Origin: an uncultured Arenicellaceae bacterium
Lineage (GTDB): Bacteria; Pseudomonadota; Gammaproteobacteria; Arenicellales; Arenicellaceae
Direction: 5' to 3'
DNA: 40,325 nt
Assembly: GCA_938002995.1 (NCBI GenBank)
Contig: CALKZN010000013.1
Span: forward strand, 1-40,325
Below, piece by piece: positions 1 through 40,325 of this stretch. Position 1 is the stretch's first letter; every line of letters starts with the position of its first letter. A program made the position numbers and the translations under genes. A model generated the notes under the pieces. The model was not told the origin of the DNA. It searched no databases and worked only from the letters and a program-made list of their open reading frames with translations.

Positions 1-59
1 ACTGTTAACTTTTCAGCAACTGTTTGAATATCTTTTCGCAATAACTGCGGATCTATCAT
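1..59 (-). CDS. serS: Seryl-tRNA synthetase, N-terminal fragment (runs off window)
   Basis: Minus-strand ATG at 57-59 translates MIDPQLLRKDIQTVAEKLT, typical SerS N-terminus; lies downstream of crcB in the common ftsK-lolA-crcB-serS order. Confidence 0.8.
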   Translation of the reverse strand, partial: MIDPQLLRKDIQTVAEKLT

Positions 60-108
60 TTTTCTAAACCTTTTCTAGCCAACTGGCTATTCGACAATTA
101 TAAAATTA

Positions 109-492
109 TTACACTAGTTGTTTTGCCAGGACGATGCCGACAAAACAAGCGAACACACATACAATGACACTCAACAACATGTATACAAACGCCTTTAATA
201 CTTGGCCATGCTGCATTAACTGTAGCATTTCCATGGAGAATGCTGAAAACGTTGTATAACCGCCCAATAAACCGGTTAAAACGGCAACACGAATCGTCTC
301 GACATTAGCAATATTTGACCAACGATGGACAATATACCAAGAGAGAAAGCCGAACAATAAAGAACCTACAACATTGACGAAGAAAGTCCCGTAAGGAAAG
401 CTTGAGCCTAGTACACCATTAATCCATCGCACACTACAAAAACGTGCCAGCACACCAAAGCCACCTGCTATAAATAAATAAAAATACAACAC
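109..492 (-). CDS. crcB: CrcB/Fluc fluoride exporter
   Basis: 127 aa, four TM segments, GGxGxxxR start, FVNVVGSLLFGF and GGYTTFSAFSME motifs. Confidence 0.93.
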   Translation of the reverse strand: MLYFYLFIAGGFGVLARFCSVRWINGVLGSSFPYGTFFVNVVGSLLFGFLSWYIVHRWSNIANVETIRVAVLTGLLGGYTTFSAFSMEMLQLMQHGQVLKAFVYMLLSVIVCVFACFVGIVLAKQLV

Positions 493-508
493 CTTGCTTA
501 GCTCTTAA

Positions 509-1165
509 TCAACCTTGGATAACATCAAAACCTTTAGGCACAACAACCTCAAACTCATCGCTAGAAATACTTGGGTTATTAGTCACTCCAGAGAGAATGA
601 TTTCGGTCGTCTGGCCCAACACATCTACCAAACGCAAGCCAAGTAACTTACCATTCAAAAAACTCACTGTGACCGATTCATAATTAGAATCTAATGATTT
701 TGGTAACAGGTTGAATGTTTCTCCTTGTGAAGTAGTACTTTTTTCAATAGCAAAAAGCGTTGATAACTTTGAAGGATCTGTGACTAATACCAAGCTAGGA
801 ACGGTCTCTAATGCTGTGGCAAAATCGCGTTGAATGACTTGCTCTAAATCTCGCATAATGAAATGTATTTTTTCACCATCAGAAACAATATCTTGTTGCT
901 CATCCGCATACTGCCATTTAAATTGGCCCGGACGCTTCAAAAAAAACTTGCCGGTCAGCATATCAACCAATTTTAAATCTTGGTTGATCACACGCTGTTC
1001 AAAATCAGCCGTCAAACTGTTAAAACCATCTAATTGCTGTTGCAACTCTTCTGCTGCTGTTTGCGCGAATGCTAAAGAAGCTGGCAATAAACAAATCAAA
1101 CAAAGAACTATCTTAAGTATATATTTCATTCGCAAAGCCTTCTTAGTTTCAATATTAAGGGTCAA
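509..1165 (-). CDS. lolA: Outer-membrane lipoprotein carrier protein LolA
   Basis: Signal peptide, LTADFEQ and GKFFLKRPGQFKWQY motifs; next to ftsK. Probable start at the internal MKYILK. Confidence 0.92.
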   Translation of the reverse strand: MTLNIETKKALRMKYILKIVLCLICLLPASLAFAQTAAEELQQQLDGFNSLTADFEQRVINQDLKLVDMLTGKFFLKRPGQFKWQYADEQQDIVSDGEKIHFIMRDLEQVIQRDFATALETVPSLVLVTDPSKLSTLFAIEKSTTSQGETFNLLPKSLDSNYESVTVSFLNGKLLGLRLVDVLGQTTEIILSGVTNNPSISSDEFEVVVPKGFDVIQG

Positions 1166-1177
1166 GTAGTCACAGAA

Positions 1178-3517
1178 CTAGTTTTCGGGTGGCGCTGCAA
1201 CAAAAATTTCACGCTTACCATGCTCCAGCGGTCCAACGATACCTGTTTGTTCCATGGTTTCAATCATACGCGCTGCTCGGTTATAACCGACTCGTAATTG
1301 ACGTTGCACTGCCGAAATGGATGATTTACGAGATTGCGTCACAAAGGCAACCGCTTGATCATATAAAGGATCATCTTCTGGATCATCTGACTCACCTTGC
1401 AATGCTGCAGGTAAGGCCTGATTAACCTCTTTCATACCATTCAAAATATCATCATTGTAGTTAGGCTCAACACCTTCTTTGAGGTGCGCAACAATTTTAT
1501 GTACTTCTTGGTCTGAAACAAAACTACCGTGAATTCGTTCTGGAATACTCGTCCCAGGCCGCAAAAACAACATATCACCGTGACCTAATAATTGTTCAGC
1601 GCCCATTTGATCAATGACTGTTCGTGAATCAATTTTTGATTGCACTTGAAAAGCAAGGCGTGTCGGAATATTCGCTTTCAACAAACCTGTTAACACATCA
1701 ACTGATGGGCGTTGCGTAGCTAATAATAAGTGTAAGCCAGACGCTCGACCTTTTTGCGCCAAGCGCGTAATCAACTCTTCAACTGGTTTTCTAGCAACCA
1801 TCATCAAATCAGCTAATTCATCAATGATCACAACAATGCAGGGCATTTCTTCCAATGGTTCAGGAAGCTCTCCCTCTTTTGCCAATGGATCAAGAATCGG
1901 TTCGCCAGCTTCGATAGCTTGCGTAATTTTCTTGTTATAGCCAGCAAGGTTACGAACACCCAATGCGGACATCAGCTTATAACGGCGCTCCATCTCAAAA
2001 ATGCTCCAACGCAAAGCATTAGCAGCATCATTCATGTCTGTCACCACAGGCGATAACAAATGTGGAATACCTTCATACACAGAAAGCTCCAACATTTTTG
2101 GATCAATCATGATCATGCGTACTTCTTTAGGCGTCGCTTTGTACAACATGCTAACAATCACGGCATTAATACAAACCGATTTACCAGAACCTGTGGTACC
2201 GGCAATTAATGCATGAGGCATTTTTTGTAAGTCAGCAATCGCCGTATCACCAGAGATGTCTTTACCGAGAACCAATGTTAGCGGAGAGGAGCTTGCATCA
2301 AAATCTTTAGATGACAAACCTTCAATCAATCGCACAATTTCGCGATTTTCATTGGGTAACTCAATACCCATGACATTTTTCCCCGGGATATTTTCAACTA
2401 CACGCACACTCATAGTTGACATCGATCTGGCTAAATCTTTGGCAAGCCCAACAATCGTTGACGCTTTAACGCCTGGAGCGGGTTTGATTTCAAAGCGAGT
2501 AATCACAGGGCCTTGATGAACACTCACAACCTCAATTTCCACATTGAAATCCGCTAGTTTCTTCACGAGCAATGTAGACATCGCTTGCAGTTCTTCTGCG
2601 GAATAGCCAACTGCAGCCGTTTCTGCCTCATCTAACAATGCTAGAGGAGGCAAGCCATGATCACCAGTTTCAGAAGGCGTGAACATACTCACTTGTTTCT
2701 CACGTTCACGACGGCCACTGTCATCTTTCACAGTCGGAGCAACTTTAGGTGCAATTTTAATCGGTTTTGAAGGAATAATTTTTTCACGCAAAGTTGCAAC
2801 GCTATCAACACGCGTTTCTCTAGCTACTTCGCCAATCGCTCGGTCTGCTTTGGCGTTACGAAAATTCTTAATCCACTCAATACCATCGCAGCTCTTTTCG
2901 CCGATAGTGTCCATCAACCAGAACCACGATAAACGGCTAAACAATGTAATCCCTGCCAAGAAAGCAACGACGGCAAGCAAGGTCGTTCCAATTTGTCCAA
3001 AAATAGACATAAAACTTGCTCCTAAAGAGCTACCTAAAATACCGCCACCAGAAAACGAACTATCTGCCGCTAAATGACCGAAATGCATATGCTCTAAAAC
3101 ACTACCTCCGACAAAAGTAATGGCTACGCCAATGGCGACATAAACAAAACGAGAATAAGGCAATTCCGCCTCTTCAGTCTTTAATTTATGAATTTTGTAA
3201 GCACCATAGATAAACAATACTGGAATCAGGTAACAAAAATAGCCAAAAATTTGCAAGACTAAATCAGAGAAATAAGCACCAAAAATACCGCCAAAATTAT
3301 TTATTTCTTCCACTTTGGCCGTCTTCGACCAACCTGGATCGGCACTATCATAAGAGATAATTGTCAAAAAGAAATAAACGCCCATAACCGCGAGTGCTAT
3401 GGCAATAATTTCAACAGGAGAACCTTTGATTCGGTCTCCAATACTATGGTTATTAACCTTTAAAGCTTTCTTTACAGGCTTTTTTTTAGTTGTTTTTTTA
3501 TTCACTATTTTCCACAT
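1178..3517 (-). CDS. ftsK: DNA translocase FtsK
   Basis: 779 aa, N-terminal TM segments, Walker A AGTTGSGKS, IDPKMLELSVYEGIPHLLSPVVTD, C-terminal winged-helix gamma domain. Confidence 0.96.
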   Translation of the reverse strand: MWKIVNKKTTKKKPVKKALKVNNHSIGDRIKGSPVEIIAIALAVMGVYFFLTIISYDSADPGWSKTAKVEEINNFGGIFGAYFSDLVLQIFGYFCYLIPVLFIYGAYKIHKLKTEEAELPYSRFVYVAIGVAITFVGGSVLEHMHFGHLAADSSFSGGGILGSSLGASFMSIFGQIGTTLLAVVAFLAGITLFSRLSWFWLMDTIGEKSCDGIEWIKNFRNAKADRAIGEVARETRVDSVATLREKIIPSKPIKIAPKVAPTVKDDSGRREREKQVSMFTPSETGDHGLPPLALLDEAETAAVGYSAEELQAMSTLLVKKLADFNVEIEVVSVHQGPVITRFEIKPAPGVKASTIVGLAKDLARSMSTMSVRVVENIPGKNVMGIELPNENREIVRLIEGLSSKDFDASSSPLTLVLGKDISGDTAIADLQKMPHALIAGTTGSGKSVCINAVIVSMLYKATPKEVRMIMIDPKMLELSVYEGIPHLLSPVVTDMNDAANALRWSIFEMERRYKLMSALGVRNLAGYNKKITQAIEAGEPILDPLAKEGELPEPLEEMPCIVVIIDELADLMMVARKPVEELITRLAQKGRASGLHLLLATQRPSVDVLTGLLKANIPTRLAFQVQSKIDSRTVIDQMGAEQLLGHGDMLFLRPGTSIPERIHGSFVSDQEVHKIVAHLKEGVEPNYNDDILNGMKEVNQALPAALQGESDDPEDDPLYDQAVAFVTQSRKSSISAVQRQLRVGYNRAARMIETMEQTGIVGPLEHGKREIFVAAPPEN

Positions 3518-3742
3518 TTTCTATCCATAAACTTCAACTATCAATTCTATCGTGTAACCGCCCTATCAGACCACCATTAAACACAAATTAACCACTATCA
3601 AAATAGACTAGATATAAAAATACTAATCATTTACAGAATATGACTGAAATAGTTTTATTCAATGAATCAAACATTGCTAAAATCAGCAAACTTCTTAACG
3701 TGTTTAACGATACAAAACCAAAATTACTAGAATGACATCAGC

Positions 3743-5005
3743 ATGAACAGTCAATCACTTGCTCCAGAGCAGCTACAAACACTTGAAACAGAACTTACAA
3801 CGGCTTATGAAGCACTGAAAAAAGAGAATTTAAAACTAGATATTACTCGAGGAAAACCCTCCACTGAACAAGTATCCCTTGCGGATAACTTAGATGGCAT
3901 TCTAAATGGGAACTTCATCTCTGATTCGGGCATTGATACACGAAATTATGGGCACTTGAGAGGACTTCCTGAATCATGCAAACTTGGAGGCGAAATTCTA
4001 GGAGTTCCTGAATCACAAGTGATTACCGGCGGCAATGGCAGCTTGTCTCTAATGCATTCAGTTGCACTTTTGCATTATCTATACGGCTACAACAATCAAG
4101 CTTGGCAGCAACTAGATAAGCCTACATTTATTTGCCCAGTACCTGGATATGATCGTCATTTCTCAATATGTGAGAATTTAAATATTGAGATGATTACTGT
4201 ACCTATGACAGAAGCAGGTCCTGACATGGATATGGTTGAAAGCTTACTCAAAACTCATCCAAATATTGTTGGCATGTGGTGTGTCCCCAAATATTCAAAT
4301 CCAACTGGCTCAAGCTACAGTAGTGAGACAGTCGAACGGATTGCGAAACTTGGAAAAATTGCACAACCTTATTTTCGCGTATTTTGGGACAATGCATATG
4401 CCATCCACACTATTGAGGAAAGCCCTGAAAAATTGTCTAATATTTGGCACGCTTGTCAAGAAAACAGTACAGAGGATAGCGTTTGGCAATTTGCATCAAG
4501 TTCAAAAGTCAGCTTTGCTGGCGCTGGAATTTCTTGGGTAGCTGGTTCAGATTCAAACTTACAGGCATTTGAAAAATTATTAGGCGTCACTACGATTGGT
4601 TCAGACAAAGTTAATCAACTTCGGCATCATCGCTTATTCCCTAACCGATCAGCGCTGGTATCACACATGCAAAAACATGCCAATATCGTTCAAGCTAAGT
4701 TTGAAATCGTATTAAAAGTGCTAAATGATGAGCTACAAGAATATGGGCATTGGACAGAAGCAAAAGGTGGTTATTTCATTTCATTTGACTCACAACCTGG
4801 CCTTGCCAAAAACATTGAAAAACTCGCATCAGAAGCAGGCTTGAAACTCACACCTGCTGGTGCGACTTTCCCATATGGAAAAGACCCAGAAGACAGAAAT
4901 ATTCGTATTGCACCAACCTTTCCTTGTGTTGAAGAATTAGAGAAAGCCATGGAAATTTTTGCGGTTTGCGTAAAATTAGCTACAGTGCGCAAGCACTTAC
5001 ATTAA
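3743..5005 (+). CDS. PLP-dependent class I/II aminotransferase (AspT-like, Asp_aminotransf family)
   Basis: TRGKPS...NYGHLRGLPE, CVPKYSNPTG, SSSKVSFAGAGISW (PLP lysine region). Confidence 0.85.
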   Translation: MNSQSLAPEQLQTLETELTTAYEALKKENLKLDITRGKPSTEQVSLADNLDGILNGNFISDSGIDTRNYGHLRGLPESCKLGGEILGVPESQVITGGNGSLSLMHSVALLHYLYGYNNQAWQQLDKPTFICPVPGYDRHFSICENLNIEMITVPMTEAGPDMDMVESLLKTHPNIVGMWCVPKYSNPTGSSYSSETVERIAKLGKIAQPYFRVFWDNAYAIHTIEESPEKLSNIWHACQENSTEDSVWQFASSSKVSFAGAGISWVAGSDSNLQAFEKLLGVTTIGSDKVNQLRHHRLFPNRSALVSHMQKHANIVQAKFEIVLKVLNDELQEYGHWTEAKGGYFISFDSQPGLAKNIEKLASEAGLKLTPAGATFPYGKDPEDRNIRIAPTFPCVEELEKAMEIFAVCVKLATVRKHLH

Positions 5006-5131
5006 AATTTAATTTAGCCTGCTAACAAACAATGAAAAATTAAAAGCAAACGCTTCATCATTAACATCTTGTGATGATTTAGAAATTGCCTTATGCGACA
5101 ATTATTCCTGACCTCCTAACAACAACATTAA

Positions 5132-6109
<978 letters not shown>

Positions 6110-6183
6110 GCTTAGCTCTTCTAAATATAATTTTATAAAACATACGCTCAAAGCGACAGGTTCTATAAAAATCAAATAGCATT

Positions 6184-6720
6184 ATGGCAGACGATAGTAA
6201 AAATAAGGCAGTTGAATCATTTTCAAACCTAATGTCGTCTACCAAACGCTTAAAAACAGATAAGATCCCTCCATACCGTAAAAAAATCCCTCCGATTGCT
6301 ACTCAAAGACATGCTGATGAAGCACGCGTTATGGAAGAATTATTGTCTAGCGATGACGAAGCAAGTAGTTTTTACAGTGGCGATGAGCTCACTTTTCTTC
6401 GCGAAGGCTACCCTCAAAGTATTTTAAAAAAATTGCGTCGAGGCGAATATGCCATTCAAGAAGAACTAGATTTGCATGGCCTATTTGCTGATGAAGCCAA
6501 AGTACAAGTCCATGGTTTTATTAATGAATGCGCCCGCTATAACATCTCAGCAGTAAGAATAATCCATGGCAAAGGACTGCACTCACCAGACAAAAAACCT
6601 ATTCTAAAAAACCTTATTTTAGGCTGGCTAAAGAAAAATCAATATATCATAGCGGTCAGCTCAACACCTGCAAACGACGGTGGAACTGGTGCAATTTATG
6701 CGTTGGTTTACACCAAATAA
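6184..6720 (+). CDS. Smr domain protein (SmrA/SmrB-like putative endonuclease)
   Basis: LDLHGLFADEAKVQVHGFINE...VRIIHGKGLHS...GGTGAIYALV Smr signature. Confidence 0.88.
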   Translation: MADDSKNKAVESFSNLMSSTKRLKTDKIPPYRKKIPPIATQRHADEARVMEELLSSDDEASSFYSGDELTFLREGYPQSILKKLRRGEYAIQEELDLHGLFADEAKVQVHGFINECARYNISAVRIIHGKGLHSPDKKPILKNLILGWLKKNQYIIAVSSTPANDGGTGAIYALVYTK

Positions 6721-6849
6721 CAATAATCGTTCCATTTCTTAAAAAAATATACTTGTAATATAATCTCTCTTTTTACGATCCTAAAAGATATGATGGTTAA
6801 TTCTAATTAATAGAATTAAAAAATTTTTAGAAAATAAAGGGGGTTTGAA

Positions 6850-7245
6850 ATGAGCGAAAAATTAGCAAATGTACTATTTATATTACGCATTACAGTAGCA
6901 ATAGTCTTTATCATGTGGACTGGAAACAAGTTTATTAATCCAGTTAATGCCCAAGACGTCTATAGTGGTTTCTTCTTTATGCCTGTACTGGGCAAGGCGA
7001 TTTTCTTTGGAATCGGTCTTGCAGAAGCTATTGTCGTCGCACTATTTTTAATAGGTCGTTTTAAAGGTGTGACGTATTTAATTTTGTTGGTATTACACGC
7101 CTTCTCAACAATTGCTCCATACAATATTTATTTAAACGCTTATGATGGCGGCTACAACTTATTATTCTTCACTTCATTCCCGATGTTGGGAGCCTGTTTC
7201 GCACTCTACGCATTACGTGAATATGATACAAAATTTAATCTATAA
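6850..7245 (+). CDS. DoxX-like small integral membrane protein
   Basis: 131 aa, four TM helices, DoxX-like N-terminal pattern; strong RBS (aaaggggg). Confidence 0.55.
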   Translation: MSEKLANVLFILRITVAIVFIMWTGNKFINPVNAQDVYSGFFFMPVLGKAIFFGIGLAEAIVVALFLIGRFKGVTYLILLVLHAFSTIAPYNIYLNAYDGGYNLLFFTSFPMLGACFALYALREYDTKFNL

Positions 7246-7275
7246 ATTATTTAAGACAACAATAATTTAAAAAAG

Positions 7276-7303
7276 AGCCAGAGTTAACACTCTGGCTTTT
7301 TTA
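7276..7303 (+). terminator. Rho-independent terminator after the DoxX-like gene
   Basis: AGCCAGAG-TTAACA-CTCTGGCT followed by TTTTTTA. Confidence 0.85.
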
Positions 7304-7359
7304 TTTCCAAAAAATCTCAACTCTAACCTCACCTTTTTAATTGCGAACTTCTACGCACT

Positions 7360-7650
7360 TCAATATATGAATTTTACTCGCTTTGGCCTTATTAGATCGA
7401 AAACTTCAATAGCCTGATTTTTTGCTGTTTGCATGAGCCATGCGGCTGACTTATCAGAGGTACTATTTTTTGCCAATACTGGAGCGCCTTAGCAAAAGAT
7501 TCTGGTAAAACGTCTTCTGCAAAACTTAAATTATGCGAGCTTAAAAGTCGTGTTAAAACCGCCAACACCTTAGCTGTTTCAGATTTATAAACACCTTCAT
7601 ATATAGCAGCTATCTCACCCTTAGAGTGCCTACTAAACCTATAATCAATA
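7360..7650 (-). pseudogene. Degraded ECF sigma factor (DUF6596/SigJ-type) remnant, frameshifted
   Basis: Minus strand encodes FSRHSKGEIAAIYEGVYKSETAKVLAVLTRLLSSHNLSFAEDVLPESFAKALQYW, then after a frame change SAAWLMQTAKNQAIEVFDLIRPKR, matching the consecutive sigma-70 region 2 pattern (ExVYRxExxRVLAxLxRLLxDxxLAEDxxQxAFxxALxxWP...PxAWLxxxARNxAID). Boundaries approximate; absent from the ORF track. Confidence 0.7.
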
Positions 7651-7694
7651 ACATTCAGTACAAAGAATGGCTTATAAAATGAAGGCTTTAGTCA

Positions 7695-8309
7695 TTATTT
7701 ACAAAATTTTGCGTTCGTCCCGCCAAGACCACAATAACCATTAGGGTTTTTGTGTAAATATTGTTGGTGATAGTCTTCAGCATAATAAAATTTCGGTACT
7801 GTGCGCACTTCAGTGGTAATTGGACCATATCCTGCCTCTGTCAATGCTGGCTGATATTCGTCCTTCACTTCATGGGCAATTTCTTGTTGCTCAACCGAAT
7901 AGGCATAGATACCTGAACGATACTGAGTTCCCTGATCATTACCTTGTCTCATTCCTTGCGTAGGATCATGTGATTCAAAAAATTTCTTCACCAAATCTCG
8001 ATAAGAAATAATTTCAGGATCAAATACCACTAGAACTACTTCATTATGAGCCGTCATACCTGAGCAAACTTCTTCGTAAGTCGGATTCGGTGTTGCTCCA
8101 GCGGCATAGCCAACTGCCGTAGAATAAACGCCGTCCAACGTCCAAAAACATCGTTCAGCCCCCCAAAAACAGCCTAGTCCAAATAATGCTTTTTTAAGAT
8201 ACTCAGGAAACGGTCCTTGAATAGGGTTATTCAAGACAGCATGTTTATTAGTCACTTGCATCGAATCATCTCGACCCGGCAACATATCTGACAAATTAAA
8301 TACTTCCAT
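7695..8309 (-). CDS. msrA: Peptide-methionine (S)-S-oxide reductase MsrA (cytoplasmic type)
   Basis: [59 protein letters not shown]. Confidence 0.95.
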
Positions 8310-8399
8310 CGTGTTTTAATACTCGTAAGGATTTCTTTAAAATTTAGGTCTATAAGATAGAATAAAACAGTTTGATTTACCATACGGGATAAAAACATT

Positions 8400-9116
8400 A
8401 TGAACAAGCATCGACTATTTAATTTTTTTCAAGGTTTACAAGAAAATCGACAAACTCTACGAGTCATGGTTTGTAGTTCTATGATGTTCCTAACGTCATT
8501 TATCATCCTTTCAACAGAACCCAGCAATGCTGCTGAAACAGCTAAACCTTCTAGTGATGTAGTTAACACAAAAACCTTAATTGTGGCTGGCGGCTGCTTT
8601 TGGTGTGTTGAGTCTGACTTTGACAAATACCCTGGTGTCATCGATGTCATTTCAGGATATACCGGCGGATTCACCGAAAACCCAACATACAAAGAAGTCA
8701 CCTATAAAAACACCGGCCACTATGAAGCGGCTAAAATTACCTTTGACCCTAGTAAGACTTCTGTAAAAGAACTCACTGAATATTTTTGGGTAACTATTGA
8801 CCCTATCGATCCGCGTGGCCAATTTTGTGACAAGGGCGATTCCTATAAAACTGCTTTGTTTTATCAAGACGCAGAACAAAAACAAGTATTTGAAAAGTCT
8901 TTAGAGTATTTGAAGAAAAATAAACCTTTTCAAGGAGAAATCACTACTAAGATTTTAGCCGCTAAGAAATTTTATCCTGCAGAAGACTATCACCAAAACT
9001 TCAAAGAAAAGAATGCACTGCGATATTACTATTATCGAACTGGCTGTGGTCGTGATGCAAGAGTCAAACAACTCTGGGGCAAAGTTGCCAGCAAAGAGCT
9101 TAAGGAAAAATCCTAA
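8400..9116 (+). CDS. Second MsrA-family methionine sulfoxide reductase, probably exported
   Basis: N-terminal hydrophobic segment, AGGCFWCVESDFDKYPGV, GYTGGFTENPTYKEVTYKNTGHYEA, EDYHQNF. Confidence 0.92.
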   Translation: MNKHRLFNFFQGLQENRQTLRVMVCSSMMFLTSFIILSTEPSNAAETAKPSSDVVNTKTLIVAGGCFWCVESDFDKYPGVIDVISGYTGGFTENPTYKEVTYKNTGHYEAAKITFDPSKTSVKELTEYFWVTIDPIDPRGQFCDKGDSYKTALFYQDAEQKQVFEKSLEYLKKNKPFQGEITTKILAAKKFYPAEDYHQNFKEKNALRYYYYRTGCGRDARVKQLWGKVASKELKEKS

Positions 9117-9232
9117 AACATAAAAAAATTAAACCGGCTCTATCTTTGAATCGGTTTAAATTACTAAGAGAGTATTACTATTTTTTATAATTGACGATCA
9201 GAGGTGCACTGGTGTTGTGTAACAGTTTTATG

Positions 9233-9568
9233 TCAATTTGCACAATTCACACAACATTCTATTGAGGGATCAATTTCCATCCTAGCAATTGGGATAGCCT
9301 GCAAGCACTCCAAACATTCACCAAATTCATTATCTTCGATGCGCTCCAAAGCCGACTTAATTCGGTTAAGCCGTTCCCCTTGTCGTTCTTGACTTGCCAA
9401 GGCCATCGCTTGTTGTTGCATTGCATCCATTCTGGACAAGCGTCCTACTGCAGTTTGATCCAACTCAACCGTTTCAGCAGATTCTTCCACCAAAGTTGCC
9501 ACGCCTAACAATTCTGCTTGCTCGTTCAATAGCCGTTGTTCAAAATAATTAAGTTGTGCAGCGTCCAT
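9233..9568 (-). CDS. TraR/DksA-type C4 zinc-finger protein
   Basis: C-terminal GECLECLQAIPIARMEIDPSIECCVNC C4 finger after a coiled-coil-like region; 111 aa. Confidence 0.85.
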   Translation of the reverse strand: MDAAQLNYFEQRLLNEQAELLGVATLVEESAETVELDQTAVGRLSRMDAMQQQAMALASQERQGERLNRIKSALERIEDNEFGECLECLQAIPIARMEIDPSIECCVNCAN

Positions 9569-9593
9569 AATTTTTATAGTGATAATAAACTTA

Positions 9594-10541
9594 TTAGCTA
9601 ACCTTACTTTCTTGAGATCGTCGAGCCAACATTAAAGCAGGTGATTCATCAAAAGCAATATCAAACTCCGTCAACTCATCAGCCTTATCTATACTCAAAT
9701 TAGTAAAATCAAACAATTCAGTATCAAATAAGTGTGATTTAGTCACGCGTTGCATTGATTTGAAAATATTAACCACCCGTCCCGGTTGTTGTATTTCCCA
9801 GTCAGCCAACATGGATTTAATATGTTTACGTTGCAAGTTTTCTTGTGAGCCACACAGGTTGCACGGAATAATAGGAAAGGCTTGCGCTTGAGCAAACTTA
9901 GCAATATCACTTTCGCGACAATATGCTAGTGGTCGAATCACAACATTCTTCTTGTCATCGCTCACCAGTTTAGCAGGCATACTTTTCAGCCTAGCGCCAA
10001 AAAACATATTCAAAAATAAGGTTTCAACCATATCGTCCATGTGATGCCCTAAGGCAATTTTGGTCGCTCCGAGTTCACCCGCTGTTCGATATAAAATACC
10101 ACGACGTAAACGTGAACATAGCGAACACGTCGTTCTCCCTTCAGGAATTTTATCCGTCACGATACTATAGGTATCTTCTTCTACGACTCGATATTCCACA
10201 CCTAGATCATTTAAATAAGCTGGCAATATATGTTCTGGAAAACCGGGTTGTTTCTGATCTAGGTTAACCGCGACAAGACTAAATGTAATCGGTGCGTGTT
10301 TCTGTAAATGCAATAAAATATCGAGCATCGCATAGCTGTCCTTTCCTCCAGACAAACACACCATCACTCGATCACCGTCCTCAATCATATTGAAGTCCGC
10401 AATCGCTTTGCCTGTTTCCCTGCGCAGACGTTTGACTAGCTTATTATTATCATAACGCTGACGACGATCATCCTGTACTTTATCAGCAGCTTGTTGGTGG
10501 TCGGATGATGGCTGCAAGTTTTGTAGAATCGGTTCAGACAT
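9594..10541 (-). CDS. ttcA: tRNA 2-thiocytidine(32) synthetase TtcA
   Basis: PP-loop [33 protein letters not shown]. The ORF track start (10652) is too far upstream and overlaps the DUF1244 gene; MSEPILQN at 10541 is the likelier start. Confidence 0.93.
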
Positions 10542-10545
10542 CAGC

Positions 10546-10848
10546 TTACTCGCTTGCACTTTTTTTTGCTGCACGCGCTTCAAAAGCCGCCACTTGCTCA
10601 GGTGATGCTTTGGCTTGATATAAATCTTTCCATTCAGAATAAGGCATTCCATAAATGACTTCTCGAGCCTGCTCGTAGTCCATTTCTACATCATGATCTT
10701 TAGCACTAGCCACATACCATTTAGCCAAACAGTTTCGGCAGAAGTCGGCCAAAACCATCAAATCAATATTTTGCACATCTTTGTTATTATCTAAATGCGC
10801 GAGTAATTTGCGAAATACATCTGCTTCAATCTGAGTAGTTTTGCTCAT
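10546..10848 (-). CDS. DUF1244 family protein
   Basis: [17 protein letters not shown]...[22 protein letters not shown] matches the DUF1244 pattern. Confidence 0.85.
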
Positions 10849-10959
10849 GGCCTTTCTCTAATCATCTTCTAATCATTTGGGTAAATGGCAATTATACTAC
10901 AAGCCAAATACCAGCACTTAGCAAACATGCTCATAAAGCTTTAATACCACAAGACACAC

Positions 10960-10983
10960 AAAAGGCGATCAAAATGATCGCCT
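10960..10983 (-). terminator. Rho-independent terminator of the porin gene
   Basis: Minus strand GGCGATCA-TTT-TGATCGCC-TTTT, just past the porin stop codon. Confidence 0.85.
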
Positions 10984-11011
10984 TCATTATGAGCTTCCTC
11001 AAAACCGAGAT

Positions 11012-11920
11012 TTAGAACTTAACGCGCATACCTAATACATAACCTGCATCAGAATCATCTTCATCAGTGTTGTTGACTTCAGCTAATAGAGAAACTTTTT
11101 TATGGATTTTATAAGTAGCATTTACATACCAAGAATCGATATCGACACCCTTCTCTTCAGCCATTTCATAACCAAAACCTAACTTAACTTTAGGCGCAAC
11201 TTTGAATGCAGACGATAAATGCAGCACTTCAACATCATCATTTTCTGAATAATCAGCACCTAAACTAACTGGACCAAACTTGGCACCAACACCAACGCCG
11301 AAAGTATCAATAGAATCAGAATTTGGGCTTGTTTCTACATCTTGATAAGCAATACCAAAATCAAAGTTGCCGAACTCGCCATACAAAAAGGCATCGACCA
11401 ATACTTTTGTTTGAATAGTATTGCCTTCCTCATCAACTTCAGCGTCTTCAACATCAGTAGCAATGTTTAGCTCCAAGCCTGCAAATTTAACGCCAATCTG
11501 AATTTGGTCGTCACTGCTTTCTTCTACTTCATTGAAAGCGTCTTCAAAACTTGAACCTTCCCAGGCTTTTTCATGGCCAAAGTCATCACTTGGTAAATCC
11601 GTATCGCCTAACAAAAAGCTAAAGCCACCGAAATCCATACCAACATAGGTTTCTTCAGACTTTTCTTTTTTCAAGTCATAATCAATTTGAGCAAATGCTT
11701 TGGTTCTGTTATTTAATTTATAGGTGAAACGGTTTTTCAATTCAGCATCATCATAGTCGACAAAAGAGTCTTCATCTTGACCAGCCTTTTGACGGATTTG
11801 TACTTGAAAATCACCTTTTAACTGCCAAGAAACATCACCTTTCTCATAAACTGTAACTGCATTTGCAGCACCCGTGGACATAACACTCGCCAAGGCGATG
11901 CTTAATACATTTTTTTTCAT
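11012..11920 (-). CDS. Gram-negative porin, acidic
   Basis: Signal peptide, alternating beta strands, C-terminal aromatic VLGMRVKF, 16-strand porin-like layout; 302 aa. Confidence 0.85.
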   Translation of the reverse strand: MKKNVLSIALASVMSTGAANAVTVYEKGDVSWQLKGDFQVQIRQKAGQDEDSFVDYDDAELKNRFTYKLNNRTKAFAQIDYDLKKEKSEETYVGMDFGGFSFLLGDTDLPSDDFGHEKAWEGSSFEDAFNEVEESSDDQIQIGVKFAGLELNIATDVEDAEVDEEGNTIQTKVLVDAFLYGEFGNFDFGIAYQDVETSPNSDSIDTFGVGVGAKFGPVSLGADYSENDDVEVLHLSSAFKVAPKVKLGFGYEMAEEKGVDIDSWYVNATYKIHKKVSLLAEVNNTDEDDSDAGYVLGMRVKF

Positions 11921-12024
11921 TTTGAATTACTCCAAACTTCTATTTTCTCATTAAGGGGGTGGTTACCTGCAATGGGAATCAGATAACTCGGAAGGGATTT
12001 TAGGGCGCGAAATATTGCAATACT

Positions 12025-12042
12025 GTTAAGCTCTTATGACAA
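12025..12042 (-). promoter_or_regulatory. Possible weak Pho-box-like site upstream of the porin
   Basis: Minus strand TTGTCATAAGAGCTTAAC; first half close to CTGTCAT, second half poor. Confidence 0.25.
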
Positions 12043-12059
12043 TTTAAAGATGAATATAC

Positions 12060-12095
12060 ATACAAAAAACCGCTTAAGGTTCCCCCTAAGCGGTT
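12060..12095 (-). terminator. Rho-independent terminator after the phytase-like gene
   Basis: Minus strand AACCGCTTA-GGGGGAACCT-TAAGCGGTT-TTTT. Confidence 0.85.
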
Positions 12096-12130
12096 GATTT
12101 AATTTATTTAAATTATTTTAAACGCGATTT

Positions 12131-14392
12131 CTAATTCATCTGTCCAACTGAGAAAAAGTACGTCTCACCCGAGCTATCATCTACGCCATCATTGTCCGTT
12201 ACCACAAAAGATTTGCCATTCTTATCGATTGCAAAACCTTCAACCTTATCTACCACAAACCCATTAAGTTGCGTCAGCTCTGGCAGCAAGTCCTTAACGA
12301 GTTCTTTATTAACCAGCGGCAAGTCATCACCTAGCTTTGCAGGTTTTAATTCTGATTTAGCCACTCGATACAATCGCTTAATACGCGCTTTTTCACCGAT
12401 TTGATTATCTCGTTCTAAGATATATACAAAGCCGCCATAAGCTGTAATTTCTGATAAGCCTACCCAGCCTTTTTCAGCCGGCTCAGTCGGATATCTCACC
12501 GCTCCCCACTCCTTAGTTTTTGTATTGTATGAAACAAGTTTGACTGTATTCTCTGGGTCATTTTTCCACTGGCGTTGAATAGCCACCCAAAGAGTATCGC
12601 CAATGCGTGTCACGCCTTCTGAGCCAAAACGCTTCTCATGTTTTAACAATTCCTCAGGAAAAGCAATTTCACTTTTCTTTTTACCAATCTCACCTTTTGC
12701 ATTAACGTGCAACAAGGCATGTGCAACGAGTTTTGAGGTTTTGCCTTCTGAGGCAAGCCAAAAACCACCTTTACCATCAGTTGTAATGCCTTCAAGATCT
12801 AACTTTTGTGCAGGAAAACCATCGCGCGTGACTGGTATTGCTTTGATAATTTTCGCCGGTGTTTGTGTCGCGTCTATTGTGAAGATTGTTGGTTGGTTAC
12901 GATAGAAGCTATCATTCACTGCATATAATCTGCCAGGCACATCTGGGTCAGCAACCAAACCCGATAACGCCCCCCAACCTATAGGCTTGCCATCATGCAT
13001 GACTGATTCAATCTGAGGGTAACTTGGCTTGCTGTTGCTTAATTCATATATCATCACATGCGCACGAGGACCTTTATCTTCAATAAGGTCCTTCTCATTA
13101 GCCGTGATTAACAGATTTCGTTCTGGAATTGCAATGGCGGATTCTGGACCAATACCCGACGGCAGTAATTGCACTAACTCCGGATCAGCGCCTGTGTCTT
13201 TATACACACCGACAAGAGAACCTCTTTCTGACATCACAAAGATATAAGACTGACCATTAAATGAAGCAACTTCCAAACCCTCTGGTTCAACGCCTTTATT
13301 ACCCGAACGTTTCTCAGGGTAATGTCCTGCCATGGCGACTGCATATTCAAAGCTAAGCCCAGATTCATAGAGCACCTCACCTTGTTTACTAAAAATTGTG
13401 AAGCCTCGAGATCCACCTTCATAATCGCCTTCATTGGCAGTCACAAAACGATTGTCATCCAACCATTGAACAGCATCAGGTTCACGCTTGCGGTTTTCTT
13501 GAATGCCGTCAAACGTCAGCGCTCCCTCTTCCTTCAAGTCAACATTCTTCAAATCCACACTGCCGGCAGAAAAATGCTGAACCACCTTGCCCGTTTTTGC
13601 CTCAACGATAGCAATGTGATTATTTTCTTGTAGAGTGATAACAATTTCATTAAGACTGTTGAAATCGACAAATTCAGGTTCAGGATCACTTGGCGCAATA
13701 TCTGCTAAACCGGCAAGAGAGACGACTTTTTTCTGCTCACATATAGGCTTGCCTTTCTCCAAAGGCATAATAATCAAGTTTCCAGCGGGTAACTGGGGCA
13801 ATGCACCATCGTTAAAATCCTCATCGCGCTCATTCTCAATTGCAACAGCCATATATTTGCCATCTTTTGATACGGCAACAGAGTCGGGTTGACCACCTAG
13901 TTCACACTGGTCAACCTTCTTTTTAGTTGTCAACGAAATGGACAGTAAGTACCCGCTAGGTTGCAAAAAGCTCTCTGACGTATTCACACCCACCAAAACA
14001 ACATCATCAGAAACTGAGACGGCTGTTGGTTCACCAGCCACCTTATAGAAACCTGCGGCTTTTGGTTGTTTAGGATTTTTCAGATCAATAAAGCCAATGC
14101 CTTGCAGTGGACTATCAGAATAGACAATAGTATTGCCATCTTTTGAAGCTGCAATAATTTCAGCAGAGGTTTCTGTTGTCCAATCAAGCTTTTTATCAGA
14201 AGATGCTCCAGCGAGATTAGCCGTTGTTGAAATCGAGGCGATTCGGTTGAAAGACCATTGGGCTTTTTGGTTAGTTTTATCCGCTTTGTGAGTAAGTTTG
14301 TCAGCAAGCACTGGAGTCGTGTTAAGTAGCATTGCGGCACTGAGTGTTGTAATAGATAAAGCTGCAATAGCAAGGGGAGTTTTTTTAGACAT
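12131..14392 (-). CDS. Exported esterase-like activity of phytase family protein
   Basis: 753 aa, signal peptide, repeated propeller-like segments, EPEGLEVASFNGQSYIFVMSERGS and DLEGITTDGKGGFWLASEG; adjacent to phosphate genes. Confidence 0.75.
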   Translation of the reverse strand: MSKKTPLAIAALSITTLSAAMLLNTTPVLADKLTHKADKTNQKAQWSFNRIASISTTANLAGASSDKKLDWTTETSAEIIAASKDGNTIVYSDSPLQGIGFIDLKNPKQPKAAGFYKVAGEPTAVSVSDDVVLVGVNTSESFLQPSGYLLSISLTTKKKVDQCELGGQPDSVAVSKDGKYMAVAIENERDEDFNDGALPQLPAGNLIIMPLEKGKPICEQKKVVSLAGLADIAPSDPEPEFVDFNSLNEIVITLQENNHIAIVEAKTGKVVQHFSAGSVDLKNVDLKEEGALTFDGIQENRKREPDAVQWLDDNRFVTANEGDYEGGSRGFTIFSKQGEVLYESGLSFEYAVAMAGHYPEKRSGNKGVEPEGLEVASFNGQSYIFVMSERGSLVGVYKDTGADPELVQLLPSGIGPESAIAIPERNLLITANEKDLIEDKGPRAHVMIYELSNSKPSYPQIESVMHDGKPIGWGALSGLVADPDVPGRLYAVNDSFYRNQPTIFTIDATQTPAKIIKAIPVTRDGFPAQKLDLEGITTDGKGGFWLASEGKTSKLVAHALLHVNAKGEIGKKKSEIAFPEELLKHEKRFGSEGVTRIGDTLWVAIQRQWKNDPENTVKLVSYNTKTKEWGAVRYPTEPAEKGWVGLSEITAYGGFVYILERDNQIGEKARIKRLYRVAKSELKPAKLGDDLPLVNKELVKDLLPELTQLNGFVVDKVEGFAIDKNGKSFVVTDNDGVDDSSGETYFFSVGQMN

Positions 14393-14483
14393 ATTAGAAT
14401 TCTTCGTAAAAGTACATAATAAAAAATTGATCTATAGTCTGTGCAAAAATTATGTCAGCTTCATGACGTTTTGATTTCACCTT

Positions 14484-14543
14484 GATGACATGAAAAGCTA
14501 CATAAAAAATGACCTTGAAAGTAACATTGAAAGTGACATAAAA
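14484..14543. repeat. Five tandem 12-bp units, ARTGACATnnAA-like
   Basis: GATGACATGAAA / AGCTACATAAAA / AATGACCTTGAA / AGTAACATTGAA / AGTGACATAAAA, exact 12-bp register, in the divergent promoter region of the phytase-like gene and phoX. Confidence 0.75.
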
Positions 14544-14654
14544 AACATTGCGTCCACAACACTCAGCAACTGTCATAAAACCGAAATACTAACACCGTAT
14601 CTTTAGCTCCTCTAAATAACTATCATAAACCAAGACTTAATTGGAGTACGCACG

Positions 14655-16556
14655 ATGTCCAAGTCAACTAAAAAAAATTCGCCAATATTTGAAGAGACGT
14701 TGAATATAGATAATCACAACGCAGATGATATTGCTTTTGATTCTTTGGCAGAAAAAGCCATTTCTCGCCGACAGTTCCTTAGTGCAAGCGCCGTATTTGG
14801 GGCATCTGCTTTTGTATTTGGTTGCAGCACTTATTCAACTGACAAAAACTCTGCAAAAAAATACCTAGATTTGGCCTTCACACCTGTTGGTGCGAGTGTA
14901 TCTGACACAATCACTGTACCGGTAGGCTTCAAGTGGCACACTGTCGCTAGCTGGGGAGATCCTTTGTGGAGTAAAGGTGTTGAATTCGACCAAGCCTCTC
15001 GTGGGACAGGTGCTTCTCAAGAACTGGCTTTCGGCGATAACAATGATGGCATGGCTTTATTTACCCACAAAGGAAGAAACATTCTAACTGTGAATAATGA
15101 ATATGTGAATCGCAGTATTTTTCATGGTAACCGCCCAGAAGGCGCACCCATCAATGCTGATGATGTGCGTAAAAGCAAAGCAGGCCATGGTGTATCCGTC
15201 ATGGAAATCATGCAAAAAAATGGTCAATGGAAAATTGTCAAAGACTCACCGTATAATCGCCGAATCACGGCTGACACTGCAATGAGCTTGACTGGCCCAG
15301 TGCGCGGACATGAACTTGTAAAAACAAGTGCAGACCCAAAAGGCGAGACGGCTTTAGGCACATTTAACAACTGTGGTAATGGTGAGACTCCTTGGGGCAC
15401 TTATTTGGCTTGTGAAGAAAACTTCAATGGTTACTTTTCAAGCAGTGATGAAAACTACCAAACAAGTGCTGAGCTAAAACGTTATGGCGTTAAAAACAAA
15501 GATCGTGGCTATAAATGGGCTAGCGCCGACGAACGCTTCGACATCAGCAAACATCCAACTGAACCAAACCGCTTTGGTTATATTGTTGAAATTGACCCAT
15601 TAAACCCGAATTCCACACCAAAAAAACGTACCGCTATGGGCCGTTTCAAACATGAAAATGCTGAAGTAGTTGTGGCAGATAATGATCATGTTGTGGTCTA
15701 TATGGGTGACGATGAGCGTGGCGAATTTCTGTACAAGTTCGTGAGTAAAAATAAATATAGCAAAAGAGGCAACAATAGTGATCTATTAGAAAATGGCACA
15801 ATCTATGTTGCTAAATTTGCAGATGATGGCAAAGGTCAATGGCTAGCGCTCACACCAGAAACAACAGGAATGACAATCGCTGAAATTTGTGTACACACAC
15901 GTATAGCGGGTTCAAAAGTCGGTGCAACCACAATGGATCGTCCAGAATGGGTAGCGGCCAACCCGCTAAAACCTGAAGTTTGTTGCGCCTTAACCAACAA
16001 TAAAAATCGCGGTGTTAAGCCAAATGCGGGTGGCGATGAAACACCATTAAATGGACCAAACCCACGTGTGGAAAATAATTATGGTCAGATCGTTCGCTGG
16101 ACGGAAGACAAAGGCGACCACACCGCAACAACATTTAGCTGGGATTTATTTGTCACGGCGGGCAACCCAACAGTGCATAAAGATGCTTATGCAGGCTCAA
16201 GCAATATCAGTGAAGCTAATATCTTCAATTCGCCCGATGGCATCAAGTTTGATAGTTATGGTCGCCTGTGGATTCAAACCGATGGCAAATACACCAACAA
16301 AGATGACTATGCCAACATGGGCAACAATCAAATGTTGTTAGGCAACACGCAAACAGGCGAAATCAGACGCTTTATGACAGGTCCCAAAGAATGTGAAATC
16401 ACCGGCATCACTTGGAGCGCTGACAAGAAAACCATGTTTGTAGGCATTCAGCATCCTGGAGAAAAAGGCAACTCTCATTGGCCAAATGGCGGCAACAGCG
16501 TGCCTCGCTCATCAGTGGTAGCTATCAGCCGAGAAGATGGTGGAGCAATTGGTTAG
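14655..16556 (+). CDS. phoX: PhoX-family alkaline phosphatase (DUF839), Tat-exported
   Basis: SRRQFLSASAVFGASAFVFGCS twin-arginine signal; GTFNNCGNGETPWGTYLACEENFNGYF; FDSYGRLWIQTDG; 633 aa. Confidence 0.92.
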   Translation: MSKSTKKNSPIFEETLNIDNHNADDIAFDSLAEKAISRRQFLSASAVFGASAFVFGCSTYSTDKNSAKKYLDLAFTPVGASVSDTITVPVGFKWHTVASWGDPLWSKGVEFDQASRGTGASQELAFGDNNDGMALFTHKGRNILTVNNEYVNRSIFHGNRPEGAPINADDVRKSKAGHGVSVMEIMQKNGQWKIVKDSPYNRRITADTAMSLTGPVRGHELVKTSADPKGETALGTFNNCGNGETPWGTYLACEENFNGYFSSSDENYQTSAELKRYGVKNKDRGYKWASADERFDISKHPTEPNRFGYIVEIDPLNPNSTPKKRTAMGRFKHENAEVVVADNDHVVVYMGDDERGEFLYKFVSKNKYSKRGNNSDLLENGTIYVAKFADDGKGQWLALTPETTGMTIAEICVHTRIAGSKVGATTMDRPEWVAANPLKPEVCCALTNNKNRGVKPNAGGDETPLNGPNPRVENNYGQIVRWTEDKGDHTATTFSWDLFVTAGNPTVHKDAYAGSSNISEANIFNSPDGIKFDSYGRLWIQTDGKYTNKDDYANMGNNQMLLGNTQTGEIRRFMTGPKECEITGITWSADKKTMFVGIQHPGEKGNSHWPNGGNSVPRSSVVAISREDGGAIG

Positions 16557-16643
16557 CATGCGTTAAATAATTGTAATTACAGGATTTATGGACAAGGATG
16601 TCTTATCTTGTTATTTTCGTTCGGACACGACCGGATAAAAATA

Positions 16644-17264
16644 ATGATAAAAACCTTACTGACCCTCTCTTTGATGACTTCTTTGCTTGTTATCGCTAGT
16701 TGCACAACTGTTCCAGAAGAAAAAAAAGAGACACCTCAAGTCATACCTGAGGTCAAACCTATTGAAAAAGTAGAACCAAAACAAGAAGAAGCGCCGAAAT
16801 ACCCACAAAAAATCACAGACATAGAAGAATTGAAGCAATTCCCGGCAAGATTAAAAGGCTTTAATCGCCAATCAATCTATCGATACACTGCGGGTTTAGA
16901 TTATATATTTATGAATTATGCGATTTCGAATAAACAACATCGCATACACGCTCAGTTATATCGTTATCCGTCAACAAAGACATTAGAGCAACAGTTTGAC
17001 ATTGAATTAAAGCGCTTATTAGGGCGATTAAAGGGCATCAATATCCAATCAAAGAATGCTGGTACTGAAGTAATAAACGATAAATTTACTCGTTACAAAG
17101 AAATCCGTTACTTTTACACCAGCAAAAAATCAGGCACGCTATTTGGTCAACTTATTCTTCAACAACGCGGTAAGCAATTTTATCGAATCCGCAGCAGTGC
17201 CCCTCAAAGTGAGGCCCAATCGACCCCACCGAAAATACAAGAATTTTTAGGGGCAATCAAATAG
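16644..17264 (+). CDS. Putative lipoprotein with Pro/Glu/Lys-rich linker
   Basis: MIKTLLTLSLMTSLLVIASC lipobox; EEKKETPQVIPEVKPIEKVEPKQEEAPK linker. ORF track starts upstream at 16608. Confidence 0.65.
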   Translation: MIKTLLTLSLMTSLLVIASCTTVPEEKKETPQVIPEVKPIEKVEPKQEEAPKYPQKITDIEELKQFPARLKGFNRQSIYRYTAGLDYIFMNYAISNKQHRIHAQLYRYPSTKTLEQQFDIELKRLLGRLKGINIQSKNAGTEVINDKFTRYKEIRYFYTSKKSGTLFGQLILQQRGKQFYRIRSSAPQSEAQSTPPKIQEFLGAIK

Positions 17265-17295
17265 CAAGCAAACAATTTAACTATGCACTAATTAG

Positions 17296-18579
17296 TTACG
17301 CGCCAAAGATTCCTTTGAAAAGGAAAAAGAAAATAATCGCCAGGCCTGCACCTGCTGGCAATGTCACAACCCATGACATAAAAATATTGCCAACGACTTT
17401 GAGATTAAGTGCACCAATCCCTCGAGCAAGACCTACACCAAGAACTGCACCTACTAATGTATGAGTAGTTGAAATTGGCAAGCCCCATGTTGAGGCGAAC
17501 ACTACCGTTGAAGCTGCACCTAGTTCAGCGGCGAAACCACGACTTGGTGTTAGCTCAGTAATTTTCTTACCGATGGTTGCCATCACTTTAAAGCCATAGG
17601 TCGCTAAACCGACAACGATACCAATACCACCTAACAATAAAATCCAACCAGGTAAGGCGGCTTTTGCGGCAATTTCTCCACCCGATTGAATCACACTATT
17701 AATTGCTGCTAATGGACCCACTGCGTTGGCAACATCATTTGAACCATGTGCAAACGCCATTGCGCAGGCAGTAAAGATCATCAACACGGCAAAGATTTTT
17801 TCTACACTGGCAAAACGACTTTGATTATCACTAACTTCTTCTTTGATATTCTTCAACATCGAGGCACCAATGATAGCCACGATAATGCCTGCAATAAGCG
17901 CGATTGGCATGGCGTTCATAAATTTACTACTTAGACCAAAGTCGATATCCAGCTTGAGCTTTTTCAAACCTTTCAAGACCGTGACCATGGCAATCATGAA
18001 CCCCACCATGAACATATAAACTGGAATATAGCGTTTGGCATTTTTAAATGGATCTTCCGTGTCCAAAATAAACTTTTGCACACTCATGAACAAACCAAAT
18101 GAAATGGTACCCGCTAGCACAGGCGAGACCACCCAACTTGCGACAATTGTCCCAACCTTGCCCCAGCTAACTGCATCAACACCAATACCAACAGCAGCAA
18201 AACCGACCAAGGCGCCGACAATAGAATGCGTCGTGGAAACAGGCCAACCTTTCAAACTAGCAATCAATAACCAAGTGCCTGCTGCAAGTAAGGCAGCCAT
18301 CATGCCATAAACAAGCAATTGCGGACTGCTGGTGATCAATTCGGGATCAAGTATGCCTTTGCGAATGGTAGATGTGACATCACCACCGGCTAAATAAGCA
18401 CCCGCAAACTCAAATACCATCGCGATACAAATCGCTTGTTTAACTGTTAGTGCACCTGACCCTACTGATGTACCCATTGCATTGGCAACATCGTTTGCAC
18501 CAACACCCCAAGCCATAAAAAATGCAAAAATGCAGCCAAGAATTAATAGAATATGGCCATGCTGAGCAATAATTTCCAT
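17296..18579 (-). CDS. pit: Low-affinity inorganic phosphate transporter (PiT family)
   Basis: GVGANDVANAMGTSVGSGAL and AHGSNDVANAVGP duplicated PiT signatures; GWPVSTTHSIVGA and GLPISTTHTLVGA. Confidence 0.95.
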   Translation of the reverse strand: MEIIAQHGHILLILGCIFAFFMAWGVGANDVANAMGTSVGSGALTVKQAICIAMVFEFAGAYLAGGDVTSTIRKGILDPELITSSPQLLVYGMMAALLAAGTWLLIASLKGWPVSTTHSIVGALVGFAAVGIGVDAVSWGKVGTIVASWVVSPVLAGTISFGLFMSVQKFILDTEDPFKNAKRYIPVYMFMVGFMIAMVTVLKGLKKLKLDIDFGLSSKFMNAMPIALIAGIIVAIIGASMLKNIKEEVSDNQSRFASVEKIFAVLMIFTACAMAFAHGSNDVANAVGPLAAINSVIQSGGEIAAKAALPGWILLLGGIGIVVGLATYGFKVMATIGKKITELTPSRGFAAELGAASTVVFASTWGLPISTTHTLVGAVLGVGLARGIGALNLKVVGNIFMSWVVTLPAGAGLAIIFFFLFKGIFGA

Positions 18580-18628
18580 AGTATTTTTTGAATATTAAAT
18601 GTTATTAGACTAAAAGAAAGCGAGAAAT

Positions 18629-19306
18629 TTATCGAGCAATCAATAATTGTAATTTGCCACCCGCTCTTTGCGCGGCATCTGCAAGTTCACCTATCCATTC
18701 GATAATTTTGTATAAAAACATCACATCAATAGGTGGCAAGTCCTTTTCAATTGCAAACAAAGCGGCACGCACTTTAATCTGCAATTCATCATTTTCATGT
18801 TCCAAACGATTTAATTCGCGAATTAATTCTTCAACCACTTCCAAAATTCGGCCTTTAAAACCCATTTCCAAAAGCTCGTCCATTTCATTCACAGTTTTCA
18901 CCGCTTGTGCTGCCGTGTTAATTGCAACTTCGATATAGGACTTCATAATGTCTGAAATAGCATTAGGTATTTGCATCTTGCGACCCAACATAATTCCAGA
19001 AATATCTTTAGCTATGTTGGCAATTTCATCTTGTTGAGAAACCATCACCAGCAAATCGCTGCGATCAACAGGCAACATCAAGCTACCTGGTAGATTAGCG
19101 CGTAAATTTGTTTTCAAATCATCTGCTTCATGCTCAAAATCAGTGATTTGTGCGTAAACAGTCGCTGCTTTGCCCCAATCATCATCAAGAGTAGCATCAA
19201 TAAATTTAGGCAACTGTTGAGCACATTCATAGGCCTTAGCAATATGTTGTTGCATTGGACGAATAGGTGACTGACTAAACAGATTGGAAAATGGATTACT
19301 AACCAT
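18629..19306 (-). CDS. DUF47/TIGR00153 PhoU-like protein, Pit accessory
   Basis: 225 aa helical protein, ITDFEHEADDLKTNLRANLPGSLMLPVDRSDLL; immediately upstream of pit. Confidence 0.92.
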   Translation of the reverse strand: MVSNPFSNLFSQSPIRPMQQHIAKAYECAQQLPKFIDATLDDDWGKAATVYAQITDFEHEADDLKTNLRANLPGSLMLPVDRSDLLVMVSQQDEIANIAKDISGIMLGRKMQIPNAISDIMKSYIEVAINTAAQAVKTVNEMDELLEMGFKGRILEVVEELIRELNRLEHENDELQIKVRAALFAIEKDLPPIDVMFLYKIIEWIGELADAAQRAGGKLQLLIAR

Positions 19307-19473
19307 CGAGAGATTCCTCTTTTTATTATGTTAAAGCATCACACAAATGCTTTAGTTTTTTTATTTTATGTTTATTAAGAAGGCATAAAAATGTACCTTC
19401 AAAAATATGGAAGCAATATTACAGCCATCCAATATCAGGCGCAAACATAAACGACGCTTCTCACTAGTATCAG

Positions 19474-19491
19474 CTGTCATTTATCTGTAAC
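19474..19491 (+). promoter_or_regulatory. Pho box upstream of phoB
   Basis: CTGTCAT-TTAT-CTGTAAC, two 7-mers in 11-bp register, about 36 bp before the phoB ATG. Confidence 0.75.
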
Positions 19492-19526
19492 ATTTCCACA
19501 GTACAGTCAGTTTTTGTTAAAAATTT

Positions 19527-20237
19527 ATGACTATGACAAACACTATTTTAATTGTTGATGACGAATCAAGCATTCGCGATATGCTACGAATGGCATTGGA
19601 ATCAAATGGCTTCTCAGTCGATGAAGCGAGTAATGCAAAAATTGCTCAAGAAAAAATCAATAATAATATTCCTGATTTATTGTTACTCGATTGGATGATG
19701 CCTGGCACTTCTGGAGTCGAACTTGTTCGCCGCTTAAGAAAAGAAGAGAAAACTCGACAATTACCCATCATCATGTTGACCGCCAAAGATGGCGACGAAC
19801 ATAGCATTCAAGCACTTGATACTGGCGCAGATGATTTCATAACCAAACCATTTTCTCCAAAAGCATTAATTGCTCGTGTGAAGGCAATGCTGCGGCGCCT
19901 TGAAGGAAATACTGATGATTTTCAGCAAGAAGAAAAAATCGTCTCTGGCGATATCACAATTGATATGGTCTCTCACAAGGCAATGGTGAATGAAAAAACA
20001 CTTGAACTCAGTCCTACCGAATTTCGTCTATTAGCTTTTTTCAGCAGCCATACTGGTCGAGTATTCTCACGTAATCAATTACTCAATCAAGTATGGGGTG
20101 AGTCTGTCTATGTTGAAGACCGTACTGTTGATGTCCATATCCGACGCTTACGTAAGATCCTTGAACCCTTTCTTGTCGCTCAATACATCCAAACTGTTCG
20201 AGGTGTTGGCTATAGATTTGATCCAGAGCACACATAA
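19527..20237 (+). CDS. phoB: Phosphate response regulator PhoB
   Basis: Receiver domain ILIVDDESSIRDML, DWMMPGTSG, TAKDGDE, FITKPFSPKAL, winged-helix output domain; followed by phoR. Confidence 0.94.
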   Translation: MTMTNTILIVDDESSIRDMLRMALESNGFSVDEASNAKIAQEKINNNIPDLLLLDWMMPGTSGVELVRRLRKEEKTRQLPIIMLTAKDGDEHSIQALDTGADDFITKPFSPKALIARVKAMLRRLEGNTDDFQQEEKIVSGDITIDMVSHKAMVNEKTLELSPTEFRLLAFFSSHTGRVFSRNQLLNQVWGESVYVEDRTVDVHIRRLRKILEPFLVAQYIQTVRGVGYRFDPEHT

Positions 20238-20301
20238 AAATAATAACTAAATGCTTTAGTTTTAGTGCATATCGACAACAACTGCTTTTACAATACAGCA
20301 G

Positions 20302-21591
20302 ATGAAACCTGACCTGATCAAAACCATACTTATTATCGTTGCAGCCATTGCGCTAGGCTGGACGCTTGATATGGCAGCTGAGTTTGGTTTAATCGCCGCA
20401 ATCATCTGTAATATATGGCTCTTATTCCGTGCTAAGCGTTTGCACAATTGGTTTACCAACGTCAAAGAATTACCACATGCAGAACAAGGAGTGTTCTATT
20501 TATTGCATCGCGATATAAAAGCTATGCGCGAAAAGCATCATGCAAAAAAACGTGAGTTGCAGCACAACCTAAAACGCGTCCGTGAGGCATCCGCAGCGCT
20601 TCCAGATGCCATTGTCATCACTGATGATAATGGTGAAATCACTTGGTCTAACAGACTTGCTGCTGAACTTTTGAATATCCGACAACCTCGTGACAATGGC
20701 CACCGAGTGAATAATCTACTGCGCCATCCAAGTTTCACAGAAGCATATGCAAAACACGACGATGTGCCAGTCAACATTGACATCGAAGCGCCTTTTAATC
20801 GCAATATAAGCCTCAATCTAAAAGTCATCGACCTTGCTGAAAATATGCAAATGCTTGTTGCTAGAGATATTACTCGGCATGTTGATGTCACACGCGCACA
20901 AAAGGATTTTGTCAGCAATGTTTCACATGAGCTAAAAACACCCCTAACCGTTATGCGTGGTTATTTGGAAATGATCGAAGATGGTCAACAATGCGATCCA
21001 AGCATTCACAAGCCTATCAAGGACATGTTGTTACAAACCAAACGTATGCAATCAACCATTGATGATTTACTGTATTTGGCCAAACTTGAAAGCAAACAAC
21101 AAAACCGTGGTTCAGATGACATAGATGTTGAATTCAGCCAAATCAATATTAATCATATCCTTGAAATGATCATGGACTCTGCTCTAATGCTGGCAGAGCA
21201 AAATGAGCAAACCATAACTATGGAAATCAATAATCAGATGTCCATAAATGGAAACGAAAGTGAATTACAAATCGCCTTTAGCAACTTATTAACAAACGCG
21301 ATTCGCTATACGCCCAAAGGTGGAGAAATCCACATAAAATGGCATCATCGTGATAAAACTGCGGTGTTTTCAGTCACCGACTCTGGCATTGGCATCGCGC
21401 CCAAACATATCTCCCGCTTAACAGAACGTTTCTACCGTGTTGACCAAGGCCGTTCACGCGCCAAAGGCGGAACTGGTTTGGGGTTGGCCATTGTCAAACA
21501 TGTATTAGAACGACACAAAGCTGAACTGAACATTTCCAGCAGTTTAGGTAATGGAAGTTGTTTTGAATGTATATTTCCTCTAGAGCTGTAG
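20302..21591 (+). CDS. phoR: Phosphate regulon sensor kinase PhoR
   Basis: PAS domain, H-box FVSNVSHELKTPLTVMRGYLE, N box, GTGLGLAIVKH. Confidence 0.94.
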   Translation: MKPDLIKTILIIVAAIALGWTLDMAAEFGLIAAIICNIWLLFRAKRLHNWFTNVKELPHAEQGVFYLLHRDIKAMREKHHAKKRELQHNLKRVREASAALPDAIVITDDNGEITWSNRLAAELLNIRQPRDNGHRVNNLLRHPSFTEAYAKHDDVPVNIDIEAPFNRNISLNLKVIDLAENMQMLVARDITRHVDVTRAQKDFVSNVSHELKTPLTVMRGYLEMIEDGQQCDPSIHKPIKDMLLQTKRMQSTIDDLLYLAKLESKQQNRGSDDIDVEFSQININHILEMIMDSALMLAEQNEQTITMEINNQMSINGNESELQIAFSNLLTNAIRYTPKGGEIHIKWHHRDKTAVFSVTDSGIGIAPKHISRLTERFYRVDQGRSRAKGGTGLGLAIVKHVLERHKAELNISSSLGNGSCFECIFPLEL

Positions 21592-21629
21592 CTGTAGTCA
21601 GAAAAATTATAAAAACAGCCTAGAAAACC

Positions 21630-22469
21630 CTAAGAAAAGTACTGCACAAGATATTTGCCTAGCATTGCTAAGCACGCTGCCACAATCAACCAACGTAATG
21701 CTTGGCGCGGAATATTTAATAGCATTTTAGAGCCAATCAGCGCACCAATTAATTGCCCAACGATCATCACTCCTGCCACCTTAAAAGCAACCTGACCTAG
21801 CGCGAAAAATAATAAAAACGAAGCAAAGTTCGTCGCAAAATTCATCGTCTTTGCAAAAGCGGTTGAACGCAGAAGACTTTGCGCGCGCGTCGCCACACCT
21901 GCTAACGCAAAGAAAGTGCCTGTCCCAGGCCCAAACATTCCATCATAAAAACCTATTGCCGGCACTGGCCCAAACATATAGCTTTTTTTGCTTAACAAGG
22001 CGGCTTGAGAATCACTTGATTTGGCTTGAGGGTCAATGATGAAGTAAATGCAGATGCAGACCAATACAATAGGAATAATCAATTTGAGTTGTTCAATATC
22101 GACAAATTGAACCGCCACTGTTCCCAGCAAACTCCCGATAAATGCAGACAACATCAATGGCCAGCATTCCTTTGGGTTCACTAATTTAGCTTTGAACATA
22201 TGATAGCTTGCAGTTGCAGTACCAAAACTGGATTGACATTTATTAGTACCTAATGCCAGCAATGGCGGCATTCCCGTGAGCAAAAGTGCAGGAACGGTCA
22301 GCAAACCGCCGCCGCCTGCCAAGGTATCCAAAAATCCTGCTAGCAAAGCAATTACAAATAACAACAGTGCCATTTCTGGCGATATGATAAATTCCATTAA
22401 CGTAGTAAAAATTAAGCGTAGTGAATCTGAATAGCCTGAAAATATTTTTAATAGATGGTTCACTGCCAT
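21630..22469 (-). CDS. TSUP/TauE-SafE family sulfite/anion exporter-like permease
   Basis: FLDTLAGGGGLLTVPALLLTGMPPLLALGTNKCQSSFG and FYDGMFGPGTGTFFALA. Confidence 0.92.
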   Translation of the reverse strand: MAVNHLLKIFSGYSDSLRLIFTTLMEFIISPEMALLLFVIALLAGFLDTLAGGGGLLTVPALLLTGMPPLLALGTNKCQSSFGTATASYHMFKAKLVNPKECWPLMLSAFIGSLLGTVAVQFVDIEQLKLIIPIVLVCICIYFIIDPQAKSSDSQAALLSKKSYMFGPVPAIGFYDGMFGPGTGTFFALAGVATRAQSLLRSTAFAKTMNFATNFASFLLFFALGQVAFKVAGVMIVGQLIGALIGSKMLLNIPRQALRWLIVAACLAMLGKYLVQYFS

Positions 22470-22541
22470 GATAACAGCAATAACTTCAGTTAATAACTCA
22501 CGTTCATATCGACAGCAACAATTTCAGCAACAATAAACATC

Positions 22542-23705
22542 ATGAGCAAAAGCCACTCAACGCAGTACAATCACCAATTCCCTGGCATTCCTGATTTGAA
22601 AGCTCGAGCGAAACAACGCATTCCTAGTTTTATTTTTGACTATATTGATGGTGGAATTGACGAAGAAAAAAACAAACAACGCAACCGTGATGCATTCCAT
22701 GGTGTGCAACTAACACCACAATATTTGACCGATGTCAGCGAGGTCGATACCTCAATAAATATCTTTGGGAAAAGCTATGACATGGCATTTGGAGTCCCTC
22801 CGGTTGGACTAGGAAACTTATTATGGCCTGGCTCAGAACGCGCGTTAGCGAGTGCATCTCAACACGCCAATACACCGTATATTTTGAGCACGTTTAGCAC
22901 AACGCCAATGGATGAAATCGCCGCACTTGCTCCTGATGTTGCTTGGTTTCAACTCTATACGCCCAGAGATGAGGCTGTCATGAAAGATATGATTCAACGC
23001 GCAAAAACGGCAGGCTTTAATGCCTTAGTCATCACACTCGATATACCCGTTGGGGCAAAGCGCAATCGAGAACTTAAAAGCGGTTTGCAATTACCCTTCA
23101 AGATAACTCCTAAAATTGCTTGGGAAGCATTGACCCATCCGCAATGGACGATAGAAACACTCAAAAATGGTTCCCCTGAGTTCGTCAATGTCGCCAAATA
23201 CAAAACAGACAGTGATATGCCCTTGGCAGCCTTTATTTCTCACTTCATGGTCTCCGGTGTCAGCAAAGAACGTATCGCTCAAATCAGAAAACTCTGGGAT
23301 GGCCCTTTGATTCTTAAAGGGGTACAAAACACACAGAATGCCCTTGATGCCATAGCACTGGGCGTTGATGGCATCATTGTCTCAAATCACGGTGGCCGTC
23401 AACTTGATGCTGCACCCTCCTCCCTCGACTCTCTAAAACAGTTGCCAGATGAGGTGCATCAAAAACTCACAGTCATGTTGGATTCAGGCGTTCGAACAGG
23501 TTTGGACGTGGTCAGAGCAAAAGCGCTTGGCGCGCAGATGATGTTTTCAGGCCGATCTTTCTTTTGGGGCATGGCTGCACTCGGCCAAGACGGTGCTGAT
23601 CAAGTGATCAATATTTTTCGTGACGAAATCACCCGCAGCTTACAACAACTCGGTTGCCATAGCTTTGAGTCAATGGACGAGAGTTGGTTGACTCAAGACA
23701 ACTAA
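22542..23705 (+). CDS. FMN-dependent alpha-hydroxy-acid oxidase/dehydrogenase (LldD-like)
   Basis: FDYIDGGIDEE, GFNALVITLDIPVGAKRNRE, LILKGV, GVDGIIVSNHGGRQLD. Confidence 0.93.
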   Translation: MSKSHSTQYNHQFPGIPDLKARAKQRIPSFIFDYIDGGIDEEKNKQRNRDAFHGVQLTPQYLTDVSEVDTSINIFGKSYDMAFGVPPVGLGNLLWPGSERALASASQHANTPYILSTFSTTPMDEIAALAPDVAWFQLYTPRDEAVMKDMIQRAKTAGFNALVITLDIPVGAKRNRELKSGLQLPFKITPKIAWEALTHPQWTIETLKNGSPEFVNVAKYKTDSDMPLAAFISHFMVSGVSKERIAQIRKLWDGPLILKGVQNTQNALDAIALGVDGIIVSNHGGRQLDAAPSSLDSLKQLPDEVHQKLTVMLDSGVRTGLDVVRAKALGAQMMFSGRSFFWGMAALGQDGADQVINIFRDEITRSLQQLGCHSFESMDESWLTQDN

Positions 23706-23710
23706 ATACT

Positions 23711-24604
23711 ATGACACTTTTTCTCTATAGCCTCACGGTTATCATCTGGGGAACTACGTTTTTTGCTATCACTTTGCAAAACGGTTCTGTTGATAGTGTT
23801 GTATCAATTTTTTATCGCTTTTCAATAGCAGGCATTTTGCTATTTTTAGGGCTCTTAGTTGCAGGGAAACTACAAAAAATACGACCTGTAGATCACCTAT
23901 GGTGTGGGATACAAGGCGCATGTTTATTTTGTTTTAATTTCATATGTATTTATTATTCTTCGCAATTTATCACCAGTGGATTGATCTCTATCTTATTCTC
24001 ATGCGCGATTTTCTTTAACACCTTTAACAATCGACTATTCTGGCAAGTCAAACCCGCCAAATCGATTTATATCGGTGGCTTGCTCGGCATCATTGGACTG
24101 GTGTTATTGTTTTGGCGAGAACTGCAAAACACACAAGCATCTCATGAAATATTGCTCGGCATCGGTTTAGCCTTGATGGGAACTTACTTTTTCTCACTTG
24201 GTAATATGGTATCGATAAGACATAAAACACAGAAGATCAACACTCTCTCCAGCAATGCCTACGGCATGAATTACGGCGCACTTATTTTGCTAACCATCAT
24301 TTTATTGACCGGCAAACCCATGACTTGGGATAACAATAGCGTTTATGTGTATAGCTTGCTCTATCTAGCCATCCCAGGTTCAATCATTGGCTTCACTGCC
24401 TACCTCTCCGTCGTCTCAAGAATCGGCGCCAATCAAGCGGCCTATGCAACAGTGTTGTTTCCCGTCATTGCCTTACTGATATCGTCAATATATGAAAACT
24501 ATACCTGGGAGTTATCCAACACCATCGGTCTAATAGTTGTCCTGTTTGGCAATGCCGTTGCCTTAAATGTCTTTAAAAAGCGGCGAAAGCACCTATATGA
24601 TTAA
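23711..24604 (+). CDS. EamA/DMT-family transporter
   Basis: About ten TM helices, VIIWGTTFFAI start, duplicated EamA halves. Start set at internal ATG 23711. Confidence 0.88.
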   Translation: MTLFLYSLTVIIWGTTFFAITLQNGSVDSVVSIFYRFSIAGILLFLGLLVAGKLQKIRPVDHLWCGIQGACLFCFNFICIYYSSQFITSGLISILFSCAIFFNTFNNRLFWQVKPAKSIYIGGLLGIIGLVLLFWRELQNTQASHEILLGIGLALMGTYFFSLGNMVSIRHKTQKINTLSSNAYGMNYGALILLTIILLTGKPMTWDNNSVYVYSLLYLAIPGSIIGFTAYLSVVSRIGANQAAYATVLFPVIALLISSIYENYTWELSNTIGLIVVLFGNAVALNVFKKRRKHLYD

Positions 24605-24628
24605 ATTACCTAATCGAATAATTTAATC
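24599..24628. repeat. Perfect 10-bp inverted repeat across a convergent gene junction
   Basis: GATTAAATTA-CCTAATCGAA-TAATTTAATC, overlapping the stop codons of the EamA and STT3-like genes. Confidence 0.6.
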
Positions 24629-26481
24629 AAACTAAATTTATTCTTAATATTTTCTTGATGAATAGTTTTATGAAAAAAACTCTCTAGATCGTTATAAAAC
24701 AAACCCTTAAATAACAATGTAGACTCCATAACTGCATTAACTATCGCCAATCGATATCTACCATCTTGCTCAAATAGTACTAACACCTTTGATCCCATAC
24801 TTAATGGATATCTCTGAATACCTCTTTCCGAGTGCAAGATTATACTGTGAATATTTTCTTGATTGTCTTGCAAAAGCAATTCCATATTTTTTTTAATGAA
24901 CTGATATTTACCGCAAAATATTTCTTTACCTTTTACTTGACAATCGTATACATCATCGATAATTTCAGACATTAATTTATTTTGTATATCTATGGAAGCA
25001 AACCGCCTTATTATGGGATGAAAAAAATCAAACTTTTCATTTAAATATAAGTAAATCGGTATTTTTTCCTCTGTACACTCTTCAATATCTATTTTTCTTT
25101 CAAGACAACTGCGATTTCGAATTTCTTTTATTGAGGAAGCATTATTTTCATAAATAACATTTGCAAATAGCGATAACCTGTCCTTAGTACTTTTCGAACC
25201 TGGATCTAAAAATGCATATCGTTGCGAAATTGCATTAATGTAATAACCATAGTCCCACCAACTCAAAATCACAGCATCTTTTTCAGTTAGGCGTTTAATC
25301 AAACTAAACTGACGATATTGATCATCATTTAAACGCTCAGTTTGAACATGTAAATTGAGAATATTCCAACAATTCAAAACAAAAATTAGGGCAATGCTTA
25401 TTGAAAAAAAATATTTTTCAATAAAATTTATTCTAGATAACTTTATATATGCATGCAGGCAAAAAATTGTTGCAATCACAAAAAAAATGCTTAGCCTAAC
25501 AAACAGCAATGTCGCAATAAGAAAAATTATACTTATAAACATATATGGAAATACTTTTACAAGTTGGCGTTGGTGTTGTAATTTAAATAACATTACAACC
25601 GCACAAAAAACAAGCAATATAACTATCGGTTCCAGCAGCACTAAATCTGCAAATTTCATTCCCTCAAGCTCTTGAGTATGATTTAACCTGCTTATTTCAT
25701 TCGTTTGATTAGAGCCAAATATATTGATAACTTTTATTCGAAGAACCTCAAAATAACTAGATGAAAAAAACTTCTTAGTTATCAAAACAACTGTTACACA
25801 ACTGAAGGGTATTAGTGTAAAAAAAACAGGCTTATTCAATAAAAAAGTACGCGGTAATAATAAAAACAAAACCGGAATTAATAAAAAGTACCAACTACCC
25901 CAAAATGTAGATACTACATACAATAAAATAAAAATTCCTATAAGGTCGATTGAGGTTTTTTTAGTAGATACTCTATTGGGAAGAGTCAACAGACTGAAAA
26001 TGATAACTACTGCTAAAACATAGAAAGCATTATGATCAATGTTCCCAAGTTGAGTATTTTTAAAAAAGGAAGGACTCGTAATAAGTAAAAGGCAAAAGGA
26101 AAATACTGCTAACTGATTGGAGTTTTTACTGAAACTAAAAAATAAGATACTGATAGAAAATAATGCTATAAAAAAGGGGAAGAAGTAGAGAAAGTACTTT
26201 GGATCTTTGACAGAAAGTTTTTGACTAAATGTTGTAAGAAAGCGATAAAGTGAAACAACTAAATTTCTGTTATTTTTTACATTATCAGAGCTTAGTGTTT
26301 GATCCAAATAGTAGTAGCTGTCAGTACCAATTAGATAACTTTGACGGTATTTATCTTGAAAGACACTATCTCTAGAAGGGTTAGGAAAAACACTTTGAGG
26401 CACATATTCAAGAGTAAAAACAATACACGCTTGCAGACATAACAATAAGAAAAGGCTCAATAAATGTTTATAGTGAAACAT
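24610..26481 (-). CDS. STT3/PglB/AglB-like oligosaccharyltransferase, multispanning membrane protein
   Basis: 623 aa; many TM helices; luminal-loop motif GTDSYYYLD (D54), GNIDHN (about residue 146) and WWDYG (about residue 408, DNA 25246-25260) followed by a soluble C-terminal domain: the three STT3 hallmarks in order. Confidence 0.82.
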   Translation of the reverse strand: MFHYKHLLSLFLLLCLQACIVFTLEYVPQSVFPNPSRDSVFQDKYRQSYLIGTDSYYYLDQTLSSDNVKNNRNLVVSLYRFLTTFSQKLSVKDPKYFLYFFPFFIALFSISILFFSFSKNSNQLAVFSFCLLLITSPSFFKNTQLGNIDHNAFYVLAVVIIFSLLTLPNRVSTKKTSIDLIGIFILLYVVSTFWGSWYFLLIPVLFLLLPRTFLLNKPVFFTLIPFSCVTVVLITKKFFSSSYFEVLRIKVINIFGSNQTNEISRLNHTQELEGMKFADLVLLEPIVILLVFCAVVMLFKLQHQRQLVKVFPYMFISIIFLIATLLFVRLSIFFVIATIFCLHAYIKLSRINFIEKYFFSISIALIFVLNCWNILNLHVQTERLNDDQYRQFSLIKRLTEKDAVILSWWDYGYYINAISQRYAFLDPGSKSTKDRLSLFANVIYENNASSIKEIRNRSCLERKIDIEECTEEKIPIYLYLNEKFDFFHPIIRRFASIDIQNKLMSEIIDDVYDCQVKGKEIFCGKYQFIKKNMELLLQDNQENIHSIILHSERGIQRYPLSMGSKVLVLFEQDGRYRLAIVNAVMESTLLFKGLFYNDLESFFHKTIHQENIKNKFSLIKLFD

Positions 26482-26489
26482 CCACCCAG

Positions 26490-27635
26490 TTATTGATTAC
26501 TAGATTGTCTTTTCTGCATTTCCAAAATTTTTTCTTGAAATTTTTGGCGATTTAATTGTTCACGATAAAGTTGTTCCGGTTTTTTTTTAGCAGCCTCAGA
26601 TCGTTCTTCTTGACTAAGGTTAGAAAATGACTCCGTTGAAACATCAGAATTAGTTTCAATAATTTCTTGACTAATTTTTCTAATTTCAGGGTTTGAGCTG
26701 TTTTGAAAAGGCTCGACGTATGACACTGTTGCAGGATCCAACCAAAGGCTCACTTCTTCAAGCGCAGTTAAGACAACCTTTTCATCGATGTCTTTTAATG
26801 CATTTAGTGTTAGCCATTTTGCTGCGAATGAATCACTGCTTGATAATGAAGACAATACTTCAGCCCTAATTTCAGGATTATCTGACTGATGAAAAATTTC
26901 AGCTAAGGTTCTTAAACCAGTACTATCAAGGTTGATTTGATTGACAAAATCAATTGTCTCTTCGAATGGTGACTGGCTTAACAATTGACCAACATCATCA
27001 TAAACAAAACTTCCTGAGTCATTGTATGTTTTTATCGTTATAGCATTTGAAGAAAAAGGGAAATCAATAGCTAAATCTGACGCAATTTTTTCAGAAGAAA
27101 CCACTCTTGCTCGCAAAGGGTTATATTGCTTATCTGTGTTCTGAGCTACTTCGCCTATAAAAATAACATCTATCTCAGGTTGTGCACTTTCTGACAAGTC
27201 TTTGTATTTAATTGAGTACTGATGCCCATCTAACAAGCTTCTGAATACACTCTCAATAGCCACTCCATCACGAGTATCAATAGTCACTTTAGTGTCGTAA
27301 TTCACATCAGATTTGACAATAAAATTATATTCATCAGCTAAATCAAGAAGAATTTTTTTTACTGATGCATTTTTTGCTTGTAACAAGACCAATAATTCAT
27401 CATAGGAAATATTTTCAATCCTATACAAGCCATCTACAAGTTCACTATCCAAATTTTTTCTAGTTTCAATATCTCGATCTACTGAATTATCTTGAGGCAA
27501 ATATATAGAAACTTTTTTAGCGCCGTCGACACTTTGTTTGTTGATATCACTCGGACTATCTTGATCTGCAGGCTGACATGCGACTAAACAGAACAAAGCA
27601 ATTACAACAAAACTACTACGCACATATGACATCAT
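26490..27635 (-). CDS. Lipoprotein with apparent STN/secretin-N-like region and HEAT-like repeats
   Basis: VVIALFCLVAC lipobox; ASVKKILLDLADEYNFIVKSDVNYDTKVTIDTRDGVAIESVFRSLL resembles STN; NPEIRAEVLSSLSSSDSFAAKWLTLNAL...NPEIRKISQEII HEAT-like; 9 bp upstream of the STT3-like gene. Confidence 0.65.
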   Translation of the reverse strand: MMSYVRSSFVVIALFCLVACQPADQDSPSDINKQSVDGAKKVSIYLPQDNSVDRDIETRKNLDSELVDGLYRIENISYDELLVLLQAKNASVKKILLDLADEYNFIVKSDVNYDTKVTIDTRDGVAIESVFRSLLDGHQYSIKYKDLSESAQPEIDVIFIGEVAQNTDKQYNPLRARVVSSEKIASDLAIDFPFSSNAITIKTYNDSGSFVYDDVGQLLSQSPFEETIDFVNQINLDSTGLRTLAEIFHQSDNPEIRAEVLSSLSSSDSFAAKWLTLNALKDIDEKVVLTALEEVSLWLDPATVSYVEPFQNSSNPEIRKISQEIIETNSDVSTESFSNLSQEERSEAAKKKPEQLYREQLNRQKFQEKILEMQKRQSSNQ

Positions 27636-27682
27636 TTCAACCTATTTAATAAACTTGATTTTTAGTTAAAGCCGTAAGAGCC

Positions 27683-29278
27683 TTATAATGGATTGATTCG
27701 CAACAAAGCACGGATTCGATTAGGCCTGAGCGTAGGTTTTGTTGTTACACCAGCAATAGTACTTATACCTGATGCGAAAATCGTCGTAACCAATCCCCTG
27801 TCAGCGCAAATGTGCCAAGAGTCTCCTGAGGTCTGAGCAACACCGCCAATAGAGTCATTACTTGATCTCTTAATTTGAGGCAATTCAGTAGTCGACCCAA
27901 AAAAGTTTCGACTCATTCTGACAGGCATAATCGCTATAGGAGTACCAAACGACTCTGCCTCTAAAAAGAAAACTCCACATCGTCCGTTCATTCCTGCGAT
28001 AGAATTTTCACCTAGGTCATAAAAGTTATTATTACTTATTGTCGTAAATTTTCTATTACGGAAATCATTCGTGTCTTGTTGGGTTATAAACAACCCAACC
28101 CCAGCATCAAAGCCATTAATATTATTACCTCTGATAAATCGAGAGTTTGAAGAAACGACTCCGGCAGCCTGACTATTGATCTTAGTTGCTGAAATTGTAT
28201 TGTCTAAAATACTTGCTCCACCACCAATATCAGTCACTCCCAAAAGAGTGGGATTAACAATAACATTCCTAGAAACTGTTTGTGGTGTTAAAAGGCTTAT
28301 CGAAGCATAAAAACTATCAACAATATTATTGGTTATTCTAGCTTTCTCAGAAAGAGATACTATTCCTGAAGAAAGAGCATCCCCAGAGTTTCCTACCTTT
28401 TCAATATTATTATCACTCACTAAAGATCCGCTACCTGATAATATAATCCCAGCAAAACCTGCATCTCTAAAATTTGACGCTTTGAATGGAAAACCCGCCA
28501 TGCCGCTTATTGAGCGAAAATCATGCTTGATATTATTATTTTTTATCGTTGACCTTCTAGTCGTTTTAGACAAGTCAATCACATCAACTCCGAAACCAAG
28601 AATATTATTTTCAGTCAAGATCACGCTATCACCAATAACGTTCACTGCGCTTAGAGATGGAGCAGTAACAAGTGATGCAACAGTAGGGTTAAGAGCATTA
28701 TCTAACTCACACCCAATTGCTTTACTTGCGGGAAGTTGATCAACAATTTGATATAAATTATTTCCTTCAATTCGCAAACCCGCAACAAGACTAGCCGGGC
28801 TAAAAATTTCTTCGGCTGTATAAACAATAAATGAAGCTGCTGGAGGAATGATATTACAATTAACAATTTCTGCGCCATTACCAGCACGAATCACTTCTGC
28901 ATTTTTAGACAAGATAGTGAAGCCTTTGCCTCTAATCTTTCCTATCGAAACGCGGTCAGATTGCACATCGATAGTAGGCCCAGTAGCTGCAATGCTACCT
29001 CTTCCATCAATGGTAGTGACTTTTGACCCACCAGTGGATTCAAGTTTGATACCTATTGTATTAATAACCAAGTTTTCTTGGTAATTGCCAGGTCCAACAA
29101 TAATACGCGAATTCGGTGTTGCTCGATTTAGTGCCGCATTAATTAAATTGCAAGGCTCTGTACGAGAACATACTGCATTTTCCTCTCCCCACTTTTCTAC
29201 ATATAACGTAGCAGCATAAGCCGAGTTAACTATTAAGGCAGATGAAATAATCGCAAGCCTCATCAATGTATTTTTCAT
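27683..29278 (-). CDS. Secreted right-handed beta-helix protein, paralog A
   Basis: Signal peptide MKNTLMRLAIISSALIVNSAYA then ATLYVEKWG; repeated NNI/SDNNIEK, ITNNIVDS, SRNVIV turns; DUF1565/NosD-like layout. Start set at internal ATG 29278 with RBS AGGGAAC. Confidence 0.82.
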   Translation of the reverse strand: MKNTLMRLAIISSALIVNSAYAATLYVEKWGEENAVCSRTEPCNLINAALNRATPNSRIIVGPGNYQENLVINTIGIKLESTGGSKVTTIDGRGSIAATGPTIDVQSDRVSIGKIRGKGFTILSKNAEVIRAGNGAEIVNCNIIPPAASFIVYTAEEIFSPASLVAGLRIEGNNLYQIVDQLPASKAIGCELDNALNPTVASLVTAPSLSAVNVIGDSVILTENNILGFGVDVIDLSKTTRRSTIKNNNIKHDFRSISGMAGFPFKASNFRDAGFAGIILSGSGSLVSDNNIEKVGNSGDALSSGIVSLSEKARITNNIVDSFYASISLLTPQTVSRNVIVNPTLLGVTDIGGGASILDNTISATKINSQAAGVVSSNSRFIRGNNINGFDAGVGLFITQQDTNDFRNRKFTTISNNNFYDLGENSIAGMNGRCGVFFLEAESFGTPIAIMPVRMSRNFFGSTTELPQIKRSSNDSIGGVAQTSGDSWHICADRGLVTTIFASGISTIAGVTTKPTLRPNRIRALLRINPL

Positions 29279-29339
29279 ATTTTGTTCCCTATGAACCAAT
29301 CTTTTATACCTAAATCTTTAAGTGTCTATCTACTTTACT

Positions 29340-30926
29340 TTAAAATGGGTTAGTTCTAAAAATTGCACGGATACGATTCGCTCGTAATGAAGGACGAGTC
29401 GTCACATTTGTAATTTCTAGTTTTCCTGTCGTATTACTAACAAGACCACCTGCAGTACATGTATGCCATGCTTTTCCTAAAGTCGTAGCTACGTCTGTCA
29501 TAACAGAGCTCGAAGACTCTTTAATTTGTGGAAGTTCAGTGGGAGAACCATAGAAATTCCGACTCATTCGTATTGGCAAGTCGACATTCTTAATAAAAAC
29601 ACCACAGCGACCAACAGGACTTCCAAAGAAATCTACATTGTTTGAATCATAAAAATTATTGTTACTCACAGTAGTAAATCGAAGTTTAATTGGAAAAAAT
29701 ACTCGCTGATCAATTTCTAACGACGTACTCCCATCATTTACAAAACCACTGATATTATTGCCTCGAATAAAACGAGAATTGGTAGCAGAGATTCCTATTG
29801 AAAAATTAACATTTTCAGAGGATGAAAACACCGTATTATCAGTAATTGTCGCTGATGAATCACTCGCAAAATCGCTAATACCAACAAATGACGAATTAAT
29901 AACAATATTACGAGAAACTGTTGGCGCAGCGAAGGTATTGATGTTTACCGAAAAATTTTCAACAATATTAGAAGTAATTCGAGTTCTTTCTCCGTCAGAA
30001 TCTATGCCATTAGTAAAAGTGACGCCTGAATCTCCCAATTTCTCAATATAATTATCACTAATTAAAGAAGAATTACCAAAAATATCTAAAGCTGCATATG
30101 AAACGATACCCCCAAACGGACCCGAACCTGGAAAAGGAAAACCAGAGATCGTAGCTAATGTATTAAAGTCATGCTTGATATTATTACCTTTAATCGTCGA
30201 CCTTTTGACAGTCTCTGATAAGTTCAAAACTGTAATTCCTGTGCCAATGATATTGTTTCCCGTCAAAATAACGCTATCTCCAACCACTTTGACAGCATCA
30301 AGTGATGCGTTCTCCGACAAAATAGAAGCGGTTGGGGCATTGAAATCATCTAATGAACAACTTGAACCGACAAGATTTGGCGCCGTGGTAATATTTTGAA
30401 ACAAATTGTTTCCTTCTATTCTTGCACCTGAAACCCTCACTTCAGGAGAACGTGTCGCATCCGCGAAGAAAAAAGTATCTCCCCCAAATGAAAACGAATC
30501 AATTCCGCATGCTGTTACTTCTGAGGCAGTTCCAACCCGAATAATTTCAGCATCTTCACTTAAAATTGTGAAACCTTTGCCACGAATCTTACCAATCGAA
30601 ACACGATCTGCTTGAATATCAATTCCAATTACTCCTGACCCAATATTAGCCGCGTCAATTACTGTAACCTGTGGGCCACCCGTTGATTCAAGTTTGATAC
30701 CTGTTTGTTGTATTAACAAACCTCCATCATATCTTCCAGGCCCAACTATAACTCGTGAGTTAGGTGTCGCTATATTCAATGCAGTTGATATCTGATCACA
30801 TGGGTCTTTTGCAGAACATGCTCCACTTGGGCTACCCCATTTCTCTACATATAATGTAGCGGCATTTGCGGATGAAAAGTAGAGAATTGATACTGCAATT
30901 ACAGATTTCAAAATTGATTTATTCAT
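29340..30926 (-). CDS. Secreted right-handed beta-helix protein, paralog B
   Basis: Signal peptide, ATLYVEKWGSPSGACSAKDPCDQISTALNIATPNSRVIVGPGRYDGG; same N- and C-terminal blocks as A and C. Confidence 0.83.
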   Translation of the reverse strand: MNKSILKSVIAVSILYFSSANAATLYVEKWGSPSGACSAKDPCDQISTALNIATPNSRVIVGPGRYDGGLLIQQTGIKLESTGGPQVTVIDAANIGSGVIGIDIQADRVSIGKIRGKGFTILSEDAEIIRVGTASEVTACGIDSFSFGGDTFFFADATRSPEVRVSGARIEGNNLFQNITTAPNLVGSSCSLDDFNAPTASILSENASLDAVKVVGDSVILTGNNIIGTGITVLNLSETVKRSTIKGNNIKHDFNTLATISGFPFPGSGPFGGIVSYAALDIFGNSSLISDNYIEKLGDSGVTFTNGIDSDGERTRITSNIVENFSVNINTFAAPTVSRNIVINSSFVGISDFASDSSATITDNTVFSSSENVNFSIGISATNSRFIRGNNISGFVNDGSTSLEIDQRVFFPIKLRFTTVSNNNFYDSNNVDFFGSPVGRCGVFIKNVDLPIRMSRNFYGSPTELPQIKESSSSVMTDVATTLGKAWHTCTAGGLVSNTTGKLEITNVTTRPSLRANRIRAIFRTNPF

Positions 30927-31004
30927 GATTTTTTCCTTGTATAAATATATAGGAGATTTATTAAAAATAAGCCTCCTTTCAAAATGGCTGGCTTAGGTTC
31001 CACC

Positions 31005-31018
31005 CAAACATTAACTAT
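31005..31018 (-). promoter_or_regulatory. Shared 14-bp upstream element, copy before paralog B
   Basis: CAAACATTAACTAT, identical to 33134-33147, 79 bp upstream of the start codon. Confidence 0.4.
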
Positions 31019-31209
31019 CAGTAAATATTATATCCTGAAAACTTCTTCCTTTTAAACAATAAAAAATGATTAAACGTTAAAAATCATAAATTTTCCAAAA
31101 ATTAAACTTATTTTCTAGAAAGTTGGAAAACATATATTTCCATTGGGGTAAATATTAAATTCATTTGAAGAATATAAAAACACCTAACTGGTAAGCCCCT
31201 AGTATTCTA

Positions 31210-31250
31210 GACACTTAATAGCGTTACAATTAACGCATTATAGAGGTGTC
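31210..31250. repeat. Imperfect palindrome between beta-helix genes C and B
   Basis: GACAC...GCGTT-ACAATT-AACGC...GTGTC; outer and inner 5-bp arms pair, middle mismatched. Confidence 0.4.
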
Positions 31251-31442
31251 AACCTAAGATTAAAACACATACATTAAGAAACCCTACCTAGAATCTCTTC
31301 TTTTGTAAATTTATTACACCTTCGCTTTATAGTAAATTTCATTCACTCGCAGACTCAAGTTACCTATAATCTACCGTCACATACCCTAGCTTCTATTCAA
31401 TATATGTCAAATTAGGTTTACCTCTATAGTATGCATAGCAAA

Positions 31443-33062
31443 TTAAAGTGGATTACTTTTGAAAACTGCACGAATACGATTAGGTCGCAATGATGGTCTA
31501 CTAGTCACATTAGTGATTTCAAGCCTACCAGTAACATTGCTAACCAAGCCGTTTGCTGCACAAATATGCCATGAGCTACCAACGCTTCCAGGTACACTAT
31601 GAACAAGTGAACCACTTGACTCTTTAATCTGTGGAACTTCCACTGTAGATCCATAAAAGTTTTTACTCATTCTAGTCGGAGTCTCGACTTTTCTAATGAA
31701 AACAGCACATTTCCTATTCACAGGAACAATAGGAATAATTATAGTGGACGTCTCATCTAGAGCTAATGATCCAACATAACTACGAAAATCATTCACATCA
31801 TAAAAATTATTATTAGCAATTAATGTTTGTCGAACCTTGCTCGGGCTAGATGGCGAACTGCGTTGATCTATTATCAAAGCAGGTGAGCTAAAGCCACTGA
31901 TATTGTTTCCCCGAACAAAACGAGCATTGCTAATAAACATCCCTGTTCCAAGAGTAGAAGAATGTACAATATTGTCAGTGATAATTGGAGAAGAAAAACT
32001 TGCCAAGTCCGCAATCCCATAGAGAGAAGAACCCAAAACTATGTTTTTTGATACTGTTAGTGACCCTGCAATACTCATATTTATATCAAAGTTTTTCACA
32101 ACATTTGAAACAACACGTATTTTTTCTGACAATATAGATGTCACCAAACCTACTGTGAATACAGACTCAGAGCTGCCGATTTTTTCAATTAAGTTATTGC
32201 TAATTTGTAAACCCTTACCATCTGCTCTTAAGGCATCATATTGAGAAACGAAACCTAATGAGTCTCTAAAAGGAAACCCATCAATACCCATAAAATCACT
32301 AAAGTCATGCTTTATATTATTCCCTATAATAGTCGATTTTTTAATAGTGTTAGATAACTGAACAACATTAGTCCCACTGCCTACAATATTATTCTGTGTT
32401 AGAATTACCCCGTCTCCCACCACACTTATGGCATTAAGCGAAGGTCTTTCCACTACCTCGACCGAGTTAGGGCTATCATAGTCATCTAACCAACAAATAG
32501 AATCTATTGAAGCTGGCTTAACATCGGCTCTTTGAAGCAAGATATTACCTTGGATACGAGTGCCGGATATATGAGTTGAAGGGGATCGAGTTTCACGTCC
32601 ATAGAAAAATTTTTCATTACCAATAAAAAGGGTATCAATTTCACATGCTATTAAATTTCCAAGCTCACCGATCCTAATTATTTCAGCATTTTTACTTAAT
32701 ATTGTAAAACCTTTTCCTCCAGCCTTACCCACAGAAACTCTATCAGCCTGAATATCTATACCAATTATTCCAGAGTCATCATTAGTCGCATCAATAATAG
32801 TGACTTGTGGTCCACCCGTTGACTCTAGCTTGATACCGCGTTGTTGAATAGAAAGACCTCCATCGTACCTGCCTGGGCCAACTAAAACTCTAGAATTAGG
32901 TGATGCTATGTTTAGGGCTGTTGTAATTTGATCACACGGATCTTTTGCAGAACAAACTCCACTTGGATTGCCCCATTTTTCCACATATAACGTGGCTGAA
33001 TTTGCTGATGAAAAGCAGAATATTGACGCTGTAAATACAGACTTCAAAAAAGTTTTTTTCAT
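31443..33062 (-). CDS. Secreted right-handed beta-helix protein, paralog C
   Basis: Signal peptide, ATLYVEKWGNPSGVCSAKDPCDQITTALNIASPNSRVLVGPGRYDGG; C-terminal PSLRPNRIRAVFKSNPL. Confidence 0.83.
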   Translation of the reverse strand: MKKTFLKSVFTASIFCFSSANSATLYVEKWGNPSGVCSAKDPCDQITTALNIASPNSRVLVGPGRYDGGLSIQQRGIKLESTGGPQVTIIDATNDDSGIIGIDIQADRVSVGKAGGKGFTILSKNAEIIRIGELGNLIACEIDTLFIGNEKFFYGRETRSPSTHISGTRIQGNILLQRADVKPASIDSICWLDDYDSPNSVEVVERPSLNAISVVGDGVILTQNNIVGSGTNVVQLSNTIKKSTIIGNNIKHDFSDFMGIDGFPFRDSLGFVSQYDALRADGKGLQISNNLIEKIGSSESVFTVGLVTSILSEKIRVVSNVVKNFDINMSIAGSLTVSKNIVLGSSLYGIADLASFSSPIITDNIVHSSTLGTGMFISNARFVRGNNISGFSSPALIIDQRSSPSSPSKVRQTLIANNNFYDVNDFRSYVGSLALDETSTIIIPIVPVNRKCAVFIRKVETPTRMSKNFYGSTVEVPQIKESSGSLVHSVPGSVGSSWHICAANGLVSNVTGRLEITNVTSRPSLRPNRIRAVFKSNPL

Positions 33063-33133
33063 GAATTTTCCCTTTCCTTAAAGTTCAATAGAAAGTCTAT
33101 TTAAAAAGTATTTAGTTTAAGTTTCGTTCATTT

Positions 33134-33147
33134 CAAACATTAACTAT
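33134..33147 (-). promoter_or_regulatory. Shared 14-bp upstream element, copy before paralog C
   Basis: CAAACATTAACTAT, 72 bp upstream of the start codon. Confidence 0.4.
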
Positions 33148-33234
33148 TGAAAATACTATGCAAAAAATTTAAACACAACAATTAAATATTAAAATGATAG
33201 AATATTCGCATTGGGAAAGCATGTCAGACCAAGT

Positions 33235-33981
33235 TTATATTTCTACATATAAAGCCTTCACTACGGAAAACAACAAGTCCAAATCTTCAGACCTAGACAA
33301 ACGATGATCACCATCATCAACAAGATGTAAACGTGCATTTGGCAATAAAGCATGAACTTGCTCAGAACGTTGCCAAGGCACGACATCATCTAATTTGCCG
33401 TGAATTAAATACACAGGAGCTGTTAGATGAATTGGCTTATCCAGCAAACAATGCTGCTCTCCATCTTCAATTAAATTTGCATAAATTTTATAAGGTTGTT
33501 GGTCATCATACTCATTTGGCACTGAATAGAATTTTCGACCCAGTTTATCGACTTCTAGAGATAAACCTTCAACTCTCTGAGGATAGTATTTAGTCATATC
33601 TGCGGCACAGGCGAGTAAGACCAAACCCTTGACTCGATCAGGGCGTTGCAATGCGGCAAGGATCGCCAGCCAACCTCCCATTGAACTGCCAACAAGCACA
33701 ACATCATCAGAAATATGATCAATGATTGCAAGGGTATCTGCCAACCATCGTGAAACAGAACCCTCTGCAAAGTCACCTTCTGATTGACCGTGGGCAAAAT
33801 AATCAAATCGGATATAAGCTTGCCCTTTGTCGATGCAATATTTCTGCAAAGCTAAGGCTTTAGTGCCTTGCATACTAGAGTTAAATCCACCGCAGAAAAT
33901 CAGATATGGTGGTTTTCCATGAGTAAGATAGTAGGCAATTTCATATCCATTTCTTGATAATTTTTTCACATTCAATCCCAT
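33235..33981 (-). CDS. Alpha/beta hydrolase
   Basis: FCGGFNSSMQGTKA, nucleophile elbow VGSSMGGW, PVYLIHGKLDDVVPW, DGDHRLS. Confidence 0.88.
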   Translation of the reverse strand: MGLNVKKLSRNGYEIAYYLTHGKPPYLIFCGGFNSSMQGTKALALQKYCIDKGQAYIRFDYFAHGQSEGDFAEGSVSRWLADTLAIIDHISDDVVLVGSSMGGWLAILAALQRPDRVKGLVLLACAADMTKYYPQRVEGLSLEVDKLGRKFYSVPNEYDDQQPYKIYANLIEDGEQHCLLDKPIHLTAPVYLIHGKLDDVVPWQRSEQVHALLPNARLHLVDDGDHRLSRSEDLDLLFSVVKALYVEI

Positions 33982-34170
33982 TTAATTAATCAGAAATTAC
34001 ATCCCCATTAACTAAAAGGTATATCTTCCCAGTTAACTTCTAAACTTTTAGTATGAATTTCCCTCATGATTGTTAATTCATATATAAATAATCGATTATG
34101 GCAAGTAATCCTAAATACTTTGCGCAAGCATTTACTGCTCCTAGATTATTAGTAAGGAATATAGATCAGC

Positions 34171-34623
34171 TTAACTAATACAGTAATAGCTTGCGTGTAA
34201 AACAGCATTGTTATTTTTCCCGAGATTCACATCTAATGACAACTTGCTTTTACCTTTAGCCCTAAAATTTTCAAAGAAGGCTTGCCGATCTTCTTCTAAA
34301 ACCAAAGAAGAACATTTAAAATCAGCCTCTACAGGAGTTTTATAAATAATTTCCGCTTTACTCACGACAAGATTTCCGTTCATACCAAATAAAGACATAT
34401 TGTAACTACATAATGCCCATCCGGTTAATACACTTGCAGAATAAATACTTCCTGCAAAACCCGTTCCATGTAAATTAACATTTGGCTCTAATGGCGCTGT
34501 GGTCTCAATCAAACCGGCTTCTAAATTGACTATTTCAAACTGCATAAAATTACTTAATGGAATAGTCCTACGAATTTTTTCTTGCATCCAAATATGTGGA
34601 GAGACATTTCTAGTCATGTTCAT
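34171..34623 (-). CDS. Thioesterase-fold protein (YiiD C-terminal domain-like)
   Basis: APLEPNVNLHGTGFAGSIYSASVLTGWAL, hot-dog thioesterase motif of the YiiD_C type. Confidence 0.75.
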   Translation of the reverse strand: MNMTRNVSPHIWMQEKIRRTIPLSNFMQFEIVNLEAGLIETTAPLEPNVNLHGTGFAGSIYSASVLTGWALCSYNMSLFGMNGNLVVSKAEIIYKTPVEADFKCSSLVLEEDRQAFFENFRAKGKSKLSLDVNLGKNNNAVLHASYYCIS

Positions 34624-34713
34624 AGTCCTGAAGTTTTAAACATTCACGTAATTGCGATCTTACCTAAAAAGGTAATGAGCATCCGAATTAATAACTAACA
34701 ATACTATCTAATT

Positions 34714-36225
34714 TCATTTGTACGCTTGGGCATATTTTTCTCTAAGTATATTTTTTTGAACTTTACCCATAGTGTTCCTGGGCAATTCATTAATGAAATA
34801 GATGCTTTTAGGTTGTTTAAATTTAGCGAGTTTTTCTGCCAAATTTTGACGCAAAATATCTGAATCTACTGTTGCACCTTTATTTAAAACAACAACTGCA
34901 GTGACTCCTTCGCCGAAATCCATGTGAGGAACTCCAAAAACGGCAGATTCTTTAACCTGAGGAATTTCATCAATGCATATTTCTACTTCTTTTGGGTAAA
35001 CGTTATAACCCCCAGAAATAATCATGTCTTTAGCCCTCCCTACAATGCATATACGATCGTTATCATCCATTACTGCAATATCACCAGTAATGAAAAACCC
35101 ATCATCTCTAAATTCTTCAGCAGTTTTTTCCGGCATATTCCAATACCCAGAAAAAACATTTGGACCTTTAATTTCAAGAACACCAATATCTCCTCGTGAA
35201 ATTTCTTGTCCTTTATCATCGGCAATTCTAGCCGCTACTCCTGGAAGAGGAAAACCAACTGAACCAGCTATCCGTTCGCCATTATAAGGGTTTGATGTAA
35301 TCATTAATGCCTCTGTCATACCGTAACGCTCTAGAACTCGATGACTCGTACGTTCTTCAAAATCAAGAAAAGTCTCAGCAAGTAATGGCGCAGAACCCGC
35401 AATAAATAGTCTCATATTTTTGACAAGATTTTTATTGAACTTAGCATGAGCCAATAAACGAACGTAAAAAGTTGGAACTCCCATCATTACAGTTGCATTA
35501 GGAATATCTTTGATAACATCATCTACATTGAAGTTTTTATGGAACAATATCTTTGAACCATTGAGCAATGCGCAATGGAGAGCTACAAACAAACCATGGG
35601 CATGATAAATTGGCAATGCATGTAGTAAAACATCTCCAGTTTCAAACCCCCAATACTTGTGAAGAACAAGAGCATTCGATGACAGGTTTTCAGTTGTGAT
35701 CATTGCTCCTTTTGAACGACCTGTTGTTCCAGAGGTATATAGCATTGCAACAATTTCATCTGAATCGACATCTTCTAGAGATTCAAAAGGTTGAGCTACG
35801 TTGAAAGAATCAATCAATGAACCTTTTCCTTGATCATTCAAAGTAAATATTGAAGGAACCTTTCCACTCAGGCTTACTTTAGGATCACAAATAAACACCT
35901 TTGGCTTTGCGTCTTCGATGAAGTAGTCAACTTCTGTGTCAGTATAAGCCGTATTAAGCGGAACAAAGATTGCTCCAGCACGTAAACAGGCTAAATATAA
36001 CAATACAGCTTCAGGGGATTTTTCTACCTGAACCATGACGCGGTCACCTTTTTTAACGCTTCGACGTCTTAACACTGAAACCATTTTAGCGGAACCAATA
36101 TCTAGCTCTTCGAAGCTAATAGTTCCTCTATCATGCTCAAGAAAAACTTTTCCCATATCGCTAGGAAAGCGTGACCGAAAAAAGTCGTATAGATTTTTAT
36201 TACTCATAATGTATTTTTTCACCAA
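34714..36225 (-). CDS. matB: Acyl-CoA synthetase, MatB-like (malonyl/methylmalonyl-CoA synthetase)
   Basis: ANL motif MLYTSGTTGRSKGAM, ERYGMTEALMITSNPYNGERIAGSVGFPLPGVAARI (MatB-like), GYNVYPKEVE, PRNTMGKVQKN. Confidence 0.78.
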   Translation of the reverse strand: MVKKYIMSNKNLYDFFRSRFPSDMGKVFLEHDRGTISFEELDIGSAKMVSVLRRRSVKKGDRVMVQVEKSPEAVLLYLACLRAGAIFVPLNTAYTDTEVDYFIEDAKPKVFICDPKVSLSGKVPSIFTLNDQGKGSLIDSFNVAQPFESLEDVDSDEIVAMLYTSGTTGRSKGAMITTENLSSNALVLHKYWGFETGDVLLHALPIYHAHGLFVALHCALLNGSKILFHKNFNVDDVIKDIPNATVMMGVPTFYVRLLAHAKFNKNLVKNMRLFIAGSAPLLAETFLDFEERTSHRVLERYGMTEALMITSNPYNGERIAGSVGFPLPGVAARIADDKGQEISRGDIGVLEIKGPNVFSGYWNMPEKTAEEFRDDGFFITGDIAVMDDNDRICIVGRAKDMIISGGYNVYPKEVEICIDEIPQVKESAVFGVPHMDFGEGVTAVVVLNKGATVDSDILRQNLAEKLAKFKQPKSIYFINELPRNTMGKVQKNILREKYAQAYK

Positions 36226-36267
36226 TTATATTCAACATGGTTTTTTAAATTTGAATACAAATTTTGT

Positions 36268-37584
36268 TTAAACAGCTTTCCCTAATACAAGGTTAGGCAG
36301 CCATAGTGCAATTTGCGGAAACAAACAAAGCAGAAGAATGCCAATGATCATGCAACACACAAAAGGCAAAGCTCCTTTAAGGATTGTTGTTAATTTAATA
36401 TCCGGGCAAATACCGTTAATCACATATAAATTCAAACCTACTGGCGGTGTAATTAACCCAATCTCCATATTGATTGTCAGAATAATGGCAAACCAATATG
36501 GATCAAAACCTGCAGAAATAATAATTGGTAGCAATATTGGAGCCGTCATTACAATCACTGCCACAGGGGGTAAAAAGAAGCCTGCGAATAAAAGAAATAA
36601 ATTAATCATTCCCATTAATACCCAACGATTGACATCGAGGGACGCAATTTCTTGAGCAACAGTTTGTGTGACGTATAAACTTGATAAGGTATAACTAAAT
36701 AAAGCACTCGCTCCAATAATCATCAAAATCATGACACTTTCTTTCATGCTCTCAGAAATAATTGCCCATAGCTTTTTCAAACTATACATTCTGTAGATAA
36801 CCATCGTTAAAACGATACAAAGAAAAGCGCCCACACCAGCGGCCTCTGAAGGCGTTGCAACACCTCCATATAATGCAAAAAGAACACCCACAATAATCAA
36901 TAAAAAAGGTGTAATTCTAGGTAAGACTTCTAATTTTTCTTTAAACGTATACGGACTAGCATTACTATTGAATGAATAACCATTCCTCTTAGCAGTAAAA
37001 AGAGCCCACGCCATGAATAAAGTAGTCAACATAACACCGGGTATAACACCGGCCAGAAATAATCTACCAATTGACGTTTCAGTGCTAATACCATAGACAA
37101 TCATTGTGATTGATGGAGGTATCAAAATGCCTAAAGTTCCTCCAGCAGCAATAGCTCCTGTTGCTAACCCTTCGGGATAACCTTTATCTCGCATCTCAGG
37201 GATACCCATTTTCCCAATTGCAGCACATGTTGCAGGAGAAGAACCGCTGAGAGCGGCAAATATTGAACAAGCGCCAATATTTGAAATAATCAGTCCGCCA
37301 GGAACTTTTTGGAGCCACCGATCAAGAGCACCATAAAGATCTTTACTAGCGGGAGATACCGCTATTGCGGCTCCCATTACAACAAACATTGGAATAGAAA
37401 CAAGCGTAAACTCATTAATGCTCGCAAACAGGCCTTCAGCTACAATTCCTAGTGATCCTATTCCTTCAAATATAACCAGAAACCCTACCGCTACAACTCC
37501 CATAGCAAATGCTACTGGTACACCAAAAGACAGTATTATGAATAATGAAATGGCAACTAATGCGCCAATAATTAGAGGTGTCAT
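36268..37584 (-). CDS. dctM: TRAP transporter large permease (DctM-like)
   Basis: GSSPATCAAIGKMGIPEMRDKGYPEGLATGAIAAGGTLGILIPPSI. Confidence 0.95.
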   Translation of the reverse strand: MTPLIIGALVAISLFIILSFGVPVAFAMGVVAVGFLVIFEGIGSLGIVAEGLFASINEFTLVSIPMFVVMGAAIAVSPASKDLYGALDRWLQKVPGGLIISNIGACSIFAALSGSSPATCAAIGKMGIPEMRDKGYPEGLATGAIAAGGTLGILIPPSITMIVYGISTETSIGRLFLAGVIPGVMLTTLFMAWALFTAKRNGYSFNSNASPYTFKEKLEVLPRITPFLLIIVGVLFALYGGVATPSEAAGVGAFLCIVLTMVIYRMYSLKKLWAIISESMKESVMILMIIGASALFSYTLSSLYVTQTVAQEIASLDVNRWVLMGMINLFLLFAGFFLPPVAVIVMTAPILLPIIISAGFDPYWFAIILTINMEIGLITPPVGLNLYVINGICPDIKLTTILKGALPFVCCMIIGILLLCLFPQIALWLPNLVLGKAV

Positions 37585-38099
37585 AAGTGGCCTCCCGGCT
37601 CAGTTCCAAAAGGCACTATTGTGTTATTTTTTAAGCACAGCGCATCTGCAAAATATTCAAGGGACATAAGAGTCATACCAATTGGCATCGCTAAATAGGG
37701 AATCCACATTGGAATTTCCCAAATAGTTTCAGATAACCAATTACCTGACCATGCTTCGTACCAAAGTTCCCAGCCTGTATAAGCAAAAATCGCAGAAAAG
37801 CTGAATGCAAAGAATATTGAAATAAACGCCAATACTTTTCTCCATCTTGGACTGGCATACATCGGCAGAAGATCAACGTTAACGTGCCCCTTTACTTGAG
37901 CTACATATGGTGCGCCGAAGAATGTTGCAGCGACCAAAGCGTAAGTTACAAAGTCAGTTTGCCAAATTGTTGAATCATTCAATACATATCGAATGAACAC
38001 CATTTGACACACAACTAGTATCGCTATCGCAATCAATGCTGCTGCAATTGCTCCACTCACTCTCGATAAAAACCTAATTATTAAAATAAAAGTATTCAA
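37581..38099 (-). CDS. dctQ: TRAP transporter small permease (DctQ-like)
   Basis: Four-TM protein, start overlaps upstream TRAP gene order; TFFGAPYVAQVKGHVNVDLL. Confidence 0.92.
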   Translation of the reverse strand: MNTFILIIRFLSRVSGAIAAALIAIAILVVCQMVFIRYVLNDSTIWQTDFVTYALVAATFFGAPYVAQVKGHVNVDLLPMYASPRWRKVLAFISIFFAFSFSAIFAYTGWELWYEAWSGNWLSETIWEIPMWIPYLAMPIGMTLMSLEYFADALCLKNNTIVPFGTEPGGHL

Positions 38100-38164
38100 A
38101 ATAAACCCTCAAAAAAAAGACTGCACAAGCATTGCTCATGCAGCCCAAATTAACAGTCATAAAT

Positions 38165-39172
38165 TTAATCCACCGATAAGGCTAAATTGATTAATTTATC
38201 GCCGTTGGGTACCTTTTCTGAAAAAACTTTGTAACTCGTTTCTTGCGCAATGGCACGCCATTTTTGAGCTTGTTCAGGAGTCATTTCTACAACTTTAACA
38301 CCCGATTTTTTAAAAGTATCAACTAATTTTTTATCTAAACCTTTCGCTTCTTTAAAAAAATAATCTTCAGCATTTTGGCCTGCAACTTTTAATTTAGCTT
38401 GTTGCTCAGGGTTCAACTTATCCCAGCTTTTCTTTGACATAAGTACTGGCTCATACATAAACCATAGAGCATTATCACCAGGGGCTGTTAAACACTTAAC
38501 TTGTTCATAAATCCTATATGAAACAAAGCTACCTGAACTAGTATTAGCAGCATCTAAAACGCCTGTTTGCATACCTGTATATATTTCCGAACTAGGCATT
38601 GAGGCAATTGTTGCTCCTGCTCCGGCTAACATTCTTTCGAAAGCTTTACCTGCGGCGCGAGTCGTCTGTCCCTTTGCATCACCGGGTTCAACAATACAAT
38701 TTTTCTTTGAAGCAAAACCACCCGCCAACCATGCATCAGCAAGTACAATAACTCCTGCATCATTAATGATTTTTTTGATCTCTCCCATGAATTCAGAATT
38801 ATTTAAACGTTTTGCATGATCATGGTTCTTTACTAAACCAGGCATCAATGTTGAATCAAACTCAGGATGCCTTCCAGCAGCATAAGCTAATGGAAATAGT
38901 GAAATATCCAATTGACCTTTTACCATTGCTCCCCATTGTTCTCTTGGTTTATATAGAGACTTACCAGGGTAGACTTTAATATCTAAATCAATACCTGCAG
39001 CATTAACTTCTTTTGCAATAATTTGCATCATTTCATCACGGACATCTCCTTTACCTCCAGGAAATTGATGTGATGCTTTTAATTGAGTTGCCCCTAATAC
39101 TGGGTTCATTATTGTTGATGCAACACAAAAACTAGCACCCATCGCCAACGCTATGCGTTTTGTTGAAAACAT
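38165..39172 (-). CDS. dctP: TRAP transporter substrate-binding protein (DctP-like)
   Basis: Signal peptide; FPGGKGDVRDEMMQIIAKEVNAAGIDLDIKVYPGKSLYKPREQWGAMVKGQLDI. Start set at MFSTKRIALAMG. Confidence 0.92.
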   Translation of the reverse strand: MFSTKRIALAMGASFCVASTIMNPVLGATQLKASHQFPGGKGDVRDEMMQIIAKEVNAAGIDLDIKVYPGKSLYKPREQWGAMVKGQLDISLFPLAYAAGRHPEFDSTLMPGLVKNHDHAKRLNNSEFMGEIKKIINDAGVIVLADAWLAGGFASKKNCIVEPGDAKGQTTRAAGKAFERMLAGAGATIASMPSSEIYTGMQTGVLDAANTSSGSFVSYRIYEQVKCLTAPGDNALWFMYEPVLMSKKSWDKLNPEQQAKLKVAGQNAEDYFFKEAKGLDKKLVDTFKKSGVKVVEMTPEQAQKWRAIAQETSYKVFSEKVPNGDKLINLALSVD

Positions 39173-39279
39173 ACTTAACCTCCAAAAATTTAAGTTTATC
39201 GGTTGAATCATTATTAGTTACTATTATTTCAACCTTATTGAATAATATATAACACCAAATAAATACAAGTCAACTAATA

Positions 39280-39289
39280 TTGTATACAA
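39280..39289. promoter_or_regulatory. Candidate GntR/FCD operator
   Basis: Perfect palindrome TTGTATACAA in the divergent dctP/gntR intergenic region. Confidence 0.6.
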
Positions 39290-39380
39290 AAATAGATATT
39301 CCTTAATACATGAATGTGAATTAGAATATTCTTATGAGCACATTCATTTACTGTGTTAAATATTTCATTTGGAGAGAATC

Positions 39381-40040
39381 ATGACAAAAGGCAGACATGC
39401 TGAATTAGTCCACCAACTCGAACGACAGATTATTACAGGCGAACTAAAACCTGGCAGCAGACTAGATGAAATGGCGCTAGCTAAACAATTTAATGTCTCT
39501 AGAACACCTGTTAGGGAAGCATTAATGCAATTAAATGCATCAGGCTTAATTCAATTGCGGCCAAGAAGAGGTGCTGTCGTTGCAAAAATTGATTTGAAAG
39601 CAATGCTTGAAATGTTCGAAGTTATGTCTGAATTAGAAGGTATGTGCGGAAGACTAGCGGCCAAACGAGCGAGCGACAATGAATTAGAAAAATTAAAAAA
39701 TGTGCATAGTAAAAGCCAAATAGCCGTTGATACCCATGATCTTGAGTTATATTACGAGCTCAATGTCGAACTGCACGAAACGATTTATTTAGCATGTAGA
39801 AATGACTTTCTTGTTCAGCAAACAACAACTCTCAGAAATCGTTTAGCGGCCTATCGTAGAGGCCAACTATTAAGTGGTAACAGAATTAATCAATCTTATG
39901 CAGAGCACGGAAAAATTATTGAAGCAATAACCAATCGAGATGAAAAATTAGCTAATGAACTTCTTCGAAGTCATATAATGATGCAAAGTGGTACTTTTAA
40001 TGACTTTATTGCGACCCTTCCAAAGGATTTACTAGAATAA
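39381..40040 (+). CDS. GntR-family regulator, FCD (FadR) subfamily
   Basis: HTH LKPGSRLDEMALAKQFNVSRTPVREALMQLNASGLIQLRPRRGAVV plus helical FCD domain. ATG at 39381 after ggagagaatc; track start is a TTG. Confidence 0.93.
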   Translation: MTKGRHAELVHQLERQIITGELKPGSRLDEMALAKQFNVSRTPVREALMQLNASGLIQLRPRRGAVVAKIDLKAMLEMFEVMSELEGMCGRLAAKRASDNELEKLKNVHSKSQIAVDTHDLELYYELNVELHETIYLACRNDFLVQQTTTLRNRLAAYRRGQLLSGNRINQSYAEHGKIIEAITNRDEKLANELLRSHIMMQSGTFNDFIATLPKDLLE

Positions 40041-40061
40041 TGATATTCTCAAAAATAATAA

Positions 40062-40325
40062 TTATTTATAAAATAAATAACTGGAGATTTTTTTTGCAGC
40101 TTCATAAGGTGTAATTTTCTCTTCAGCGACCGCTTTATTCATTTCCATTTGTAGAGTGTTCATTTTTTCATTATTTTGTATACAATAATCCACCTCTTCA
40201 TATACAAGTTTTTTCATCCATTGAAGGTTTTGGCTTTTTCGTTTTACAAAAAATTGCTTTTCCACATGAGACTTATCAATACAGTCTTCAACAACCTTCC
40301 AAACCCTCTCAATATTATTGTTTTC
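40062..40325 (-). CDS. meaB: C-terminal part of MeaB/ArgK-type GTPase (methylmalonyl-CoA mutase chaperone), runs off window
   Basis: Continuous minus frame to window edge: ENNNIERVWKVVEDCIDKSHVEKQFFVKRKSQNLQWMKKLVYEEV...ITPYEAAKKISSYLFYK, resembling the MeaB C-terminus. The track ORF start at 40265 is internal. Confidence 0.65.
   Translation of the reverse strand, partial: ENNNIERVWKVVEDCIDKSHVEKQFFVKRKSQNLQWMKKLVYEEVDYCIQNNEKMNTLQMEMNKAVAEEKITPYEAAKKISSYLFYK

Follow-up and report, generated by a model that had tools for sequence, protein, structure and literature searches.

A diverged STT3/PglB-like protein encoded beside a lipoprotein and secreted beta-helix proteins in an uncultured Arenicellaceae bacterium

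The gene block and its products

The window, the whole 40,325-nucleotide stretch of an uncultured Arenicellaceae genome that was analysed, contains five intact open reading frames on the minus strand, and their places, order and spacing were confirmed as described in an earlier sequence-only reading. In the direction of reading they encode the secreted beta-helix proteins C (31443..33062), B (29340..30926) and A (27683..29299, with the ATG at 29278 as the probable start), a lipoprotein (LP) of 381 aa with the lipobox LVAC and Gln at position +2 (26490..27635), and an STT3-like protein of 623 aa in an intact frame (24610..26481). By ORF coordinates, the LP and STT3 genes are 8 bp apart and the A and LP genes 47 bp apart, while the gap from B to A is 40 bp up to a TTG and about 61 bp up to the first ATG. 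As C lies 516 bp away from B, across a spacer of 29 % GC, the appearance of a single transcription unit is limited to the last four genes; the earlier proposal of a single operon-like block of five was retained for the tightly spaced B, A, LP and STT3 genes but not for C. The STT3-like protein, the lipoprotein and beta-helix proteins A and B probably share a transcript. Counts of promoter-like and terminator-like sites across the block were at chance level (35 vs 34.9 and 5 vs 4.5, respectively). An Rfam search returned no match, and none of the three block proteins compared with PHROGs was assigned to a phage family.

Proteins A, B and C are paralogues, C being 59 % and A 50 % identical to B. 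PF13229 matched C at E=0.002 and the window proteins fell below the Pfam cut-off; a relative of B in another genome (L065:7188-8510) exceeded the cut-offs of both PF13229 and PF05048. The predicted model of B contained a beta-strand ladder at approximately residues 280–420 with a pLDDT of about 70–82, the mean for the whole model being only 47.7, and most of its fold matches, all of them at E>0.001, were to right-handed beta-helix proteins. The predicted beta-helix assignment of A, B and C is weak by sequence and is backed by the model of B. The family resembles right-handed beta-helix proteins (PF13229, PF05048 NosD) in its weak profile matches and in folds such as those of chondroitinase B and phage tailspikes, but differs in being multicopy and secreted with a TLYVEKWG-type N-terminus, and it was not assigned to any specific enzyme family. 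For the lipoprotein, weak Pfam matches indicated an STN/N0-like domain at about residues 83–168 (STN, E=0.008) and HEAT repeats at about 243–320 (HEAT_2, E=0.04). Its profile matched alphaRep HEAT-like proteins, and a match to the PilQ N-domain was weak.

Family, active site and origin of the STT3-like protein

Enzymes of the STT3 family link sugar chains to proteins. Membership of the STT3/PglB/AglB family, originally proposed from motifs, was borne out by agreement between the PF21436 match, profile matches to the PDB, the AlphaFold model and the catalytic residues. The STT3-PglB core domain PF21436 scored 26.3 bits in the 623-aa protein, exceeding the curated cut-off of 23. The PF02516 search that had been suggested as a check failed, with 17 bits against a cut-off of 24.5, and a genome-wide scan with PF02516 gave no match. 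This failure looks like divergence, because the profile of alignment A5 (25 rows, the window protein and 24 relatives) matches the membrane part of solved STT3s and the model has a GT-C fold; the PF02516 model is too strict for this protein. Searched against the PDB, the A5 profile found human, yeast and fungal STT3, PglB and AglB at E-values from 5e-69 to 1e-46. The suggested structure prediction gave an AlphaFold model with a pLDDT of 70.6, in which a multi-helix membrane part is followed by one short C-terminal globular core domain. Its best PDB matches were to PglB (6gxc at E=1.3e-15, 5ogl and 3rce; E 1e-15 to 2e-14), a fold match that is not fully independent of the family assignment since STT3s were included in the input alignment. 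By family and fold, the window protein is a genuine STT3/PglB/AglB-family oligosaccharyltransferase.

The three motifs of the earlier reading were present in the expected order on the minus strand: GTDSYYY in the first loop (residues 52–58, 26308..26328), GNIDHN (146–151, 26029..26046) and WWDYG (408–412, 25246..25260). D54, the equivalent of the catalytic D56 of PglB, occupies a column that is Asp in all 25 A5 rows and in 33/33 comparison rows. E271 in external loop 5 (25669..25671, minus strand) and R329 (25495..25497, minus strand) correspond to PglB E319 and R375 and, like D54, are invariant across A5, as are WWD and G412. The roles of D56, E319, R375 and WWD in PglB have been described, R375 contacting the pyrophosphate of the lipid-linked oligosaccharide (PMC7226087). 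The metal-site residues of PglB include R147, D154 and D156 (PMC7226087); by alignment and column counts, D154 is kept as D149, while N142, just upstream of GNIDHN, and N151 stand where PglB has R147 and D156. The protein also has E25 in a column that is Arg in 33/33 comparison rows. Because of these three substitutions, the activity of the protein may be altered or lost.

Among the closest known systems is the N-oligosaccharyltransferase PglB of Campylobacter (PDB 3rce, 5ogl, 6gxc), which is the best fold match, likewise a single protein of similar size, and shares the equivalents of D56, D154, E319, R375 and WWD. Identity over the fold match is nevertheless 12 %, the R147 and D156 equivalents are Asn, and the window gene lies outside any pgl glycan locus, with LP and beta-helix genes as neighbours. 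Archaeal AglB belongs to the same family, has WWDYG and is also non-acidic at the D156 position, with His (H163; PMC7226087) where the window protein has N151. Unlike AglB, the window protein has a short C-terminal core only and comes from a bacterial genome, on a branch that was placed unreliably.

In the phylogeny the window STT3 formed a lone branch of length 2.99, so long that its placement is unsure; no other row exceeds 18 % identity to it. At E<=1e-3, single-sequence searches found no relative among 110 order genomes or 369 class genomes, and such searches of viral contigs, plasmids and related genomes found no close relative. A scan of the genome contigs with a two-row alignment recovered distant STT3s and HaoB only. 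STT3 enzymes are rare in the class, with PF21436 in 5/369 sampled class genomes and, at a looser threshold, in 7/110 genomes of the order. Nine other STT3s of the same order or class (G028, G037, G054, G426, G435, G204, G276, G374 and G423) belong to the same family by PF21436 and, where scanned, PF02516 matches, but group with Thermodesulfobacteriota in a PglB-like clade that is supported and lies apart from the window protein. They are also longer (695–737 vs 623 aa), and in the alignment a canonical WWD is missing from five of these nine; the neighbours of the nine, where seen, encode DPM-like glycosyltransferases, flippases or SdrD_B/collagen-like proteins.

The STT3 gene has the lowest GC content among the genes measured in the window (0.294). 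As its GC is 29 % in a genome of 40 %, it was probably acquired horizontally, although low GC alone is no proof of transfer. A synteny and empty-site comparison built on a flanking hydrolase gene found orthologues, with the window neighbours beside them in 0/12 loci from the same family.

Gene neighbourhoods and sequons

The earlier reading had cast the enzyme as one that glycosylates its co-encoded beta-helix proteins and/or lipoprotein in a dedicated system, and had suggested a search for the same neighbourhood elsewhere. The comparison did not support this dedication, as neither conserved co-occurrence of STT3, beta-helix and LP genes nor sequon enrichment was found; absence of such co-occurrence had been named beforehand, in the earlier reading, as an outcome that would speak against the proposal. 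The beta-helix and LP families of the order also occur without STT3: G445 has 13 detected beta-helix copies and G444 has one, which adjoins an LP paralogue; members of the LP family are present in both genomes, and no STT3 was detectable in either. STT3 genes in other genomes of the order sit beside different neighbours. Across 33 loci from named genomes, beta-helix relatives were found at 0/33, and the LP profile gave one weak match (L036, E=8e-6). The genes adjoining STT3 encode SdrD_B/collagen-like proteins in G054 and G426, and type IV pilin-like proteins in Desulforhopalus (L041).

Sequon enrichment was absent in A, B, C and LP. The observed and expected numbers were 1 vs 8.2 in A, which is depleted (P=0.001), 10 vs 8.5 in B, 4 vs 6.6 in C and 5 vs 3.3 in LP, and beta-helix relatives in STT3-less genomes had sequon numbers similar to or above those of the window proteins. 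Protein B has 10–11 sequons, 10 of them in the mature part, and three (GNNIS, VSNxT and ITNVT) are common to B and C. If STT3 acts on its neighbours, the likeliest acceptors would be LP with its five sequons and mature B, and not A.

No N-X-S/T footprint was seen among exported proteins (ratios 0.98 and 0.97), and a motif search of the sampled part of the genome turned up no pilin-like protein. The acidic sequon D/E-X-N-X-S/T was depleted in the exported proteins (14 vs about 32 expected) and again in a second sample of the same genome (3 vs 7.3). It was rejected as an STT3 footprint, since the relative G001, which has no STT3, shows a weaker depletion too (10 vs 16.4) and deviations as large occur for other control motifs in cytosolic proteins.

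Possible roles of the enzyme

The best explanation overall, to which we give an even chance, is a strongly diverged and probably imported STT3 that transfers glycan to exported proteins; most likely it performs N-glycosylation, or did so until recently. The protein would lie in the inner membrane, the core domain facing the periplasm, and would move a glycan to the Asn of N-X-S/T in exported proteins. The glycan would come from an undecaprenyl-linked donor built by the cell's ordinary surface-polysaccharide genes. That the donor could be made outside the window, as the earlier reading had assumed, is plausible from the gene content, which elsewhere in the genome includes a PF00953 GT4 transferase, a PF02719 CapD-like gene, a PF13440 flippase and 13 GT2-type places. 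The presumed co-transcribed partners of the STT3 gene would be an outer-membrane lipoprotein (STN/N0 and HEAT) and the beta-helix proteins A and B.

Taken by itself, the closeness of the genes would have pointed to a dedicated surface-glycoprotein system, with STT3 N-glycosylating the co-encoded beta-helix proteins and/or LP. The tight packing of B, A, LP and STT3, the sequon-rich B with three sites in common with C, and the secreted or surface-protein genes beside some other STT3 genes (G054, G426, L041) are in keeping with it. The wider comparison gives no support, however: the beta-helix family is multicopy in G445 and occurs once in G444 without detectable STT3, the other examined STT3 loci have no beta-helix gene and one weak LP match, and A is sequon-depleted with B and C unenriched while STT3-less relatives have equal or higher numbers. 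We therefore regard such a system as unlikely. Its more elaborate form, in which an STT3 of a separate clade with an altered metal site was taken up onto a pre-existing beta-helix/LP module and modifies those proteins, appears decidedly improbable. That the enzyme is a general oligosaccharyltransferase, acting on exported proteins whose genes lie elsewhere in the genome and adjacent to the beta-helix genes only incidentally, is less likely than not. Variable neighbourhoods between genomes, the orphan phylogeny and low GC of the gene, and neighbours without sequon enrichment point this way, against which stand the 8 bp to the LP gene, suggesting co-expression, a genome-wide sequon footprint no greater than in the STT3-less control, and the lack of a pilin-like protein by motif in the sampled part of the genome.

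Loss of N-glycosylation in a diverged STT3-like GT-C protein, now inactive or having another polyprenyl-linked activity, is also doubtful. This would fit the two Asn replacements at the metal site, E25 in place of an otherwise invariant Arg, the long branch and the class members without canonical WWD, and a WWD stretch is also present in HaoB, a protein of different role. The 623-aa frame is nevertheless intact, D54, D149, E271, R329 and WWDYG are all kept, and AglB has His at the D156 position (PMC7226087). An outlying STT3 with two metal-site substitutions would test how much alteration the active site of an oligosaccharyltransferase tolerates. The window STT3, if active, could add a biocatalyst with possibly new sequon rules, as did the PglBs of Desulfovibrio (PMC4894442).

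Gene block and family membership of the enzyme

The gene block described at 24610–33062 was confirmed and the STT3 family membership of its enzyme supported, while a dedicated glycosylation system was not; the main interest of the locus is the diverged enzyme itself. All five minus-strand genes were intact and in the order claimed, namely the beta-helix paralogues C (31443–33062), B (29340–30926) and A (27683–29299), the lipoprotein gene (26490–27635) and the STT3-like gene (24610–26481, 623 aa). The spacing was 516 bp between C and B, 40 bp from B to a TTG of A or about 61 bp to its first ATG, 47 bp between A and the lipoprotein gene and 8 bp between the latter and STT3. Only B, A, lipoprotein and STT3 look like one transcription unit, though all five genes are strand-consistent; promoter and terminator scans of the block gave nothing above chance. 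The flanking genes are ordinary. A phosphate-regulon cluster (PhoX, PHO4, PhoU-like, PhoB and PhoR) lies on one side together with genes for an L-lactate dehydrogenase-like protein and an EamA transporter; the opposite flank encodes an alpha/beta hydrolase, a thioesterase, an AMP-ligase and a TRAP transporter.

Several tests place the enzyme in the STT3 family, in agreement with the STT3/PglB-like assignment of the sequence-only reading. The Pfam model proposed for checking it, PF02516, remained below cut-off, but the STT3-PglB core domain PF21436 was above it. A single-sequence search of the PDB returned STT3A and STT3B at E ~0.002–0.003 and the PglB C-terminal domain at E 0.012, and a profile built from the window protein and 24 relatives from named genomes matched human, yeast, fungal, bacterial and archaeal STT3/PglB/AglB at E 5e-69 to 1e-46. 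The closest fold matches of the AlphaFold model (pLDDT 70.6, pTM 0.69) were PglB structures 6gxc, 5ogl and 3rce (E 1e-15 to 2e-14), followed by eukaryotic and archaeal enzymes and DPY19; the alignment behind the model included STT3s, so this match is supportive without being independent. Residues D54, E271, R329, W408, W409, D410 and G412 were invariant in 25/25 aligned proteins. By alignment, D54, E271, R329 and W408–D410 are equivalent to D56, E319, R375 and WWD of PglB, the roles of which have been described (PMC7226087), and D149 is equivalent to D154.

Divergence, possible origin and candidate glycan donor

The metal-site residues of PglB are R147, D154, D156, D56 and E319 (PMC7226087). 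R147 and D156 are replaced in the window enzyme by N142 and N151, and AglB has His at the position of D156 (PMC7226087), so that enzymatic activity is plausible but not assured. In addition, E25 stands where 33/33 comparison rows have Arg.

In a maximum-likelihood tree the enzyme formed a lone branch of length 2.99, with ≤18 % identity to any other row, and nine other STT3s of the same order and class (as defined in the genome collection) formed a separate PglB-like clade with Thermodesulfobacteriota. As the placement of the long branch is unsure, we conclude only that the enzyme is not a close relative of these nine. The lack of close relatives is also to be read within the sensitivity of the single-sequence search, which failed to recover even the STT3s of other genomes in the order, and of the genome-contig scan, which used two short peptide patterns and would let relatives without them escape. 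The GC content of the gene was 0.294, compared to 0.34–0.46 in other genes measured. Together, the isolated long branch and low GC suggest horizontal acquisition.

The source genome (2.0 Mb in 186 contigs) has candidate donor genes outside the window, consistent with the earlier point that the donor would have to be made elsewhere. Contig C134 encodes a GT4-family (WecA/MraY-type) transferase together with a CapD-like protein, C35 encodes a Wzx-type flippase, and GT2-type genes were detected at 13 places, making an undecaprenyl pyrophosphate-linked glycan plausible in this cell.

Other STT3-like proteins were observed in the fetched loci. The best-scoring relative of the window enzyme (E=5e-14) was a 474-aa protein on a Dehalococcoidales contig (L024:9197–10621), which may lie on a mobile element given its DNA methyltransferase, integrase/invertase and phage-family neighbours. 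Five proteins of the class (L010, L011, L012, L120 and L122) had no canonical WWD in the alignment, with replacements including TSWDAG and GDWGKG, and kept the other key residues. The gene at L123:8049–10489 (G442) was split in two adjacent frames, by frameshift or assembly error. The STT3 query also drew in HaoB (TIGR04392, E ~1e-90) in Methylocystis (L051:9680–10648 and L055:9677–10645). The stretch AVVLAWWD is common to HaoB and the STT3 globular core, and in the reverse direction the window enzyme matched the HaoB model at E=0.004; the STT3 core domain may have a distant, soluble relative in HaoB. Within the literature library searched, no paper named both.

Neighbouring proteins as candidate acceptors

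The lipoprotein has the lipobox LVAC, an STN/N0-like domain, HEAT repeats and Gln at +2, and by the +2 rule is predicted to reside at the outer membrane. On visual inspection, the beta-helix proteins carry Sec-type signal peptides. For B, the structural model was of low overall confidence, and its matches were mainly to right-handed beta-helix enzymes and to phage tailspikes, all with E above 0.001.

N-X-S/T sequons were counted after signal-peptide removal against shuffles of the same protein. Counts were 1 against 8.2 expected in A (P=0.001 for so few), 10 against 8.5 in B, 4 against 6.6 in C and 5 against 3.3 in the lipoprotein. The acidic form D/E-X-N-X-S/T occurred once among the four, in C. 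Because Desulfovibrio PglBs do not require the acidic residue (PMC4894442), N-X-S/T alone gives the fairer comparison. Three sites were common to B and C and none of these was found in A. On these counts and shared sites the neighbours carry no acceptor mark; B and the lipoprotein are possible acceptors and A an unlikely one. Sixteen family members from two genomes, G444 and G445, had sequons on the whole at or above expectation.

Exported proteins across ~985 kb of the source genome, chosen by a simple hydropathy rule rather than a trained predictor, showed neither excess nor deficit of N-X-S/T (ratios 0.98 and 0.97). Acidic sequons were below expectation (11 against 24.4, then 3 against 7.3). 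This deficit was rejected as an STT3 signature because it recurred, less strongly, in the STT3-less genome G001 (10 against 16.4).

Conservation of the neighbourhood

Conservation was assessed from the STT3, beta-helix and lipoprotein sides. PF21436 was found in 7/110 genomes of the order (E≤0.01) and 5/369 of the class (E≤0.001). The STT3 neighbours were DPM-like glycosyltransferases and polysaccharide genes in G204, G435 and G442, two SdrD_B/collagen-like secreted paralogues and a flippase in G054, one such secreted protein on a short contig of G426, and nothing obvious in G037 and G028. Among 33 STT3-like loci from named genomes there were no beta-helix relatives, and the lipoprotein profile gave one weak match (L036, E=8e-6). 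From the other sides, the beta-helix family occurred in 5/110 genomes of the order (E≤1e-5), strongly in G444 (one copy) and G445 (13 detected, dispersed). Both genomes also have lipoprotein paralogues, one of them directly upstream of a beta-helix gene (G444:C91), and neither matched PF21436 at E≤0.01. With completeness of 92 % and 83 %, respectively, absence of STT3 is likely rather than certain. The two families therefore occur, once adjoining, without detectable STT3. The proposal that the enzyme is dedicated to glycosylating its co-encoded neighbours is not supported, as STT3 showed no conserved co-occurrence with the beta-helix and lipoprotein genes and the neighbours lacked sequon enrichment.

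Another arrangement of STT3 beside surface proteins was seen in two genomes of the order (L119:3361–11500 and L121:1421–5548), with secreted SdrD_B/collagen-like proteins directly upstream of the STT3 gene and, in L119, a flippase downstream. In Desulforhopalus singaporensis (L041:8760–14303), two type IV pilin-like genes immediately precede a tandem pair of STT3 genes, and the second pilin has 5 sequons against 2.5 expected. The L036 match (2695–3489) is on a Lachnospiraceae contig also bearing an STT3-like gene, and probably reflects HEAT repeats only. The beta-helix copies of G445 (L104–L113) are often in tandem pairs. A HEAT-repeat lipoprotein paralogue has the same surroundings in G444 and G445 (L063:8958–10019 and L064:8750–9748), where it is flanked by a coproporphyrinogen-oxidase-like plus a KdtA-like gene and, at its opposite end, by an aminopeptidase-like gene (names by eye). 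This kept neighbourhood suggests that the lipoprotein family had an older role.
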